Source: Trichlorobacter thiogenes (lineage in GTDB: Bacteria > Desulfobacterota > Desulfuromonadia > Geobacterales > Pseudopelobacteraceae). From it: 64,000 bases of DNA. The stretch lies in NCBI RefSeq assembly GCF_900167465.1, contig NZ_FUWR01000003.1, positions 124,001-188,000 of the forward strand, given 5' to 3'. The notes under the pieces were generated by a model. It ran no database searches and was not told where the DNA came from. It saw only the letters and a program-made list of their open reading frames with translations. Numbering within the stretch: the first letter of the stretch is position 1; every line of letters starts with the position of its first letter. Below, one piece after another: positions 1 through 64,000 of the stretch. Position numbers and translations under genes: made by a program.

Positions 1-530
1 GTGAAGAAGAACTTCGCAAACAGAATCAGGAACTTGAACTGCTTTCAAACAAAGACACTCTAACGGGTGCATTCAATAGACGCTACCTTAACCATATTTT
101 AACTGTTGAACTTTTGCGAGCAGCCCGAACAGACAGCCTGGTCTCTGTACTCATGATTGATATTGATCATTTCAAACAAATTAATGACACCTTTGGTCAC
201 CAGTCAGGCGATCATGTGCTCAAACGAATGACCGCAGAAATAGCCGCCTGCCTGAGAGACTATGACCTCCTCTTCCGCTACGGTGGTGAGGAATTTGTAG
301 TGTTGCTACCTGACACCAGTCTCCTCGAGGCCAGAAACGTGGCACAACGACTCTGTCAAAAGGTGCATTCGATCAGGTTTTCAGATGCACTTGTCAATCT
401 GCATCTAACCGTCAGTATCGGCGTTGCTGAATTTCCAGGAATGAATATCGGTACAGCAGAAGAACTACTCGAACATGCAGATCAAGCTCTCTACCAGGCC
501 AAAGAAAACGGCAGAAACCAAGTCATTTAA
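1..530 (+). CDS. Diguanylate cyclase, GGDEF domain (5' end outside window)
   Basis: Only the C-terminal part is present; the frame is open from base 3. Reading from there gives a short charged helix, then KDTLTGAFNRR, the canonical start of a GGDEF domain, and the catalytic loop as YGGEEF around base 280-300. Nine residues before the loop lies RDYD, matching the RxxD product-inhibition site, so both the active site and the c-di-GMP I-site look intact. The protein should condense two GTP into c-di-GMP; its sensory part lies upstream of the window. The ATG at 114 is internal to the domain and is not the start. Targets of the messenger in the same window could include the PilZ protein at 23.1 kb. 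Confidence 0.93.
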   Translation, partial: EEELRKQNQELELLSNKDTLTGAFNRRYLNHILTVELLRAARTDSLVSVLMIDIDHFKQINDTFGHQSGDHVLKRMTAEIAACLRDYDLLFRYGGEEFVVLLPDTSLLEARNVAQRLCQKVHSIRFSDALVNLHLTVSIGVAEFPGMNIGTAEELLEHADQALYQAKENGRNQVI

Positions 531-619
531 CAACCTAATTTCTCACGCTTCTGGCAGATAAACCGCCTGAAAACAACCTGGGGTAAATTGCCCCTATCTC
601 GAAAGGAGTAATCCAGATC

Positions 620-919
620 ATGAAGAAGCTTGTATCCATTACTGCAGCCGTCACAATCCTCGCCGTTGCCTCCCTGGCATCTGCAGCAAGTATCAAAGGT
701 CCCGTCACCAAGATCACCCCAAATGCAGATGGCAGCTACACAACCGTTATCAAGGATGAAGCCACCAAGAAAGACGTTGTGGTTGAAGTCGCTGACGACC
801 TGACAAAAGACAAACTGAGTGGGAAAAAGATCGTTGTTGACGATGAAGTAAAAGTTAAATTTGATGAAAAGAATGGCAAGAACATCAGCGCCAAATTCCT
901 TAAGGCTGCCGGCTGCTAA
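620..919 (+). CDS. Small secreted protein of unknown function
   Basis: 99 residues with a clear Sec signal peptide (MKK, hydrophobic core, cleavage after the ASA near residue 22). The mature part is about 77 residues, rich in Lys, Asp and Val, with alternating strands (for example VITKITP, VVVEVADD, DEVKVKFDEK), suggesting a small periplasmic beta protein, possibly OB-like. It ends in GC, a lone Cys. An AAAGGAG ribosome site lies 11 bases before the ATG. It sits alone between the cyclase and a bidirectional terminator. I do not recognise a family and assign no function. Confidence 0.8.
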   Translation: MKKLVSITAAVTILAVASLASAASIKGPVTKITPNADGSYTTVIKDEATKKDVVVEVADDLTKDKLSGKKIVVDDEVKVKFDEKNGKNISAKFLKAAGC

Positions 920-969
920 AGCTGCAAACACGGAAATAGTTTGGCCTCCTCCCCAAACGACTCCGTAAC

Positions 970-1009
970 AAAGCCCCCTCTGCACAATTCTGCAGAGGGG
1001 GCTTTGATT
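970..1009 (+). terminator. Intrinsic terminator, probably bidirectional
   Basis: A 15-bp perfect stem (970-984 with 991-1005, core GCCCCCTCTGCA) with a 6-base loop is followed by CTTTGATTT on the plus strand and by CTTTGTT on the minus strand. It lies between the convergent small secreted protein and the chemoreceptor and can serve both. Confidence 0.85.
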
Positions 1010-1022
1010 TGTTGCGCATTAG

Positions 1023-2651
1023 CTACAGCTTAAATTTACTCACCAGATTCTGCAGATCCTGGGCCTGACCAGCCAACTGGGCAGCAGCGGCAGCGGTCTC
1101 TTCAGCACCACTGGCGGTCTGTTGCACCACTTCGGTGATCTGCTGGATATTGGTGGTCACCTCACTGGTGGTAGCGGTCTGTTGCTCAGCTGCCGTAGCT
1201 ATCTGACTGACCTGCATGGTAACATCGTTCACCTGTTCAAGGATCTGCTGTAGTGAGGTCTCAAGCTGAGCGGCCTCGGCAGCTCCTTTTTCCGTACCCT
1301 TCACCCCTTCCTCCATGGAGGTAATGGCCACCCTGGTTTCCTGCTGAATACTGCGGATCATATCGCTGATCTCTTTAGTGGCCTTGGTGGTACGCTCTGC
1401 CAGGGCACGCACCTCATCAGCAACCACCGCAAAACCACGTCCCATTTCACCGGCCCGGGCTGCCTCAATGGCTGCATTTAGAGCCAGCAGGTTGGTCTGA
1501 TCAGCAATATCCTCAATGGTACCCACAATAGCGCCGATCTGTTCGGACCGCTCACCAAGGCTTGAAACAATCTTGGCGTTTTCTTTGGTATGCTCACCAC
1601 GGGTACGGATACCATCCACCGTATGCTTGACAATGGCAAAGCCACTTTCGGTAGCAGTGGCAGCCATCCCTGCACTGTCGGCAGCGGCATGACAGTTACG
1701 GGCGATATCACTACTGGTGGCAGCCATCTCTTCGCTAGCAGTGGCAACGGTACCGGTCTGGGCAGCAACCTCTTCAGCGCCAGTGGCGATCTGTTCAGAG
1801 GTGCTGTGCAGCTGGGTGGAAGCAGAGGCGATACCGGCTGATATCTGGACCGTCTGGGACACCAATGTGCGCAGGCTTTGCACCATATGCTCCATGGCTG
1901 ACTGTAATTGTCCAACCTCATCACGGGAGGTAACGGTTACTTCAGCAGTCAGATCGCCATCAGCAAGACGACGGGCCACAGCAACAGATGCAGCCAAGGG
2001 AGTGGTGATCATACGGGAAATAAGCAGCCCAAGTGTTATTGCCAGAACAACAGCAGCTATAATCACACCGATCATCAGCTTTGCTGCAAAGGATGCGGTC
2101 TGGTCGTTATGCTCGGCCGCCAGCTTGGCCTGCTTCTTTTTCGAATCCACCAGTTGGTTAATAATCTCCTGCTCATGCAAGGCTGCCTTAAAGGCCTCGC
2201 CATGCATCAACGCCTTGGCTTCAGCATCTTTACCTGCGTTATCCAGCTCAAGAATCTTGTCGATAAAACCGCCATAGACCTTGCGAGACTCTTTAAACTC
2301 ATTAAACGCCTTTCTCCCCTCCTCTGTCAAAAGCGTCTTTTCTACCTTTTCTGCATGCTCTGTCATATCCTGACGCAGTTTTTTGATGTTATCTGCATAC
2401 TTCTGACGTTCAGCCGGATCGGTTGACTCTACAACATCACGCAAGTTAATCCGGGCCCGCTGGAAGTCAACCGAAATGGCACCCAGATCCCCCAAAGGCA
2501 CCGTCATCTTTTCATACATCATGGCGGCATCATGATCTATTTCATAAATCTTCATAATACCGATAGCGCCGACAACCGCTGCGATGATTGCAACCGTAAC
2601 AAAACCGGCAACAAGCTTCACACCAACTTTCAGATTTTTAAACCATTGCAT
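1023..2651 (-). CDS. Methyl-accepting chemotaxis protein with 4HB-type sensor and HAMP
   Basis: 542 residues. TM1 about 12-32, a periplasmic helical region about 35-185 with four-helix-bundle character, TM2 about 190-213, HAMP about 213-265, then the long cytoplasmic coiled coil. The hairpin tip reads [16 protein letters not shown] followed by [16 protein letters not shown], the standard CheA/CheW contact region. No NWETF-like CheR tether is seen at the C-terminus (ends VSKFKL). I take the ATG at 2651 (MQWFKNL) because an AGGAGG site lies 6 bases upstream; a TTG two codons earlier would overlap that site. The ligand cannot be told. It is transcribed alone. Confidence 0.95.
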
Positions 2652-2776
2652 AGACAACCTCCTGTTATTTTTATGTCTAAAATAAAATTTGCCCTAAGTC
2701 CGTATCACCACATGCCCGCATAACGAAAAAACCGTTTCAAGAACAACATACTAATGGACAAAACATCCCGATGACA

Positions 2777-2794
2777 ATAGGGTGATCACCCTAT
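2777..2794. promoter_or_regulatory. 18-bp perfect palindrome, candidate operator
   Basis: ATAGGGTGATCACCCTAT is identical to its reverse complement. It lies 126 bases upstream of the chemoreceptor start and just past the stop of the small protein at 2841. It has no loop and no T-run, so it fits a dimeric repressor site better than a terminator. The factor is unknown. Confidence 0.4.
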
Positions 2795-2840
2795 AAAAGG
2801 CTAATATTCCGTTAGTTTTTACACATAAATGGTCGCCGAC

Positions 2841-3053
2841 TTATCCACTAAAACGTTTAAGAGTAGTATCCAGCTTGGCAGAAACCATCTCAAGCCGTAT
2901 CAGATCCTCAAGTTTAATCGCCTGTTGTTCCTTTTTACTCAGCTGAAACCCCTCCTCAAGCAGGAGATCTTCAAACGCCACCATTGCCCGCCGCCGAAAC
3001 CGGTCATCCGTGACTAATCGGCCAAAAAACTGTTCCACCGCCTCCTGTGACAT
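2841..3053 (-). CDS. Small protein resembling a RiPP leader-type (Franean1_4349/Nif11-like) domain
   Basis: 70 residues from the ATG at 3053, which has an AAAGGAGG site 5 bases upstream; an upstream in-frame start would overlap that site. The sequence follows the pattern seen in leader-peptide-like families: VEQFFGRLVTDDRFRRR, then a helix, then EEGFQLSKKEQQAI. There is no Cys/Ser/Thr-rich core after it, no double-Gly cleavage site, and no modification enzyme nearby, so it may be a stand-alone adaptor using the same fold. The family link is by eye only. Confidence 0.6.
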   Translation of the reverse strand: MSQEAVEQFFGRLVTDDRFRRRAMVAFEDLLLEEGFQLSKKEQQAIKLEDLIRLEMVSAKLDTTLKRFSG

Positions 3054-3162
3054 ACCAACCTCCTTTGCGATCATCCACTGCTCCGCCCAGGAACAGTAGC
3101 AAGGTATTTACACAGGTAGTTGCAGCCAGCATGCCAAACAGGCAAACATGTAATTCAAGCAT

Positions 3163-3213
3163 GTTACAAAACAAAAAAGCTCCACACTGTACCCATAGGG
3201 GACAGTGTGGAGC
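3163..3213 (-). terminator. Intrinsic terminator of the response-regulator operon
   Basis: A 12-bp stem (3179-3190 with 3202-3213, GCTCCACACTGT) is followed on the minus strand by TTTTTTGTTTTGT. It closes the minus-strand operon ending at 3241. Confidence 0.85.
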
Positions 3214-3240
3214 CAGAGGGAACACCTTATTTTCAAAATA

Positions 3241-4608
3241 TCAGGTCCGGTAAAAATTCTTCCGTGCAATCCCCAGCAGCTTGGCTGCCTGGGATTTATT
3301 GCCACCACACCGTTCCAGGGTGGTGGTCAGGATCTGATCTGTCAGGGCCGCAAGGGAAAGTTGCTCAGCAGGCAGCGTCAGCGTGTAACTGACAGATCCG
3401 TCAACAGCCGGTTCAGCAGCTGCACCTGACGATGCGGATGCCAGCCCAAGATGTTCCGGACGGATCAGCTCGCCATCAGTTAAAATGGCAGCCCGCTCCA
3501 GGCAATTCCGCAGTTCCCGCACATTACCCGGCCAGGGATAGACCAGCATCATTTCCATAGCCTTCTGGGAAATACCGGGCAATGACTTACCCAGGTGTTG
3601 ACGCAACTCAGCCAGGGCATGCTCGCACAAAAGCGGTATATCATCCCTACGTTCCCGCAGCGGCGGGATGGTCAGTGGAAAGACATTGATCCGGTGGTAC
3701 AGATCCTCCCTAAAGCGCCCGGCTGCCACCATTTCAGCCAGATTGCGATTAGTGGCAACAATCACCCGGCATTCTGCCGGACAGCTGGTATTACTCCCAA
3801 CCTTCTCATAGACCCGTTCCTGCAACACCCGCAGCAGCTTGGCCTGCAGCGACAGCGGCATATCCCCGATCTCATCCAGCAGAATGGTACCACCCTTTGC
3901 GCTGCTGAATTTCCCTTCACGATCACGATCAGCGCCGGTAAAAGCGCCTCGAACATGCCCAAACAGCTCACTTTCCAGCAGATGTTCCGGTACGGCAGCA
4001 CAGTTAATTGCCACAAACCGGTTCGGCTGGGCATCACTTGCAAAATGGATTGCCCGCGCCAGCACCTCTTTGCCAACACCACTTTCTCCGTAAATAGCCA
4101 CCGTGGTCTGCCGGGCCGCAGCGACACGGGCGGCAAGCGACAGGGTCTGTTTCATGGCCGGACTGACGGTTACGATGCTCTGGAAGGTATAACGTTCTTT
4201 CAGCAGTTCCCGGATCTGGCTGTTTTCCTGCACCACGCGATGATAATCAAGGGCCTGCTGGATGGTTATTTTCAGGAGATCCAGATTGAACGGCTTTTCA
4301 AGATAGTCATAGGCGCCCTGCCTGATCGCCTCAACCGCACCGCTGATACTACTATCGGCTGTTATTGCAATAAACGGCGTACCAGTAAATCGTTTCAGTA
4401 CCAGTTCCAGTAGTTCCCTGCCATCCATAACCGGCATCACCATATCCGAGACAACAAGGTCAAACGACTGCTGCTCAAGCAGTTCCGCAGCCTCATGGCC
4501 GTTCGAGGCGGTCACCGGACAGCAGCCTTCCTGCTGCAGGATGTTTTCCAGCATGGTCAATGACAGCGGATCATCATCAACAACCAGTATGAGCGGCTTC
4601 TTTTTCAT
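3241..4608 (-). CDS. Sigma-54-dependent response regulator (NtrC type)
   Basis: 455 residues: receiver domain 1-120 with the acidic pair at the N-terminus (VVDDD) and phospho-acceptor Asp in VVSDMVMP; AAA+ domain about 140-375 with Walker A GESGVGKE and the sigma-54 contact loop GAFTGAD; Fis-type helix-turn-helix at the C-terminus (NKSQAAKLLGIARKNFYRT). The protein stops right after the recognition helix, slightly short for the family. The ATG overlaps the stop of the upstream amidohydrolase (ATGA), so translation is coupled. No histidine kinase is adjacent, so it is an orphan regulator here; its target promoters are unknown. Confidence 0.95.
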   Translation of the reverse strand: MKKKPLILVVDDDPLSLTMLENILQQEGCCPVTASNGHEAAELLEQQSFDLVVSDMVMPVMDGRELLELVLKRFTGTPFIAITADSSISGAVEAIRQGAYDYLEKPFNLDLLKITIQQALDYHRVVQENSQIRELLKERYTFQSIVTVSPAMKQTLSLAARVAAARQTTVAIYGESGVGKEVLARAIHFASDAQPNRFVAINCAAVPEHLLESELFGHVRGAFTGADRDREGKFSSAKGGTILLDEIGDMPLSLQAKLLRVLQERVYEKVGSNTSCPAECRVIVATNRNLAEMVAAGRFREDLYHRINVFPLTIPPLRERRDDIPLLCEHALAELRQHLGKSLPGISQKAMEMMLVYPWPGNVRELRNCLERAAILTDGELIRPEHLGLASASSGAAAEPAVDGSVSYTLTLPAEQLSLAALTDQILTTTLERCGGNKSQAAKLLGIARKNFYRT

Positions 4609-5876
4609 GCAGCAGCTCCACTACCAAAATCATCCAGCCCCGCCAAGAGCCCCTGCAGGTAGACGGCATTGACCCTGCCAGCATCCAGCAGTCGCTCTGC
4701 AGTACAACCACCATCCAGTTGCAGCACCTGAAAATCTGCCTGTTTACCGGCTTCCAGCACACCCGTGCAATCGGCCAGACCGATCCCGGCTGCGCCGCCT
4801 TTGGTTGCCATCTCCAGCAAACGCTCCGGCCCCAGCTCACCCCGGTAACAATCCAGGGCAAAGCGGATCTCATCCCACAGGGAAAGCGAATCATTGCTGG
4901 CCAACGAATCAGTGCCCAGGCAGAGCGGAATACCCAGTTTGTTAAAGAGATGTACCGGCGCCGTACCAACCGCAAGACGTTCATTGCTGCGAGGACAGAG
5001 ACAGAGGGTCACACCCCGTTCCTTCAGCAGGGCAGCGTCAGCCGGGGTCAACTGCACCCCATGCACCGCAAGGGTTGAGGAGCCAAGCAGACCGCCATCA
5101 TCAAAGAACCGGGCCGGTGTGGTCCTGCGTGGCGCTGGCAGATAATCCTGCCAGCCAACCAGTGGATACATCTCTTCAGCCAGTGGACCAGTAGAATCAA
5201 ACAGCAGAGCAGACTCCTCGCGGGATTCTGCCAGATGCAGCGAGAGCGGCAGTTGCATCTGGTCTGCAGCAGCGGCAATATCAGGCAGTAGGCTGCTATG
5301 CAGTGTGTACGGTGCGTGGGGAGAAAGGCCCGGCAGGCGACAGCCGTTCACGGTCTTGCATGCCTCCAGCGCCTTGGCCAGCCGAGGTTCAAACAGCAGA
5401 CGATCCTGTCCGATCAGCTCCAGGTAAAGCCGCCCCCCAATGAAGGTACCGTCATAGGCGGGCAACAGATCCGGCGAGGTGACAATATCGCCAACAGCGG
5501 TGGTACCGGCCCGCAGACAGGCCTTTATACCGGCCTTGAGTGATGTACGGGTTTCCTCAACTGACACACCGCGCCGCACCTTGATCATCTGGATGATCCA
5601 GTCCACAAAACCACGGGGATGGTAATCAAGGCCATCCCGCAGACGCCAGGCAGGAAAGTGGGTTAATTCCAGATGAGTGTGGGCATTAACAAAGCCGGGC
5701 ATAATCACGCAACCGGGATACTCTGCAGCTGGCTGGCCATAGCGAGCGATCAGATCACTGGCTGTGCCAACCTCCAGAATCCGGCCATGGGCAACCGCCA
5801 GAGCGCCACCTGCAACGGGCGGCTGACCGGGATTGTAGAGCCATGAGGCGGTATAGACGACAGTATCAGGTATCAG
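4605..5876 (-). CDS. Amidohydrolase/deaminase (MqnX or MtaD-like), apparent CTG start
   Basis: Metal-dependent amidohydrolase. The first ATG/GTG gives only 367 residues starting at the metal motif, which lacks the N-terminal beta-sandwich. The frame stays open upstream and encodes typical N-terminal sequence (TVVYTASWLYNPG, GGALAVAHGRILEVG) back to a CTG at 5876, giving 423 residues, normal for the family. No ATG, GTG or TTG exists in this extension; the CTG has GGAG 5 bases upstream and overlaps the TGA of the lipoprotein gene as CTGA. Motifs: NAHTH (residues about 64-68), SPHAPYTLH, GTDSLASND. The substrate is probably a nucleoside-type amine: aminodeoxyfutalosine (menaquinone route) or S-adenosylhomocysteine/methylthioadenosine. 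Confidence 0.85.
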   Translation of the reverse strand: MIPDTVVYTASWLYNPGQPPVAGGALAVAHGRILEVGTASDLIARYGQPAAEYPGCVIMPGFVNAHTHLELTHFPAWRLRDGLDYHPRGFVDWIIQMIKVRRGVSVEETRTSLKAGIKACLRAGTTAVGDIVTSPDLLPAYDGTFIGGRLYLELIGQDRLLFEPRLAKALEACKTVNGCRLPGLSPHAPYTLHSSLLPDIAAAADQMQLPLSLHLAESREESALLFDSTGPLAEEMYPLVGWQDYLPAPRRTTPARFFDDGGLLGSSTLAVHGVQLTPADAALLKERGVTLCLCPRSNERLAVGTAPVHLFNKLGIPLCLGTDSLASNDSLSLWDEIRFALDCYRGELGPERLLEMATKGGAAGIGLADCTGVLEAGKQADFQVLQLDGGCTAERLLDAGRVNAVYLQGLLAGLDDFGSGAAA

Positions 5877-6172
5877 AACTTCTCCATCCCCTGCGGGACA
5901 TCCTGCTCAAGAACCTTTACATACCCGCGCAGCCCCATACACTCCTTCATACGGGCGGAGATGACCTCTTTATCGCCACGTTTATCAAGATGTTTGGCAT
6001 ACAGGGCTGACTCTTCTTCACATTCCAGATTATCTTTAGCAAAGGCAGCCCGGTCCTTACCTCCCTGATACCAGACATAGCTTGGAGAGGCGCAGCCCGA
6101 AGCAAGCAGTATCACTACTGCAGCAGAAAAAAACAGTAATGCCCTGGCGGTACTGACATATGATCTCGTCAT
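5873..6172 (-). CDS. Small lipoprotein of unknown function
   Basis: 99 residues. Signal peptide with a lipobox LASGC puts the lipidated Cys near residue 27. The mature part carries a segment with the pattern LECEEES-ALYAKHLDKRGDKE and a second Cys in KECMG; the same pattern (DCQKKAAEYTYNLDKAGDQE, AEC) occurs in the secreted protein encoded just upstream, so the two share a small paired-Cys helical motif. It lies 12 bases after the upstream gene and overlaps the amidohydrolase start. Function unknown; likely an envelope partner of the upstream protein. Confidence 0.8.
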   Translation of the reverse strand: MTRSYVSTARALLFFSAAVVILLASGCASPSYVWYQGGKDRAAFAKDNLECEEESALYAKHLDKRGDKEVISARMKECMGLRGYVKVLEQDVPQGMEKF

Positions 6173-6184
6173 TTTCGTATCTCC

Positions 6185-7330
6185 CTAAAACTTCTTTTCA
6201 ATGACAAACTCAACGGTTCCGCCTGTTATACCGCCACGCTGGACATGGCACTGGCGGGTCGCCTGACATCTGCTGTTGGGGACGTTTTTGCAGGGGAGCT
6301 CACCAACCAGCTGAATACAGTCAGTGCAGCCAGGGGGATAGATGCCCGGCTTGTTGTTATCTCCGGTTATTGATTCATTGGGGCCGATTACCTTGACCGA
6401 CTTTGTCTGGTTCTGGACCGTCCATGCTTCACCCGGCAGATTGATGGACAGAGCATAGCTGACGCCGTTGACAAGGCTTATGTTGACCGCCTCAGTAGAG
6501 GTGTTGGTGGGGTTAAGAGTAAATTCTCCCTGGGTAAAACCGTTAGGTGAGGGGCACGAGGCCTTTTCCGGCCAGAGGTGTATCCCCCCGGTCAGGCATT
6601 TTTCAGCATCATTGCCGGTCCGTTTCAACTCCACCGATGAACCTTTTTTCACGGTCCCTGTGCACCACCCGGCATTTTTCTCCTTACCTGCCTGCGGATC
6701 TTTACACCAGTCAGTATTCTGGGCAATCCACTGATAGGAGATAATCTTCTCATTATCCGTGCAGGCTCCAAGCTCACCAGGTTTTGTCACTGCACCGGTT
6801 ACAAACATGAAGGTCACATCGGCATCGGTCTGATTGGTGATCTTGATATTGGTTGCGCCGTAGTAGTTTTTCTCTGGCTTCCTGCATGCACCATCACAAC
6901 CATTACTGCAAAGGGTATAGTTGCAGGTGGCATTGTTGGAAGAAGAGCCGCAACTGGGCAGTACCTGCCCAGGATTTTTCTTCTTACAGCACCAGTCATT
7001 ATTCGGGGTCATCCAGCAAGGGGAACACCATGCCATATCAGCATCGGTACAGATCGGCATGCTTCCTGAAACGCTTTTAAGCTGTACGGTTGGCGCTGGC
7101 CGCGCCTTGCTTGCAGCTATACACTCAGCAACATGCTTGTCAAACAGCTCCTGATCTCCAGCCTTGTCAAGATTGTAGGTGTACTCTGCAGCTTTCTTTT
7201 GGCAATCGTACAGAATACGTCGCGCAGCCATGTCTGGCTGTTCTGCTGACACCGTACCAGCAACGAAAACCATTAAACCAAAAACAGCTCCACTGGCCAG
7301 CGACAGAAATGTAAAACGGTTCCAGTTCAT
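6185..7330 (-). CDS. Cys-rich secreted protein of unknown function
   Basis: 381 residues from the ATG at 7330 (AGGGGGG upstream). Signal peptide MNWNRF... cleaved near VSA-EQ (about residue 31). Next comes a 45-residue paired-Cys helical motif shared with the downstream lipoprotein, then a region very rich in Cys and Trp (CSPCW, WCCKKK, CNYTLC, CDGAC, WCKD, GWCTG). The C-terminal half looks beta-rich (VNISLVNGVSYALSINLPG, PPGCTDC, GGTVEFVIEKKF), reminiscent of thaumatin-like or carbohydrate-binding sandwiches, but I cannot name a family. Many disulfides are expected, so it should be periplasmic or extracellular. First gene of a four-gene coupled operon. Confidence 0.8.
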   Translation of the reverse strand: MNWNRFTFLSLASGAVFGLMVFVAGTVSAEQPDMAARRILYDCQKKAAEYTYNLDKAGDQELFDKHVAECIAASKARPAPTVQLKSVSGSMPICTDADMAWCSPCWMTPNNDWCCKKKNPGQVLPSCGSSSNNATCNYTLCSNGCDGACRKPEKNYYGATNIKITNQTDADVTFMFVTGAVTKPGELGACTDNEKIISYQWIAQNTDWCKDPQAGKEKNAGWCTGTVKKGSSVELKRTGNDAEKCLTGGIHLWPEKASCPSPNGFTQGEFTLNPTNTSTEAVNISLVNGVSYALSINLPGEAWTVQNQTKSVKVIGPNESITGDNNKPGIYPPGCTDCIQLVGELPCKNVPNSRCQATRQCHVQRGGITGGTVEFVIEKKF

Positions 7331-7380
7331 GGTGCCCCCCTGTCTGGTTGGTACATTTACTCCTTGCACGAGACAAGCAA

Positions 7381-7408
7381 ACTCTACTGCAGTTTTAGTC
7401 ACTGTCAA
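7381..7408 (-). promoter_or_regulatory. Sigma-70-type promoter of the 7.3-3.2 kb operon
   Basis: On the minus strand TTGACA (7408-7403) is followed after 16 bases by TAGAGT (7386-7381), about 50 bases before the ATG at 7330. Pattern match only. Confidence 0.5.
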
Positions 7409-7445
7409 GCAGCTTACACCGGTGATCAACCAACCACGACACTCC

Positions 7446-7491
7446 AGACAGAAACAGGCGGAAGACCGTAGTCTATCGCCTGTTTCTGTCT
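7446..7491. repeat. 15-bp perfect inverted repeat upstream of the operon
   Basis: AGACAGAAACAGGCG (7446-7460) is repeated in inverse at 7477-7491 with a 16-base spacer. No T-run follows on either strand. It sits upstream of the predicted promoter, so it could be a regulator site or a decayed repeat. The rest of 7331-7647 holds only the promoter and the repeat at 7530. Confidence 0.5.
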
Positions 7492-7529
7492 TCAGCTACG
7501 GAGGTTCTCATTTCAAGTAGCATTCAAGC

Positions 7530-7620
7530 CAACACCTTACCACCCCTGGCCCCTCCTAAAATAGGAGGGGGAATTAACTCCCCTCCTTACTAAGGAGGGG
7601 GTGGGGGTGGTTGAGGTTAG
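7530..7620. repeat. Palindromic GC-rich intergenic repeat (MITE/REP-like)
   Basis: Two adjacent hairpins, CCCCTCC-TAAAATA-GGAGGGG and CCCCTCCTTACTAAGGAGGGG, are bounded by near-inverse ends (ACCACCCCTGGCCCC and GGGGTGGGGGTGGTT). This design matches a type of short palindromic element dispersed between genes in many bacterial genomes. It contains no ORF. Confidence 0.6.
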
Positions 7621-7647
7621 TGCCCACTTGATCGTTCAAGATACTGA

Positions 7648-9264
7648 TTACCCCTCTATCTGCCGAAGCAGTTCCTGAATCTCCGGCTGCTGGGTAATCT
7701 CACACTGCTCGGTCAGAACCGATGCCAGGATTTCGTCAGTGGTGAGCGGATTGGCAAGCACGCTGCGCAGCACGGTAATTTCTTCACCATAGCGGGCCAG
7801 TCGGAGCCGGGTGCGGGAAACAAAGGTCTTGCCAGCCTCACGCTGGTGTTTTTGCAACAGCTGGCAGACCTGATCCAGCAGGGCATTGATGCTGGCCTGC
7901 TCCGTTGCTGGCGCGGTTGCCAGGAGTTGCTGGATCGCTGCTGGGCAGTAGCGGTAGGTCAGGATATTCAGTTCCGGCTCACTGGTCAGTTCAAAATCAG
8001 GATGTTGACGGATCATCTCCGCAAAGGTCCTGGCCCGCTCAATCCCCAGATCAATCAGCAGCTCATAGCCCTTGCGGCCCATGATCGAGAGACCGCCATG
8101 CACCAGCAGCGCCTTGCCGGGGCGTGAGCCTTCCAGGGTATGGCTGCCCAGGTCCTTTGAACCGTGGCGCAGGATATAGGCAGCATGATGTTCAATGGCT
8201 GAAACAGCGGTGGGATCTTTGAATACCACCATCCCGGCCCCCATCGGCACATAGAGCTGTTTGTGGGCATCGATAGTGACTGAATCAGCCCGCTCAATCC
8301 CTGCCAACAGATGCCGGTGGGTTTCAGAAAACAGGGTTGGACCGCCCCAGGCTGCATCCACATGAAAATGGCAGCCCAATTCCTGGGCAAAATCCGCCAT
8401 CGCCTCCAGTGGATCTATGTTGCCGGTCTCTGTTGTCCCGGCAATACCCACCAGAGCCAATGGACGGATGTTCTGATCCTGCAGACGCTGGCACTCCTGA
8501 CGCAGGGCATTCAGATCAATCCGGTTGTTCTCGCCGGTCTTGACCTTGATCAGACTGTCACGGCCGATACCCAGCAGGTCGGCAGCCTTGCCCAGCGAAT
8601 AATGCCCACGCTCTGAAACCAGTACAGCGATCCCGTCAACCCCTTTATGACGCAATGCCTTCATCAACCCTTCCTGGGCAATACCGCGAAACTCACCCTC
8701 CGGTGCAAAGAAACGGTTGCGGGCCACCCAGAGTGCGGTGGTGTTGGCAATGGTGCCGCCGGAACAGAATGTTCCCAGAGCAGCCTGACTGTTATGGATC
8801 CAGGGGGGATAAAAATCATCGGGGCAACGGTAGATCAGGTGATGCAGCATAGCCAGCACCTGACGCTCCAGAGGTGTAAATGCCTTGGATGTTTCCACCT
8901 TGACCAGGTTCTGATTCAGGGCGGTCATCAAGCGGGTCAAGGGGAGCATGAAGTACGGCAGTGCCGAAGTCATATGCCCCACAAATCCCGGCGCTGCGGT
9001 GTGGACCGACTGGGCCACCAGATTTTGCTTAACAAATTCGGTGTAGTCAGAGACGTAGGTCGGCTCTTCAGGGATTGCAAAGTTGGAGAAGCTGGCTTCG
9101 ATCTCTTCCAACGGCCGCTCCATGGCGACAATATGATTTTGCAGAAAACCGGCAACATCACCGGTAATGGCCCTATCGACCGATCCCAGTGTTGAATCCG
9201 GGGCCTCCGGTACCGTAAAGATCCGGTAGAGGGTTTCCAGGTTGGCGCGGGCCTTGGTGGACAT
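7648..9264 (-). CDS. panP: Pyridoxal-dependent aspartate 1-decarboxylase
   Basis: 538-residue group II PLP decarboxylase. The PLP lysine is in VTIDAHKQLYVP, with the preceding HVDAAWGGP that holds the cofactor aspartate. The N-terminus (LYRIFTVPEAPDSTLG, GHMTSALPYFMLPLTRLM) is typical of PanP, which replaces the pyruvoyl enzyme PanD and makes beta-alanine from aspartate for pantothenate. The context is decisive: its ATG shares one base with the panC stop (TAATG) and the operon is panB-panC-panP, so all of the branch from ketoisovalerate and aspartate to pantoate and pantothenate (except ketopantoate reductase) is together. A glutamate decarboxylase reading is less likely for this reason. Confidence 0.92.
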   Translation of the reverse strand: MSTKARANLETLYRIFTVPEAPDSTLGSVDRAITGDVAGFLQNHIVAMERPLEEIEASFSNFAIPEEPTYVSDYTEFVKQNLVAQSVHTAAPGFVGHMTSALPYFMLPLTRLMTALNQNLVKVETSKAFTPLERQVLAMLHHLIYRCPDDFYPPWIHNSQAALGTFCSGGTIANTTALWVARNRFFAPEGEFRGIAQEGLMKALRHKGVDGIAVLVSERGHYSLGKAADLLGIGRDSLIKVKTGENNRIDLNALRQECQRLQDQNIRPLALVGIAGTTETGNIDPLEAMADFAQELGCHFHVDAAWGGPTLFSETHRHLLAGIERADSVTIDAHKQLYVPMGAGMVVFKDPTAVSAIEHHAAYILRHGSKDLGSHTLEGSRPGKALLVHGGLSIMGRKGYELLIDLGIERARTFAEMIRQHPDFELTSEPELNILTYRYCPAAIQQLLATAPATEQASINALLDQVCQLLQKHQREAGKTFVSRTRLRLARYGEEITVLRSVLANPLTTDEILASVLTEQCEITQQPEIQELLRQIEG

Positions 9265-10115
9265 TACAGATCTCCCCCCAGTACGGTGTTGTCAATCAGC
9301 CGGGTAGATCCGATCTTGACAGCCAGGGCAAACAGGGTATCAGCTGTGGCAGTTACAGCAGGTTCAAGGGTTGTGCTGTCCCGCAGCTCCAGATAATCGA
9401 CTGAGGCCCCCGCTACCGCTGTGATGATCATGCGGGCTTCGCCAAGCAGTCGATCAACCGAGGTTTCCCCCCCTGCGAATAACTCGCGCACCTTCAGGAT
9501 CGCCTTGCTCAGACAGAGCGCCTGCTGGCGCTGTTCAGGGCTCAGGTAGCTGTTGCGGGAAGACATGGCCAGACCGTCAGGCTCCCGTACAATCGGCATG
9601 CCGATGATCTCCACCGCTAGGTTCAGGTCAATCGTCATCTGACGGATAATGGCCAGCTGTTGAAAATCCTTGTTGCCAAACAGGGCACAGTCAGGCTGGA
9701 CAATGCCGAATAGCTTGGTCACCACCACCGCCACGCCGTTAAAATGACCGGGCCGACTGGCACCGCAAAGCGGCTTGGTCAGTGAACCAAGAGCAACCGT
9801 GGTCTGGAAACCAGGCGGGTACATACCAACCGCTGTCGGAACAAAGACCAGATCCACACCGCAGGACTCAGCCAGGGCACAGTCCCCTTCCAGATTGCGG
9901 GGATAGCTGGCAAGGTCCTCATTGATACCAAACTGGGTTGGATTGACAAAGATGGAGAGCACCAGAACATCGCCCCGTTTGCGGCCTTCCCGCAACAGAG
10001 AGGCATGACCTTCGTGCAGAAATCCCATGGTGGGTACAAAGGCGATCCGCTTGCCCTGACGCTTCAGCCCCAAAACCGTCTGCTGCATTTCCTGCACATC
10101 CTGGATTAGTTTCAC
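9264..10115 (-). CDS. panC: Pantothenate synthetase
   Basis: 283 residues, the normal length. Joins pantoate and beta-alanine with ATP in the cytoplasm. The nucleotidylyl-transferase signature is in [14 protein letters not shown]; the second motif is in [16 protein letters not shown]. It starts with GTG, overlapping the panB stop as GTGA, and its own stop overlaps the panP start, so the three genes are translationally coupled. Confidence 0.97.
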
Positions 10116-10912
10116 GAGAACGAATGCTCCTCAGTCGGGAAGGTTCCATCCTTTACTTCTGACACATACTGTCGTGCTGCCTCCGTAATCAGCGGGGCAA
10201 GATCAGCATACCGTTTGACAAACTTGGGGGAGTACTTCTCACACAGACCCAGGATATCGTGGATGACCAGCACCTGGCCATCGCAGGCCGGACCTGCGCC
10301 GATACCGATGGTGGGGATATCCAGCATCTCGGTAATCCGGGCAGCCAGCTTGGCCGGAACCCCCTCCAGCACCACGGCAAAGGCACCAGCCTCCTGCACG
10401 GCATGGGCATCCTCCAGAATCCGTTCTGCCTGGTCTTTGCGCCCCTGCACCTTGTAGCCTCCCATACGATGGACTGACTGGGGAGTCAGCCCCACATGCC
10501 CCATCACCGGAATATCCATCTCGGTGATGGCCCGGATGATGCGGGCCATGTTGCTGCCACCTTCAATCTTAACCGCCTCGGCCCCGCCTTCCTGCAGCAT
10601 CCGGCCACAGTTTTTCAGGGCTTCGATCTCGCCGCTCTGGCAGGCCATAAACGGCATATCAGCAATCACCAGAGCCTTGGGTTTCGCCCTCACCACCGCC
10701 TTGACGTGGTACAGCATCTCATCCATGGTCACCGGCAGGGTGTTCTCATGACCGCTAAACACCACCCCGGCAGAATCCCCCACCAGAATGGCATCCACCC
10801 CGCCAGCATCCACCAGACGAGCGGTCGGGTAATCATAGGCAGTCAGGACCGTCACTTTACGGCCTTCCTGCTTCATCAGCAGCATATCAGGTATGGTCAT
10901 CTTCTTGCGCAT
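10112..10912 (-). CDS. panB: 3-methyl-2-oxobutanoate hydroxymethyltransferase
   Basis: 266 residues from the ATG at 10912 ([11 protein letters not shown]), preceded by GGAG at 7 bases. The longer frame reaching 10966 would run into the terminator hairpin of the leader and is rejected. Transfers a hydroxymethyl group from methylene-tetrahydrofolate to ketoisovalerate to make ketopantoate. Signature regions: [35 protein letters not shown] (metal-binding Asp), VKIEGG, and [15 protein letters not shown]. First gene of panB-panC-panP, behind a structured leader. Confidence 0.97.
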
Positions 10913-10920
10913 GCCAGGAC

Positions 10921-10961
10921 TCCAAAATAAAACAGGCACACCAAGGGACGGTGTGCCTGTT
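10921..10961 (-). terminator. Leader terminator just upstream of panB (attenuator candidate)
   Basis: On the minus strand AACAGGCACACC (10961-10950) pairs perfectly with GGTGTGCCTGTT (10942-10931) and is followed by TTATTTT, then the panB ribosome site. A terminator between a structured leader and the first gene is the arrangement of transcriptional attenuation. It could alternatively simply end an upstream transcript. Confidence 0.8.
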
Positions 10962-11008
10962 ACCACAAACCAGCTGCATCAGGTGCAACGGCAGGTTCCA
11001 TGTTCCGT

Positions 11009-11044
11009 CCGTCCCGGTTTGTACTGAACAACAAATCCGGGCGG
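11009..11044 (-). ncRNA. pan motif leader RNA upstream of panB
   Basis: On the minus strand the RNA reads CCG-CCCGG-A-UUUGU, an 8-base loop, then ACAAA-CCGGG-A-CGG. All three helical segments pair perfectly, leaving two single bulged adenosines on opposite strands (opposite plus-strand positions 11036 and 11012). The pan motif is a known structured RNA found in 5' leaders of panB/panC/panD in Firmicutes, Chloroflexi and deltaproteobacteria, and conserved bulged A residues are its hallmark. Further hairpin-forming sequence lies between it and the terminator at 10931-10961 (for example TGCA-CCTGA-TGCA). Assignment is by structure and position, without a covariance search. Confidence 0.7.
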
Positions 11045-11157
11045 TATGTCTTAGAATTGGTACTGCAACAGTAGATCATCCCCCAAACGGGTGGCTGTCA
11101 TAAAGAGTTGCTACAGTAGCACATTCAAAAATTTGAATGCCAGCAGTTTTTCTCAAC

Positions 11158-11302
11158 ACCAGGCTGTAAAAAACGTCATGAGAAAGCCTGGCTACAAGGC
11201 GCACGGAGCGCAACGACTGAGACATAACAAACCGTTAGGCGAAAAAGTGAGCACCGCGCAACGCAGTAGACAGGCTCCGCAGTAGTTTTTAAGCAGCCTG
11301 TT
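11158..11302. repeat. MITE-like element with inverted ends
   Basis: The ends CCAGGCTGTAAAAAAC and GTTTTTAAGCAGCCTG are imperfect inverse copies about 145 bases apart. The interior (AAGGCGCACGGAGCGCAACG and GCACCGCGCAACGCAGTAG) carries degenerate internal repeats and no ORF. Sequence with this look recurs between genes in Geobacter-type genomes. It ends at the stop of the 11301 gene. The remaining gap 11045-11157 holds palindromes GCTACAGTAGC (11110-11120) and CATTCAAAAATTTGAATG (11122-11139), possibly operator or promoter elements of the pan operon. Confidence 0.55.
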
Positions 11303-12542
11303 AAAAGCCGAACATGCCTCGCATCCCATCCATCATGCCACCCTTTTTCTTTTCAGCTGGTTGCTGTTCCTGCTCATCACCATCATCAGCGGCAGGACGT
11401 TTCTTTGATGGACGGCTGCCCTTTTCAGAGCCTTCCATCAATGGTGACGAGCCGTTTGACTTGAGCCGCACCTTAACCGACCACTGCGGATTCCAGGGTT
11501 GTTTAGGATCCTTCGGCTTTGGCGGATAGACAATGTTCAGTTCTTCGCCATAGGCCACAAACTGCAGCATGGCGCCCTCCGCATCCTTGAACACCCCGGC
11601 AGGAATGGTGCAACTGGTGCGGCTGACCGGCATCAGCACCTTTTCCTTGAGAAAACGCTGCACATCATGGGGTGTCAGGTAATCCATCAGACCGAATCCG
11701 GTCTCAGGAACCTCGCTGGATGACCAGAAGATGGTCTCGCCGGTCTTCTGGTTATGCCCCATGGCCGTGGCAAAATAACCGATGGCAGTGGGCACCTGCT
11801 GCCATTTGAACGGCCAGGCACCAGCAGCGGTCTTGCTGATGGCGCTGAAACTGACCGGCGCCATGAAGTCCCGCTTCTGATCAAGACTGAAACGGATGCT
11901 GTCCGGCAGGTAGCTGCCTTTTAGCTGATGTTCACCCACCAGTGAGGCATCCTTGGGCACATCTTTTCTGTCTTCGCTGTTGGGCCAATCACCATAGGTC
12001 CAGCCTTTGTGGGGGGCAGGTGGTGTCTGATGGGTACCGCTACGCCCGCTTAAGGCCTTGCCAAAATCCATGGCTGACATCTTTGCGGTATCAATCACCC
12101 GCGGCTGGCCTTTGGCAACATTTTCGCCACAGCCCCAGTAAATCAGCATGCGGGCCTTGGGCTTTTCATACTTTTCAGGCCGTTCGCCCCGCTGTTCCGG
12201 CTGATATTCAGCCTTTTCCTGTTTGGGGGTAATCAGGGGCAGACTATCTCCCATCTTCTGGCTCGGCGGAATCAGGTGCTCTGCCTTGGGCTCGGCAACC
12301 TCGCGGGGACCTTCCAGCTGCAGTTGCAGGCTACGGCGGGGACCAAAGGCGGCCCCACGTCCACCAAACATGGAGGCCATGCCGGACATCTCTTCAGACA
12401 TACCGGGAATGGACTGATTGGTGGTTGCCACACTGATCCAGTAATGGGGATAGGCTGGACGAGGCTTTTCAGCTGCCTGCGCCATTGTGCAAACCAGTGA
12501 AACCAGACCTGCTGTTATCAACACCGTGTTCAGCATCTTCAT
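11301..12542 (-). CDS. Secreted protein of unknown function
   Basis: 413 residues from the ATG at 12542 (AGGAGG 8 bases upstream). Signal peptide MKMLNTVLITAGLVSL with cleavage near AQA-AEK (residue 23). Low-complexity, Pro/Lys/Glu-rich stretches at both ends (PKQEKAEYQPEQRGERPEKYEK; C-terminal SKKRPAADDGDEQEQQPAEKKK, GMMDGMRGMFGF) flank a central part with RMLIYWGCGENV and ATAMGHNQKTGETIFWSSSEVP. I do not recognise a family. It follows the GGGtGRT gene by 16 bases and may be the last gene of the fluoride-responsive transcript, though functional linkage is not evident. Confidence 0.78.
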   Translation of the reverse strand: MKMLNTVLITAGLVSLVCTMAQAAEKPRPAYPHYWISVATTNQSIPGMSEEMSGMASMFGGRGAAFGPRRSLQLQLEGPREVAEPKAEHLIPPSQKMGDSLPLITPKQEKAEYQPEQRGERPEKYEKPKARMLIYWGCGENVAKGQPRVIDTAKMSAMDFGKALSGRSGTHQTPPAPHKGWTYGDWPNSEDRKDVPKDASLVGEHQLKGSYLPDSIRFSLDQKRDFMAPVSFSAISKTAAGAWPFKWQQVPTAIGYFATAMGHNQKTGETIFWSSSEVPETGFGLMDYLTPHDVQRFLKEKVLMPVSRTSCTIPAGVFKDAEGAMLQFVAYGEELNIVYPPKPKDPKQPWNPQWSVKVRLKSNGSSPLMEGSEKGSRPSKKRPAADDGDEQEQQPAEKKKGGMMDGMRGMFGF

Positions 12543-12558
12543 AGAACCATCCTCCTGA

Positions 12559-13563
12559 TTATGATTGACGTAACGCCCCTTCCAAGGCCACCGCCACAGC
12601 CACAGAAGCACCTACCATCGGGTTGTTGCCCATACCCAGAAATCCCATCATCTCCACATGGGCAGGAACCGACGACGAACCGGCAAACTGAGCATCAGAA
12701 TGCATTCTGCCCATGGTGTCGGTCATGCCGTAGGAGGCCGGTCCGGCTGCCATGTTATCAGGGTGCAGAGTCCGTCCAGTGCCGCCACCAGAGGCCACCG
12801 AGAAGTACTTCTTGCCCTGTTCCTGACATTCCTTCTTGTAGGTGCCGGCCACCGGATGCTGAAAACGGGTCGGGTTGGTGGAGTTGCCGGTGATGGAGAC
12901 ATCCACCCCCTCATGATGATTGATGGCAACCCCTTCCCGCACATCATCGGCGCCATAACAGCGCACCTTGGCCTTTTCCCCTTTGGAGTAGGCCACCTCA
13001 CGCACAATGGCCAGATCACCGCTGGCATAATCAAACTGCGTCTGCACATAGGTAAAACCGTTGATACGGGAGATGATCTGGGCAGCATCCTTGCCCAGGC
13101 CGTTCAGGATTACCCGCAGCGGTTCTGTGCGGGCCTTGTTGGCTGATTTTGCCAGACCGATCGCCCCTTCAGCTGCAGCAAAGGACTCATGCCCAGCCAG
13201 GAAGGCAAAACATTTGGTTTCTTCAGACAGCAGCATGGAAGCCAGATTACCATGACCGATCCCCACCTTGCGATCCTCTGCAACCGAGCCGGGGATACAG
13301 AAGGCCTGCAGCCCCTCACCCAAAGAACGGGCAATCTCCACCGCCTTTGTCTCACCTTTTTTCAGGGCAATGGCGCCCCCCAAAATGTAAGCCCAGCAGG
13401 CGTTTTCAAAGCAGATCGGCTGGATCCCTTTGACAATCCCGTAGAGATCCACTCCCTTTGCCTCGCACAATGCACGGGCCTCTTCCAGAGAGGCGATGCC
13501 GTACTTAGCCAGCACGGCGGTAATCTTTGCGATCCTGCGCTCATATCCTTCAAACAGTGCCAT
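12559..13563 (-). CDS. GGGtGRT protein
   Basis: 334 residues, named for the motif ASGGGTGRTLHPDN near residue 260. Full-length relative to the family, whose biochemical role is not known to me. Across anaerobes it is typically found beside a NifU-like Fe-S scaffold, and the same arrangement is seen here (scaffold gene at 13724). An ATG with CGGGAGGAA upstream is a good start. The 160-base gap to the scaffold gene holds no ORF, only AT-rich sequence with degenerate GAACGCAAAGAAC-type short repeats, so read-through is plausible but not shown. Confidence 0.9.
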   Translation of the reverse strand: MALFEGYERRIAKITAVLAKYGIASLEEARALCEAKGVDLYGIVKGIQPICFENACWAYILGGAIALKKGETKAVEIARSLGEGLQAFCIPGSVAEDRKVGIGHGNLASMLLSEETKCFAFLAGHESFAAAEGAIGLAKSANKARTEPLRVILNGLGKDAAQIISRINGFTYVQTQFDYASGDLAIVREVAYSKGEKAKVRCYGADDVREGVAINHHEGVDVSITGNSTNPTRFQHPVAGTYKKECQEQGKKYFSVASGGGTGRTLHPDNMAAGPASYGMTDTMGRMHSDAQFAGSSSVPAHVEMMGFLGMGNNPMVGASVAVAVALEGALRQS

Positions 13564-13723
13564 ATTAAATTCCTCCCGGAGCCTAAACCGTTAATAGCCG
13601 CAAAAGAGCTTAAAGATTAAAAAGAAGATCAAACTATTGGTGTTTCAGTGACAACTTGCAAACAGCTGAAGCTTTTTGAGTTCTTTGCGTTCTTTCGCGG
13701 CAATTCAGAATTGTGTTAGCAGA

Positions 13724-14416
13724 TCACTCATGTCTTGGATTAATGGTACGGACAGCCTCATCAAAACGGCCATAACTGGCGGTTGCCTTGGCCAACGCCT
13801 CATTGGCATCCATCCCTTTGTGGATCATCTCCATCATTTTACCCAGATGGACAAACTCATAGCCGATCACTTCGCTGTTGTCATCCAGAGCCAGACGGGT
13901 CACATACCCCTCGGCCATCTCCAGGTAGCGCACCCCTTTGGCAACCGTGCCGTACATGGTGCCGATCTGACTGCGCAGCCCCTTGCCCAGGTCTTCAAGA
14001 CCGGCGCCAATCGGCAGCCCTCCTTCTGAAAAAGCGGTCTGGGAACGGCCATAGACGATCTGCAGGAACAGTTCACGCATGGCGGTATTGATGGCATCGC
14101 AGACCAGATCGGTATTCAACGCCTCCAGGATAGTCTTGCCCGGCAGGATCTCTGCCGCCATGGCAGCCGAGTGGGTCATGCCGGAACAGCCCAGGGTCTC
14201 CACCAACGCCTCTTCAATGATGCCGTTCTTCACATTCAAGGTCAGCTTGCAGGCCCCCTGTTGCGGGGCACACCAGCCCACCCCGTGGGTCAGACCGGCA
14301 ATATCCTTGACCTCTTTGGCCTGGGTCCAGCGGCCCTCTTGGGGGATTGGTGCTGGACCATGGTTGGGCCCCTTGGCCACGCAGGTCATCTTCTCAACTT
14401 CTTCCGAATAGAGCAT
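13724..14416 (-). CDS. NifU-like iron-sulfur cluster scaffold protein
   Basis: 230 residues with an IscU/NifU N-terminal fold. Candidate cluster ligands are Cys in GWCAPQQGACKL and in ETLGCSGMTHSAAMAAEIL, the last matching the family's LGCxAxxAxASxx region. The protein lacks a C-terminal Nfu domain and has an extra C-terminal helical region (EFVHLGKMMEMIHKGMDANEAL). It lies 18 bases after the DUF190 gene, with AGGAGG before the ATG, so it belongs to the crcB operon, and is followed by the GGGtGRT gene. Confidence 0.88.
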   Translation of the reverse strand: MLYSEEVEKMTCVAKGPNHGPAPIPQEGRWTQAKEVKDIAGLTHGVGWCAPQQGACKLTLNVKNGIIEEALVETLGCSGMTHSAAMAAEILPGKTILEALNTDLVCDAINTAMRELFLQIVYGRSQTAFSEGGLPIGAGLEDLGKGLRSQIGTMYGTVAKGVRYLEMAEGYVTRLALDDNSEVIGYEFVHLGKMMEMIHKGMDANEALAKATASYGRFDEAVRTINPRHE

Positions 14417-14434
14417 CAGCGCCTCCTGTATTGG

Positions 14435-14782
14435 TTAGTGCTTCTTTGGATCATGGCTGTAGCGAATCACGGTTGCCTTCTCCAGCGTAATCATACCACC
14501 GCCCATCATGGCGTCAATCTGCGGCATAATGGCGTTAATCTTCTCCTGGCTGTCCACCACCTCAATCACCATCGGCATATCAGCCGACAGGTCCAGCAGT
14601 TTCTGGGTGTGGTAGACCCGATTGGCTCCAAAACCGCAGACTCCACGCAACACCGTTGCCCCGGCAAAACCTTCCTTGCGCAACAGTTCCACCAGCGCCT
14701 CGTAGAGCGGGCGGTGACCATGACGGTCGCTTTCACCAATAACGATCCGCATCAACTGCTGCTCACCAATCAGCTTGGACAT
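14435..14782 (-). CDS. PII-like DUF190 protein linked to CrcB
   Basis: 115 residues of the DUF190 family, a small ferredoxin-like alpha/beta fold related to PII signalling proteins. Visible family features: RIVIGESDRHGHRPLYEALVE.LL pattern at the start, GATVLRGVCGFGA, and MPMVIEVVDSQEKI. DUF190 genes are often next to crcB, as here (16 bases downstream), suggesting they modulate or sense exporter activity; that role is inference. AAGGAG precedes the ATG. Confidence 0.92.
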   Translation of the reverse strand: MSKLIGEQQLMRIVIGESDRHGHRPLYEALVELLRKEGFAGATVLRGVCGFGANRVYHTQKLLDLSADMPMVIEVVDSQEKINAIMPQIDAMMGGGMITLEKATVIRYSHDPKKH

Positions 14783-14798
14783 GGTTTATTTCTCCTTG

Positions 14799-15176
14799 CT
14801 ATGCTAACGAACGGACGGTCACAATCCCCAGCCAGGTACACAACAGACAGACCGCCACGCTGGCCAGCACATTCACAAACGCCATCGCAAACTGCCCATC
14901 CTCCAGTAGCTTGAAGGTCTCATAGCTGAAGCTTGAAAAGGTGGTCAGCCCTCCCATAAACCCGACCGTCAGACCAATCCGCAACATACCTGGAATCATG
15001 GTGCTACGCAGACTCAGCTCCATGATCAGGCCGATTAAATAGGCGCCGATGATGTTCACGGCAAACGTCCCATAGGGAAAAGAGCGCCCCAACAGGCTAT
15101 GGATCCACACAGAAAGATAATAGCGGGTAAGCCCCCCAGCGGCACAGAACAGGGCAATGGTTGCAGCTATTTTCAT
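14799..15176 (-). CDS. crcB: Fluoride channel CrcB (Fluc)
   Basis: 125 residues, four membrane helices. Motifs: GGLTRYYLS, GTFAVNIIGAYLIG (pore Asn), GFMGGLTTFSSFSYE (Phe and Thr/Ser track). Works as an antiparallel dimer passing fluoride out of the cell. A fluoride riboswitch with terminator lies directly upstream and a strong promoter before that. Heads the operon crcB, DUF190, NifU-like and probably the GGGtGRT gene. Confidence 0.97.
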   Translation of the reverse strand: MKIAATIALFCAAGGLTRYYLSVWIHSLLGRSFPYGTFAVNIIGAYLIGLIMELSLRSTMIPGMLRIGLTVGFMGGLTTFSSFSYETFKLLEDGQFAMAFVNVLASVAVCLLCTWLGIVTVRSLA

Positions 15177-15230
15177 AGCTTTTGTCTCCTACGCAAAGTA
15201 TAGCCGAACTCTGGGTAATGTCACCTTCCG

Positions 15231-15312
15231 GAAAAATAAAAAACTCCTGCCCTCGGGTTTAAGAGCAGGAGTCATCAGCCTGATACAGGCGGTTATGGCG
15301 AACTCCATCGCC
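15231..15312 (-). ncRNA. Fluoride riboswitch with terminator, upstream of crcB
   Basis: On the minus strand the RNA starts GGCGATGG-AGTT-CGCCATAA, continues CCGCCTG...CAGGCTGATGACTCCTGC, matching the crcB-motif consensus including the GAUGGxGUUCGCC core and the UGAUGACUCCU segment. The CTCCTGC segment then pairs with GCAGGAG (15265-15272 with 15243-15250) to make a terminator followed by TTTTTTATTTTT. Fluoride binding should hold the pseudoknot and prevent the terminator, switching on crcB. Confidence 0.96.
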
Positions 15313-15326
15313 GTAAGGTTTTGGAA

Positions 15327-15355
15327 AGCATAATCTGCCGAATGCGGCTTGTCAA
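15327..15355 (-). promoter_or_regulatory. Sigma-70-type promoter of the crcB riboswitch
   Basis: TTGACA (15355-15350) and TATGCT (15332-15327) separated by exactly 17 bases on the minus strand, about 15 bases before the first riboswitch base. Confidence 0.75.
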
Positions 15356-15380
15356 ACGGCAAAACCGGCCGGGAGCCGTG

Positions 15381-15438
15381 GGGTCAGGTCTTGAACTATC
15401 ACTTTTCACTCAAAAACTAACTTTTCAAGACCTGACCC
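15381..15438. repeat. REP-type inverted repeat
   Basis: GGGTCAGGTCTTGAA (15381-15395) and its exact inverse TTCAAGACCTGACCC (15424-15438) enclose 28 bases. This motif is a frequent REP/tyrosine-transposase-associated hairpin. It lies 24 bases after the antitoxin stop and may also end that transcript. Confidence 0.65.
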
Positions 15439-15461
15439 GTCTCTTCCTCAAGTGAAAGTTG

Positions 15462-15818
15462 CTAAGCGGCGCGAAGTTTTTTAGTTCGTCCGGTTGAGTG
15501 AGATGGTGTGCGCTCTGCACGTTTGGGTTGTTCCCTTCCGATGTCTAAAAGTGCTTCTGGATGACGGGATGCTACCCGCAAAAGCACACGTGCCGGGCCT
15601 TCTGGTTTTCGTCGGCCTTGTTCCCAGTTTCTTAGTGTTCCTACGCTGATCCCCACAAGCTCTGCAAACTTATCCTGTGAAAGACCGAACTGCTCACGTA
15701 AAGCCCGCACCTCGGTTTCTGGGAATTCAAATGTTCGCGAGGGCTGCATTGTGCCTTTCATTATCTCTGCGCCTTGCTTCACGCTTGCCAGCAGTTCCTG
15801 AAAAAGTTCATCATTCAT
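15462..15818 (-). CDS. Antitoxin, HTH (XRE/HigA-like)
   Basis: 118 residues from the ATG at 15818, which has GAGGAGGAA upstream. An N-terminal helix is followed by a lambda-Cro type DNA-binding domain: VRALREQFGLSQDKFAELVGISVGTLRNWEQGRRKPEG. The basic tail (GRTKKLRAA) may add DNA contact. It overlaps the end of the upstream toxin gene by 8 bases, the toxin-first order typical of HigBA and related systems. It should neutralise the toxin and repress the pair. Confidence 0.9.
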   Translation of the reverse strand: MNDELFQELLASVKQGAEIMKGTMQPSRTFEFPETEVRALREQFGLSQDKFAELVGISVGTLRNWEQGRRKPEGPARVLLRVASRHPEALLDIGREQPKRAERTPSHSTGRTKKLRAA

Positions 15819-16131
15819 GATATTCCTCCTCAACGATCTTCTTGAGTTGTTTAAGTTGGTCTTGTGTAAGATTCTCCTGCACGTTTTTGGGATACATGAA
15901 CAACAGCAAAAGTGTTCCCCTCCCCGTAAACCAGTAGTAGATTACTCTTGCCCCACCGCTTTTGCCTCGCCCTTCCAAGGCCCATCGTACTTTACGGAGT
16001 CCACCACCTCCGGGAATGATTTTTCCAGCATCAGGTCGCTCCAACAGGGTCGCCTGAAACAGACGATATTCCTCGTCCGATAGGGTGGCTAAAAGCTGTT
16101 TGGTAAATATTGGAGTTTCGATGATGATCAT
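15811..16131 (-). CDS. RelE/HigB-family toxin
   Basis: 106 residues (ATG at 16131; an ATG six codons earlier at 16149 is the alternative). Family features: IFTKQLLATLSDEEYRLFQATLLERPDAGKIIPGGGGLRKVRW, then RGKSGGARVIYYWF and LLLFMYPKNVQENLTQDQLKQLKK. Such proteins cut mRNA on the ribosome; Lys/Arg of the GGARVIYY strand are probably part of the active site. Neither start has a ribosome site, and a promoter-like pair ends six bases before the ATG, so the mRNA may be leaderless. Confidence 0.9.
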   Translation of the reverse strand: MIIIETPIFTKQLLATLSDEEYRLFQATLLERPDAGKIIPGGGGLRKVRWALEGRGKSGGARVIYYWFTGRGTLLLLFMYPKNVQENLTQDQLKQLKKIVEEEYHE

Positions 16132-16137
16132 GAAAAA

Positions 16138-16166
16138 ACTATACGCCATTGACGCAGTTGAGGCAA
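16138..16166 (-). promoter_or_regulatory. Promoter candidate of the toxin-antitoxin pair
   Basis: TTGCCT (16166-16161), 17 bases, TATAGT (16143-16138) on the minus strand. The first transcribed base would fall at or next to the A of the ATG at 16131. Confidence 0.5.
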
Positions 16167-16256
16167 GGGTGAATCTTAATTGAGATGCCTTGTTGCTTGT
16201 TGGGAAATTTACTTTTTATAAGGATTTGCTGTGCCGCACAACAGATCTGAGTGGAC

Positions 16257-16395
16257 AGGTTACTCACGCTGATCCGCGAAGCTCACGGAGAAAATCAGGT
16301 AGTTACCTAAAAACAAGGAGCAACCCTACAGGTGAAGTTATAACATGGCGCAACCAACCAATTTTACTCTTCGCGTCTCCGCTCCTCCACGTGCG
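16257..16395 (+). repeat. Palindromic MITE-like repeat, copy 1
   Basis: About 140 bases that match the segment at 19958-20098 in inverse orientation; roughly four of five bases agree by eye, including GGAGAAAATCA, CTAAAAACAAGGA, TAACATGG and TTTTACTCTTCGCGTCTCCG. The ends of each copy are themselves inverse of each other. No ORF. The remaining 16167-16256 and 16396-16524 show nothing recognisable. Confidence 0.75.
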
Positions 16396-16524
16396 TGGTT
16401 GTTGTGGATCAGGCTGCAGATCCGCAATGTTCAGCTCATATAACGTCCCTTTTCATAGCTGGTTTGTGTAGTCACGGCCATTCGTTATCTCCTTGTAAAG
16501 AATATAGCGCAGATTCCAGCGTTG

Positions 16525-17208
16525 TCATCCCTGCTCGGCATCAAGCCGTAACAGGTCAGCAAGCACCAAGGCAGTCAGATACACAAAACCGGCACTCCAG
16601 AGCACATCAGACAGAAAATGCCCCCCCTGGATGATCCGGGCCGCCCCCATGATGCAGCCGTAGACAAGGCCGCCCCACAACCAGTACAGAGCCTTGCGGC
16701 GGTTTGTCCGGCGCAGCACAAAATATGGAGCAGACAGGTAGAAGGCCACTGTCGGATGCCCGGCAGGAAAGGAGGCGTTCTTTGGGGCAGGCCCGGGTTG
16801 CCAGGGCTGGTGAAAGGCAAAGCTGCCCCCCATCTCAATGACCTGCCGTGGACGAGGTCTGCCCCAGTGATCTTTGAAAACAGCGTTGGCGAGGATACCG
16901 GGAGCGATGATCAACAACAACGCCAGGAACAGAGCCTGCCTCCGAACTGTTGCCAGTGATGGGCGCAAGAAGCCCAGCAGAAAGACTATCCCGGCAGCAG
17001 CACCCAGCAGAAAGGCAGGCCATTCGCCAAAGCGGTACAGGGCGGACCAGGGTTGCTGCAGACCGACCGGAAACCCTTGGCCCGGAACATAGAAGCTCCG
17101 CGCCAACGGCAGATCCCAGCCGAACCAGGCGATGACGACAGTTCCCAGTATCAGCGCAAAAAAGATATAGCTGGCATGCCGCACGGTAACGGCCCTCATT
17201 GGATCCAT
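16525..17208 (-). CDS. PAP2-family membrane phosphatase
   Basis: 227 residues with about six membrane segments. The three phosphatase motifs are present: KDHWGRPRP (motif 1), SFPAGHP (motif 2, Ala replacing the usual Ser) and ARIIQGGHFLSD (motif 3, His as nucleophile, Ala in place of Ser). The active site faces the periplasm; substrates in the family are lipid phosphates such as undecaprenyl or phosphatidyl-glycerol phosphate. It is the third gene after the fluoride riboswitch (CLC-F, 49-residue ORF, PAP2), so it is probably induced by fluoride. Specific substrate unknown. Confidence 0.9.
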   Translation of the reverse strand: MDPMRAVTVRHASYIFFALILGTVVIAWFGWDLPLARSFYVPGQGFPVGLQQPWSALYRFGEWPAFLLGAAAGIVFLLGFLRPSLATVRRQALFLALLLIIAPGILANAVFKDHWGRPRPRQVIEMGGSFAFHQPWQPGPAPKNASFPAGHPTVAFYLSAPYFVLRRTNRRKALYWLWGGLVYGCIMGAARIIQGGHFLSDVLWSAGFVYLTALVLADLLRLDAEQG

Positions 17209-17214
17209 AGCTAA

Positions 17215-17364
17215 CTACTCCTGCTCATCTGTAATAAAGGTCTCCCGGTACAGCAGCGGCGAGCCTGAAAGCCAGTTTTCAAGGCCTTTTCCAGCTCTTT
17301 TACGCCGTTCGCCCTGGCGAACCTGACCAACTTCTGATGTATCAACCTGGTGACGATCTGCCAT
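17215..17364 (-). CDS. Small 49-residue ORF between CLC-F and PAP2
   Basis: Reads MADRHQVDTSEVGQV, a basic stretch (RQGERRKRAGKG), then LENWLSGSPLLYRETFITDEQE and TAG. A GGGGGAG site stands 6 bases before the ATG, it begins 15 bases after the CLC-F stop, and ends 6 bases before the PAP2 ATG, filling the gap exactly. No membrane segment. Family unknown; a longer ORF in another frame (17211-17447) overlaps the CLC-F gene and is less convincing. Confidence 0.6.
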   Translation of the reverse strand: MADRHQVDTSEVGQVRQGERRKRAGKGLENWLSGSPLLYRETFITDEQE

Positions 17365-17379
17365 GATAACTCCCCCGGT

Positions 17380-18783
17380 TCAGTTGTTTTGATCAGATGG
17401 CTTGTCAGCCTTGCTGCGACGCCGTAGCAGATAGGCTCCCCAGCCACTTCTCAGCTCCCGTGTGGCTCGCAGAGAGGCGCCCAGCGGCAGGTGTGCCAGA
17501 TTCAGTTTTGGCGTGCCGATCCGCTGTGACAAGTAAATGCCTGAATGCCCGCTTAGCAGGTAGGACAGAAAACAGGCGATGGTAAAGTAGAGCGTATACT
17601 GGGAACCAAACAACTCAATCCCCATCAAGGTGCAGGCCAGCGGTGTGTTGGTAGCACCGGCAAACACCGCAATAAACCCAAGCCCGGCAAAGAGATCAAC
17701 CGGCGCTCCCATCAGATGCGCCAGGGTATTGCCCAATGCGGCCCCGATGAAGAACAGCGGTGTCACCTCGCCCCCTTTAAACCCGCTCCCCAGGGTGACT
17801 GCTGTAAAGAGCAGTTTCCACCACCAGCTCCAGGGGGTTGCTCCGTCCGGCTGAAAACAGGAGAGGATGGTTACAGTATGCGGGTCAGCAGAACTGGCCC
17901 CCAGCCCCAGATAATCGCGGGTACCCAGTAGGTAGACCAGGGCGATAATCAGCAGGCCGCCAATGATCGGGCGCAGGCAGGGGCGATCAACGGTACGCTT
18001 GAAAAACTGGTTGATGCCATGGATCATCTCGGCAAACAGGGCGCTTACCAGGCCAAATGCCACAGCAGCTACAGCGACCTTCAGGGTTAGCAGCCAGTTA
18101 AGCGGTGTGCCGCCCAGGCTGGCTGCCGCAGATGAAATAACATACTGGGCATGATGGATACCCCAGGCGCCAGAGGCCCAGTCACCAATCACCGCAGCGA
18201 TCAGGCAGGGGATCAGCGCATCGTAGCTCATCCGTCCAACCGCCAGCACCTCCATGGCAAAGACAGCCCCGGTCAGCGGCGTGCCAAACACACCGCCAAA
18301 ACCGGCGGCAATGCCGGCCATCAGCAAGGTGCGCATGTCTGTGCCACTTAGACGGAACCAACGGCCGATGGTGGAGGCGATGCTCCCCCCCATCTGCACT
18401 GCCGTACCTTCACGACCGGCTGACCCACCAAAGAGGTGGGTTACCACCGTTGCCACCAAGATCAGGGGGGCCATGCGACGCGGCACCACAATGCCGCTGT
18501 CAACCTTTTCATGGCCATGAATCGCATCCATCAGCAGGTTGTTGCCACCTTCCGCCACATGCCCCAGCTTGGTATAAAGGATACTGATCCCGGCACCGGC
18601 AAGGGGCAGCAGAAACAGCAGCCAGGGTGTTTCAATGCGCAGCTGCGTACTGCGATCAAGCAACCACAAGAACAGGGCACAGGCAGATCCGACTGCGGCG
18701 GCAACCGGCGTGGCCAGGCAGATCCACTTCAGGATATAGACACCCAATGACAGATGCTCGCGGGGGTTCCAACGAAAAGGCAT
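17380..18783 (-). CDS. CLC-type fluoride/proton antiporter (EriC-F)
   Basis: 467 residues with the many hydrophobic helices of the CLC family. The gating glutamate is in GGSAGREGTAVQMG. The anion-binding loop usually written GSGIP in chloride CLCs reads GGNNLLMDA here, as in the fluoride-selective branch, and GREGT replaces GREGP. A second fluoride riboswitch with terminator lies directly upstream, which makes fluoride export nearly certain. First gene of an operon with a 49-residue ORF and a PAP2 phosphatase. crcB, a different fluoride export family, sits 2.2 kb downstream in the same orientation. Confidence 0.95.
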   Translation of the reverse strand: MPFRWNPREHLSLGVYILKWICLATPVAAAVGSACALFLWLLDRSTQLRIETPWLLFLLPLAGAGISILYTKLGHVAEGGNNLLMDAIHGHEKVDSGIVVPRRMAPLILVATVVTHLFGGSAGREGTAVQMGGSIASTIGRWFRLSGTDMRTLLMAGIAAGFGGVFGTPLTGAVFAMEVLAVGRMSYDALIPCLIAAVIGDWASGAWGIHHAQYVISSAAASLGGTPLNWLLTLKVAVAAVAFGLVSALFAEMIHGINQFFKRTVDRPCLRPIIGGLLIIALVYLLGTRDYLGLGASSADPHTVTILSCFQPDGATPWSWWWKLLFTAVTLGSGFKGGEVTPLFFIGAALGNTLAHLMGAPVDLFAGLGFIAVFAGATNTPLACTLMGIELFGSQYTLYFTIACFLSYLLSGHSGIYLSQRIGTPKLNLAHLPLGASLRATRELRSGWGAYLLRRRSKADKPSDQNN

Positions 18784-18825
18784 TGTTATTTCACCATATT
18801 TTAAGAATCAATAGATTTTCAGGGC

Positions 18826-18905
18826 AATAAAAAGACCCCTACCTCGCAATTGAAGTAGGAGTCATCAGCTTAGGCCAACAAGCGGTTATGGCGAACTCCA
18901 TCGCC
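18826..18905 (-). ncRNA. Fluoride riboswitch with terminator, upstream of the CLC-F gene
   Basis: Minus strand: GGCGATGG-AGTT-CGCCATAA, CCGCTTG...AAGCTGATGACTCCTAC, the crcB-motif consensus. GACTCCTAC then pairs with GTAGGGGTC (18842-18834) to form a terminator followed by TTTTTATT. The core is nearly identical to the copy at 15231-15312, but the variable stem and the terminator loop differ, so it is an independent element rather than a recent duplicate. Confidence 0.96.
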
Positions 18906-18925
18906 GTAATAATTGCAGGTAACGT

Positions 18926-18954
18926 ACAATACGGATTGAAGTCCCTGTCGTCAA
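18926..18954 (-). promoter_or_regulatory. Sigma-70-type promoter of the CLC-F riboswitch
   Basis: TTGACG (18954-18949), 17 bases, TATTGT (18931-18926) on the minus strand, about 20 bases before the riboswitch core. It lies just beyond the LysR stop. Confidence 0.7.
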
Positions 18955-18972
18955 GAACGATTGTACTCTGGG

Positions 18973-19863
18973 CTATGCCTCCCATTGCCCACCTGACACC
19001 TTCAAAAAAGCCTCCAACAACGTTGTACAATGACTGGTACGCCGTTTCAGCAGCGCCAGCGAACGGGTCAGCAGCAATGGGCTTGCCACTTCAACCAGGC
19101 GACCATATTCCAGCTCCCGATCAACGGCAATCCGCGAAAGGCAGCTGACCCCCAGCCCGGCAGCAACACCGTTCTTGATCGCTTCGGTATGGCCAAACTC
19201 CAACGCAATGGCATAACTGATTCCGGCCCTGTCCATGGCATCTTCAAAGATCTCGCGGGTACCGGAGCCCTTTTCCCGCATGATCCAGGGGGCTGTAGTC
19301 AGCTGCTCCGGTGTCACACGTTTTTCTTTGGCCCACGGATGTTCAGCCCCGGCCACCACCACCAGTTCATCATCCCGCCAATGCAGGGCAACCAGTTCGC
19401 GGTTATGGCAGGGCCCCTCAACAAAGGCGATATCCAGCTGCCCTGTTGCCAGCAGATCAGCCACCTGTTGGGTATTGCCAACGGTTAACTGCACCCTGGT
19501 CATGGGATACTGCCGTGCAAAGGCCCCCAACAACGACGGCAGCAGATAGTTGGCGATGGTGGTACTGCCACCCACCAGTAGTTCACCCACCAGCTCGCCG
19601 CTATCTCCCTGCAGCTGCTGCTCAAGCTGCTTTACGGCCAAAAGGATCTCACGGGCATCCTTGAGCAACATTCGACCGGCATCATTGAGCATCAGCCGGC
19701 GCCCAACACGCTCAAACAGTGGGACACTGCTGAGCTGCTCAAGCTGAGACAAGGCCATGCTGACCGCTGATTGGGTCAGCAGCAGCTCCTCTCCGGCCCT
19801 GGTAACGCTGCCGGTGGAGGCGATCTTTTCAAAAATTTCCAATTGTCGAAGCGACAAGGCCAT
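18973..19863 (-). CDS. LysR-family regulator (YeiE/CysB-like)
   Basis: 296 residues from the ATG at 19863 (MALSLRQLEIF); an in-frame TTG four codons earlier is the alternative. N-terminal winged helix: LRQLEIFEKIASTGSVTRAGEELLLTQSAVSMALSQLE, then a linker helix and a periplasmic-binding-like effector domain (LVGGSTTIANYLLPSLL, GQLDIAFVEGP, GVAAGLGVSCLSRIAV). It is divergent from the YeiH-type transporter, the same pairing as yeiE-yeiH in enterobacteria, so it likely controls that gene. A repeat element has landed in the shared intergenic region. Confidence 0.92.
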   Translation of the reverse strand: MALSLRQLEIFEKIASTGSVTRAGEELLLTQSAVSMALSQLEQLSSVPLFERVGRRLMLNDAGRMLLKDAREILLAVKQLEQQLQGDSGELVGELLVGGSTTIANYLLPSLLGAFARQYPMTRVQLTVGNTQQVADLLATGQLDIAFVEGPCHNRELVALHWRDDELVVVAGAEHPWAKEKRVTPEQLTTAPWIMREKGSGTREIFEDAMDRAGISYAIALEFGHTEAIKNGVAAGLGVSCLSRIAVDRELEYGRLVEVASPLLLTRSLALLKRRTSHCTTLLEAFLKVSGGQWEA

Positions 19864-19957
19864 ACATAAATCCAATTGATTTATTTAATCATTATTATTC
19901 ATTTTTATTTATAATTGTTTCTGGCTAAAGTAGCAACCATCAACCTACAAAAACCGT

Positions 19958-20098
19958 TGCACGCGGAGCCGCGGAGACGCGAAGAGTAAAATCATTTGGT
20001 TACACCATGTTATTGCTTCACCCGTAGGTAGTTCCTTGTTTTTAAGTAACTACTTGATTTTCTCCGCGAGCTCCGCGGCTCCGCGTGAGTAACTGCCG
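19958..20098 (-). repeat. Palindromic MITE-like repeat, copy 2
   Basis: Starts TGCACGCGGAGCCGCGGAGA and ends with an almost exact inverse (CTCCGCGGCTCCGCGTG), about 33 bases of terminal inverted repeat at each end. The whole unit is an inverse copy of 16257-16395. It separates the LysR gene from the transporter gene it presumably controls. The flanking 19864-19957 is AT-rich (TTATTTATAATTG) and may hold the regulator's sites. Confidence 0.75.
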
Positions 20099-20116
20099 TT
20101 TTTAGGATCAATCACT

Positions 20117-21064
20117 ATGAAGGAGTTGAACGTGCCCACCAATAACGGATTAAAACTACTGTTCTGGCTCCTATTGCTGGCCTGCTGCCTGCCGACGGTC
20201 AGCGCACCGATGGCGCTGACAGCAGGGCTCGTCTTCGGCCTTCTGATCGGCAACCCCTGGAAGAGCACCACATCCACCTGGAGCAGACGGTTGCTACAGG
20301 CATCGGTGGTGGGGCTGGGATTCGGCATCAACCTGCCGGTGATCCTGCAAACCGGCAAAGATGCCTTTCTCTACACCGCCATCAGCATCAGCTTCACCAT
20401 GCTGGCAGGCTGGCTGTTGGGTCGATTGTTCAAAACCCCGCAACGCACATCAACCCTGATCTCATTCGGAACCGCCATCTGCGGCGGCAGCGCCATTGCT
20501 GCCATGGCCCCGGTGATCAAGGCAGAAGCAGAGGAAACCGGAGTTGCCTTGGCAACCATCTTCACCCTCAACTCCATTGCCCTGATCCTGTTCCCGCCCT
20601 TGGGACACCTGCTGGGGATGGGGCAAGAGCAGTTTGGGCTCTGGTCTGCCCTGGCGATCCACGACACCAGCAGCGTGGTGGGGGCTGCAGCAGCCTATGG
20701 CGGATTGGCCCTGGCAATCGGCACCACGGTTAAACTGACCAGAGCGTTGTGGATCATGCCTTCTGCCCTGCTGGCGGCCTGGCTTACCAAGTCGGAAGGC
20801 AAGGCCAAGTTTCCGCTCTTTATCATCGGCTTTATTGCTGCAGCCGCCATCAAGACAGCCCTGCCGCAGTTTGAACAACTCTGGCATCCGCTTAACAGCA
20901 TCGCCAAGCAGAGTCTGGTGGTGACGCTGTTCCTGATCGGTAGCGGCCTGACCCGGGAGGTACTGGGCAAGACCGGTATCAAACCGCTGGCGCAGGGGGT
21001 TACCCTCTGGATTATTGTTTCAGTAACCAGTGCCACAGCGATCCTGCTGGGCTGGATCAGCTAA
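20117..21064 (+). CDS. YeiH/UPF0324-family membrane transporter
   Basis: 315 residues, about ten membrane helices. Family landmarks: GLVFGLLIGNPW, LLQASVVGLGFGINL, GTAICGGSAIAAMAPVI, and ALAIHDTSSVVGAAAAYG. Family members have been proposed as sulfate or sulfonate exporters, but the substrate is not settled. The ATG at 20117 gives the longest form; a GTG at 20132 has an ideal AAGGAG six bases upstream and may be the real start. A LysR gene is divergent. Confidence 0.9.
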   Translation: MKELNVPTNNGLKLLFWLLLLACCLPTVSAPMALTAGLVFGLLIGNPWKSTTSTWSRRLLQASVVGLGFGINLPVILQTGKDAFLYTAISISFTMLAGWLLGRLFKTPQRTSTLISFGTAICGGSAIAAMAPVIKAEAEETGVALATIFTLNSIALILFPPLGHLLGMGQEQFGLWSALAIHDTSSVVGAAAAYGGLALAIGTTVKLTRALWIMPSALLAAWLTKSEGKAKFPLFIIGFIAAAAIKTALPQFEQLWHPLNSIAKQSLVVTLFLIGSGLTREVLGKTGIKPLAQGVTLWIIVSVTSATAILLGWIS

Positions 21065-21081
21065 GCAAGCGCTCCCTAAAC

Positions 21082-21121
21082 CAACAAGGGCTCCCGTCTT
21101 TTCAGACGGGAGCCCTTGTTG
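21082..21121 (+). terminator. Strong bidirectional terminator
   Basis: An 18-bp perfect stem (21082-21099 with 21104-21121, CAACAAGGGCTCCCGTCT) with a TTTC loop separates the convergent transporter and chemoreceptor genes. T-rich sequence follows the stem on the plus strand. Confidence 0.85.
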
Positions 21122-21145
21122 TCATTTCACATGAACACTAAAACT

Positions 21146-23131
21146 CTACAGCGGGCAGGTGGTACTCTTCATCGACTCCAGCTCCTTGACCACCTCTGAT
21201 GACTGGGCGCGGCGGGCCTCCATATTATCAAACATCTGATGCACCATGGCGCTGACCGACTCCACCGTCCGCCTGATCCTGCGTCCGTCCTCCACCTGGC
21301 TGGAGGTGGACTGCACCATCTCGTGGGCCATCTCCTTCACCGTCTCAATCGCCCGGGCAATACTGCGGGTGGCCTTGGCCTGATCCTTGGAGCCGTTAAA
21401 GATCTGGGAGGTCATGCTGCTGATATCCTCCATGGAGCGGGCCACCATCTGCACACTCAGCGACTGCTCTTCGGTGGCCTGCTTGATCTCCGAGGTCATC
21501 TCCATTGAGCAGACCGAACGGTCATAGATCGCCTGCAGGGTCTCACCCATCACATGCCCCAGCTCAACCCCCCGCACCACCAGCCCTTTGGTGGCGGTGA
21601 TATTGTCGGCAGCGTGGCGTGACTCAAACATGATCTCATCAATAATGCCGGTGATTTCTCCGGTGGAGTGGCCGGTCTGCAGCGAGAGGTTGCGGATCTC
21701 GTCCGCCACCACCCCAAAGCTCTTGCCGTATTCACCGGCCTGGGCTGCGATGATCGAGGCGTTCAGAGCCAGCAGGTTGGTCCGCTTGGTAATGTCGTTG
21801 ATGACGTTGACGATATTCTCGATCCGGGTACTTTTCTCAGCCAGGCGGGTAATACCGGCGTAGGATTCCTCAACCGAGTGCTGAATCTCTGCCAGTGAAC
21901 CGATGGTCTCGTTGACCGCTGTACGCCCCTCTTCGGTCTGGGCCTGCACCTGACTGGAGACTTCATGGGAGATGGCAGCGCTACGCTCAACACTGGTGAT
22001 ATTGCCGGTAATCTCTTCCATGGCAGATGCGGACTGATGCACGATCCCGGCCAGGGTATCCAGGTTGCGGGAGACCTCTTCAATGGCCACCGAGATCTCA
22101 TTAACCGCCGTACTGGTCTCATCCACCGAAGCGGTGGAACCTTCTGCTGCAGAGGCGATCACTGCTGCGCCATCCACCACCGACTCAATGCTGGCCTTAA
22201 GATCCTCAACGTTCAGGGAATACTGGTCACGATGGGAAAGCAGGAACGAGAACGAGCTTTCAAGCTCGCTGGTCAGGGTATCAATGGAGGTCAGCAGGTT
22301 GATGCGGGTGATACTATTGGCCACCTGATCAGCGAACAGCATGATCGTATCCAGATCAGACTCGTTCAGTGCCCGGCGTGAACGTTTGTTATCAATGGCA
22401 AAGGCCCCCAGGGCTTCACCCTTAACCACCATCGGGCAGATGATGAAGTTCTTGGAGCGCAACACCTCAATCCGGTCATGGGGAGGTTGCAGATGATAGC
22501 TTTCATCATAGCGGGTAATGTCATCAATCAGGTAGGGCTTACGCTCGCTGATACTGCGGTAGATCACCCCGATTGACGGATCAATCGGCAGTTCAAGCCC
22601 TTCAATCTCACGTCCCTTGCTGCCCGTTGCAGTTACAAAGCGCAGACTGCGGCCATTTTTAGCCGTCATCAGGATATTAACCCGTTCATACCCCAGCACA
22701 TCATGCAGACCTTCAGCACAGAGCAGTAGCACCTCCTCAAGGTTCAGCGAGGTCTGGATTTTACTGCTGATCTGATGGAAGTTTTTGACGTTGCTGTCCA
22801 GCACCTTGAAGCGGTTTTCAAAGACCTCTTTCTGGGAGGCAACCTCCTGATGCAGTTCATCCAGTTCATGGGCACGCTGTTGCAGCTCATCCCCGGTTCT
22901 ACCGATCAAAAAGCCGACCGTGCCCAGTACAAATGAGGTTCCGACCCCCATATACAGATACAGCATACGGTGTTCAGCATCCTTGACAATATCTCCCAGC
23001 AGTTGCTCAAAGATCGTTTGTCCGGGATCATTAAACATCACCAGACGCACCAACAACCAGCCCAGCGGTGCTCCGACCCCCAACAGAAAGCCGAATACAG
23101 AGTATGTTTTGCAGTGACTACAACGACTCAT
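21146..23131 (-). CDS. GAF-domain methyl-accepting chemotaxis protein
   Basis: 661 residues. N-terminal SRCSHCK (a CxxC) precedes TM1 (about 12-32); TM2 about 55-78; coiled coil; GAF domain about 125-275 ([36 protein letters not shown]); then a long signalling domain. The tip reads [20 protein letters not shown] and [10 protein letters not shown], with Ile-Ile-Ala-Ala-Gln where most receptors have IEAAR. No HAMP domain is evident. It follows the PilZ gene by 15 bases in one operon, so motility or surface behaviour is the likely output, with a cytoplasmic rather than periplasmic signal. Confidence 0.93.
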
Positions 23132-23146
23132 GACACCCCCGGATAA

Positions 23147-23521
23147 TCAGACCCCAGACGAAATTTTCTCTTCAATATTGGTAAATATCTCATCCATGAC
23201 CTTCTCTGCATCAGCCATATTATAGGAGATGATATTACGCAGATGGGTATAGGAATCCAGGTCGATCTTTTCAAAATGAAAGCCGATACCATCATCCGTG
23301 ATCCTGCAGACCCGCCCCTGAAAAGCAACCGCAACTTCCGGGTCAGTCCCTTCCAGGGTAATCACCAGATCTGCTGCTTCACCTTCCGGCAGCCGCTCGG
23401 CTGTTTCCAGAAACAGCCCGTTCATGGAAAGGTTGCTGACCTTACCCTGAAAGCTGCGACCACCAATCGTGGCGGTCGCAGTGACATGAAATGGAACACG
23501 GGAGAATTTTCTGGTACTCAT
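23147..23521 (-). CDS. PilZ-domain protein
   Basis: 124 residues from the ATG at 23521, preceded by GGAGG 9 bases away; the longer open frame upstream lacks a good start and runs through a hairpin. The c-di-GMP-binding motifs are RKFSR (RxxxR) at residues 4-8 and NLSMNG (DxSxxG type) near 34. It should bind c-di-GMP and may pass the signal to the chemoreceptor encoded 15 bases downstream. A 30-residue helical tail (MADAEKVMDEIFTNIEEKI) follows the barrel. Confidence 0.93.
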   Translation of the reverse strand: MSTRKFSRVPFHVTATATIGGRSFQGKVSNLSMNGLFLETAERLPEGEAADLVITLEGTDPEVAVAFQGRVCRITDDGIGFHFEKIDLDSYTHLRNIISYNMADAEKVMDEIFTNIEEKISSGV

Positions 23522-23588
23522 GGTGATCACCCTCCTAACGACATCTACAAGGAAGCGAGGATTTTTTTGTTCTGGGTCCGACAAGCAA

Positions 23589-23635
23589 GGAATGGCGCGG
23601 AGGCGTACCGTATAGTACGCCGCACAAGACATTCC
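23589..23635. other. Long imperfect hairpin in the leader between fba and the PilZ gene
   Basis: GGAATG (23589-23594) pairs with CATTCC (23630-23635) and, inside it, GGCGTAC (23602-23608) pairs with GTACGCC (23615-23621). Nearby on the minus strand lies TGTCGGACCCAGAACAAAAAAATCC, a common-looking intergenic text. Could be a repeat, a weak terminator for the aldolase gene, or part of the PilZ leader. Confidence 0.4.
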
Positions 23636-23676
23636 GCAGCTTGGTGGGGGCAGGGCAAAAAAAGACCGCTTCCCGC

Positions 23677-24654
23677 TTAGGCTTTACCGGCAGATCCCAA
23701 TACTGTCTCATTCTTATGCTTAATCAGCTTAACCAGCTCGTTACGCGCCGCCCCCAGATACTTACGGGGGTCAAACTCTTTGGGATCCTTGCCAAAGTAT
23801 TCCCGCACCTTGGCGGTTACGGCCAGACGACCGTCGGAATCGATATTGATCTTGCAGACCGCACTTGCGGCGGCCTGACGCAGCTGCTCTTCCGGTACGC
23901 CAACAGCGCCTTCCATCTTGCCACCATACTGGTTGATCAGCTCCACATACTCCTGCACCACTGAAGAGGCACCGTGCAGCACAATCGGGAAGCCGGGCAG
24001 CCGTTTTTCACACTCGGCCAGGATATCAAACCGCAGTGGCGGCACCGGTTGACCGGCCTTGAACTTGTAAGCGCCATGGCTGGTGCCGATGGAGATGGCC
24101 AGTGAATCCACACCGGTCTTCTTAACAAAATCCTCCACCTCTTCAGGCTTGGTGTAGGTGGAATGCTCGGCAGAGACCTCATCCTCAATCCCGGCCAGCA
24201 CCCCCAGTTCACCTTCAACAGAGACATTAAATTGATGGGCGTATTCAACCACCTTCTTGCAGAGCGCCACGTTTTCTTCATAGGGCAGGTGGGAACCATC
24301 AATCATGACTGAAGAAAAACCGCTGTCCACGCAGGACTTGCAGAGCTCAAAGGAATCACCATGGTCAAGGTGGAGACAGATCGGAATAGTCGAGCCGATT
24401 TCACGGGCCATCTGCACCGCACCCATGGCCATATAGCGCAGCATGGTTTCGTTGGCGTAACTGCGGGCCCCTTTGGAAACCTGAATAATCACCGGAGAAT
24501 TGGTTTCAGCGCATGCCACCACAATTGCCTGAAGCTGTTCCAGATTATTGAAGTTGTAGGCCGGAATGGCATACTTGCCTGCCATTGCCTTGGCAAACAT
24601 CTCTTTGGTGTTGACCAGACCAAGCTCGCTGTAATGCACCTGTTTCTTCTCCAT
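23677..24654 (-). CDS. fba: Class II fructose-bisphosphate aldolase
   Basis: 325 residues from the ATG at 24654 (MEKKQVHY; AGGAGG 5-6 bases upstream). Zinc ligands and active site: LHLDHGDSFE, EGELGVLAGIEDEV, GTSHGAYKF, IVLHGASSV; the substrate-binding INIDSDGR motif is also present. Splits fructose-1,6-bisphosphate to triose phosphates, or the reverse in gluconeogenesis, in the cytoplasm. Transcribed alone. Confidence 0.95.
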   Translation of the reverse strand: MEKKQVHYSELGLVNTKEMFAKAMAGKYAIPAYNFNNLEQLQAIVVACAETNSPVIIQVSKGARSYANETMLRYMAMGAVQMAREIGSTIPICLHLDHGDSFELCKSCVDSGFSSVMIDGSHLPYEENVALCKKVVEYAHQFNVSVEGELGVLAGIEDEVSAEHSTYTKPEEVEDFVKKTGVDSLAISIGTSHGAYKFKAGQPVPPLRFDILAECEKRLPGFPIVLHGASSVVQEYVELINQYGGKMEGAVGVPEEQLRQAAASAVCKINIDSDGRLAVTAKVREYFGKDPKEFDPRKYLGAARNELVKLIKHKNETVLGSAGKA

Positions 24655-24682
24655 GGTTTCCTCCTGGCGGATGTGTGATATG

Positions 24683-24698
24683 AAGGTTATGTAACCTT
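24683..24698. promoter_or_regulatory. Palindrome upstream of fba
   Basis: AAGGTTA-TG-TAACCTT, a 7+7 inverted repeat 29 bases before the fba start and between fba and the divergent selU. Operator candidate only. Confidence 0.3.
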
Positions 24699-24790
24699 GC
24701 AAATACGTGGGAAAGAGTGTTTATATGTACCACTGAACACCCTGCATGGCAAGGGTGATCCCAGAAAAAACACCGGAGTATCTGATCGCA

Positions 24791-25813
24791 ATGGCCCGCA
24801 CGATTCCGTTTGATCCATCACTGCTTGAGACCCACTGTATTATTGATGCCCGCACACCGCTGGAATTTGCAGAAGACCACCTGCCCGGCGCCATCAATGT
24901 CCCGATTCTGACCGATGCTGAACGGGTGGAGATCGGCACCCTTTACAAGCAACAGGGACCACAGATAGCCCGTATCCGTGGCCTGGAACTGACCTGCCAC
25001 CGTTTTCCTGCCATTGTTGCCACCATTGCTGAAGCAGCCCAGGGACGACCAACGCTGGTCTACTGCTGGCGGGGCGGCCTGCGCAGTGAATCGATTGCCA
25101 TGCTGCTGGAGATGACCGGCTACCCGGTGGTCAAACTGGCTGGCGGCTACAAGTCGTTCCGCACAATCGTCAGCGCCTTCTTTGAGTCGGTCAGCCTGCC
25201 GGTACAGCTGGTGGTACTGCACGGCATGACCGGATCAGGCAAGACCGAGTTCCTGCAGCAGTTGCCACAGGAACGGTACACGACCATTGATCTGGAAGGG
25301 CTGGCCAGACACCGCGGTTCAGCCTTTGGCTCGCTGGGACTAGGGGAACAACCACCCCAGAAACGGTTTGAGACCCTGCTCTGGGATGCCTTCCGCAAAG
25401 CGCCAACGGACCGACCGATTGTGGTGGAGGGGGAAAGCAAACGGATCGGCCGGGTGAACCTGCCTGGCGACCTGCACGAGGTCATGGCAGCCAGCACCAA
25501 GGTCTGGTGTACTGTTTCCGTTGCAACCAGAGTCAAGCGTCTGTCTGCCGAGTATGCAAAGGAAGAATATCGCCAGCCGATGGCAGAGGCGCTGGAACGG
25601 ATCAAAAAGAAGCTGGGAGGACCGCAGTACGAGGAACTACAGCGCAAACTTGCGGCCTGGGATATTCCAGGGGTGGCCCAGGATCTGATCGAGCAGTACT
25701 ACGACAAACTCTATTACCGGGTCAGAAAGTGGGAACCGCAAGGGACCATCAGTTTGGAAGATTACCAACAGGCGGAAGAGGAACTGGCGAAGATTTGCGG
25801 TGAGGAATCGTGA
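24791..25813 (+). CDS. selU: tRNA 2-selenouridine/geranyl-2-thiouridine synthase
   Basis: 340 residues from the ATG at 24791 (MARTIPFD). Rhodanese domain 1-125 with the catalytic Cys in VYCWRGGLRS; P-loop domain with Walker A GMTGSGKT near residue 145; family end region QPMAEALERIKKKLGGPQY. Converts 2-thiouridine at the tRNA wobble position to 2-selenouridine using selenophosphate, via a geranylated intermediate. Also called mnmH/ybbB. selA is 24 kb away, so the cell uses selenium in both tRNA and protein. The earlier in-frame start at 24746 has no ribosome site. Confidence 0.96.
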   Translation: MARTIPFDPSLLETHCIIDARTPLEFAEDHLPGAINVPILTDAERVEIGTLYKQQGPQIARIRGLELTCHRFPAIVATIAEAAQGRPTLVYCWRGGLRSESIAMLLEMTGYPVVKLAGGYKSFRTIVSAFFESVSLPVQLVVLHGMTGSGKTEFLQQLPQERYTTIDLEGLARHRGSAFGSLGLGEQPPQKRFETLLWDAFRKAPTDRPIVVEGESKRIGRVNLPGDLHEVMAASTKVWCTVSVATRVKRLSAEYAKEEYRQPMAEALERIKKKLGGPQYEELQRKLAAWDIPGVAQDLIEQYYDKLYYRVRKWEPQGTISLEDYQQAEEELAKICGEES

Positions 25814-25926
25814 TGAGGCAGCATCTTCTTGAAGCGAGGTTTTGCGTCTAAATAAAAAAACTTTTTGATATCAATTTGTTGACCAGCCAATGGCACGAGC
25901 ATTGGCCGTACCATCTAAATAAGCGG

Positions 25927-27336
25927 CTACGCCCAAAACGGCACATAACTGCGGTATCTGAGCGAAGTAATCGTAGGGTCTGCCAGCTTGATAATTTCAG
26001 CGTCCATCGTATCCCTGATTACCCGTGACACGGATTCCGTCTTCTTTTCAGGCAGTTTGAATCTATCGCGCAAGCTTTGGTTGGTCATCTTCTGATTCAT
26101 GACGTATCTGAGGCAACAGTGCTGATAGCAAGCCCTGATGCGGTCATTGCGATCCATCTCCTCAAATTCTTTATGTGAGAAAAGAATCGCTTTAGTGTGA
26201 CGCTCGCCAATGCGGAAATCAGGGGCGGGAAGTTGGTACACCTCAGCGGCATGGATAACCTTATCCACGCCGCTCCCTTTTTCCTCACAGATCCCCATGC
26301 GCCTCATCAAGTCGGCAAGCCGTTCATTGCGTGATTGATACTCATCGATAAAACGCTCGGGCGGGATAAACGGTTTGCCGGGGTTGGCTATCTCAATACG
26401 ATCAGAATAGATTTCAATCATGACGGAGCTGCCGCTTTCCATGAAGTCCTGATGAATCAGGGCATTTGCCACCAACTCGCGGACGGCTATCTCTGGAAAC
26501 ATCTTGACCTCATGACGCAGGGCTGTTTCGATCACCTCATTGCTGGGAATCTGTCCGTTAACAAAATCTATCAACCCTTCAAAACCAACGGCATATCCTT
26601 TGCTACCCGGCTTATCCAGACGGGTGTGCAGCTTGCTCGTGCCTTCGTACACAATCACCCGCGGTGCTTTACGGGCAAGATCGGGGAATTCGTCAAGCCG
26701 TTTTGCCAGCAGAATAGCCCCTAAACTGGTAATGCCCCACTGTTCCCCCTGTCTAACAATCAAGCGCTCGCGCTCGAAACGATCCAGAACACCCTCACGG
26801 TTAGCCGGATAGGGCAGCTTGAGCAGGTCAAAGTAGCTCTGGGAGTCCAACAATCTGACCACCTCGTCTGCACTACATCCCTGCATGGTGTTTTGCGCCA
26901 GCCAGTCCGCCTTACCCTCACTAAAGATACTGCGTAACCGGTCTTCGGTCATGGAAACCGTATCCTCAGTAGAACGCATCAGATACGCACCTTCAAACTG
27001 GTACGCGGTTCCTGCCGGTCGTGACGGAATCTGAAAGATAACCACCCTTCCGTCGGGATGGCTCACCTCTTCAACATCAACCCGAAAGCGCAGCTTTTCA
27101 AAAATCTTAGCCTGGATGTTACTGGTATTGGGGAAGGCAGTGCTGCCGACCACACGGCGCGGCTTTTTGTCGGTCACGCCAAGGATAAACCTGCCGCCAC
27201 CTTCATTTGCCAGAGCCACACAGTACCGGTACAGCTTGGTAGTGTCGTACTGGTTCTTGGCCTCCTTGAATTCAAGATGCTCGTCTTCACGGGGAGCCGC
27301 CATCAGGCGTTCTAGTTCAGGAATGCTGATGCTCAT
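25927..27336 (-). CDS. AlbA_2/Schlafen-type ATP-binding protein, partner of the STAND protein
   Basis: 469 residues. N-terminal AlbA_2 (Schlafen-like) domain: REDEHLEFKEAKN, ALANEGGGRFILGVTDK, YLMRSTEDTVSM. The middle has a winged-helix-like part (FDLLKLPYPANREGVLDRF) and then a GHKL-type ATPase (HATPase_c_4) with ELVANALIHQDF, ITIANPGKPF-like text and GICEEKGSGVDK. C-terminal winged helix. Proteins with this layout are often annotated as regulators or RecG-like helicases, but no helicase motor is seen. Its ATG overlaps the stop of the GT4-STAND gene (ATGA), so the two are co-translated. The 113-base gap to selU holds nothing clear. Confidence 0.88.
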   Translation of the reverse strand: MSISIPELERLMAAPREDEHLEFKEAKNQYDTTKLYRYCVALANEGGGRFILGVTDKKPRRVVGSTAFPNTSNIQAKIFEKLRFRVDVEEVSHPDGRVVIFQIPSRPAGTAYQFEGAYLMRSTEDTVSMTEDRLRSIFSEGKADWLAQNTMQGCSADEVVRLLDSQSYFDLLKLPYPANREGVLDRFERERLIVRQGEQWGITSLGAILLAKRLDEFPDLARKAPRVIVYEGTSKLHTRLDKPGSKGYAVGFEGLIDFVNGQIPSNEVIETALRHEVKMFPEIAVRELVANALIHQDFMESGSSVMIEIYSDRIEIANPGKPFIPPERFIDEYQSRNERLADLMRRMGICEEKGSGVDKVIHAAEVYQLPAPDFRIGERHTKAILFSHKEFEEMDRNDRIRACYQHCCLRYVMNQKMTNQSLRDRFKLPEKKTESVSRVIRDTMDAEIIKLADPTITSLRYRSYVPFWA

Positions 27337-30300
27337 GGCTGACCTGCCACAGGTATTATCGGCTCATCGGATTGTTCCGTCCAATCGGGCCACTGGAACT
27401 CCAACCGTCGCGCCACTTCCGGCATCCAGTGCGGGATGCGGCCTTGGCGTTGCTGGGCAAATTTCTGCCAGTCAGTTTGCCAAGCGAGATCGGCAACGGT
27501 CTCTGGACTATACGTAGCGCACCAAGCAACTGCGCATAGCCAATAGGGTTGAGCTTTTTTTCTGCTTGCTTGCGACAGCTCATCCCAAACGGTAATTATC
27601 TGTTTCATGGAGCTATCACGTTGTTCTAGTGTCATTGAATAGCATGCCTGTACAAAGGCAATGAACAATTGCATAAGTTGCCAACGATAAGAAAATATTG
27701 TTGGCTGTATATTATTATGAATGTTTGCCAGGCCGTAATAATCATTTAAATCATTAAGTAGCCAGCAGATAAAACCAGCTAAGCAGTTACTGCTTAACAT
27801 TTCCTCAGTAAATCGCATTGGATTTTTTTGGGCAAGTCGTTTACGAATGTTTGACGATTGTTTTGCATAATTAAGAGCGTCTTCGTATATTCCAACAGAG
27901 CATAAGCAAACGGCATAGTTATTTAGTGATGATGCATAGTCTGGCTCGTAGCGGTCTGGAGTTTTCTGAACTAGTCGCTTGTTGATTTCCAGCGCATTAT
28001 ACATAAACTCAAGAGCATCTTGATTCTGCCCGACATCACTTAAGCGATTTGCAAAGGTATTTAATGATATGGCATAGTCAGATTCATAGCGATCGGGATT
28101 ATTTTGGGCTAATTGTTTATTTATTTCCAATGATTGTCGTGCAAACATCAAGGCGGTTTCATTTTGTCCGGAATAGCTTAAGTGATTTGCATAGTCGTTT
28201 AACGACATAGCATAGGCGGGTTTATAGTTATCCGATTCTTTTTGAGCCAGCCATTTACGAATTTCCAAAGCATGATTAGCGTGGACTAGAGCCGCTTCAA
28301 GTTGCCCGGCATCACCCAAGCGGTTTGAGTAGAAGTTTAATGATGTTGAATAACTATATGCAAAGCGCTCTGAATCCAAAGAGTGCAACGACTTAAACAG
28401 TTTATATGCTTCTTTAGCACAATAAAGCGCTTGATCATTGCGACCCACCCGACGGAGTGATATCGAGTAATTCATCATTTTCCTTGCGTAATGGGCATGG
28501 TTGTCCAAATTTTGTTTTTTGTCTAATTTTTGTCGGGCTTTTTCCACAAGATACTCTTTTACCAAGCACCCCAGTACCGCGAGCTGAACCGAGTCTTGCC
28601 GTAGTTGAGGTTCCAGCAAACCGGCAACCTGGCTTTTTGCCAATGGATCCAATCTCGCAAAAGCAGTTTCTGCCACAACAGCAAAATCCCCAGCGGTCTC
28701 AATCGCCACAGTCAATACTTCCTGATTACAATGAGCAAAATTACGAGCCAGTGCCTCTGCCGCTGTCTCATGCAAATCTGGGTATTTATCTAACAATCGG
28801 GCCAGAACAGTCAGGGTGTGGAGTCGGATGCCCTGAGTAGATCCGTTTGACAGGACAGCATCCAGCAAGCGGGTTGCCTCAGAACCGGCTAGCGTTTGTG
28901 CAACCAACGCTTCACCTAACAGGTCAGGTCGTACCGCTTGCAAGCCTTGTTTGCCGGGATAGAGCGGCACCAAGGCTTTGAATAGAGAAGTAAATTCAGC
29001 GGGACTCAGCTTGTTTGCATCACTTTTATTCCAATACACCTGGGCATCTCTCGGGGTGGCAAAGCCGCCTGCCAAGGTGGTCAGCGCCAACAGTTGCTGG
29101 GCATGCTGTTCCGGTTCACTGAAAATGAAGTTGGCAAGCAAGCGACTCCAGTAACGGCGCTCGTGGTTAAGCAGCGCCCTGGTCAGTCCTTCTGCAGTGG
29201 TTGGGCGTTCGCCGTGCAGTGCCAGTAATGCCGCCATCTGCAGGTAAAGCGGTCGCCCGAAATGCTCTCCCGACAGCTCAGGCGTGACCTCCGGCACACG
29301 CACCCCCAGAGCATCGGCAAAAGCGCTCAGAGCCTGGCGGTAGGCATGACGACGGCCTTCCTCTTCTGGATGCAGCGGTAACAGCGTATATGGCCCAGTT
29401 GTGGCATAGCCGGAGAGCAAGGCTTCACAATGGGGGTCTTTACTGGGCAGATTGTCCCACCACTCCCCGCCATCACGGGCAAGCAACAGTATCCGGATAG
29501 GATGCTTGCCGGGTTGCTGTAGGATTGCTTTAACAAGGGCAAGCAGTACCGGTTGTCTGGTTTCGGCATAGTCAATAACAGCCAACACAGGCATGTCGAA
29601 AGCATGAAGTTGCTCCCAAGCCTGCTTCATCTCCCGAGGTTCCAGTAGCGCATCCAGAAAACCGGTGTGCCAACCGTTTGCCGCGCGTTGCTGGCAAAGC
29701 TCCAGAGCCAAGCGAGTCTTACCCAATCCACCCGCACCGGTAATCAACCGGACTGCGTTCGGCCATTCCCGGTCATCAAGCCAAGCATTCAAGGCATCAA
29801 GATCGGGCTGACGGGCAGGGTCAAACGGCACCAACGCCTCTTCCGCCCGCAACAACTGGCTGTCGGCCAGGCCGCTACCGGCTTTCCATTGTCTTGCAGG
29901 AATCTGTAAGGGGGAAAAGATGGTCGCTGGAGATTGGGGAGGAGGCGCAGGAGCACTCAGTACTGCTGCGATCTGTTCAGGCGTGACAGGCGGTAAACTC
30001 CCTTTCTGTACAGTCCAGCCGAACGCCTGTGTAGCCTGCTCTGCGCAATGTGGCCATGAGAATTTTGCAAGATTATTGCGTAACCGTCCTGCTATGCTAC
30101 GAGCCTTGTCCGGTTTGTGGGCAATCTCTGTAAGCTTGGCAACGACTGCCGGTAGGTCTTCTTCACGGAAATACGGATCATTGCTGGAGGCACGTACGCT
30201 AATTGAGTAGACTTCATTATCCAGGTTCAGTTCATCCAACAACCGAAACACTCCACTGTTTTCACTAATAATCAGGGGGACACCCGCCGCAATTGCCTCC

Positions 30301-31262
30301 CATGCTGCAAGACCAAAACCTTCATGCCAGGACGGCATCATTGCTACACTTGAACCGCTCAAGTCGGCATAAAGCGTCTGACGATCTTGGGTAAACGGCA
30401 AGGTGTGGAGGTTAATAACTCGTTGTGCATATTTTTCCGCAAACTGTTTAAGTTCTGTTTCAGGATTTATCTGGTTGTCCTGGAGCAATGGGGCTTCAAG
30501 ATCGACACCGCGCAATACCAGCTTGGGTTCTTTACAGAGGCCATCCGGCATGCTTTTATCACATGCTTCTCGGTGCGCCAGGGCAAAGGCGGCAATACCG
30601 AGGTATCCCTGTTTAATCCGGGCCGCGTCTTCACTGAGCCGGCCACTGAGAAATGCGGTGAATTTCTTAGGAGGTTCACGAAGCGATATTTCAGCAAGTC
30701 CCGGTATCAGCATACAAACCGGTTTTGTGGCCTCAATCATGTCACTCAATGCATCTCGCAAGAGTGGACCTATTGCCAGTACAATATCGGCCTGTTTGAA
30801 GAGTGTTGTTTGTTCTTCAACTTTTGTTCTGGCTGTTGCTGAATCTTCGGCATACGACTCGTAGTGATCGTAGCTCATGTGATGTATCAGGGCGGATCGC
30901 CCACCAGCCTGTTGTGCCGCTGCAATGGCCGCAGCCCCGGAAATTCTGTCATGGCCGAGCCATACCGTTCTGCCTGGATCAAAGCCGATATCCCGGCGTT
31001 TCAACTCATCAAGTGCTGTCTGAGCATGTGTTGTTGAAAGCTGTTTATCCGCTGGAGAATATGGAAGGGGCACCAGGGTTACGTAGGTGTTGCGTGCCTG
31101 TTCAATCTCTTCGTTAGTGGCACTGGTTACAACGCAAACAACCTGTATGCCAAGATGATAGGCAACCCCAAGGGCGCTCAGGAAATCAGTATTGAACGAA
31201 TTTATGCCGCCGTATTTGCTTCCCCATTGTGTGGCAAAAGAGATCAGAGTGTACACGGCCAC
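27333..31262 (-). CDS. GT4-like/STAND-NTPase/TPR multidomain protein
   Basis: 1309 residues, GTG start. Residues 1-420: GT-B fold resembling family 4 glycosyltransferases (KYGGIN at the start, SWHEGFGLAAWEAIAAGVP near 312 with the E-x7-E motif intact). Residues about 450-850: STAND-type P-loop NTPase with Walker A ITGAGGLGKTRLALEL near 505, Walker B PVLAVIDYAE near 563 and a helical winged part. Residues about 900-1160: at least five kinesin-light-chain-like TPRs of about 42-46 residues (for example ALEIRKWLAQK, SLEINKQLAQN, ALEINKRLVQK). The end is a helical domain. No signal peptide. Coupled to the AlbA-type ATPase downstream. The build - enzyme-like domain, switch NTPase, repeat sensor - is that of conflict and defence proteins; the function here is unproven. 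Confidence 0.88.
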   Translation of the reverse strand: MAVYTLISFATQWGSKYGGINSFNTDFLSALGVAYHLGIQVVCVVTSATNEEIEQARNTYVTLVPLPYSPADKQLSTTHAQTALDELKRRDIGFDPGRTVWLGHDRISGAAAIAAAQQAGGRSALIHHMSYDHYESYAEDSATARTKVEEQTTLFKQADIVLAIGPLLRDALSDMIEATKPVCMLIPGLAEISLREPPKKFTAFLSGRLSEDAARIKQGYLGIAAFALAHREACDKSMPDGLCKEPKLVLRGVDLEAPLLQDNQINPETELKQFAEKYAQRVINLHTLPFTQDRQTLYADLSGSSVAMMPSWHEGFGLAAWEAIAAGVPLIISENSGVFRLLDELNLDNEVYSISVRASSNDPYFREEDLPAVVAKLTEIAHKPDKARSIAGRLRNNLAKFSWPHCAEQATQAFGWTVQKGSLPPVTPEQIAAVLSAPAPPPQSPATIFSPLQIPARQWKAGSGLADSQLLRAEEALVPFDPARQPDLDALNAWLDDREWPNAVRLITGAGGLGKTRLALELCQQRAANGWHTGFLDALLEPREMKQAWEQLHAFDMPVLAVIDYAETRQPVLLALVKAILQQPGKHPIRILLLARDGGEWWDNLPSKDPHCEALLSGYATTGPYTLLPLHPEEEGRRHAYRQALSAFADALGVRVPEVTPELSGEHFGRPLYLQMAALLALHGERPTTAEGLTRALLNHERRYWSRLLANFIFSEPEQHAQQLLALTTLAGGFATPRDAQVYWNKSDANKLSPAEFTSLFKALVPLYPGKQGLQAVRPDLLGEALVAQTLAGSEATRLLDAVLSNGSTQGIRLHTLTVLARLLDKYPDLHETAAEALARNFAHCNQEVLTVAIETAGDFAVVAETAFARLDPLAKSQVAGLLEPQLRQDSVQLAVLGCLVKEYLVEKARQKLDKKQNLDNHAHYARKMMNYSISLRRVGRNDQALYCAKEAYKLFKSLHSLDSERFAYSYSTSLNFYSNRLGDAGQLEAALVHANHALEIRKWLAQKESDNYKPAYAMSLNDYANHLSYSGQNETALMFARQSLEINKQLAQNNPDRYESDYAISLNTFANRLSDVGQNQDALEFMYNALEINKRLVQKTPDRYEPDYASSLNNYAVCLCSVGIYEDALNYAKQSSNIRKRLAQKNPMRFTEEMLSSNCLAGFICWLLNDLNDYYGLANIHNNIQPTIFSYRWQLMQLFIAFVQACYSMTLEQRDSSMKQIITVWDELSQASRKKAQPYWLCAVAWCATYSPETVADLAWQTDWQKFAQQRQGRIPHWMPEVARRLEFQWPDWTEQSDEPIIPVAGQP

Positions 31263-31346
31263 CTCACCTGCATGTTGAGTTTAGTGGTTTCACCATACAG
31301 CAAAAACAGTGACTACCCAAATGATAACAACAAGCTGTTGTAACTT

Positions 31347-32261
31347 CTACTTGGCGATACATTTTGGGAGATTACATGCCTCCCGCGCCCAGCTCAACAA
31401 CTCTGCACAGTCCGACCCACGCAGTGCATCCGGCACTGCCAGCCCAAGAAAACGCAACCCCCAGACCAACAACTCAGACTCTTTGCCCGCCACCCGTCCA
31501 TCAGCTAACGACACCGTATTGTCCCGTTTACTCAGCTTCGCCCCATCCGGTCCGGTTACCAGCGGCAGGTGGCAATAGACCGGTAACGACCAGCCCAGTA
31601 GCTGATGCAGCAAAACCTGTCGTGGAGTGGAATCCAGCAGATCATCCCCCCGCACCACTTGATTGACCCCGGTCAGGTGGTCATCCACTACCACCGCCAG
31701 CTGATAGGCAAAGAACCCCTCCGCCCGTTTGACTACAAAATCACCTGTTCGATCCAGCTCCGTAGCTATCCTGCCGTGGCGCAGATCATCAAAGGCAATC
31801 TGCATCCCATCGGTACGCAACCGCCAGGCCCGCGGTTCACGTCCGGCAGACAGACCGCTACGACAGGTGCCAGGATAGGGGATCTCTTCACCGGGGTGGG
31901 GAGCTGAGGCAGAACGGGCGATCTCAGCTCGACTGCAACCACAGGGGTAGACCGCCCCCAGCTTCTGTAGCTGTTCAAAAGACTCGGCGTAGGCAGTTCC
32001 ATTGTCGCTTTGACGCGTAATGCTACCATCCCAACAGAGCCCAAACCGCTCCATGGTCCGCAGGATATCATCCTCAAACTCCTGCCGACAACGGGGTCCA
32101 TCCAGATCATCAATCCGCAGCAACCACTGCCCGCCAGCAGCCTTAGCCATCAGCCAACTGCCAACAGCTGCCACCAAAGAACCGGTGTGCAGCGGTCCGG
32201 TGGGAGATGGGGCAAAACGACCGATGACCGGACAGGTGGTGTTAGCTCTACCCACCGTCAT
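31347..32261 (-). CDS. gluQ: Glutamyl-Q tRNA(Asp) synthetase
   Basis: 304 residues, the length of GluQRS, lacking the anticodon-binding part of GluRS. Class I signatures: GRFAPSPTGPLHTGSLVAA (HIGH region) and KLSKRDN (KMSKS). Zinc ligands in CGCSRAE and YPGTCR. Glutamylates queuosine at the tRNA(Asp) anticodon. The start lies 2 bases after the stop of the XylR-type regulator, so it is cotranscribed; the pairing looks accidental in function. Confidence 0.95.
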   Translation of the reverse strand: MTVGRANTTCPVIGRFAPSPTGPLHTGSLVAAVGSWLMAKAAGGQWLLRIDDLDGPRCRQEFEDDILRTMERFGLCWDGSITRQSDNGTAYAESFEQLQKLGAVYPCGCSRAEIARSASAPHPGEEIPYPGTCRSGLSAGREPRAWRLRTDGMQIAFDDLRHGRIATELDRTGDFVVKRAEGFFAYQLAVVVDDHLTGVNQVVRGDDLLDSTPRQVLLHQLLGWSLPVYCHLPLVTGPDGAKLSKRDNTVSLADGRVAGKESELLVWGLRFLGLAVPDALRGSDCAELLSWAREACNLPKCIAK

Positions 32262-32263
32262 GA

Positions 32264-33898
32264 TCAGGCTTCCTCGCCTTTACCGTATTCGTTCAGCTTG
32301 CGGTACAGGGTTGCAATGCCGATATTGAGGGCAGTGGCTGTACGGGCCTTGTTGTCTCCCATGGCATGCATGGCAGCCAGAATATAATCCCGCTCCAGAT
32401 CAGCCAGCGGTATGATCGTGCCGGTAATGGCAGGCTTGGGTAGCGCCATCCGTAGTTCTTCAGGCAGATCCTCCACCTGGATTCGCTCACCGCTACTGAG
32501 CGCCACTGCATACTCCATGGCATTTTGAAGTTCTCTGACATTGCCGGGCCAATCGTAGCGCAGCAACTGATCAGCGGCCTGGGCGTCAAACCCTGTGATG
32601 GTACGCCTTGAACGTTTGGCTGACTCATCCAGAAAGATCCGGGCAAGGGGCAGAATATCCTCCCGCCGTTCCCGCAGCGACGGGATACGCAATTCAATTA
32701 CGCGCAAACGGTAATAAAGGTCCTGCCTGAACCGTCCGGCAGCCACCTCGTCGGCAAGGTTACGGTTGGTGGCGGCCACCACCCTGATATCAACCTGCCG
32801 GGGTTTGTTTTCGCCAACCCGCCTGATTTCCCGTTCCTGCAAGGCACGCAGCAACTTAACCTGCATCCCCGGTGAGATCTCACCGATTTCATCCAGAAAA
32901 AGGGTGCCGCCGTTGGCCGCCTCAAATAGCCCCATGGTATCCTTAGCAGCGCCGGTAAAGGCACCCCGCACATAGCCAAACAGCTCACTTTCCAGCAGGG
33001 TCTCCGTTACCGCGCCGCAGTTGACCGCCACAAAGGGCCGTCCCATGCGGGCTGATCCTTCATGAATCAACTGGGCGATCCGTTCCTTGCCAGCACCGCT
33101 CTCACCGCTGATCACCACCGTTGACTCTACCTTGGCAATCCGACGGGCCATATCAATCGCCTTCCGCATGGCAGGGCTGCGAGCGGTGATACAGGCACAC
33201 TCCTCCTCGCCGCCATCTCCATCCAGGCAGGATAACTGGCGCTTTCGCGCCCTGAGTTTACTTTCAACCGTTCGTAGCTTTTCAGTCAGTTCTGCCAGCA
33301 GCTTGTCGGCAGATTCCATCTGGTAATAGTGCAACTGCTCGTCCAGTTCAGGCCCCCACTGCTCCTTAAAACGTCCCTGCACATGACAAATAGCATCCCC
33401 CTTGGCGCAGCAATGGGTCTCGATAAAGTAGACCTCCCGACCTGACCAAGCCGAAACAAAACCGCTGGCAAAGCCGGTCAGGGTCCAGCAGACCGTCTCA
33501 TCAGACCGCCCGAGATGAAGCAGATGCTGCTCAGCCTCGTAGGAGTTAAGCCAATCAGATTCCACCAACGGGGTACCGCTACTGCCATCGGTTCGCTTGT
33601 TGTTAATGACCTCCACCAATCCCAGCAGACTATGCAGGCGAGGGCCGGTCTGGCTATCCTCCAGCAGGCTTGGAAACTCATGCCGTAGCGCCTCAGCAGT
33701 CCGACGGCCGTGGGCATAGCCGAAACGGGTCAGGATACTGCGCGCTGCATTCTGACCCAGCGTATCAATCAATTCTTTACGGAGTAACCCCAGGGCCACA
33801 GCATCAAATAACAGTGCCCGCTTGCCCATAAACTGGATTATTCCGCCAGCTGGAGAAAAGCTCAGTAACTCCCGTAAATCAAGATCCTCTGCACGCAT
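32264..33898 (-). CDS. XylR/DmpR-type sigma-54 activator (XylR_N-V4R)
   Basis: 544 residues from the ATG at 33898 (MRAEDLDLRELL; AAAGGGGGG upstream). XylR_N sensor about 1-110 (GGIIQFMGKRALLFDAVALG, ILTRFGYAHGRR), V4R domain about 140-205 with Cys in THCCAKGDAICHVQG, B-linker helix, AAA+ domain about 235-460 (GESGAGKE, GAFTGAAKD), Fis-type HTH at the end (NKARTATALNIGIATLYRK). In the family, aromatic effectors bind the sensor directly and relieve inhibition of the ATPase. It is divergent from the cytochrome/reductase genes, whose sigma-54 promoters and upstream half-sites it probably uses. Confidence 0.94.
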   Translation of the reverse strand: MRAEDLDLRELLSFSPAGGIIQFMGKRALLFDAVALGLLRKELIDTLGQNAARSILTRFGYAHGRRTAEALRHEFPSLLEDSQTGPRLHSLLGLVEVINNKRTDGSSGTPLVESDWLNSYEAEQHLLHLGRSDETVCWTLTGFASGFVSAWSGREVYFIETHCCAKGDAICHVQGRFKEQWGPELDEQLHYYQMESADKLLAELTEKLRTVESKLRARKRQLSCLDGDGGEEECACITARSPAMRKAIDMARRIAKVESTVVISGESGAGKERIAQLIHEGSARMGRPFVAVNCGAVTETLLESELFGYVRGAFTGAAKDTMGLFEAANGGTLFLDEIGEISPGMQVKLLRALQEREIRRVGENKPRQVDIRVVAATNRNLADEVAAGRFRQDLYYRLRVIELRIPSLRERREDILPLARIFLDESAKRSRRTITGFDAQAADQLLRYDWPGNVRELQNAMEYAVALSSGERIQVEDLPEELRMALPKPAITGTIIPLADLERDYILAAMHAMGDNKARTATALNIGIATLYRKLNEYGKGEEA

Positions 33899-33925
33899 AC
33901 GCCCCCCTTTCAATTCAGTAAACAG

Positions 33926-33941
33926 CCTATCATTTCGATAG
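33926..33941 (+). promoter_or_regulatory. Upstream activator site for the cytochrome promoter
   Basis: CCTATCATTTCGATAG: inverted CTATC/GATAG with a 5-base centre, 55-70 bases upstream of the sigma-54 promoter at 33996. The half-site CCTATCA recurs twice upstream of the porin promoter. Candidate binding site of the XylR-type activator. Confidence 0.5.
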
Positions 33942-33995
33942 AACAAGTCAAGCCACAAACCATACAACTCACGTAAAAACAGCTAGATATACGCA

Positions 33996-34011
33996 TGGCA
34001 CACCATCTGCA
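33996..34011 (+). promoter_or_regulatory. Sigma-54 promoter of the cytochrome/flavoprotein operon
   Basis: TGGCACACCATCTGCA: TGGCAC element, GG and GC separated by exactly 10 bases, 100 bases upstream of the cytochrome ATG. Confidence 0.75.
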
Positions 34012-34111
34012 ATGGTATCCACAGGTGCACTATCCCTGCACCGCTTCTTACGTTTATCCGGGGGCACGCAGGTGATCGCACCATCTAAAAAAATCCAGGA
34101 GGTAGACTCTC

Positions 34112-34477
34112 ATGTTCAGAACCACATTCAAGCTGCTCTTTGTCTTAACACTACTCACCGCCACGGTATCCGCTGTCCACGCGCTCACCGTTGGTGGCCC
34201 CCACGCCACCATGGGCTTCAAGTGCGCTGATTGCCACAAGACCGATGCACCCCAGGCAGGTCCTACCAACGAGGCCTGCCTCGCGTGCCACGAAAGCTAC
34301 GAGAAACTGGCACAGAAGACCAAACCCAAAAAGATCAACCCGGCAGACAAAGAGTCGCACGCCAATCCGCACGAGTCACACATGGGGCCGATCAACTGTA
34401 CCGATTGCCACCGCACCCACAAACCATCGGAACTGGTCTGTGGACAGTGCCACACCTTCGATTTTGTACCTAAATAA
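34112..34477 (+). CDS. Periplasmic tetraheme cytochrome c
   Basis: 121 residues. Signal peptide with cleavage near VHA-LT (residue 25). Four c-type heme sites: CADCH, CLACH, CTDCH, CGQCH, with extra His residues (NPHESHMG, THK) for bis-His ligation. Spacing resembles the tetraheme domain of soluble flavocytochrome c fumarate reductases, here as a separate chain 72 bases ahead of the flavoprotein. Likely passes electrons from the quinol-side cytochromes to the flavin subunit. Confidence 0.93.
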   Translation: MFRTTFKLLFVLTLLTATVSAVHALTVGGPHATMGFKCADCHKTDAPQAGPTNEACLACHESYEKLAQKTKPKKINPADKESHANPHESHMGPINCTDCHRTHKPSELVCGQCHTFDFVPK

Positions 34478-34549
34478 CCGGTTCGCAGACAGTTTTCACG
34501 TCCCTGACAACGGCTGTTCAGGGACCTACACCCAACACAGGAGGAAGAT

Positions 34550-36085
34550 ATGAAGAAGCTGTTGAGTAGTATGGCTTCGGCAGCACTGCTGGTGGCATGT
34601 GCGCTACCGGCCTATGCCGAAAAGACTATGGAGGCAGACATTGCGGTTGTCGGCGGAGGGCTTTCCGGCCTGGCTGCAGCTACCCAGGCATCCCAATTGG
34701 GGGCCAAGGTAATTGTGCTTGAAAAGCAGGCCAAGGTCGGCGGCACCGGTCTGTTCTGTGAGGGTGTCTTTGCTGCTGAAAGTAAGGTCCAGAAGCGGAT
34801 CGGCATCAATGTCACCAAAGATTTTGCCTTCAAGCTGATCATGGATTACGGCCACTGGAAGAACAACGGCGCACTGGCCAAGCACTTTGTTGATCGTTCG
34901 GCAGAGACCATTGAATGGATGGATGCAATGGGGATCAAGATCGAGTATGTCGGCGTCGGTGGCCATGGCGGCCCTCTGACCTGGCACGTCATCGCACCGG
35001 GCCCGGACTACCTCTCCGGCAAGAACAAGCATGATTATCACTGCGAGCGGGTCATCAACGTCTTTAACAAGTATGTCACCGACCATGGTGGCCAGGTTCT
35101 GCTGCAGACCCCCGGTACCGATCTGATCAGAGAGGGTAACAAGGTTGTCGGTGTCTGGGCCAAGGACAAGTCCGGCGAAAAGATCCGCATCAACGCCAAG
35201 GCAGTGGTTATGGCCACCGGCGGCTTCTCAAGCAACAAGGAGATGATGAAAAAGTACTATCCTGAGTATCCCGACATCACCGCGGTGGGTAACATCGGCA
35301 AGGATGGCGACGGCATCAGAATGGGTACTGCAGCCGGTGCCGACCTTGAGGGTATGAACACCGTTGAAGGCTATCGTCCCGGCCTGCCAGGCTTCCACCC
35401 GGCCGACCAGATGATCGCCCTGGCCGTACAGCCCTACTTCTGGGTCACTCCCCGCGGTGAGCGTTACACCGATGAGTCTAACATCGTCTTCTGGCCTTAC
35501 TCAAACAACTCACTGGTCCGTGTTGGTGGTGTGGCCTACTCCATCTATGACGATGCAACCCGCAAGGCAGCCGTTGAACAAGGGATTGAAATGCCGCTGG
35601 GTGAGTGGGTGCTGGCCGGCACCAAACTGGTCAAATGGGAAGACTCTTTCAACAAGGAACTGGCCCGCAAGCGTGGTTTTGTCTTCAAGGCCGACACCAT
35701 TGAAGAACTGGCAAAACAGTTGAAGATGAAGCCTGAGGTGCTGCAGGCCAGCGTTGACCAGATGAACAAGGCTGCCGAAAGCCGTACAGATGAACTGTTT
35801 GGCAAGCCAGCCAAATTCCTGCGTAAAGTAGCTACCGGTCCCTTCTATGCAACAAAACTTACCCCACGTCACCTGGGCACCCTGGGCGGCATGAAGGTAA
35901 CCCGCGACAACCAGGTAGTTGACACCAAGGGCGAGCCGATCAGCGGTCTGTACGCTGTCGGTACTGACTCCGGCGGTATGTATGGTGACTCCTACGACCT
36001 GTTACTGGGTGGCGGAACTGCAGGTTACGCCATCAACTCCGGGCGTTTTGCAGCAGAGCACGCTATCAAATATATCAAGCAGTAA
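34550..36085 (+). CDS. Periplasmic flavoprotein reductase (fumarate reductase/FAD_binding_2 family)
   Basis: 511 residues with a signal peptide (cleaved near AYA-EK, residue 24; no Tat motif). FAD site: DIAVVGGGLSGLAAATQASQ, VIVLEKQAKVGGTG, VMATGGFSSN, YAVGTDSGGMYGD. It is the flavin half of a split flavocytochrome c; the heme half is the gene before it. Family members reduce activated C=C bonds (fumarate, urocanate, methacrylate, cinnamates). The HTMGG-type catalytic region appears as RHLGTLGGMKV, but the NRLGG-type substrate arginine is replaced by SYDLLLGGG, and no arginine is seen in AVQPYFWV, so the acceptor is probably not fumarate. AGGAGG precedes the ATG. Substrate unknown. Confidence 0.92.
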   Translation: MKKLLSSMASAALLVACALPAYAEKTMEADIAVVGGGLSGLAAATQASQLGAKVIVLEKQAKVGGTGLFCEGVFAAESKVQKRIGINVTKDFAFKLIMDYGHWKNNGALAKHFVDRSAETIEWMDAMGIKIEYVGVGGHGGPLTWHVIAPGPDYLSGKNKHDYHCERVINVFNKYVTDHGGQVLLQTPGTDLIREGNKVVGVWAKDKSGEKIRINAKAVVMATGGFSSNKEMMKKYYPEYPDITAVGNIGKDGDGIRMGTAAGADLEGMNTVEGYRPGLPGFHPADQMIALAVQPYFWVTPRGERYTDESNIVFWPYSNNSLVRVGGVAYSIYDDATRKAAVEQGIEMPLGEWVLAGTKLVKWEDSFNKELARKRGFVFKADTIEELAKQLKMKPEVLQASVDQMNKAAESRTDELFGKPAKFLRKVATGPFYATKLTPRHLGTLGGMKVTRDNQVVDTKGEPISGLYAVGTDSGGMYGDSYDLLLGGGTAGYAINSGRFAAEHAIKYIKQ

Positions 36086-36116
36086 GACACCCCTTATATC
36101 TGATCAACACCATCAG

Positions 36117-36147
36117 CCCCGGAGGACAGTATTCCTCCGGGGTTTTG
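36117..36147 (+). terminator. Terminator after the flavoprotein gene
   Basis: CCCCGGAGGA (36117-36126), 6-base loop, TCCTCCGGGG (36133-36142), then TTTTG. Confidence 0.85.
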
Positions 36148-36170
36148 TATGTAATGCACCCCAAACAGAC

Positions 36171-36200
36171 CCTATCAAAATGAGTTACCACCTATCAAAA
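36171..36200 (+). promoter_or_regulatory. Paired upstream half-sites for the porin promoter
   Basis: CCTATCAAAA at 36171-36180 and again at 36191-36200, spaced by 20 bases (two helical turns), 70-100 bases upstream of the sigma-54 promoter. Shares CCTATCA with the site at 33926. Confidence 0.5.
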
Positions 36201-36269
36201 ACAAATCAACAGCAGGCTCACTACAAAATCAACATACTGTTTTTGTTGATTATTTTTTCAAAAGCAGTC

Positions 36270-36285
36270 TGGCACGGCGACTGCA
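36270..36285 (+). promoter_or_regulatory. Sigma-54 promoter of the porin gene
   Basis: TGGCACGGCGACTGCA, with GG and GC 10 bases apart. It is a close match to the promoter at 33996 (both TGGCAC-N5-CTGCAA), consistent with co-regulation. The porin ATG is about 285 bases downstream, leaving a long leader. Confidence 0.75.
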
Positions 36286-36334
36286 AATAGCTCGTAAGCC
36301 GGGACATAACCGTTACCGGTCATGTCCGGCCCGT

Positions 36335-36426
36335 GCCATGTGCGTGAAGGGTGCAGACGCCGGGATTCCCCCTCCTTCTCTCCGCCTCAGCCGTTCACGC
36401 ACATGGCCAAACAACAGGAGAGAAGG
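36335..36426 (+). ncRNA. Structured 5' leader of the porin gene, pseudoknot-like
   Basis: GCCATGTGCGTGAA (36335-36348) pairs perfectly with TTCACGCACATGGC (36394-36407). CCTTCTCTCC (36374-36383), inside that loop, pairs perfectly with GGAGAGAAGG (36417-36426), outside it. The order A-B-A'-B' makes a pseudoknot or two competing folds. A smaller hairpin (GCCGGGACAT / ATGTCCGGC, 36298-36330) precedes it. The segment lies between the sigma-54 promoter and the porin ATG and contains no convincing ORF. Confidence 0.5.
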
Positions 36427-36567
36427 CACCAAGCCGGATACCACCGGTTCAGATAGAGCACGTCGCATACGGAAAGGAGGGACTGATTTAAACGCAAAGT
36501 AACATCGTGGCATTGATCAGCTACAGCAATGTAGCAATTCCCATGAAGATGCAAAGGAGGCAACAGC

Positions 36568-37707
36568 ATGAAGAAACGAATTATCAGCGCATCAATCATC
36601 GCAGCAGCACTTGGCCTGTCCGTACCAGCCATGGCATTGGACGTCACCCCATACGGAGCAATCCGGGTAGGCACCTGGTGGACCTCAAGCACCTACTACA
36701 ACGGCCAGAACGCGTTGCATGACGCCGATTTTACCCTCGACCTGCAAGGAGACAGCCTTGTCGGTATGCGGGTTAAAGAGGGCGATTTTTCTGGTATCGC
36801 AGAAATGGGTGCCTATAACCCCAAAAACCGCGCAGGCGGCGTAGAACTGCGGATGTTGTTTGGTGAGTGGGATTTCGGCGGCGGCAAGGTACGGGTCGGC
36901 TATGCCCCCAGCCCTTATGTCTTCCGCTCTGAGCAGACCTACGACAGTGATGGCGGCTTTAACGGTTACGGCTCACTCTGGGATGGCCGCTATGCACAGA
37001 TTAAAGCAAGCCTGAACAACGGACTCTATCTAACCCTGAAAAAACAGTCGACAAGCAATACCGGTGGCACCTCTAACTTCACCACCAACACGGGACCTGC
37101 CTGGCAGAACACCCCGTTTAACCTGACCGCCACCCAGTATGCAGCAACCAACACCAACTACGACACCTATCTGCCCCAGACCACAGTCGGGTACGAAGGC
37201 AAGGCCGGCATACTGAAGTACGGTGGTGGTATGGCCTTCAACTTCTACAAAGTTACTCAAACCACCAGTGATGTTGTCACCTCCAAGGACGAAATTTACT
37301 CCTATCTCGGCTTTGCCCATGGCACCGTTGACCTGGCACCGGTTGAGCTGAAATTTAATCTGTACACCGGCCAGAACGTGGGCAACCTGATGGCAAACTC
37401 TGGCGCAGCCACCGGCTCATACTACTTTAACCGCCATAATGCCTACACCTATGGCGGCTGGGCGCAGGTCGGCTACACCCTGAATAACAAAATCAAAATG
37501 TTTACCGGTGCTTCATACGAATCAAATGACACCAAAGAAAGCAAAGTAGATGACCGGATGGCTGCCTTTGCCAACCTGCAGTACGCCGTATCCAAAAACT
37601 TCAAGATAGTGCCGGAGTTCACCTATCTAAACGACCTGCGGAGCCGCACAGGCGCTAAAGAACCGCAGATCTATGCTGCCGGCGTCAAGTGGGAGATGAC
37701 GTTCTAA
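36568..37707 (+). CDS. Outer-membrane porin-like beta barrel
   Basis: 379 residues. Signal peptide MKKRIISASIIAAALGLS with cleavage near AMA-LD (residue 24). The mature part is alternating amphipathic strands rich in Tyr, Gly, Asn and Thr, and ends in WEMTF, a terminal Phe as needed for Bam-dependent insertion. Features such as VTPYGAIRVGTWWTSS and YGGWAQVGYTLNNKIKMF fit a 16-stranded porin. AAGGAGG lies 7-8 bases before the ATG. Its own sigma-54 promoter resembles that of the reductase operon, so it may admit the reductase substrate to the periplasm. Family assignment beyond porin is not possible by eye. Confidence 0.85.
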   Translation: MKKRIISASIIAAALGLSVPAMALDVTPYGAIRVGTWWTSSTYYNGQNALHDADFTLDLQGDSLVGMRVKEGDFSGIAEMGAYNPKNRAGGVELRMLFGEWDFGGGKVRVGYAPSPYVFRSEQTYDSDGGFNGYGSLWDGRYAQIKASLNNGLYLTLKKQSTSNTGGTSNFTTNTGPAWQNTPFNLTATQYAATNTNYDTYLPQTTVGYEGKAGILKYGGGMAFNFYKVTQTTSDVVTSKDEIYSYLGFAHGTVDLAPVELKFNLYTGQNVGNLMANSGAATGSYYFNRHNAYTYGGWAQVGYTLNNKIKMFTGASYESNDTKESKVDDRMAAFANLQYAVSKNFKIVPEFTYLNDLRSRTGAKEPQIYAAGVKWEMTF

Positions 37708-37718
37708 GAAAAACGGTA

Positions 37719-37755
37719 GAGGTTAGGCCCTGTAATGAACACAGGGCCTGACCTC
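37719..37755 (+). terminator. Hairpin after the porin gene
   Basis: GAGGTTAGGCCCTGT (37719-37733) pairs with ACAGGGCCTGACCTC (37741-37755) with one G-U pair. The following sequence is not T-rich, so termination may be partial and the next gene may be read through. Confidence 0.55.
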
Positions 37756-37834
37756 CACGGTTTCAAGGCCACGAGGGGACGTGGTTTACGCTGTACCCAG
37801 CCAAACAGGTGCAGCCAACAGAAGGAGGGAACCA

Positions 37835-39541
37835 ATGTTTAAGACACTTCGCGTACTTTACGCATCTATCATCGTACTATTCAGCACGGCACTTGGTTAT
37901 GCCGCACTGCCACTGCCTGAGCAGGTTGCCCGTGATTTTAAACCAATCTCCGGCTATGTCGTACAATCCAGCGGGAATGACTACCTGATTGACCTGGGAA
38001 TCGGTCAAGGGGTCGTGGCAGGCGACCTGTTCAGTGTTGTCGGCCCCGGAAAGGCGATCACCCATCCGGTGAGCGGCAAGATTATCGGAACCGAGGAACA
38101 GGTTAAGGGACTGCTTCGCCTTACGCGCCTCAAAAACGGCTATTCGCAGAGTCGACCGGTGGGTGCCGTGACTGATAGCATCAAACGGGGCGACAGCATC
38201 CTGCGTTTTCAGGATATGGCTGCCGTTGTATGGGACTACACCGGCCAGGGTCATCAGCTTGCCAGACAGCTACAGTCAGGCTTGCCCCATCTGCAATGGA
38301 AAGACTATGCCGATGCTCAACAAAAACGCCCGACGACACCTGCACGCGCCGAAACCATGACACCGACCCTGTATTTTATCCTCACCAGCCAGACCCTTGA
38401 GGTCAGGGGTCCTGATTTTGAGCTCATCCACAGCTATCCGGTTACCGGCACGCCAGCTTCAACCAGCAATGCAACGCTGACGACTGCAGCATTGCCTGCC
38501 CTTCCACTGCTACCGGTTATAGCCCCGGCAACAGGAGGCGCAGTCCAGGCCGGTGGCGAACCGATCTGGAACAATGCCAACCTGAAAGGCACACCGATTG
38601 GCGTTGCTGTGGGCGACTTTGATGGCGACGGGCGCCAGGAAGCAGCCATCGCCTTCAGTGACCGGATTGAGATCGGCCGCCTGAACGCTGATGGCTACCA
38701 GTCACTGGGTGCAATCCGGCTTGCTGGCGGAAGCCAGGCCTATGCGCTGGACGCCGCAGATCTGAACTCAAACGGCCGCACCGAACTGTACGTCTCTGCC
38801 ATGAACAGCAACGGCAATCCTGCCGGTATCAGCATCGAGTTCCGTGACGGCCGCTACCGGACCACAATCAGCAAGATCTCCTGGCACCTGCGCACGGTGA
38901 TGCTGCCAGGCGAAGGCAACGTACTGCTGGCCCAGGAATACAACGGCCTGGGGCGCGAATTCAACGGGCCGGTCTTCAGGGTAAAACGCACCGGAGATAG
39001 CCTTACTCGTGCCGAAACCTTTCCGCTGCCAAAACGGATCAACCTGTACGGCTTTGCCCTTTTCAGCAGCCAGGGCCGCACACTGGTTGCTAACCTGGAT
39101 GATGATGGCTACCTCTCCGTCCTTACAGCATCAGGAGAACAGTTGGCCGGTAGCGCAGATACCGTGGGCGGAACAGAATCCTACTTTGAGATGAACGATG
39201 AGACCGCCACCGGTGGAGAACCTCGCCAGGTGTACCTGAAAGCCCGCGTTGAGGCGACCAGCCAGGGCAACATCCTGGTCAGCGCCAATAGCGGACTTGG
39301 CTTCCTGGGCCGTCTCAGGATGTATGTTAAATCAGAGCTGAAACTATTCCACTGGAACGGCAAAGACCTGCGTGAAACCTGGCATACGACTCCGGAAAAA
39401 AGCTATCTGGCAGACTTCAGGCTGCTACCCGGCACGGCTGGTGAGAATTCAAAACTGGTTACTGTCGTGGCTTTCCCGTCAATGAATCCGCTGACTGCAC
39501 GTACGGCTTCAGTACGGATGTACGATCTGGGAACGCCCTGA
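37835..39541 (+). CDS. Secreted FG-GAP/VCBS-type repeat protein
   Basis: 568 residues from the ATG at 37835 (MFKTLRV; AAGGAGGGA upstream); an earlier in-frame start lacks a ribosome site. Signal peptide cleaved near GYA-AL (residue 23). Residues 30-130 form a beta domain (PISGYVVQSSGNDYLIDLG, VAGDLFSVV). A Thr/Pro/Ala-rich linker follows. From about 245 come propeller-type blades with Ca-binding-like loops (VGDFDGDGRQEAAIA, LDAADLNSNGRTELYVS, ANLDDDGYLSV). It may be an envelope component of the porin/reductase module, but no function can be assigned. Confidence 0.82.
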   Translation: MFKTLRVLYASIIVLFSTALGYAALPLPEQVARDFKPISGYVVQSSGNDYLIDLGIGQGVVAGDLFSVVGPGKAITHPVSGKIIGTEEQVKGLLRLTRLKNGYSQSRPVGAVTDSIKRGDSILRFQDMAAVVWDYTGQGHQLARQLQSGLPHLQWKDYADAQQKRPTTPARAETMTPTLYFILTSQTLEVRGPDFELIHSYPVTGTPASTSNATLTTAALPALPLLPVIAPATGGAVQAGGEPIWNNANLKGTPIGVAVGDFDGDGRQEAAIAFSDRIEIGRLNADGYQSLGAIRLAGGSQAYALDAADLNSNGRTELYVSAMNSNGNPAGISIEFRDGRYRTTISKISWHLRTVMLPGEGNVLLAQEYNGLGREFNGPVFRVKRTGDSLTRAETFPLPKRINLYGFALFSSQGRTLVANLDDDGYLSVLTASGEQLAGSADTVGGTESYFEMNDETATGGEPRQVYLKARVEATSQGNILVSANSGLGFLGRLRMYVKSELKLFHWNGKDLRETWHTTPEKSYLADFRLLPGTAGENSKLVTVVAFPSMNPLTARTASVRMYDLGTP

Positions 39542-39592
39542 GCATCAGGATGCCAGCATTATGACGTACAAAATAATCTGAAGGACACAAAG

Positions 39593-39615
39593 GCCCGGCA
39601 CTGTCCGGGCTTTTG
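39593..39615 (+). terminator. Terminator after the FG-GAP gene
   Basis: GCCCGG (39593-39598), short loop, CCGGGC (39605-39610), then TTTTG. Confidence 0.75.
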
Positions 39616-39714
39616 TCATTATCACTATCAATATGATAACACCAACCTCCAAAACGACAGGAACACCTACCCGTCGCCACGAAATCAAACAAGTAATTAC
39701 AAATAGTTACACTC

Positions 39715-39730
39715 TGGCACAGACCGTGCA
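39715..39730 (+). promoter_or_regulatory. Sigma-54 promoter upstream of ribBA
   Basis: TGGCACAGACCGTGCA, with GG and GC 10 bases apart. No ORF begins before the terminator at 39797, so it drives either a small RNA or the ribBA leader. No activator gene is adjacent. The rest of 39616-39714 holds nothing clear. Confidence 0.6.
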
Positions 39731-39739
39731 ATTAACAGC

Positions 39740-39825
39740 TACAAAACTAAGACCGGACGCTTACGTCAGGTGAGCATCCTCCTTAGGTGGTGCAATGGGG
39801 GGGAGAGCAATCTCCCCCAATTTTT
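39740..39825 (+). ncRNA. Candidate sigma-54-dependent small RNA or ribBA leader with terminator
   Basis: Expected transcript from the promoter at 39715 to the terminator GGGGGAGA-GCAA-TCTCCCCC (39799-39818) followed by AATTTTT. Inside, GCTTAC/GTGAGC (39759-39764 with 39770-39775) forms a hairpin, then ATCCTCCTTA (39776-39785) is left unpaired; it is the exact complement of a Shine-Dalgarno TAAGGAGGAT. A promoter-hairpin-target-terminator order is typical of bacterial sRNAs. Alternatively it is an attenuator for ribBA, whose ATG is 48 bases further on. Confidence 0.45.
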
Positions 39826-39872
39826 CAGCAGACAGCAGATCTCTTCAGTACCAGCCAAAGGAGCATAGACCC

Positions 39873-41075
39873 ATGGCACGATCCTCCATAGAACAGGCAA
39901 TCAAGGATATCCGCAACGGTAAAATGGTTATTTTGGTTGATGATGAAGACAGAGAGAACGAAGGCGATCTGACCATGGCGGCCGAACATGTCACTCCAGA
40001 GGCGATCAACTTCATGGCCAAGTACGGTCGCGGCCTGATCTGTCTGACCCTGACCGAAGAGCGCTGTGACCAGCTTGATCTGCCGCCAATGGTTTCAGAA
40101 AACAATTCACCATTCCAAACCGCCTTTACGGTGTCCATTGAGGCGCGCCACGGAGTGACCACCGGCATCTCGGCAGCTGACCGGGCCCATACCATCCTGA
40201 CCGCCATTGCAGATAACACCGGGCCGGAAAATCTCTCCCGCCCCGGCCATATCTTTCCATTGCGTGCACGGGCCGGCGGGGTACTGGTTCGCACCGGTCA
40301 GACCGAAGGTTCGGTGGATCTAGCCCGTCTGGCCGGACTGAAACCAGCCGGAGTGATCTGCGAGATCATGAACGATGACGGCAGTATGGCCCGCATGCCG
40401 CAGTTGAAGGAGTTTGCCCTGCGGCACGGCATCCGAATCTGTTCGGTGGCTGATCTGGTGGCCCATCGCCTGCATCACGAATCACTGGTGCGGCCGGTGG
40501 CGGAGGCAAAACTGCCCACCTGGGCCGGACAGTTCCGCGTGATCGCCTTTGAGAATGATATTGACGGCCTGGAGCATATCGCACTGATCAAGGGCGAGAT
40601 CGACCCGGATAAGCCGGTATTGGTCAGGGTGCATTCGGAGTGCCTGACCAGTGACGTGTTCGGTAGCATCCGCTGTGACTGCGGTGGACAGCTAAGCCGG
40701 GCCATGGACCAGATCGAGCAGGAGGGTTCAGGCATCCTGTTGTATATGCGGCAGGAAGGCAGAGGGATCGGCCTGATCAACAAGCTTAAAGCCTATGAAC
40801 TGCAAGATCAAGGCTGCGATACCGTTGAGGCCAACGAGGCACTGGGATTCAAGGCTGATCAGCGTGATTACGGCATTGGCGCCCAGATGCTGAGGGCGTT
40901 GGGAGCCAGAAAGATCCGTTTGATGACCAACAACCCCAAGAAGATGATTGGGCTGGATGGGTATGGCCTGACTATTGTTGAACGGATACCGATCGAGATG
41001 AAGGCGTTGAGTACCAATGTCCGCTACCTGCAGACGAAACGGGAAAAACTCGGGCACCTGCTGGCTGTCTGCTAA
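39873..41075 (+). CDS. ribBA: Bifunctional DHBP synthase / GTP cyclohydrolase II
   Basis: 400 residues from the ATG at 39873 ([15 protein letters not shown] upstream); the longer frame upstream overlaps the terminator. RibB half 1-200: [32 protein letters not shown]. RibA half 205-400: zinc Cys in [13 protein letters not shown] and RCDCGG, then RQEGRGIGL and TNNPKKM. Makes both entry intermediates of riboflavin, from ribulose-5-phosphate and from GTP. No FMN riboswitch is seen upstream. An MFS gene follows 16 bases later. Confidence 0.96.
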
Positions 41076-41091
41076 AGAGATGGGGGAAGTC

Positions 41092-42279
41092 ATGGCCGTC
41101 CGCAACCAGCAGTTGTTCCAAGGATTGTTTCTGATCAACTTCCTGATCTCGCTGGGGTTCGGTGTCAGCGACGCCTTTTTCCCGCTCTATTGCCAGAGCA
41201 TCGGGGCCCGGGGTCTGCTGCTGGGTGTAGCGGTTGGCGGGTATGCGCTGTCTAAGATCATCTTCAGCCCGATCATGGGGTCGCTGGCAGACCGTTTTGG
41301 TCGGCGACAGCTGGTTATTACCAGTCTGCTGGTGTACCTGCTGGTTTCATGTAGTTACCTGGTGACCAACAACCTGGTTGTGGTGGTCTGCCTGCGCCTG
41401 TTGCAGGGTGCCGGTTGCGCCATGTTCCGCCCGGTGGTGCAGACCCTGATTGCTGATCATACCAGCAGCCAACAATGGGGCAAGGCCATGGGCAGTTTTG
41501 ACATCTCTTTCTACGCCGCACTCAGCTGCGGCCCGATCATCGGCGGCATCATCATGGATCAGGCAGGCTTTCAAGGGCTATTCAGCGTCCTGATCATCTG
41601 CAGCATGGCCGCGCTGGGACTGGCCTTTGCCATAATCCCGCGACAGTTGAGACCATCTCAGGCTTCAGCAGAGATTCCTGTACAGCCTGGAATCAGTGCC
41701 CTGTACCGCCAGAGCGGCACGCTGCAGGGGCTGCTGCTGTTCATCTTCGGCAGGGCCTGCGGTATCACGGCCTGCGGGACATTTCTGCCGATCCTGCTTT
41801 CATCAAAACTGGGGATGAGCGGGGTACAGGTGGGGATCATCATGGCCTCGGCCACCCTGATCATGACGTTACTGCTGCGCCCGGCAGGCCGGATAGCCGA
41901 CCGGGTTCCCCGCAGACTGCTGGTGATCTGCGGCGGCACGATGGTACCCTTACTCTATATGCTGCTGCCCGTTGCAGCCGACTTCATGCAGATGCTCGGT
42001 GTCACACTGGGGATCGGCGCCTTCAGCGCCCTTTCACAGCCGGCCACCAGTGCCCTGCTGGCTGAAGAGGGGCAACGGCTGGGGATGGGGACCTCGATCG
42101 GCACCTTCCATGCCTTTTTAAACCTGGGATTTGTAGCGGGTCCACTGGTGGGGTCACTATTACAGAGTTCAGCAGGGCTGCAGGGGGTGTTTATCGCCAT
42201 CGGCCTGATCGGACTCTGCACTGTTGCCGGGTTTATCCTGAATAAGCCGATGCGAAAACTGGCGACTGCGCGAGTCTAA
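41092..42279 (+). CDS. MFS transporter
   Basis: 395 residues from the ATG at 41092 (MAVRNQQLFQ; GGGGGAAG upstream). Twelve predicted membrane helices; the loop 2-3 signature appears as GSLADRFGRRQL and the second-half copy as GRIADRVPRRLL. Other features: RLLQGAGCAMFRPVVQTLIAD. A drug- or metabolite-efflux type. It follows ribBA closely and could be cotranscribed; a link to riboflavin is possible but not supported by sequence. Confidence 0.9.
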   Translation: MAVRNQQLFQGLFLINFLISLGFGVSDAFFPLYCQSIGARGLLLGVAVGGYALSKIIFSPIMGSLADRFGRRQLVITSLLVYLLVSCSYLVTNNLVVVVCLRLLQGAGCAMFRPVVQTLIADHTSSQQWGKAMGSFDISFYAALSCGPIIGGIIMDQAGFQGLFSVLIICSMAALGLAFAIIPRQLRPSQASAEIPVQPGISALYRQSGTLQGLLLFIFGRACGITACGTFLPILLSSKLGMSGVQVGIIMASATLIMTLLLRPAGRIADRVPRRLLVICGGTMVPLLYMLLPVAADFMQMLGVTLGIGAFSALSQPATSALLAEEGQRLGMGTSIGTFHAFLNLGFVAGPLVGSLLQSSAGLQGVFIAIGLIGLCTVAGFILNKPMRKLATARV

Positions 42280-42336
42280 CGCCTGAATTCGCACGGTTCC
42301 AGACCTTACGGCCAATCACCGGTAACTGACCTTCCC

Positions 42337-44979
42337 CTACAATTGCTCCACAATCAGCTGCCGTGCCAATTCTAACTCCTCATCCTTTGACGCGATCAAG
42401 CCATCCAGCCGAGCCGACAGCAGTCGCTCTTTCATCGTACGGATGGCAGGCCCCCGTGGCACTCCCAAGTCCTGCAATTCTGTGCCGCTTACCAGCGACT
42501 TTACTTCAGCAAGTCTGGTCAGGTAATGGGACACCAACCGCCGCAACTCGTCCTGACCACTGCGGGCAAGACCGTACAGCAGCAGCTCGAGCGGCATGCC
42601 ATGCAGCAGGGTATAAAGCTGGCTGTTAGAGATTTCCTGCCCACGGCCCAGAGCCTGCCTCAAGTGCTGTAACCGTTTTAAGGCCTTGTGCCGATGACCA
42701 AAGATCCGCTCCATCAGACGTTCAGGCATCATCAAGCGCTGGCAGACCTCCAGATACTGAGGAGAATCAAGGCGGTCCATCAATGCCAGGAACCAGACGG
42801 TCCAGGGTTCCAGCGGCGTTTCCAGATAGAGCAGCTGGTACCAGGCCAGTACCCGCTCCAGCTCTGCAAATAGTTGTTCACTGTCTGGTCCAAACCGCAG
42901 TCCCGTATGAATACAGGGCAGCAACCCCAGCTGGGCCATCCGCTTGACCGCCAGGGTTGGTTCCTGCTCTTTCAGGATCTGGATCAATTCCCCCATCAAG
43001 CGCTTGCCACCAACCCGCTCCACCAGTCCGGCCCGGACCGCAGAACGCAGCAGACCTTCGGTATGGGGGTCAAGCTGAAAACTCAGCCGCTGTTCAAAGC
43101 GGATCGCCCTGAAGGCGCGGGTCGGATCTTCCACAAAGGAAAGGTTGTGCAGCACCCGCACCGTTTTATCCTGCAGGTCTTTCTGGCCGCCAAAGAAATC
43201 AAGCAGGACACCGAAACGATCATGGTTCAGGCAGAGCGCCAGGGTGTTGATGGTAAAGTCGCGGCGGTAGAGATCATGACGCAAGGAGGCCCGCTCCACC
43301 GTGGGTAAAACACCGGGGGAGTCATAGTATTCCAATCGGGTGCTAGCCACATCCAGCTTGCGGCCATCGGGAAAGACCACCACTGCGGTGCCAAAGGCCT
43401 GGTGGGGTCGCACCCTGCAACCGTGCTGCTCGCCAAAGGTCTCGGCAAAAAAGATCCCATCCCCCTCAATCGTAATATCAAGATCAAGATTAGGCAGATC
43501 CAGCAGCAGATCCCGCACAAAGCCGCCCACCGCATGCACCGCCACCCCTTGTTCATCACCACTGTTACCCAACAGTTCCAGCAGTTGGACCGAATCAGCG
43601 GGCAGACGTCTTCTGAGCAGGGTGGCCAGATCCCGCTGCTTTGGCTCAGGAGAAAGCCGTTCCAGATCGTAGAGGGTCTCACCATCCCTGCTGCTACCGT
43701 GCAGATGACGCAACAGGTCAGTGCGGGTCACCACCCCCACCAGCTGGTCACCGTCAAAGACCGGCACAAAACGGCGGTCACCACCCACCATATGGTCCAT
43801 GACCGTTGTCAGCGGGGTATCAGGGGTGGCATGCATCACTGCGGTGTGCATCACCTCAGTTACCGGACGATCACCCAGGCCATGGTAGACGGTCTTTTCC
43901 GCCACCTTGCGGGTGATGATCCCCAGCAACTGCTCTCCCTGCAGCACCGGCATGGCGCTGTAGTTGTAGCGCACCAGCAGATCCCGGGCACCCAGCACCG
44001 TGGTTTCTGCGGGCAAACTACGAACCGGTGATGACATAATCTGTCCCACTGTCTTGCGGGGATGCACTATCAGCAGTAGATTCCGTTCAAGCCGCTCCAA
44101 CACAACGGACAACGGCTCGCCCTTAACCGTTGCCGAGGCAGCAGAGGCATGGCCGCCGCCACCAAAGAGACGCAGCAGCTCCCCCACATCCACCTCAGGC
44201 ACCCGACTGCGGGCCACCAGATAGATCCGGTCTGCCATGGCCACCACCAGCACCAGCAGATCCAGGTTCTCCATATCCCGCATCATATGGGCCAGACCGG
44301 CAATATCCCCCACATACCAGGGGCGACTGGCATGGGCCACAGAAATCCGCACTCCGCTGACTTCACTGGTCTTCAGGGTTGAAAGCAGATCATGCAGCAG
44401 CTCCACCTGCGGCGTGGTCAATTCCGGCGACAGGATCTCATCCGCCAGATGCAGCCGTGCGCCCCGCTCCAGCAGCCAGGCAGCAGCACGATAGTCCTCC
44501 GGCGTGGTCGTGGGGAACAGCAACCGTCCGGTATCTTCATGGATGCCCAGCAGCAACAGGGTTGCTTCTGCAGGGGTTGGTTCTATCCCCCGCTCACGCA
44601 GCAGCTCTGTCATAATGGTGCTGGTGGCGCCAACAGGCCGGACAATGCCGTCTGAAGCAGTAATACTGTCAACAGTGGCTGGATGGTGATCATAGAGATG
44701 GAGCGTCAGGCCGGGCCGCTCCAGCAGTTCTGCAAAACGACCAATACGAGAGGGCTGCTGGCAATCAACAATAATCAGGCGCGTGATGCTGGAGAGATCA
44801 ATATCTTTGGAACGAACAAGCGAAGGGAGCAGATCAGGATGACGGGCAGAAAAGTCGCGCAGATTTTTTTCCTGAGAACCGGGAAAGGAAAGCAGGGCTC
44901 CGGGATAAAGCCGCCCGGCAGCTGCCAGGGAGCCCAGACAATCGAAGTCAGCATTCAGATGTGAGATGACCAGATCCAT
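42337..44979 (-). CDS. DHH-CBS-tRNA nucleotidyltransferase/poly(A) polymerase fusion
   Basis: 880 residues. DHH phosphoesterase part 1-310: SHLNADFDCLGSLAAA, VDCQQPSRIG, YDHHPATV, and the DHHA1 end LFGGGGHASAAS. Two CBS domains about 312-435 (IMSSPVRSLPAETTV, VMHTAVMHATPDTPL). Nucleotidyltransferase head from about 470: VHAVGGFVRDLLL, LDLDITIEGDG (catalytic DxD), then the RNA-binding arm FVEDPTRAFRAIRFEQRL. Geobacter is known to have separate C-adding and A-adding tRNA nucleotidyltransferases; this architecture belongs to the A-adding or related group. Which base it adds cannot be read from the sequence. GalE follows 4 bases upstream in the same operon. Confidence 0.93.
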   Translation of the reverse strand: MDLVISHLNADFDCLGSLAAAGRLYPGALLSFPGSQEKNLRDFSARHPDLLPSLVRSKDIDLSSITRLIIVDCQQPSRIGRFAELLERPGLTLHLYDHHPATVDSITASDGIVRPVGATSTIMTELLRERGIEPTPAEATLLLLGIHEDTGRLLFPTTTPEDYRAAAWLLERGARLHLADEILSPELTTPQVELLHDLLSTLKTSEVSGVRISVAHASRPWYVGDIAGLAHMMRDMENLDLLVLVVAMADRIYLVARSRVPEVDVGELLRLFGGGGHASAASATVKGEPLSVVLERLERNLLLIVHPRKTVGQIMSSPVRSLPAETTVLGARDLLVRYNYSAMPVLQGEQLLGIITRKVAEKTVYHGLGDRPVTEVMHTAVMHATPDTPLTTVMDHMVGGDRRFVPVFDGDQLVGVVTRTDLLRHLHGSSRDGETLYDLERLSPEPKQRDLATLLRRRLPADSVQLLELLGNSGDEQGVAVHAVGGFVRDLLLDLPNLDLDITIEGDGIFFAETFGEQHGCRVRPHQAFGTAVVVFPDGRKLDVASTRLEYYDSPGVLPTVERASLRHDLYRRDFTINTLALCLNHDRFGVLLDFFGGQKDLQDKTVRVLHNLSFVEDPTRAFRAIRFEQRLSFQLDPHTEGLLRSAVRAGLVERVGGKRLMGELIQILKEQEPTLAVKRMAQLGLLPCIHTGLRFGPDSEQLFAELERVLAWYQLLYLETPLEPWTVWFLALMDRLDSPQYLEVCQRLMMPERLMERIFGHRHKALKRLQHLRQALGRGQEISNSQLYTLLHGMPLELLLYGLARSGQDELRRLVSHYLTRLAEVKSLVSGTELQDLGVPRGPAIRTMKERLLSARLDGLIASKDEELELARQLIVEQL

Positions 44980-44983
44980 GGAG

Positions 44984-45970
44984 TCACTTTCCGGCTAACT
45001 TACTCTCCCAGCGCCAGGCATCTTCAACAATAGTTTTTAAACTATTAAAGCGTGGACGCCAATCGGTCAGCTGTTTGATCTTCTCGGCCTGGGCGATCAG
45101 GCAGGCCGGATCACCGGGACGGCGGCCTTCTTCAACCACCTTGAAGTCAACGCCGCTGACCTGCTTAACCATGGCCATCACTTCCCGCACGCTACTGCCT
45201 TTGCCATAGCCCACATTGATGGCAGTGGACTCACCACCCTTATCCAGGTAGCCAAGGGCCGCCAGGTGGGCTGCTGCCAGGTCTTCAATATGGATATAGT
45301 CACGGATGCCGGTGCCGTCAGGCGTGGGATAGTCCGTGCCGTAGATGGCTGCCTGCTGACGCTGGCCAAGGGCGGTCTGGCAGGCGATCTTGATCAGGTG
45401 GGTAGCTTCAGGCGTACGCTGACCAATCCTGGCCTGGGGATCAGCCCCGGCAACGTTAAAGTAGCGCAGGGCAACATATTTAAGGCCGTGGGCAGCTGCC
45501 GTGTCCCGCAGCATCCATTCGCTCATCAACTTGGAGGTGCCATAGGGGTTGATCGGCGCCAGCAGGGTCTCTTCCGAGGCACTGCCCCCTTCAGGAAAAC
45601 CATAGACCGCGGCGGTGCTGGAGAAGACAAAGCGCTCAACGCCGTGTCGCACACAGGTCTCCAACAACCCGAGGGTATTACGGGTGTTGTTACCGTAATA
45701 TTTAAGCGGCAGGGAAACCGATTCCGGCGCCACAATGGCGGCGGCAAAATGCAGCACGGTCTTGAAGCGGTACTTTTGAAAAGTCGCTTCCAGAGTTGCA
45801 TGATCGGCCAGTTCAGCCTGAATCAGCTCTTCACCATGCAACAATGCGTCACGAAATCCGGTGGAAAGGTTGTCATAAACCACCACCTGATGGCCTGCCT
45901 CAGAAAGCTGTCGCACCACATGGCTACCAATATAGCCACATCCACCGGTTACCAGAATTTTGTCTGACAT
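44984..45970 (-). CDS. galE: UDP-glucose 4-epimerase
   Basis: 328 residues, extended SDR. NAD site VTGGCGYIGSHVV; catalytic Ser/Tyr/Lys in FSSTAAVYG and NPYGTSKLMSE; substrate region RYFNVAGADP and GTGIRDYIHIEDLA. Interconverts UDP-glucose and UDP-galactose for polysaccharides. It begins 8 bases after the TIM-barrel gene. Confidence 0.95.
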   Translation of the reverse strand: MSDKILVTGGCGYIGSHVVRQLSEAGHQVVVYDNLSTGFRDALLHGEELIQAELADHATLEATFQKYRFKTVLHFAAAIVAPESVSLPLKYYGNNTRNTLGLLETCVRHGVERFVFSSTAAVYGFPEGGSASEETLLAPINPYGTSKLMSEWMLRDTAAAHGLKYVALRYFNVAGADPQARIGQRTPEATHLIKIACQTALGQRQQAAIYGTDYPTPDGTGIRDYIHIEDLAAAHLAALGYLDKGGESTAINVGYGKGSSVREVMAMVKQVSGVDFKVVEEGRRPGDPACLIAQAEKIKQLTDWRPRFNSLKTIVEDAWRWESKLAGK

Positions 45971-45978
45971 AGTTTGTC

Positions 45979-46746
45979 CTATAGATAGCGTTGGATTGCC
46001 TGCATTGATCGTTCTAAACGTTCACGACTGTGGGCCTCAAGGGTCCAGACCGCCTGGGGTGCGTACTGTTTCAGCAGATCGGTTACCTTCTGGAAGTCAA
46101 TCTCCCCTTCCCCAACCGGCAGGTGTTCATCAGCCACGCCATGATTATCGTGCAGATGGCTTTCAATAATAAAACTGCCCAGGGCAGTGAACCACTCTTC
46201 CAGCGACACGGTACAGAACATATTAAAATGGCCGCTGTCAAAACAGTGTCCAAAGAGGGTTCTATCAAGCTGATTCAGGACCTGCACCAGGGTTGAGGGT
46301 TCTTCTTCAAAGATATTTTCCAGGGCCACCTTGCAACCGGCCTGCCTGATGCGGGGCAGTTGCTGTTGCCAGAAGGAAACCGTATTGGCAACCCAGGTAT
46401 CAACCGCAGAACCATAGGAAAGCCGACTATAACCGGGATGAAACACCACCACCCGGGCCTTGAGTATTTCCGCGCAATCCAAGGTCTGCTCAACCCGTTG
46501 GCGGGTGGTTTCACGCACTGCCCGATCAACCGAGCCGGGATTCAGATCCATAAAGGTGGCGTGGATGGTACAGGACAGGCCATGGCTGGCCAGGTCATTG
46601 GCCAAGGTCTGCAGAGCAGCCGTATTCAACGTATCCAAAGAATCAGCCGGAAGGTACAGCTCTGGGTTGATCAGCTCCTCCAGCAGGTATGAGCGATGCT
46701 CTGCCAAGCGGGGCCAGGGTATATGGGCACAAAGCAGGCTAGGCAT
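45979..46746 (-). CDS. Xylose-isomerase-like TIM barrel (sugar phosphate isomerase/epimerase family)
   Basis: 255 residues from the ATG at 46746 (MPSLLCAHIPWP), which has AGGGGG 9 bases upstream; an ATG three codons earlier abuts that site. Likely metal ligands: Glu in VALENIFEE, Asp/His in HCFDSGHFNMF, His in SHLHDNHG, Glu in TLEAHSRE. Members isomerise sugars or act as AP endonuclease IV relatives. It overlaps the end of the K+ channel gene and precedes galE, so a sugar role is more likely. Exact reaction unknown. Confidence 0.87.
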   Translation of the reverse strand: MPSLLCAHIPWPRLAEHRSYLLEELINPELYLPADSLDTLNTAALQTLANDLASHGLSCTIHATFMDLNPGSVDRAVRETTRQRVEQTLDCAEILKARVVVFHPGYSRLSYGSAVDTWVANTVSFWQQQLPRIRQAGCKVALENIFEEEPSTLVQVLNQLDRTLFGHCFDSGHFNMFCTVSLEEWFTALGSFIIESHLHDNHGVADEHLPVGEGEIDFQKVTDLLKQYAPQAVWTLEAHSRERLERSMQAIQRYL

Positions 46747-47791
46747 GGGCAGCATCCCCCTGTTTACGGCGGGCGCTATGTCCAGGTTCTATCCGACGTT
46801 TGACCAGCTCCTCAAGTTTATCCACCGATTCAGGGTCCCCCAGCACAATCAGGGTGTCCCCCTCGTCAATGGCAGCCTGGGGGTTAGGGTTAAAGACCAT
46901 GTGACCATGGGATTTCTTGATGCCGACAATAATGACACCGGTCTCTTTGCGAAAGCCGGTACTGACCAGGGTGTGACCGGCAAATTCGGAATCATGGGGG
47001 ATACTGATCTCTTCCATCTGCAGATCAAGGTGTTCACTGGCAGTGGCAATCTCGATAAAATCAACCACGTTGGGACGCAGGATTGACTGGGCCATCCGCA
47101 TACCGCCAATGGCATAGGGAGAAACCACCTTGTTGGCCCCGGCCCGCTTCAGCTTTAACTCAGTTCCTTCTTCACCGGAACGGGCCAGAATATGCAAATC
47201 CGGATTCAACCCCCGGGCGGTCAAGGTAATATAAACGTTCTCAGAATCCGAGGTAACCACCGAGACCAGACCGGTTGCCCGCTGAATACCGGCCCGGATC
47301 AGGGTTTCATCAAGGGTGGCATCCCCCTTCATCCAGAGGTAACGATTATCTTCAATCCGCTCCACCACATCGGTATTGCGCTCTACAATCACAAACGGGA
47401 CATCATTGGCTGCCAGCTCGCGACAGATCATGGAGCCGATCCGGCCAAAACCGCAGATGATGTAATGATCCTTGAGGGCGTCTATCCTTTTTTCCACCTT
47501 TTTCCTCCCGATGATCCGCTGAATCTGCCCTTCAAACATCAACTGGGCCATACTGCTGACCAGGTAGCCCAGGGTGCTAACCCCGAATACAATCAGGACC
47601 ATAGTAAAAAGTTTGCCCTGATCAGTCAGATCATGGACCTCTTTAAATCCGATGGTGGCCAGCGTTATCACCGTCATATAGAGAGCGTCCAGAAGGCTCC
47701 AGCCCTCAATGACCATATACCCGCTGGTCCCCATGGTCAGCAGCAGCAACAATATGCCAATCGATATTTTAAGCCGTCGGACCGGATCCAT
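46739..47791 (-). CDS. Two-TM potassium channel with RCK domain
   Basis: 350 residues from the ATG at 47791 (MDPVRRLK; GAGG upstream). TM1 about 10-32, pore helix and filter about 45-55, TM2 about 62-84, then a TrkA-N/RCK domain (YIICGFGRIGSMICREL) and a TrkA-C domain (LVSTGFRKETGVIIVGIKKS). The filter reads TLATIGFKEV: Gly-Phe-Lys where K+ channels usually have Gly-Tyr-Gly, so selectivity may be changed. Divergent from the GntR gene. Confidence 0.9.
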   Translation of the reverse strand: MDPVRRLKISIGILLLLLTMGTSGYMVIEGWSLLDALYMTVITLATIGFKEVHDLTDQGKLFTMVLIVFGVSTLGYLVSSMAQLMFEGQIQRIIGRKKVEKRIDALKDHYIICGFGRIGSMICRELAANDVPFVIVERNTDVVERIEDNRYLWMKGDATLDETLIRAGIQRATGLVSVVTSDSENVYITLTARGLNPDLHILARSGEEGTELKLKRAGANKVVSPYAIGGMRMAQSILRPNVVDFIEIATASEHLDLQMEEISIPHDSEFAGHTLVSTGFRKETGVIIVGIKKSHGHMVFNPNPQAAIDEGDTLIVLGDPESVDKLEELVKRRIEPGHSARRKQGDAAHA

Positions 47792-47923
47792 GCACAAACC
47801 TCTATCTGATTCAGATGCTGCACCCTACTACCTGAACTAGTAAAATTCAAGCGACTTTGGTGCATTCAGTGCCATAACAAACCAGCTTTACAGGCAGAAC
47901 TCATGAAAATGAAATCGATTCAA

Positions 47924-47951
47924 TTGACAAACAGTGCATACTGTATACAAT
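47924..47951 (+). promoter_or_regulatory. Promoter and operator of the GntR-selA-ispD operon
   Basis: TTGACA (47924-47929), 16 bases, TACAAT (47946-47951). The palindrome TGTATACA (47942-47949) overlaps the -10, a shape typical of FCD-type GntR operators, suggesting autoregulation. Confidence 0.55.
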
Positions 47952-47986
47952 AATACCACTATCTTTGGGAGCTGCCACCGGACACC

Positions 47987-48667
47987 ATGAAAAGATTAAA
48001 AGAAAAACACTTGACTCTGCGGGAAAAGATTCTTGAAACCATCCGAGACGCCATCATCTCCGGCACCATAAAATCAGGTAGCCGCGTATCAGAACCGGAT
48101 CTTGCCGAGCGATTCGGCATCAGCCGCACCCCTATCCGGGAGGCATTCCGACAGCTTGAGTCAGAAGGCTATCTTACCGTGATCCCGCGCAAGGGAGCGG
48201 TGGTGAGCGCCTTTACCCAGAAGGATGTAGAAGAATTTTACGCCATTAAAAGCATCCTGGAAGGGTATGCTGCCCGGCTGGCCTGCAGCAAGCTGAGCAC
48301 CAAAGAGATCGACCGGCTCCACACCATCAATGAACGTCTGTCAGAACTGTGCGAACATTCCGATATCAAACAGTTCTTCAAGGTCCACAACGATTTCCAC
48401 GATCTTTTCATTAAGGCGGCTGACAACGATAAACTACGGGAGATGATCAACCTGCTGGTGACCCGTTTTCAGCGGCTGCGCCTGATGTCCCTTTCACAAC
48501 CGGGCCGGATGGCGGTTTCAGTGCAGGAGCACACCAAGATTATTACCGCCTTCCGCGAACGAAACTGCGAAGCTGCCGAACTGCTGGTACGTAAAAATGC
48601 AGAGTACGGCGGCAAGGTACTGCTGGACGAAACCGCCTGCCAGCCAGGCGAGGCAATGGATCTCTAG
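47987..48667 (+). CDS. GntR-family regulator, FCD type
   Basis: 226 residues. Winged helix 10-75: LREKILETIRDAIISGTIK, SEPDLAERFGISRTPIREAFRQLESEGYL. Effector domain with metal-type ligands: HNDFHDLFIKAADN (His) and VQEHTKIITAF (His). Located 9 bases before selA, in the same direction, so it probably heads that operon and may repress it. Effector unknown; organic acids are common in the class. Confidence 0.92.
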   Translation: MKRLKEKHLTLREKILETIRDAIISGTIKSGSRVSEPDLAERFGISRTPIREAFRQLESEGYLTVIPRKGAVVSAFTQKDVEEFYAIKSILEGYAARLACSKLSTKEIDRLHTINERLSELCEHSDIKQFFKVHNDFHDLFIKAADNDKLREMINLLVTRFQRLRLMSLSQPGRMAVSVQEHTKIITAFRERNCEAAELLVRKNAEYGGKVLLDETACQPGEAMDL

Positions 48668-48676
48668 GGGGCTGCC

Positions 48677-50083
48677 ATGAGCGGACTACCACAGGATACC
48701 AGACGTAAACTCCCCAAAATGGACAAGGTACTGTCCTGGCCCGAGATCACCTCACTGCGGTCGCTTACCAGCCATGTCGGCCTGAAAAATGCGGTCCGCA
48801 ACGTACTTGATCAGCTACGCACGGCACTTTCTTCCAACCCTGCAACCGATCTCACCCCCACCTCCATCAGCCATCTGGTACGCAACCAGATCCGTATTGC
48901 CGAGACCCCCAGCCTGCGGCGGGTAATTAACGGCAGTGGCGTGGTGATACATACCAATCTGGGACGATCGCCCCTGGCCCATGCAGCAGAAGCAGCACTG
49001 CGCGATACCGCCTGGGGCTACAGCAATCTTGAATTTGATCTGGAACAGGGAGAACGTGGCGAGCGTTACAGCCATGTGGAAAATCTGATCTGCGAACTGA
49101 CCGGTGCCGAGGCGGCCCTGGTGGTGAATAACAACGCCGCCGCAGTCATGCTGGCCCTCTCCAGCCTGGCAGAAGGCCAGGAAGTAATTGTCTCCCGCGG
49201 TGAGCTGGTCGAGATTGGTGGTTCCTTCAGGATCCCTGATGTCATGCGTCAAAGCGGTGCAACGCTGGTAGAGGTGGGCACCACCAACCGGACCCACCCC
49301 CGTGATTACATCGGGGCGATCACCGAACAGACCGCCCTGTTACTAAAGGTCCACACCAGCAACTTTGCGGTGGTCGGCTTCACGGCAGAGGTCAATACTG
49401 AAACCATGGTACGGATCGGCCAGGAAGCAAGCATCCCCACTATGGTTGATGCCGGAAGCGGATGCCTGATTGATCTTGCACCGTTTGGTATCTGTGGCGA
49501 AGCCACTGTCCAGCATCATCTGCAGGCCGGAGCCGACGTCGTTACCTTCAGCGGCGATAAGCTGCTGGGCGGCCCCCAGGCCGGGCTGATTGCAGGACGT
49601 CGTGATCTGGTTGAGAAGATGAAACGACACCAGCTGTTACGGGCATTACGCATTGACAAGCTGACTCTTGCGACACTTGAGGCGACCTTACGTCTCTACC
49701 GTGACGAGCGGGTGGCGCTGACTGAAATACCGACCCTGCGGATGCTGACCATGCCGCTGGACACGATCTCCAGCCAGGCACGCCGGATGCTGCGGCGCTT
49801 ACGCGCCCTCCTGCCCCCACAGTTTACCCTGACTCTGCAGGATGGCTTCTCAAGTCCGGGCGGGGGCACCTACCCTCTTCTGCAGCTTCCCAGCCGTTTG
49901 ATAGAGGTAACCGTTAACGGTGTGCCGCCAAAGCGCCTGGAAGAACTGCTGCGCAGCACGACGCCTCCTGTTGTGGGGCGTCTCCAGAAAGACTGTTTCC
50001 TCCTGGATGTGCGCACCCTGACCGACGCCGAGATTCCACTACTGGCTTCGGCCCTTGTCCAGGCCCTTGAGGTGACTCCATGA
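48677..50083 (+). CDS. selA: L-seryl-tRNA(Sec) selenium transferase
   Basis: 468 residues, the usual length. Converts Ser-tRNA(Sec) to Sec-tRNA(Sec) with selenophosphate. PLP lysine in TFSGDKLLGGPQAG; other hallmarks VINGSGVVIHTNLGRSPL and GRLQKDCFLLDVRTL. Shows that the organism makes selenoproteins. selB and tRNA(Sec) are not in this window. Its stop overlaps the ispD start (ATGA), an uncommon pairing. Confidence 0.97.
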   Translation: MSGLPQDTRRKLPKMDKVLSWPEITSLRSLTSHVGLKNAVRNVLDQLRTALSSNPATDLTPTSISHLVRNQIRIAETPSLRRVINGSGVVIHTNLGRSPLAHAAEAALRDTAWGYSNLEFDLEQGERGERYSHVENLICELTGAEAALVVNNNAAAVMLALSSLAEGQEVIVSRGELVEIGGSFRIPDVMRQSGATLVEVGTTNRTHPRDYIGAITEQTALLLKVHTSNFAVVGFTAEVNTETMVRIGQEASIPTMVDAGSGCLIDLAPFGICGEATVQHHLQAGADVVTFSGDKLLGGPQAGLIAGRRDLVEKMKRHQLLRALRIDKLTLATLEATLRLYRDERVALTEIPTLRMLTMPLDTISSQARRMLRRLRALLPPQFTLTLQDGFSSPGGGTYPLLQLPSRLIEVTVNGVPPKRLEELLRSTTPPVVGRLQKDCFLLDVRTLTDAEIPLLASALVQALEVTP

Positions 50084-50796
50084 GTAAACCACGTGCCTTT
50101 GCCCTGATACCTGCTGCAGGAATGGGAAAGCGGATGGGGGCCTCCATGAACAAGCAGTACCTGCAGCTGGGGGGCAAACCGATTGTTGCCCGCACCCTGC
50201 AGGTCTTCCAGGACAGTCCGCTGATCAGCGGCATCATACTGGTCATCCCGGAAGACGAGATCCCCTACTGCCGTCGTGAAGTTGTCGAAAAATATCAGCT
50301 AACAAAGGTATTGGATGTTGTTCCCGGTGGTTCTGAACGCCAACATTCGGTTATGAATGGACTGCGTGCCTTGCAAAATCTTGCAGCGGCTGAAGACATC
50401 ATCCTGATCCATGATGGTGTGAGGCCTTTTATTGATGAAGGTATCCTGCAGCAGTCCATTGATCTGGCCGGCAGTGGGGTTGGCGCCCTGGTTGCGGTTC
50501 AAAGCAAAGACACCATCAAGGTGGTGCGGGATGGTGTTGTTATCTCCACACCGGAACGCTCCACCCTCTGGCAGGCCCAGACGCCCCAGAGCTTCAGGTA
50601 TGGGCAGATTCTGCAAGCCCACCAGCAAGCAGTGCAGGATAACTTTGTCGGTACCGATGATTGCTCACTGTTTGAGCGTAGCAATGAACCGGTCAAGATC
50701 ATTACCGGCAGCTACCGCAACATCAAGATTACCACACCGGAAGACCTGGTGCTTGCCGAGGCCTTTCTGAGTCAACAAGGCGGAGGTCAACCATAA
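50080..50796 (+). CDS. ispD: 2-C-methyl-D-erythritol 4-phosphate cytidylyltransferase
   Basis: 238 residues. Nucleotide loop LIPAAGMGKRMGASMNKQYL, then VPGGSERQHSVMNGL, ILIHDGVRPFID and KDTIKVV. Third step of the MEP isoprenoid route in the cytoplasm. ispF, often next to it, is not here. Translationally coupled to selA. Confidence 0.96.
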   Translation: MSKPRAFALIPAAGMGKRMGASMNKQYLQLGGKPIVARTLQVFQDSPLISGIILVIPEDEIPYCRREVVEKYQLTKVLDVVPGGSERQHSVMNGLRALQNLAAAEDIILIHDGVRPFIDEGILQQSIDLAGSGVGALVAVQSKDTIKVVRDGVVISTPERSTLWQAQTPQSFRYGQILQAHQQAVQDNFVGTDDCSLFERSNEPVKIITGSYRNIKITTPEDLVLAEAFLSQQGGGQP

Positions 50797-50798
50797 AC

Positions 50799-51869
50799 AT
50801 GGGTACGAAACAGATTCTCATCGTTTCAAACGGCACCACCGCAGCCCAACAGGCATTCCAGCTCCTTGCAACAGCCCCCTATCAGCTGCATCAGGCTGCC
50901 ACCTGCGAAGAAGCCCGCATCATCATCAAGCAACAGCGCTTGGATGCAATTCTACTTGGCTCTCCGCCCCATCAGCACTGCCTGCCCTCATTGGAGCACC
51001 TGCAGGAATCAGGCAATGATCCGGCAGTCATTGCCCTGCTGGATGCCAATGAGCAGGAGCGCTATCTGGATTGCCACAAGCAAGGCGCCCTGGATTGCCT
51101 GATGGCCCCTTTCAGTGTTGAGCGGCTGGTTAAAAGCATTGAGCGCTGCCTGGCGATCAAATCACTTGAACGGGAAAAACGGGATTTCATCTCCATGCTT
51201 TCCCATGACCTGAAAAATCCGCTTACTGCAGCCATCGGTTCAATTGATCTGGTCAGGGAAAAACGGCTTGGCCCACTTAACCGTGAGCAGGGCAGCTACC
51301 TGCTTTCAGCCATTGAAAGCTGCAATGAAGTGGTTGCTATGATTGACAACCTGCTGGACATTCACCGGCTTGAGGCGGGTAAACTGGTCTTTCACAAGGC
51401 GCCGGTCAACCTGTCAGAGCTGGCGCAGCAGGTAGTTGCAGGATTCCGCGGTATGATCAAACATGCCCAGATACAGTTACATCTCCAACTGGAAGAAGAT
51501 CTGCCGCTGCTGGATCTGGACAAAAACAAGTTTTCTCGGGTGATTGCCAACCTACTCGCCAATGCGGTAAAGTTTACCCCCTGCGGCGGAGAAATCAGTG
51601 TGCGTTGCTACTGCGGTGTGTCGGTTGATTCTAACGTAGCAATTATGCTCAGCGTCGCAGACACCGGTAACGGCATTGCAACGGTTGAGCTACCTATCAT
51701 CTTTGACCGCTTTGTCCAGGCTCGTAATCAGGCAGGACGGGGCAGTGGCGGCAGCGGCCTGGGGCTGGCATTCTGCAAGATGGTAACCGAGGCACACGAC
51801 GGCACTATCACTGCTGACAGCCGGGAAGGCGTTGGCAGTGAATTCACCATTACCCTGCCACTTCCATAA
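50799..51869 (+). CDS. Histidine kinase with degenerate N-terminal receiver
   Basis: 356 residues. Residues 1-120 have the receiver fold pattern but lack the acidic pair (ILIVSNG) and the phospho-acceptor Asp is Gly (DAILLGSPP), so this part cannot be phosphorylated in the normal way. HisKA: FISMLSHDLKNPLTAAIG with the phospho-His near 136. HATPase: NLLANAVKFTP (N box), DTGNGI (G1), GSGGSGLGLAF (G2). No membrane segment. The cognate regulator is not adjacent. Follows ispD by 2 bases. Confidence 0.92.
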   Translation: MGTKQILIVSNGTTAAQQAFQLLATAPYQLHQAATCEEARIIIKQQRLDAILLGSPPHQHCLPSLEHLQESGNDPAVIALLDANEQERYLDCHKQGALDCLMAPFSVERLVKSIERCLAIKSLEREKRDFISMLSHDLKNPLTAAIGSIDLVREKRLGPLNREQGSYLLSAIESCNEVVAMIDNLLDIHRLEAGKLVFHKAPVNLSELAQQVVAGFRGMIKHAQIQLHLQLEEDLPLLDLDKNKFSRVIANLLANAVKFTPCGGEISVRCYCGVSVDSNVAIMLSVADTGNGIATVELPIIFDRFVQARNQAGRGSGGSGLGLAFCKMVTEAHDGTITADSREGVGSEFTITLPLP

Positions 51870-51889
51870 CACAACAACGGAGAATTACC

Positions 51890-52378
51890 ATGATTCAACG
51901 ACTCTTCTGCACCCTGATCCTGCTGGCAGGCCTGCTTGTTTCCGGGACCGCCTCTGCTTCGACGATAGATTTGAGCAAAGCACTGGTGATCGGCAACGGC
52001 CCCAAAAAGGTGATCGAATTCACCGACCCTGACTGTCCCTTCTGCCGCAAGGCATCGGCCTATTTCCACAACCGCCGTGACGTTACCCGCTATGTTTTTT
52101 TCAACCCGCTGGCAATGCACCCAAATGCACGGCCCAAGGTGCAGTATATTCTTTCCAGCCCAGACAAAGCCCGCTTGTATCATGAGGTTATGTCCGGCAT
52201 GGCTGACCGGATGGATGCCAAAAACCTGCCGGTTACCGCAGCAGGGGTAAAACTACAGGAAGAACAGCAAACCATTGCCAAAAAGGCTGGCATTGATTCA
52301 ACACCGACCTTTATGATTATGGGAAGAATTATTGAGGGGTTTGATCTGCCGAAGATTGAAGAACTGCTGGGGAAATAA
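51890..52378 (+). CDS. Periplasmic DsbC/DsbG-type thiol-disulfide protein
   Basis: 162 residues. Signal peptide cleaved near ASA-ST (residue 24). Thioredoxin fold with the redox site DPDCPFCRKA and cis-Pro loop STPTFMIMG. It lacks the N-terminal dimerisation domain of DsbC, so it is a monomeric or simplified member. GGAG lies before the ATG. Likely reduces or isomerises disulfides, or holds apocytochromes reduced. Confidence 0.88.
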   Translation: MIQRLFCTLILLAGLLVSGTASASTIDLSKALVIGNGPKKVIEFTDPDCPFCRKASAYFHNRRDVTRYVFFNPLAMHPNARPKVQYILSSPDKARLYHEVMSGMADRMDAKNLPVTAAGVKLQEEQQTIAKKAGIDSTPTFMIMGRIIEGFDLPKIEELLGK

Positions 52379-52383
52379 TCTGG

Positions 52384-52411
52384 GCTTGCAAGGTATATAA
52401 CATTGCAGGCT
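52384..52411. terminator. Weak hairpin between convergent genes
   Basis: GCTTGCAA and TTGCAGGC (one G-U pair) flank an 11-base loop, followed by TTTCAAT on the plus strand. Possible shared terminator. Confidence 0.4.
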
Positions 52412-52421
52412 TTCAATCCCG

Positions 52422-53954
52422 TTACTTCAGTTCCCTGCGACGGTAGCTGATACCAAGCTTATCCAGTCGTGAGCGCAGGGTGGTCGGGTTCACTCCCAGC
52501 AGTTCAGCCGCTCCGCCCGAGCCGTGAATCTTGCCCTTCGTCAACACCAACACTTCTTTGATATGCACTGCCATTGCCTCATCCAGATTGAGTGGATAGC
52601 TCAGCTGACCCTCAACAGAGCTCTGTGATCTGTTTGAACTATCATTGTCCGGCTGAACTGCATCAAAGGTTAATGCCCCGCCACGATAACGGATCAACTC
52701 ACGTTCCACCACATTCTCCAACTCACGCACATTACCTGGCCAGTCATATTCCACAAGGCGCAGAAGCGCACCAGGGGCTATGGAAGGCGGGGCTGCCATG
52801 CCCAGTTCCCTGCTCTTTTCGGCCAGAAAATGCCGGGTCAAGGCAGGAATATCCTCCTTGCGCTGCCGTACCGGCGGCACGATGATGGGAAACCCGCTCA
52901 GCCGGTACCAGAGATCCTCACGGAAACTGCCTTCCGTAATCATACTCTGCAGGTTGCGGTGGGTTGCAGCGATCACCCGTACATTGACCGGTATCGGGCG
53001 CTTCCCTCCAATCTTCTCCACTTCGTGGTGCTGCAACACCCGCAGGAGCCGTACCTGGGCTGCTGGCGGAAGTTCACCAATCTCGTCCAAAAAAATGGTC
53101 CCCTTGTCAGCCCGCTCGAAGCGCCCCCTGTTCTCTGCAATTGCGCCAGTGAACGCCCCCCGCTCATGGCCAAACAGCTCACTGTCGATCAGGCTCTCCG
53201 GCAGGGCGCCGCAGTTTACCTTAACAAACGGACCGTCCTTGCGCTGTGAAGAAAAATGGATCGTATTGGCGATCATCTCTTTGCCGGTTCCGGTTTCGCC
53301 CAACAGCAATACGGTATTGTTAAGAGGAGCCACCTGACGCACCATCTCCATCACATTGCGCAGCCCGGTATTAGCGCCGATGATCTCGTCTGCGTCTCCC
53401 AGCAGTTCACGATTCAGGAAACGCTTGTCATCCAGCAGGACACTCTGGTAGTGCAGCACCTCTTCATGGGCAAGGGCATTGGCAAGGGCAATGGCAAACG
53501 GCTTTGCAATGCACCCCAGAAATTCTGCCTGTTTCTCACTGTAGCGTCCCTTTCCCTCTGCACGCAAAGCCAGTCCGCCAAGTAACCTCTCCTCAATGCG
53601 TAACGGCACGATCAGATCAGAGAGTCCTTCAAGCCTTGTAAACGGCGCAAGGCGGCGAAAAATCTCGTCCTCTGCATCAACAATGAATGGCCTGGAAAAA
53701 TTCCGGGCTGCAATCTTCTCCAGCATCCCTTCAGGCAACGGGATAATCTCATCAGGCAGTACGCCGCCATCTCCAACAGCCTGGGCAATCCGCCGAATCG
53801 CCCCCAGCCGTTCGTCGATGATAAAGAGGGTCAGTGAGCTGAGCGCAATCTGATCCTTCAGATAGGTAAACGTACTGCGCAACGACTCTTTGATATCCAG
53901 ACTGCTGCAGCTTCTGAGGGTTATCTCTCTCAGGAATATATCGTTCGTATCCAT
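52422..53954 (-). CDS. GAF-domain sigma-54 activator (FhlA/NorR type)
   Basis: 510 residues. GAF sensor about 20-170 (SLTLFIIDERLGAIRRIAQ, LIVPLRIEERLLGGLAL). AAA+ about 190-420: LLGETGTGKEMIA, ERGAFTGAIAE, FLDEIGELPPA. HTH at the end: GGAAELLGVNPTTLRSRLDKLGI. Divergent from the oxidoreductase/RND operon, whose sigma-54 promoter and 50-bp-spaced direct repeats it probably uses. Signal unknown; GAF sensors of this class respond to small molecules or NO. Confidence 0.94.
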   Translation of the reverse strand: MDTNDIFLREITLRSCSSLDIKESLRSTFTYLKDQIALSSLTLFIIDERLGAIRRIAQAVGDGGVLPDEIIPLPEGMLEKIAARNFSRPFIVDAEDEIFRRLAPFTRLEGLSDLIVPLRIEERLLGGLALRAEGKGRYSEKQAEFLGCIAKPFAIALANALAHEEVLHYQSVLLDDKRFLNRELLGDADEIIGANTGLRNVMEMVRQVAPLNNTVLLLGETGTGKEMIANTIHFSSQRKDGPFVKVNCGALPESLIDSELFGHERGAFTGAIAENRGRFERADKGTIFLDEIGELPPAAQVRLLRVLQHHEVEKIGGKRPIPVNVRVIAATHRNLQSMITEGSFREDLWYRLSGFPIIVPPVRQRKEDIPALTRHFLAEKSRELGMAAPPSIAPGALLRLVEYDWPGNVRELENVVERELIRYRGGALTFDAVQPDNDSSNRSQSSVEGQLSYPLNLDEAMAVHIKEVLVLTKGKIHGSGGAAELLGVNPTTLRSRLDKLGISYRRRELK

Positions 53955-54040
53955 ATCTTCACCCTTTGGACAGATCTGTCAGCGTACTTCCTGCTTGATC
54001 CATCCCTTCTTCCACCTTAACCGCTCTACACACAACTACC

Positions 54041-54106
54041 ATATTTCGTACAGCACTGCAAATCACGATTATTAGTAACAATTATATACGATATTTCGTG
54101 CCGCAC
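54041..54106 (+). promoter_or_regulatory. Direct-repeat activator sites upstream of the RND operon
   Basis: ATATTTCGTACAGCAC (54041-54056) and ATATTTCGTGCCGCAC (54091-54106) start exactly 50 bases apart, upstream of the sigma-54 promoter at 54153. The second includes the near-palindrome ACGATATTTCGT. Candidate sites for the GAF-type activator encoded next door. Confidence 0.55.
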
Positions 54107-54152
54107 CCACCAACAACCTAATCAACATACTGATATAATTAACAATATCTCT

Positions 54153-54168
54153 TGGCACGTTTGTCGCA
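54153..54168 (+). promoter_or_regulatory. Sigma-54 promoter of the oxidoreductase/RND operon
   Basis: TGGCACGTTTGTCGCA, with GG and GC 10 bases apart, 53 bases upstream of the first ATG. Confidence 0.75.
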
Positions 54169-54205
54169 AAAGGACAGTACGAAATGCAATACAAAGGAGC
54201 CGACC

Positions 54206-54835
54206 ATGTCCAACCTGCTGTATGTGACCTGCAATGTCAGACCGCTGGAACAATCCCGGACCCTGACACTGGGCAATGAATTCCTGAAAGAATATCAGCG
54301 TTGGAACCCGCAGGACGAGATTGAGATCATCGACCTGTATCGCGACAGCATTCAGCGGGTGGATCAGGATCTGCTCAATGCCTGGGAACGGACTGAGCAC
54401 GGGGAAGCGTACGTGCCTTTTTCAGACGAAGAACGACGCAAGATGAGCCGGATCTGGCGTCTTGCAGAGCAGTTCGCCAGGTGCGACAAGCTTATCTTTG
54501 TCACCCACAGCCTCAACCTCTGGTTCCCGGCTGAATTCAAGATGTACATCGACACCATCTGCGTGCTGGGTCGCACCTATTGTCTGACGCCCCACGGGGC
54601 TGAAAAGACGGTACCCGACCGTCACCGGAAATCTCTGCACCTGCATGCTGACCAGCCCTTCAGCTTTGGACACGAACCGCACCAGAGCGTTCCTTACCTG
54701 CGCTCCATGCTCAATTTTTTCGGCGTGATCGACCAGCAGACCGTACTCCTTGAGGGCGACATGCTCCAGCAAGGAACCGATGAAGCATACGAGACAGCCC
54801 GGCACCGGGTTCTGAAAATAGCACACCGCTTCTAA
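54206..54835 (+). CDS. Flavodoxin-like NAD(P)H oxidoreductase (azoreductase/quinone reductase family)
   Basis: 209 residues from the ATG at 54206 (MSNLLYVTCN; AAAGGAG upstream). Flavodoxin_2 fold: LYVTCNVRPLEQSRTLTLGNEFL (FMN phosphate loop), IDLYRD, THSLNLWFPAEFKMYIDTIC (isoalloxazine loop). AzoR-type enzymes reduce azo, quinone or nitro compounds with NAD(P)H. First gene of an operon with an RND adaptor and pump, suggesting detoxification plus export of an electrophile. Confidence 0.9.
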   Translation: MSNLLYVTCNVRPLEQSRTLTLGNEFLKEYQRWNPQDEIEIIDLYRDSIQRVDQDLLNAWERTEHGEAYVPFSDEERRKMSRIWRLAEQFARCDKLIFVTHSLNLWFPAEFKMYIDTICVLGRTYCLTPHGAEKTVPDRHRKSLHLHADQPFSFGHEPHQSVPYLRSMLNFFGVIDQQTVLLEGDMLQQGTDEAYETARHRVLKIAHRF

Positions 54836-54865
54836 AACGAAGCATTCAAGAAAGGAGCAGCACCC

Positions 54866-55978
54866 ATGAAAACCGACCGCATAACCATAGTAAAGGCCAT
54901 CTGCCTGTCGTTGTTGGGAATCTCGCTGACCGCCTGCAACGGCGAGCACAAGAAGCCTGAGGCACAGAGCGAGGCAGTCCCTGTGACCGTAGGAAAGATC
55001 CAGAAGATTCAGGAACGTGAGAGCATTGCTGCAAGCGGCAGCATAGCCACCCCCAATGCACCGGCACAGGCAGGCTTTCTAGTGTCCGGCAAGGTGATAT
55101 CGGTTGGACCGCGGGAAGGTGATTTCGTAAAAAAGGGTCAGGTACTTGCCTCCATTGATTCGATCGATTACCAGCTGCCGCTGGCAGCGGCCAGGGCACA
55201 AGCCGACCAGGCCCGCATCAGCTTTGAACGGGCAGAAGATGAATTCCGGCGTATGAAGATGCTCTATTCTTCAAACAGCATGGCGATTAACGACTTTCTA
55301 AAATACAAGGCAACCTATGATGCTGCCAGACAGCAGTATGAACAGGCGCTGGCATCGGAAAGATTAGTCGGCAAGCGTCTCAGCGATGCAACCCTGCATG
55401 CCCCCATCAGCGGCTATATCTCAAAACGTTCAATAGAGCCCGGGGCCATTGCTGCTCCGGGACAACCTGTCTTCGAGATTGTCCAGATGGATCCGCTGGA
55501 GGTGAATGTCGGTGTACCGGAAACAGACGTGCGCCTGGTACGGGTTGGTCAGAAGACAAGCATTACCGTACCTGCCCTGCCGGGCAAGACCTTCAGCGGT
55601 ACGGTACGGATCATCAATGTATCGGCAGACCCAACGACCCGGACCTACATGACCAGAATCAGCGTACCGAATCCGGAGCGTCTGTTACGGGTGGGTATGG
55701 TGGCAGAGGCAACCATCAGCGGTGACCGGACCATTGCTATGGCAACCCTGCCCGGCGATGCCGTGGTACGGGATCCGCAGGGTGCGCCCCAGGTCTTTGT
55801 CTACTACCCGGATCAAAAGCGTGTCTATGCCAAGCGGGTAGAGATCGGGGCGGCTGTCAATAAGGATGTGCAGATTAAAAGCGGTCTCTCCGGGGATGAA
55901 CTGATTGTTCTGGCAGGTCAGACCAAACTGAAAAACGGACAGCTCGTAGCGGCAACCGAACCGTCAGCCCGGAAGTAA
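54866..55978 (+). CDS. RND efflux periplasmic adaptor (membrane fusion lipoprotein)
   Basis: 370 residues. Signal peptide with lipobox SLTAC (Cys near 25). Split lipoyl domain (GFLVSGKVISVGPREGDFV and APISGYISKRSIEPG), a short helical hairpin (ARAQADQARISFERAEDEF), beta barrel (VNVGVPETDVRLV) and membrane-proximal domain. Links the inner-membrane pump to the outer-membrane channel. 30 bases after the oxidoreductase, 25 before the pump. Confidence 0.93.
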   Translation: MKTDRITIVKAICLSLLGISLTACNGEHKKPEAQSEAVPVTVGKIQKIQERESIAASGSIATPNAPAQAGFLVSGKVISVGPREGDFVKKGQVLASIDSIDYQLPLAAARAQADQARISFERAEDEFRRMKMLYSSNSMAINDFLKYKATYDAARQQYEQALASERLVGKRLSDATLHAPISGYISKRSIEPGAIAAPGQPVFEIVQMDPLEVNVGVPETDVRLVRVGQKTSITVPALPGKTFSGTVRIINVSADPTTRTYMTRISVPNPERLLRVGMVAEATISGDRTIAMATLPGDAVVRDPQGAPQVFVYYPDQKRVYAKRVEIGAAVNKDVQIKSGLSGDELIVLAGQTKLKNGQLVAATEPSARK

Positions 55979-56003
55979 CCAGTACCCAAGAGAGGATAAT
56001 CGT

Positions 56004-59000
56004 ATGAAACCGATACAATTTTCACTTCGCTACCCCCCGGTCACCCTGATCTTGACGGCAATGGTGGTCTTCATCGGCATCCATGCCTTCCTGAAGATGC
56101 AGCGCACCGAAGACCCGACCATCACCATCAGAACCGGGATCGTGGCCGCCATGTATCCCGGCGCCACCTCTGAGCAGATGGAAAAGCAGGTCACCAAGAC
56201 CCTGGAAAAACATATCTTCAAGTTTCCCGAGGTGCGCAAGGAAAAGACCTATTCCACCAGCCGTCCCGGTGTGGTGGTGATCAATGTGGAGCTGGAAGAC
56301 AACGTCAAAAATTCCGACCAGTTCTGGGCAAAGCTGCGCCATGAGATGAATCTGGTGCGCAGCAGCGAGCTCCCTAGCGGCGTGATGGGGCCGGTGGTTG
56401 ACTCCGATTTCGGTGACACCGTTGCCATGCTGGTTGCCATCCACGGCAAGCGCTACGGCTATCGCGAACTGCGAGATTATGCCGACAAGATCCACGACGA
56501 GATGCGCACCGTCCGCGAGGTGGCAAAACTGGTCACCTACGGCAACCAGAATGAGGAGGTCTGGATCACCGGCAGCCTGGAGCGGATGACACAGTACTTT
56601 GCCGATCCGCGTCAGGTGGTGAATGCCCTGCAACAGCGTAACGTGATTGAGAGCGCCGGACATTTTGAGGCTGACCAGGCAAAGATCCCAATGCGGACTA
56701 CCGGGTTATTCAACACTGAAAATGAGATCCGCAACGTGCTGGTCGATGTTTCAAAGCAAGGTCATCCGACCTACATCAAGGATTTTGCCACGGTCGCACG
56801 CCGCTATCAGGACCCTACCTTTATGGTGCGCTACGACGGCGAGCCGTGCCTGCTGTTGTCGGTGGATATGCAGAAGGGCAAGAATATCGTGGAACTGGGC
56901 GAACGGCTGGACGCGGTATTCAAGCGCCTCAAGCTCATCCTGCCCCCTGATGTGCAGCTGGATCTGGTGGCCAACCAGCCGGAGGTGGTCAAGGAGCGGA
57001 CCGCCCAGCTCAGTCATGAATTCCTGCTGGCAATTATCTCGGTGGTGATCGTCACCATCGTGCTGCTGCCGCTGCGGGTTGCCTTGATTGCCGCCCTGGC
57101 CATACCGGTGACCCTCTGCGGCACCCTAGGTGTGATGAACGCCTTTGGTATCGCCCTGCACCAGGTCTCCATCGCAGGGCTGATCATGGTGCTGGGGATC
57201 GTGGTGGATGACGCCATCGTGATTGCCGACAACTACGTGGAGCTGCTGGACCACAAGGTACCCAAGGCCGAGGCTGCCTGGCGGTGTGCCAGCGATGTCC
57301 TGGTCCCGGTCCTGACCGCAACCATCACCATCATTGCCTCGTTCCTGCCGCTTTTGATCCTGACCGGATCAGTGGGTGAATTCATCATGGCGCTGCCGAT
57401 CACGGTGGCGATCGCCCTGGCGGTTTCCTTTATCGTGGCGGTCTTCCTGACCCCCTTGCTCTGCAGATTCTTCATCAAAAAAGGCCTGCACGACCATGAC
57501 GCCGCAGAGCAGCACAACACGGAGAAAAAGACCCTGCTGGATCGGCTCCAGGACAAGTATGGCGTTCTGATCGCCCTTTTCATGAAGAAAAGGTGGCTGG
57601 CCTACACCCTGGGCGGCTGTGCCTTTGCCTTCGGCGTTGCGCTCTTTGCGATGGTGCCGCAGCAGTTCTTCCCTTCGGCTGAGCGCAACCAGTTTGTGGT
57701 CGATCTCTGGATGCCTCAGGGGACACGGATCGAGGCCACCGATGCGGTCATGAAGCGGATCGAAAAAAGCCTGGGGGCCAGCAAAGGGGTTGAGCACTAC
57801 GCCAGCTTTGTTGGCCAGAGCGCCCCGCGTTTCTACTACAACGTCAACCCGCAGCAGCCGGACGGTGCCTATGGCCAGTTCATTGTCAACACCGCTTCGG
57901 TGAAGGATACCACCAGACTGGTGAAGGAACTGCGCCCAGCTCTGTCAAAGGTGGCGCCTGAGGCAACGGTGATCGTGAAGGAACTGCAGCAGGGGGCACA
58001 GATGGAGGCCCCCATCGAGGTGCGTATCTCCGGTGACGACATCAGCGAACTGAAGCGACTGGGTGAAAAAGTCCAGGGAATCCTGGAGGCTATTCCGGCA
58101 TCCCAGTATGTCTACCGTGATTACTTTAACGACTCCTACATGCTGGACGTGAAGGTCAATAACGAACTGGCAAACCGCTTGGGAATATCTGACGCGTCGG
58201 TGGCGCAGACCCTGTCCGGGGCCTTTGACGGCGCTGCCGTCAGCACCTTCTGGGAGGGGGACCGTCCGGTCACCATCAGGCTGCGGCTTGACCAGGCCTA
58301 CCGCTCGAATGTTGCCGACATCAGCAACACCTATCTCAATTCCGACCTGACCCGCGCCAGGGTGCCGCTCCGCGCTGTTTCCACCCTGTCGCCGGAATGG
58401 CAGACCAGCCGGATTGTACGCAGAAACGGGGTGCGCACCCTGACAATCCGTGGGTTCACGAAATCAGAACAGTACGCATCAAAACTCCTGGAGGAGGCCA
58501 TGCCAAAGATCAAAGCGCTGCAACTGCCAGCCGGCTACCGGATAGATTTCGGCGGAGAAATGGAAAACCAGAACGAGACCTTCCCGCAGATGCTGGCTGC
58601 CCTTGGGATCAGCCTGGTGGCGATCTTCCTGGTGCTGCTGGTGCAGTTCAGAAATATCGCCGACCCTCTTATCGTGATGGCGTCGATCCCATTGACCCTG
58701 TTCGGGGCGATCTTCGGGCTCGTCATAACCCACAACCCCTTCGGTTTCACCGCCTTCATGGGGCTGATCAGCCTGTGCGGGATCGTGGTGAGAAACGGTA
58801 TCATCCTGGTGGATTACTGCAACGAACGGGTCGCCGAAGGTGCAACGCTGGTACAGGCAGCACAGGAGGCCGGGTCACGGCGACTGCGCCCGATCTTCCT
58901 GACCACCATGGCCGCTGCCGTGGGGGTCACGCCAATGATCATCTCAGGCTCCAGTCTTTGGGCTCCGTTGGCCAGCGTAATCGCCTTTGGCCTGATCTTC

Positions 59001-60416
59001 TCCATGTTCTTCACCCTGCTGGTGGTGCCGGTCATCTTTGTGGCGGTCAAGTCCCGTGCCCTGAAACCGGGGGCGGTAGCTGCAACCGTAGCAATCTGCG
59101 CCCTGCTCCTTGCCAATGGGCACGAGGCCTCTGCTGAACCGGTGAAACATACCCTGACCCTGACCCAGGCGGTTGAACTGGCCTTACAGCAGAACAGCGT
59201 GCTCAAAATCGGCCGGGCAAAGGTAACAGAAGGGGATCAGAAGATCGTGTCGGCCCGGGCTCAGTACTTCCCGCTGCTTTCCAACAACACCAAATATATG
59301 ACCTTGTCCGAAAAACAGCAGGTCACCGTACCGGCAGGCAGCCTGGGAAATGTCGGCGGCGGGCCATTCCCCAACAACGACGTAAAGTTAAGCCAGAGCC
59401 GTTCTGACATATTCTACAGCGAAACAACCCTGGCTCAACCGGTCACGCAACTGCTCAAAATCCATGAGACTCATCAGATTGCCCGTACAGATCATCGTAT
59501 TGCAAAGGCAGAACTGACCAAGTCTGAAAACGAGATCGTCCTTACGGCACACCAGCTCTATTACAGCCTGCTGGTGGCCAGCAAGGAGAGAGATGCCGCC
59601 CAGGCATCAGTGACTGCGGCACAGGAAAACCTGCGCGAGGCCGAGGATGCGGTAAAGGCCGGGAACCAGCTCTATGTGGCCGTAACCGGTGCCAAGGCCA
59701 ACCTGCTTCAGGGCAGGCAGGCGCTTATTGCAGCTGAAAATCGCATTGCAGATGTCACCTCGGAGTTGAATGACCTGTTGGGACTGCCGAGCAATGCCAT
59801 CCTGGAAGTGACCGAGACAGGTCTGCCGGTATTGATGAGACCTGAAAAAGAGCAGTCCTATGAAGAGGCCAGGATACGCAACGCTGAGCTGCTTGTTGCT
59901 CGCGAAACCCTGGAGAAGTCACGCCACGCAGTACGTGCCGCAAAGTACGAATATATCCCGGACCTGACCATCTATGCCAAGCACGGCTATCAGGATGGCG
60001 CGCCGTTTACTGAAAAGAACGTCGGCATCTTCGGGGCAGAGCTGACCTGGAACATCTTTGACTGGGGGAAACGAAAAGGGGATATCGGCCAGCGGGTCGC
60101 CCAGCGGGCGCAGTCTGAAGAAAACCTGGCACGTCTGGACAAACGGGTCATGATTGAGATCGACAAGACATACCGTACCCTGGAGCGTTCGAGGCAGATG
60201 GTGGAGGTCGCCCGTGAGGCATTGGCCCTGCGCAGGGAAAACGTACGGCTCAGCGAAAATGGGGTCAAGGCCGGCACCGTGACAGCGGCAAAGCACGCCG
60301 AGAGCATTGCAGCATTGAAAAAAGCAGAGATGGACGAGTTGCAAACCTCGCTGCAATACCGGCTGGCACAGAACGAACTGGAGCGGATCACCGGGACGCT
60401 GGCATCAAACCGGTAG
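56004..60416 (+). CDS. RND efflux pump fused to a TolC-type outer-membrane factor
   Basis: 1470 residues in one open frame. Residues 1-1025 are a complete HAE-type RND permease: TM1 at the start, proton-relay Asp pair in GIVVDDAIVIADN (TM4), two large periplasmic loops, TM8-12 ending FFTLLVVPVIFVAVKSRALK. Residues 1027-1045 (PGAVAATVAICALLLANG then HEASA-EP) look like a Sec signal peptide with an AxA cleavage site. Residues 1050-1470 are an outer-membrane factor: two repeats of long helices and strands (LTQAVELALQQNS, SARAQYFPLLS; AELTWNIFDWGKR). No separate OMF gene follows. Since RND C-termini are cytoplasmic, the internal signal would export the OMF half and might release it by cleavage. 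Confidence 0.93.
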   Translation: MKPIQFSLRYPPVTLILTAMVVFIGIHAFLKMQRTEDPTITIRTGIVAAMYPGATSEQMEKQVTKTLEKHIFKFPEVRKEKTYSTSRPGVVVINVELEDNVKNSDQFWAKLRHEMNLVRSSELPSGVMGPVVDSDFGDTVAMLVAIHGKRYGYRELRDYADKIHDEMRTVREVAKLVTYGNQNEEVWITGSLERMTQYFADPRQVVNALQQRNVIESAGHFEADQAKIPMRTTGLFNTENEIRNVLVDVSKQGHPTYIKDFATVARRYQDPTFMVRYDGEPCLLLSVDMQKGKNIVELGERLDAVFKRLKLILPPDVQLDLVANQPEVVKERTAQLSHEFLLAIISVVIVTIVLLPLRVALIAALAIPVTLCGTLGVMNAFGIALHQVSIAGLIMVLGIVVDDAIVIADNYVELLDHKVPKAEAAWRCASDVLVPVLTATITIIASFLPLLILTGSVGEFIMALPITVAIALAVSFIVAVFLTPLLCRFFIKKGLHDHDAAEQHNTEKKTLLDRLQDKYGVLIALFMKKRWLAYTLGGCAFAFGVALFAMVPQQFFPSAERNQFVVDLWMPQGTRIEATDAVMKRIEKSLGASKGVEHYASFVGQSAPRFYYNVNPQQPDGAYGQFIVNTASVKDTTRLVKELRPALSKVAPEATVIVKELQQGAQMEAPIEVRISGDDISELKRLGEKVQGILEAIPASQYVYRDYFNDSYMLDVKVNNELANRLGISDASVAQTLSGAFDGAAVSTFWEGDRPVTIRLRLDQAYRSNVADISNTYLNSDLTRARVPLRAVSTLSPEWQTSRIVRRNGVRTLTIRGFTKSEQYASKLLEEAMPKIKALQLPAGYRIDFGGEMENQNETFPQMLAALGISLVAIFLVLLVQFRNIADPLIVMASIPLTLFGAIFGLVITHNPFGFTAFMGLISLCGIVVRNGIILVDYCNERVAEGATLVQAAQEAGSRRLRPIFLTTMAAAVGVTPMIISGSSLWAPLASVIAFGLIFSMFFTLLVVPVIFVAVKSRALKPGAVAATVAICALLLANGHEASAEPVKHTLTLTQAVELALQQNSVLKIGRAKVTEGDQKIVSARAQYFPLLSNNTKYMTLSEKQQVTVPAGSLGNVGGGPFPNNDVKLSQSRSDIFYSETTLAQPVTQLLKIHETHQIARTDHRIAKAELTKSENEIVLTAHQLYYSLLVASKERDAAQASVTAAQENLREAEDAVKAGNQLYVAVTGAKANLLQGRQALIAAENRIADVTSELNDLLGLPSNAILEVTETGLPVLMRPEKEQSYEEARIRNAELLVARETLEKSRHAVRAAKYEYIPDLTIYAKHGYQDGAPFTEKNVGIFGAELTWNIFDWGKRKGDIGQRVAQRAQSEENLARLDKRVMIEIDKTYRTLERSRQMVEVAREALALRRENVRLSENGVKAGTVTAAKHAESIAALKKAEMDELQTSLQYRLAQNELERITGTLASNR

Positions 60417-60491
60417 ACAGGAGATAGTGCAAGCGCTACCGACCATTTACGGCAAAACCGGACATGGCCGACAGCCCCAAAGGACTTAGGG

Positions 60492-60872
60492 ATGCAAAAA
60501 CGAGACATTCTGCTTGTTGATGATGACGCCTGTTACCTTCATCTTCTCAGCTCGGTTCTCAGGCTTAAAAGATTTGACGTGGCTGTAGCCTCGCATGGCT
60601 CCAGCGCCCTGGAACTATTGGAGGATGAGAGCGTCGGTTTATTGATCACCGACTTTGACATGCCGGGAATGAATGGTCTGGAACTGGCTTCCTGCGCACG
60701 CAAACAATATCCGGACATGCCCGTATTTCTGATAACGGCCAGTATGCTCACAGATATTATTGATGGAGCCGCCAACGCAGGCATTTCTAATGTCTTTTCT
60801 AAACCCCTGGATGTAGACAACTTTATAGAAGCGATCAGGTCTGCACTTTCACCAAGCCAGGACAAAGCGTAA
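60492..60872 (+). CDS. Single-domain response regulator
   Basis: 126 residues, receiver only. Acidic pair ILLVDDDACY, phospho-acceptor Asp in LLITDFDMPGMNG, Thr in FLITASM, Lys in VFSKPLD. No output domain; it may act by protein contact. It precedes the PAS/HD-GYP gene by 35 bases and could regulate it or share a kinase. Confidence 0.92.
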   Translation: MQKRDILLVDDDACYLHLLSSVLRLKRFDVAVASHGSSALELLEDESVGLLITDFDMPGMNGLELASCARKQYPDMPVFLITASMLTDIIDGAANAGISNVFSKPLDVDNFIEAIRSALSPSQDKA

Positions 60873-60907
60873 GAACGCATGACCAAACACTACAAAAAGG
60901 ATCAGCC

Positions 60908-61933
60908 ATGGCAGTCAAGAACACTATCAATCCCGTAGAGACAGAAGCGACACTCGGCGTCAATCAGCGCAACTTGCTAAAGCTGGTAAAGTCATCGCCC
61001 CTGGGGATGATTGCTATTGATCCTCAAGGCTTGATTCTGCTGTGGAACCTAGCTGCCGAAGAAATTACCGGGTGGAGCGAACAGGAGGTCTTGGGACAGG
61101 ATTTCCGGCTGCTTGTCGACGCCTGGCTGGTCTATGAGTTGGAAGAAGTGCATAAACGGATTCTAAACAGTGAAGTTATTCATTCACTTCCCATCACTAT
61201 CACCAGAAAAGACGGACGGATGATCATTATCAGCTATTCTTCCGCTCCGGTGTTCGATGATGACCGTATCATCGCCGCTATCGCCGTTATCTATGACGTA
61301 ACAGAAAAGATAAACATGGAGATGGCGCTGAGAAACAGTCTTGAAAAAATGAGCCGGGTTGTTGACGAAACCGTAACTGCCCTGGCAACAGCGATTGGCA
61401 AGAGAGATCCTTACACGGCGGGGCATCAACAGCGGGTAGCCCAGCTTGCCTGTGCCATTGCCGAAGAAATGGGAGGTTTTGACGATGACCGCCTGAAAGG
61501 GCTCAGGATGGCGGCCACGATCCATGACATCGGAAAGCTGTACGTCCCTGCCGAGATATTGGCCAAGCCCGGTCAGTTGTCGGGGCCGGAGTTTGCGCTC
61601 ATCAAGACACATCCTCAGGCCGGTTTCGATATCCTTGGAGAAGTAGAATTCCCCTGGCCCATTGCCAGCATCGTTCAGCAGCATCATGAACGACTGGACG
61701 GCAGCGGCTATCCGTACGGCCTGACTGGTGACAACATCCTTATGGAGGCGCGTATTATTGGGGTTGCCGATGTGGTTGAAGCCATCTCGTCCCACCGCCC
61801 GTACCGCCCCAGTAAGGGGATAGAAGCGGCTTTAGATGAGATTAACGAGGGGCGGGGAGACATATATGACGCCAATGTGGTTGATGCCTGCTTGGCATTA
61901 TTCTGTAACGGATACATTTTGTTAGAAGCATAA
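60908..61933 (+). CDS. PAS/HD-GYP c-di-GMP phosphodiesterase
   Basis: 341 residues. PAS domain about 22-140 (SSPLGMIAIDPQGLILLWN, EEITGWSEQEVLG). HD-GYP domain about 150-335: TAGHQQRVAQLA, AATIHDIGKLYVP (HD), QHHERLDGSGYPYGL (HHxxxDGxGYP), ISSHRPYRPSKG. All metal and signature residues are present, so it should degrade c-di-GMP. Counterpart of the cyclase at the start of the window. Confidence 0.95.
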   Translation: MAVKNTINPVETEATLGVNQRNLLKLVKSSPLGMIAIDPQGLILLWNLAAEEITGWSEQEVLGQDFRLLVDAWLVYELEEVHKRILNSEVIHSLPITITRKDGRMIIISYSSAPVFDDDRIIAAIAVIYDVTEKINMEMALRNSLEKMSRVVDETVTALATAIGKRDPYTAGHQQRVAQLACAIAEEMGGFDDDRLKGLRMAATIHDIGKLYVPAEILAKPGQLSGPEFALIKTHPQAGFDILGEVEFPWPIASIVQQHHERLDGSGYPYGLTGDNILMEARIIGVADVVEAISSHRPYRPSKGIEAALDEINEGRGDIYDANVVDACLALFCNGYILLEA

Positions 61934-61945
61934 TTATGAACAGAG

Positions 61946-62788
61946 CTAATACTCCAGCGGCATTGCCTTAACCTGCTTTGCGGTAAACACCGGCCCATCC
62001 TTGCAGACATAGACATTACCCACATTACAGCGCCCACACTTGCCCAGGCCGCACTTCATCCGGTTTTCCAGGGTGGTGTAGATCGCCTCATCACCAAAGC
62101 CCAGTTTTTCCAGCACCGGCAGGGTGAACTTGATCATGATCGGCGGGCCGCAGACCAGGGAGATGCAGTTGTCTGCTGCTGGCGCCAGTTCATCCAGCAC
62201 CGTCGGCACAAACCCCACCTTGCCATCCCACTCCGGTCCATTACCACCTGGGTCAACCGTTTTGACAAGTTTTACGTCGCTACGTTCTTCCCATTCTTTC
62301 AGTTCCCGCTTATAGACCAGATCCGCCTCAGTACGGGCACCATAGACAATGGTGATATCACCAAACTTATCCCGCAGGTCCAGACAGTTCCAGATCAAGG
62401 TCCTCAGCGGTGGCAGTGCAATACCGCCGGTCACAAACAGCAGGTTCTTGCCAAAGAACTGTTCAATCGGGAAGGAGTTACCGTAGGGACCACGCACCCC
62501 CATGGTATCGCCAACCTCAAGACGGCGCAGCGATTCAGTTACCCGACCAACTGCCCGGAAGCAGCACTCAATATACCCCTTACGGGTTGGGGAAGAGGCG
62601 ATACAGAAGGTGGATTCACCGGCCCCAAAGGCAGAGTACTCGGCAAACTGACCAGCCCGAAAGCTGAAGCTGTCCCGCACCTTTTCATCCTGAAACACCA
62701 GCCGCAGGGTACGGACATCAGGGGTCTCGTCAATCACCTCTTCAACGGTGGCCAGATAGGGGAGGTAGATGTTTTTGTTATCACACAT
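61946..62788 (-). CDS. FAD/NAD(P) and Fe-S electron-transfer subunit (hydrogenase/HdrABC-FlxA-like gamma subunit)
   Basis: 280 residues. FAD-binding barrel (GQFAEYSAFGAGESTFCIAS), NAD-binding fold (LLFVTGGIALPPLR, YGARTEADLVYKRE, LVCGPPIMIKFT), and a C-terminal cluster site CGLGKCGRCNVGNVYVC. This build is shared by sulfhydrogenase gamma subunits, AsrB and the FlxA protein of Flx-Hdr complexes, which oxidise NAD(P)H and feed Fe-S partners. Partner subunits are not seen in the window; the downstream side has the convergent HD-GYP gene. Confidence 0.9.
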   Translation of the reverse strand: MCDNKNIYLPYLATVEEVIDETPDVRTLRLVFQDEKVRDSFSFRAGQFAEYSAFGAGESTFCIASSPTRKGYIECCFRAVGRVTESLRRLEVGDTMGVRGPYGNSFPIEQFFGKNLLFVTGGIALPPLRTLIWNCLDLRDKFGDITIVYGARTEADLVYKRELKEWEERSDVKLVKTVDPGGNGPEWDGKVGFVPTVLDELAPAADNCISLVCGPPIMIKFTLPVLEKLGFGDEAIYTTLENRMKCGLGKCGRCNVGNVYVCKDGPVFTAKQVKAMPLEY

Positions 62789-62807
62789 AGAGCAAAACCT
62801 TTTTATC

Positions 62808-62835
62808 CACGAAGGACACGAAGATACACGAAGGA
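62808..62835. repeat. Three short tandem CACGAAGGA-type repeats
   Basis: CACGAAGGA, CACGAAGAT and CACGAAGGA start at 62808, 62817 and 62827, just after the stop of the GxxExxY remnant. Confidence 0.5.
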
Positions 62836-62839
62836 AAAA

Positions 62840-63033
62840 CTATAAAACCAGTCGTTTCCATTCGAGCTTTCCCAGGCTACCAAAATTTATGAGTAGAGCG
62901 ACTCTCATTCCAGTTGCCTTAAGATAGTTGATGACTTGAGATTCCTCATGGCCGGTTAATTTTTGCAATGCTTTGAGTTCAACTGACGTTACCCCCTGTA
63001 ACTGATCCATTGCCAGCTTAGCGATTTCGGTCT
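62840..63033 (-). pseudogene. C-terminal remnant of a GxxExxY protein gene, cut by an IS element
   Basis: On the minus strand the frame ending at 62840 reads VTSVELKALQKLTGHEESQ, VINYLKATGMRVALLINFG and KLEWKRLVL, then TAG. This is the typical C-terminal half of GxxExxY proteins (VELKA, NYLKATG, LLINFG, KRLVL). The N-terminal half with the GxxExxY motif is missing: sequence stops being family-like near 63030, where the IS3-type element begins. Confidence 0.75.
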
Positions 63034-63056
63034 AGAACTCCCAGAGGAGACTAGAC

Positions 63057-63323
63057 ATGAAAACGAAGCGTTTTACAGAAGAGCAAATTATCGGCATCCT
63101 GAAACAGGCCCAGGCCGGTATGAAGGTGGCTGACCTTTGCCGGATGCACGGTATCAGTGATGTAACCTTCTACAACTGGCGCAGCAAATTTGGTGGCATG
63201 GAAGTCTCTGACGCCAAACGCCTGAAACAGCTTGAAGACGAGAACCGGAAACTCAAGCAGATGCTTGCTGACAGCATGCTTGAGAATAAAGCCATCAAGG
63301 ACGTTCTTTCAAAAAAGTGGTAA
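63057..63323 (+). CDS. IS3-family transposase OrfA
   Basis: 88 residues. HTH: EEQIIGILKQAQAGMKVADLCRMHGISDVTFYNW; leucine-zipper coiled coil RLKQLEDENRKLKQMLADSML; ends VLSKKW. Binds the IS ends; with OrfB it forms the active transposase by frameshifting. Confidence 0.95.
   Translation: MKTKRFTEEQIIGILKQAQAGMKVADLCRMHGISDVTFYNWRSKFGGMEVSDAKRLKQLEDENRKLKQMLADSMLENKAIKDVLSKKW
63311..63317 (+). other. Programmed -1 frameshift site (A6G)
   Basis: AAAAAAG just before the OrfA stop; OrfB is in the -1 frame. This is the standard slippery site for making the OrfAB fusion in IS3-family elements. Confidence 0.75.
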
Positions 63324-64000
63324 CGCCTGCCGCCCGGCGAAAGGTGGTGGTCTTTCTCATGGAGATCCACCAGCTCAGTGAACGACGGGCCTGTGTAATA
63401 GTCGGGCTGTGCCGGAGCAGTCATCGGTACCAGGCGAAGCCAAAGAACGATGAGGCCATCAGATCACGCCTGCGTGAGCTTGCTGAACAACGTCGCAAGT
63501 TTGGCGCTCCCCGTCTGCATACCCTGCTGCGTCGGGAAGGGCACCTGATTAACCACAAGCGCACAGAACGGCTCTATCGCGAGGAAGGCCTCTCACTCAG
63601 ACTAAAGAAGCGCAGGAAGCGTATCAGCCATCTCCGTGTGGTCTTGGACAAACCAGAACGGATCAACCAGCATTGGTCCATGGACTTTGTATCTGACAGC
63701 CTCTACAACGGCAGACGTTTCCGGGTTCTGACCGTGGTAGACAACTTCAGCCGTGAATGTCCTGTGCTTGAAGCAGACCACTCGCTGACCGGCCAGCGGG
63801 TTTCCAGAATCCTTGAACGCATGGCCTTGACCAGAGGTCTGCCGGAAGTCATCACCGTTGATAATGGGCCGGAGTTCATCAGCAAGGCACTGGATTTGTG
63901 GGCCTTTGAAAACAACGTCAGGCTCAGATTTATTCAACCGGGGAAACCGGTTCAAAACGCATACATCGAAAGCTTCAATGGAAAGTTCAGGGACGAATGC
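63320..64000 (+). CDS. IS3-family transposase OrfB, DDE integrase core (3' end outside window)
   Basis: The frame from 63320 is open to the window edge: HTH_21-like part (SERRACVIVGLCRSSHRYQ, RRKFGAPRLHTLLRREG), then the rve core with the DDE residues in WSMDFVSDSLYNGR, TVDNGPEF and AYIESFNGKFRDEC. No stop or frameshift is seen in the visible part, so the element may be active. An ATG at 63359 is the first internal start. Confidence 0.93.

What the first reader, a model, noticed from the sequence alone, without database searches (positions are those of the whole stretch)
25927..31262. Two-gene GT4-STAND-TPR plus AlbA-type ATPase unit, a possible undescribed defence system
The 1309-residue protein joins an intact GT4-like domain (E-x7-E) to a STAND NTPase (Walker A and B visible) and a block of TPRs; the second gene overlaps by ATGA and combines an AlbA/Schlafen domain with a GHKL ATPase. 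Enzyme-like N-terminus, NTPase switch and repeat sensor is the plan of Avs/NACHT-type immune proteins. The unit sits between selU and gluQ and its TPR part is visibly AT-richer than neighbours, suggesting transfer.
Basis: partly seen in the sequence, partly recalled or inferred. Interest (0 to 1): 0.75.

Follow-up and report, generated by a model that had tools for sequence, protein, structure and literature searches.

The report
Recombining immune-like receptor with Schlafen partner
This bacterial gene pair looks like an immune receptor (a sugar-transferring enzyme, a molecular switch and a sensor in one protein) with a partner related to RNA-cutting enzymes, and its enzyme core and sensor appear to have been swapped between related bacteria while the switch stayed the same.

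Summary
In detail: p1 (1309 aa) is GT4-conflict + P-loop STAND + TPR; p2 (469 aa, ATGA overlap) is SLFN_AlbA_2 + HATPase_c_4 + predicted winged helix. The defence reading rests on comparison only. The parts are known kinds: GT4-STAND fusions were predicted as counter-invader proteins in 2021, and Schlafen-kinase-wHTH proteins are reported with BREX. New here: (1) the pair recurs in four genomes of one family at three chromosomal sites; in 9 of 13 p1 loci with known downstream side p2 is absent, while p2's relatives lie by type I RM, type III RM, type IIG or BREX genes in 15 of 20 places. (2) p1 is an allelic mosaic: between the window and its nearest relative at the same site, dS is 0.05-0.07 in N-terminus and STAND block but 1.6-2.3 in GT4 core and sensor; a second pair shows the same two divergent blocks, and block trees conflict decisively for the GT4 core. 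(3) The STAND-TPR module occurs elsewhere behind a nucleoside-phosphorylase or probable trypsin-like domain. p1 loci are neither polysaccharide clusters nor evident defence islands. Best reading: an Avs-like receptor diversified by cassette recombination, with a Schlafen-type partner. New variant of a known kind.

The parts
27333..31262 (-). p1: GT4-conflict + STAND P-loop NTPase + TPR protein, 1309 aa (GTG start; a start two codons later is as likely)
30036..31241 (-). GT4-conflict glycosyltransferase domain (residues 8-409)
   Evidence: Pfam PF20706, 3.6e-81
30297..30323 (-). E-x7-E motif of the GT4 domain (E314, E322)
   Evidence: kept in 24 of 24 sequences aligned
30048..30890 (-). variable cassette 1: GT4 core, residues about 125-405
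   Evidence: dS 2.25 to G014 against 0.05-0.07 on either side; conflicting tree
28893..30005 (-). conserved STAND block, residues about 420-790
   Evidence: 99% identical to G014, dS 0.05
29715..29738 (-). Walker A GAGGLGKT (residues 509-516)
   Evidence: GGxGKT in 21 of 21 p1-type rows covering it
29562..29585 (-). Walker B LAVIDYAE (residues 560-567)
   Evidence: DY kept in 20 of 20 p1-type rows covering it
27483..28715 (-). variable cassette 2: helical/TPR sensor, residues about 850-1260, AT-rich
25927..27336 (-). p2: Schlafen/AlbA_2 + HATPase_c_4 + predicted C-terminal winged helix, 469 aa
26950..27288 (-). SLFN_AlbA_2 domain (residues 17-129) with E17, E22, D56 in the region aligned to the Schlafen nuclease triad
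26185..26433 (-). HATPase_c_4 domain (residues 302-384)
   Evidence: Pfam 1.2e-22; histidine-kinase CA-like fold
27333..27336 (-). ATGA overlap of the p1 stop and the p2 start
31347..32261 (-). gluQ, upstream flank of the insertion
24746..25813 (+). selU, downstream flank of the insertion

Best explanation
A mobile two-gene, probably anti-phage, locus. p1 works like an Avs/NLR-type receptor: its TPR sensor binds an invader-derived molecule, the STAND NTPase switches and oligomerises, and the N-terminal GT4 enzyme is activated and glycosylates a host or phage target, stopping the infection or the cell. p2 is a Schlafen-type accessory (nuclease-like domain, GHKL ATPase, winged helix) acting as a second effector or regulator of the same response. 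Alleles are diversified by homologous recombination that replaces the GT4 core and the sensor while the N-terminus, STAND block, C-terminal tail and p2 stay as a common frame. Shown by sequence: architecture, motif conservation, pair recurrence, insertion between gluQ and selU, mosaic structure. Inferred: defence role, sensing, oligomerisation, glycosylation, RNase activity, functional coupling of p1 and p2, and that selection drives the exchange.
For: Domain plan. GT4 motifs kept in 24 of 24 sequences, GGxGKT in 21 of 21 p1-type rows covering it. STAND-TPR modules like p1's lie behind other N-terminal enzymes: PNP_UDP_1 over cut-off in G565; trypsin-like in Kitasatospora just under cut-off (20.4 of 20.6 bits), no Pfam match for the N-terminus of a second such protein. 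Pair in G000, G014, G040, G059 at three sites, ATGA overlap in 4 of 4. gluQ-selU in 15 genus genomes: pair in 2, genes 17-41 bases apart in 3, other spacers of 0.65-5.2 kb in 3, not adjacent, on different contigs or a gene not found in 7. The 5.2 kb spacer of G006 holds a PADLOC candidate defence gene, PDC-S11. Mosaic: dS by block, topology tests, runs of informative sites 59 against 187 expected, 0 of 10000 shuffles as low. p2 relatives at 20 places: type I RM genes within 8 kb in 11 (in L086 it is the same, fused or decayed reading frame), type III RM in 1, BREX operon in 1, a PglX relative in 1, type IIG in 1, bSEFIR beside a p2 remnant in 1, none seen in 4. Of 58 plasmid records with p2 relatives 6 were opened: type I RM in 3, an annotated anti-phage cluster in 1, no defence gene seen in 2. 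The p2 profile matches SLFN13/14 and E17, E22, D56 align there.
Against: No functional data. p1 has no PADLOC match at E up to 1, and its neighbours are mostly housekeeping genes by my reading, so guilt by association rests on p2. Of 25 p1-type loci the downstream side is known in 13; p2 follows in 4, all in one family. The STAND domain falls below every Pfam STAND cut-off tested. The third Schlafen residue is N in 4 of 23 aligned p2 relatives, and E22 is D in 2. Fold searches of the STAND-sensor model were filled by TPR proteins; EfAvs5 came only 19th at TM 0.21. The block pattern with a divergent GT4 core is seen in 2 of 4 close pairs compared (G000/G014, G059/G040; not L042/L043 or L047/L048), and three of those four alleles are draft metagenome assemblies. 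dS values above about 1.5 are near saturation and rough.
Confidence: 0.62

Rival explanations
1. p1 alone is the defence gene; p2 is a passenger or a local transcription regulator acquired from a restriction locus and not part of p1's mechanism. (This shares the p1 half of the best explanation, so the odds overlap.)
For: No p2 follows p1 in 9 of 13 loci whose downstream side is known; p2's relatives serve restriction and BREX loci; the p1-linked p2 proteins form one clade inside an RM-linked group, i.e. perhaps one partner switch; predicted C-terminal winged helix.
Against: ATGA overlap kept in 4 of 4 pairs, the two genes are found together at three sites, and p2 is under strong constraint (dN/dS about 0.03-0.09). 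In the Syntrophales locus L042, another lineage, two HATPase_c_4 genes, one with SLFN_AlbA_2, lie within 3.3 kb upstream of p1.
Confidence: 0.4
2. p1 is a signalling or transcription-related STAND protein (MalT-like) for the host's own physiology, not defence.
For: The sensor model resembles MalT domain III (Z 23.8, rmsd 3.9, 326 aligned) and Rap proteins; neighbours are housekeeping genes.
Against: Patchy presence (5 of 196 relatives, own genome included, with a long match; 3 of 395 in the phylum sample, one of these a STAND-TPR protein without GT4), different chromosomal sites, a copy cut short beside an IS-like gene in L058, allelic block replacement. TPR repeats match many unrelated proteins, so the fold match is weak evidence.
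Confidence: 0.15
3. p1 is an exopolysaccharide or lipopolysaccharide glycosyltransferase.
For: GT4 fold and an intact E-x7-E.
Against: GT4-conflict matches far better than the other glycosyltransferase models (3.6e-81 against 2.8e-11 or weaker); 0 of 102 neighbouring ORFs at 23 loci resembles a glycosyltransferase at 1e-3; fusion to STAND and TPR.
Confidence: 0.03
4. The mosaic is an assembly artefact (strain chimaeras in metagenome bins), not recombination in nature.
For: G014, G059 and G040 have the contig lengths of public metagenome assemblies, and 10 of 25 p1 loci end inside p1.
Against: The same two blocks are divergent in two pairs; the four reading frames have no internal stop; G000, a genome rated 100% complete, has a GT4 core nearer to G059 than its STAND block is (dS 0.59 against 1.34).
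Confidence: 0.08

Closest known systems
GT4-STAND NTPase fusions of predicted counter-invader systems (PMC8195603, eLife 2021; section 15 read)
   Same: Conflict-type GT4 domain fused to a STAND NTPase, predicted effector and switch.
   Different: There GT4 is said to be often C-terminal; here it is N-terminal with a TPR sensor at the other end. The section read mentions neither an AlbA/Schlafen partner (AlbA: 0 hits in the text) nor allelic exchange of blocks.
Avs/AVAST STAND proteins
   Same: N-terminal enzyme, STAND switch, C-terminal helical repeats (plan recalled; Avs5 as a STAND defence system from the abstract start of PMC12931631 in a search listing).
   Different: No PADLOC match for p1; different enzyme; trigger unknown; only a weak fold match to EfAvs5.
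STAND-TPR proteins with trypsin-like or PNP_UDP_1 N-terminus (Streptomycetaceae plasmids; genome G565)
   Same: Related STAND and TPR parts (27-35% identity over residues from about 460 to between 1130 and 1240; TPRs alone could inflate this, but the matches include the STAND part).
   Different: Other N-terminal enzyme; in the two Streptomycetaceae loci opened a trypco2-family gene lies upstream.
Schlafen RNase + minimal histidine kinase + wHTH proteins of BREX (PMC12839542, passages read) and MloB-type genes (name from one plasmid record; its link to type I RM loci recalled)
   Same: p2 has the same domain order, and its relatives lie in such loci.
   Different: Here the neighbour is a GT4-STAND-TPR receptor, not a restriction or BREX operon.
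SAMD9 (AlbA_2-type tRNase, P-loop NTPase and TPR in one animal protein; architecture recalled)
   Same: p2's N-domain matches the SAMD9 tRNase domain (Z 9.4, rmsd 3.4, 137 aligned), and SAMD9 is among the STAND-sensor Foldseek hits (rank 4).
   Different: Two bacterial genes instead of one protein, GT4 added; the TM-score of the second match is low (0.16), so this is an analogy only.
DGR-diversified conflict-system sensors (PMC10907252, abstract start only)
   Same: Diversification of sensors in conflict systems.
   Different: Here blocks of 0.8 and 1.2 kb differ, synonymous sites included, which looks like recombination, not templated hypermutation. I did not search for a DGR.

Membership tests
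GT4-conflict STAND proteins | Pfam GT4-conflict over its cut-off | tested here: met
   273.5 bits against 26; ordinary GT4 enzymes also pass this cut-off (9 of 11 places in the own genome, 14 of 14 controls)
GT4-conflict STAND proteins | STAND NTPase in the same protein | tested here: met
   Walker A/B conserved; family models only sub-threshold
GT4-conflict STAND proteins | counter-invader activity | not testable with these tools
   prediction only, also in the section read
Pfam nSTAND_NTPase5 | score over the curated cut-off | tested here: not met
   21.8 of 34 bits; two Streptomycetaceae relatives pass with 34.6 and 39.4
Avs/AVAST | match to a PADLOC Avs model | tested here: not met
   no PADLOC family at E up to 1 for p1
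Avs/AVAST | effector-STAND-helical repeat order | tested here: met
Avs/AVAST | STAND fold like solved Avs proteins | tested here: inconclusive
   EfAvs5 at Foldseek rank 19, E 1.1e-5, TM 0.21; VIA list filled by TPR proteins
Avs/AVAST | activation by a conserved phage protein | not testable with these tools
   needs phage experiments
Schlafen-HATPase-wHTH accessory (MloB type) | SLFN_AlbA_2 then HATPase_c_4 | tested here: met
Schlafen-HATPase-wHTH accessory (MloB type) | C-terminal winged helix | tested here: inconclusive
   predicted only; residues about 390-469 match winged-helix folds with Z 8.4-9.3 over 62-73 residues, which for small helical domains is not decisive
Schlafen-HATPase-wHTH accessory (MloB type) | Schlafen nuclease triad E/E/D | tested here: met
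   E17, E22, D56 in the window protein by profile alignment; D56 not constant in relatives (triad in PMC5862951, passages)
Schlafen-HATPase-wHTH accessory (MloB type) | RNase activity | not testable with these tools
   biochemistry needed
Type I restriction-modification accessory | hsd genes in the same operon | tested here: not met
   adjacent genes are p1, selU and gluQ

The most novel reading that the evidence does not exclude
A combinatorial bacterial immune-receptor locus: a fixed STAND switch and a fixed Schlafen-type partner serve as the frame, and homologous recombination between lineages exchanges both the catalytic core of the GT4 effector and the TPR sensor, so that effector and sensor variants are re-assorted within one gene, in the way type I RM specificity domains are shuffled.
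Probability: 0.42. Interest if true: 0.78.

Novelty: new variant of a known kind. Interest (0 to 1): 0.6.

Why it matters
STAND receptors are thought to keep pace with phages by changing sensors (recalled). Here the effector enzyme core differs block-wise between alleles as well, within one gene at one chromosomal site, so the locus offers natural chimaeras to ask which part recognises the phage, whether GT4 needs a matched sensor, and what a GT4 enzyme modifies in defence (left open in the section of PMC8195603 that I read). It also links a receptor of this type to a Schlafen-kinase-wHTH protein otherwise found beside restriction and BREX systems.

Tried and rejected
Exopolysaccharide reading: rejected. 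AT-rich TPR as a sign of one recent transfer: not accepted, since all four close alleles share it. Tandem DNA repeats in p1: none found by TRF in the window or in G014, although sensor length differs by whole 46-aa units in three comparisons (G000/G014 twice 46, G000/G059 92, L042/L043 46; not in G000/G040). Promoter and terminator scan: no more sites than in shuffles. p1 in phage records: no match; in viral contigs: no stretch matched the six patterns used.

p1 in defence islands: PADLOC over 99 neighbouring proteins (102 ORFs found at 23 of the 25 p1 loci; L044:3827-9688, L059:2-433 and L060:36-350 left out of the scan; G014 and L052 not included) gave 62 families at 1e-10, of which 25 were shown; the two matched by 2 members are pAgo-associated models that p2 itself also meets. 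I traced matches by rescanning 20 of the 99: those that matched are the two L042 AlbA_2/HATPase-type genes and, by my reading, DnaG, RpoD, a UvrD/Rep helicase, a DEAD-box helicase and a sigma-54 regulator. A NERD-like gene (my reading) precedes p1 in L057; its only PADLOC match is weak (PglW, 2.6e-4). The Pfam scan of the same 99 showed 25 of 182 families.

The sensor block does not resolve the three groupings of the four alleles; for residues 851-950 the leaning to G000+G059 is not significant (AU of the alternatives 0.15 and 0.08). The GT4-core block is seen in the Geobacter-type pairs only: L042/L043 show a faster sensor but no GT4 block, L047/L048 neither. Fold search gave no clear STAND partner; an Avs entry absent from the VIA list is not evidence against.

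Literature: 10 searches. 'GT4-conflict': 0 papers; glycosyltransferase + tetratricopeptide + STAND + antiphage: 0 papers. Passages of PMC13092281, PMC12255303 and PMC6299218 were looked at and not used in the argument. Subscription papers and bioRxiv are mostly not held; the bacterial Schlafen preprint cited in PMC12839542 was not seen.

Full report
What is there. The window carries p1 (27333-31262, minus, 1309 aa) and p2 (25927-27336, minus, 469 aa), overlapping by ATGA. p1 has GT4-conflict (residues 8-409), a P-loop NTPase region (Walker A 509-516, Walker B 560-567) and TPRs. p2 has SLFN_AlbA_2 and HATPase_c_4, and its model (mean pLDDT 86) adds a probable C-terminal winged helix. The model of p1 residues 411-1309 (mean pLDDT 81.5) is an alpha/beta NTPase-type part followed by helices and helical repeats to about residue 1287.

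Relatives of p1. One scan of the species collection gave 22 loci (it reaches close relatives only); three of these (L039, L040, L041) have the contig lengths of G014, G040 and G059. With G000, G028 and G538 that makes 25 p1-type loci; in one of them (L060) GT4 is followed by an AAA/NACHT-like NTPase instead (NACHT 26.5 of 26.7 bits, AAA 26 of 21.2). GT4 motifs (GG loop, G-R...K-Q, E-x7-E) are kept in 24 of 24 sequences aligned, the window's own included and G538 not, and GGxGKT in 21 of 21 rows of p1 type that cover it. So enzyme and switch look maintained. p1 is rare: 5 of 196 relatives, own genome included, have a long match and 3 of 395 genomes of the phylum sample match at 1e-30, own genome included, one of them (G565) a STAND-TPR protein without GT4. 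No match in 50,697 phage records, none by patterns in viral contigs. In L058 p1 is cut short next to an IS30-like gene, in L045 it is cut short, and in L056 it is split in two frames (IS label by my reading).

Modularity. The STAND-TPR part of p1 matches Streptomycetaceae plasmid proteins (27.5-31% identity for the seven best). For two of these I looked at the N-terminus: it reads like a trypsin-type protease in both, with a Pfam match just under cut-off in one (Trypsin 20.4 of 20.6 bits) and none in the other; a trypco2-family gene lies upstream in both. A protein of G565 (35% identity over 467-1130) has a PNP_UDP_1 N-terminus (29 bits, cut-off 25.1). Different enzymes in front of one kind of switch-sensor module is the logic of conflict-system receptors.

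The pair. p2 directly follows p1 in G000, G014, G040 and G059, with the same ATGA overlap in 4 of 4. G000 and G014 carry it between gluQ and selU; G059 between larB and larC genes (names by my reading; one Ni_insertion match among the neighbours); G040 between a ferredoxin-like and a UbiD-like gene with small ORFs between (my reading). In 9 further loci with known downstream side (G028, G538, L042, L043, L044, L051, L055, L056, L060) no p2 follows; in 2 (L045, L058) p1 is cut short, and in the other 10 the contig ends inside p1. In G062 the larB-larC site holds a bSEFIR/TIR gene, a Fic gene and a remnant of p2 (residues 378-469, 91%). In L042, outside this family, two HATPase_c_4 genes, one with SLFN_AlbA_2, lie within 3.3 kb upstream of p1; they are distant from p2 (about 31% over 115-180 residues).

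Relatives of p2. p2-like proteins are common: 105 of 196 relatives match at 1e-3. I fetched 20 places: the 18 matches from 2.8e-225 to 1.1e-84 that are not p1-linked, and two C-terminal remnants. Type I RM genes lie within 8 kb in 11 (in L086 the HsdR-like match is in the same reading frame as the p2 match, in L082 and others genes are partial), type III RM in 1, a BREX operon in 1, a PglX relative in 1, type IIG in 1, bSEFIR in 1; in 4 I saw none. Of 58 plasmid records I opened 6: type I RM in 3, an annotated anti-phage DUF1156/PLD cluster with a TIR gene in 1, none in 2. In the tree of 23 p2-type proteins the four p1-linked ones form one clade (100/100) inside a group otherwise linked to type I and III RM (the tool warns of long branches joining, and the root is arbitrary). 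This fits one switch of partner from restriction to p1. Schlafen-RNase proteins with minimal histidine kinase and wHTH are reported in at least 1017 taxa near BREX and BREX-related loci (PMC12839542, passages read).

Insertion. In the genus (15 genomes, G000 included) the gluQ and selU matches lie 41, 17 and 32 bases apart in G004, G005 and G010; the pair lies between them in G000 and G014; spacers of 0.65, 0.94 and 5.2 kb lie there in G008, G011 and G006; in 7 genomes the two genes are not adjacent, on different contigs, or selU was not found. One gene of the G006 spacer is a PADLOC candidate defence protein, PDC-S11 (6.8e-86). So this looks like an insertion site for accessory genes.

The mosaic. 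Between G000 and G014, which share the site, identity per 100 bases runs 85-98% over gluQ and 91-100% over the start of p1, 58-83% over the GT4 core, 97-100% over residues about 420-750, falling to 86-92% by about 855, 45-71% over the sensor, and 85-99% in p2. Synonymous divergence (Nei-Gojobori, Jukes-Cantor; values above about 1.5 are rough) makes it plain: 0.07 (residues 1-115), 2.25 (125-405), 0.05 (420-790), 1.59 and 2.09 (851-950, 951-1255), 0.21 (1265-1309), 0.20 (p2); the flanks have 0.31 (gluQ) and 0.68 (selU, 198 codons). The pair G059/G040 shows the same order: 0.43, 2.62, 0.63, 2.13 and saturated, 0.67, 0.51. Constraint on the protein does not make synonymous sites jump more than thirty-fold inside one gene; replacement of blocks can. 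The STAND block, with 0.05, is even below the flanking genes, so it may itself have been exchanged recently. Topology tests on the four alleles reject all but (G000,G014)(G059,G040) for residues 1-115, 420-790, 1265-1309 and p2 (AU at most 0.005 for the others), and all but (G000,G059)(G014,G040) for residues 125-410 (log-likelihood difference 72, AU at most 1.2e-4). The sensor is unresolved. Informative sites for the two groupings are clustered: 59 runs against 187 expected, 0 of 10000 shuffles as low. Other close pairs do not show the GT4 block: L042/L043 only a faster sensor, L047/L048 neither.

Reading. p1 is best read as a receptor: variable sensor, conserved switch, interchangeable enzyme. 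p2 is best read as a Schlafen-type accessory taken over from the restriction/BREX sphere; its E17/E22/D56 align with the region of the E/E/D residues whose change lowered or stopped SLFN13 cleavage, and its N-domain also resembles the tRNase domain of SAMD9 (Z 9.4, rmsd 3.4, 137 aligned). Whether p2 cuts RNA, and whether it acts with p1, is not shown. Why the GT4 core should be exchanged is open: escape from phage inhibitors, change of acceptor, or fit to a new sensor. G000 and G059 have similar GT4 cores (91%) with unlike sensors (51-60%), so the two blocks are not strictly tied.

Known or new. GT4 fused to STAND as predicted effector and switch is in print (PMC8195603, section 15 read), as is the p2 architecture with BREX. 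In the ten paper searches made (listings, open-access library) I noticed no report of this pair or of allelic exchange of effector and sensor in such a protein; that is a weak negative. I file it as a new variant of a known kind, not as an Avs member (PADLOC test not met), although it probably works like one.

Noticed in passing
L135:1-11001 (G006, gluQ-selU site): A 5.2 kb spacer at the same site as the window's unit holds a PADLOC candidate defence gene (PDC-S11) with a regulator-like gene (MerR-like by eye): the gluQ-selU gap may be an insertion hotspot for defence genes in this genus.
   Followed up: partly
L095:7523-10065 (G062): bSEFIR/TIR gene, Fic gene and a 92-residue C-terminal remnant of p2 at the larB-larC site (names by eye) where G059 carries the intact p1-p2 pair.
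   Followed up: partly
L042:6727-9946: Upstream of p1 in a Syntrophales bin: an AlbA_2-HATPase gene, a DUF4062-HATPase gene and an XRE-like gene (by eye), an apparently separate association of p1 with Schlafen-like genes.
   Followed up: partly
L065:5966-9403 (G107): Reverse architecture: N-terminal P-loop-like region (AAA_22, weak) and C-terminal GT4-conflict domain (2.8e-143), as reported for other GT4-STAND proteins.
   Followed up: no
L090:3550-18000 (G130): A BREX operon (BrxB, BrxC, PglX, PglZ) with a p2-type Schlafen gene between BrxC and PglX.
   Followed up: partly
L097:10120-10404 and L095:9751-10065: Decayed p2 copies of which only the C-terminal part (about 92-96 residues, the winged-helix region) remains, in two genomes; reason unknown.
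   Followed up: no
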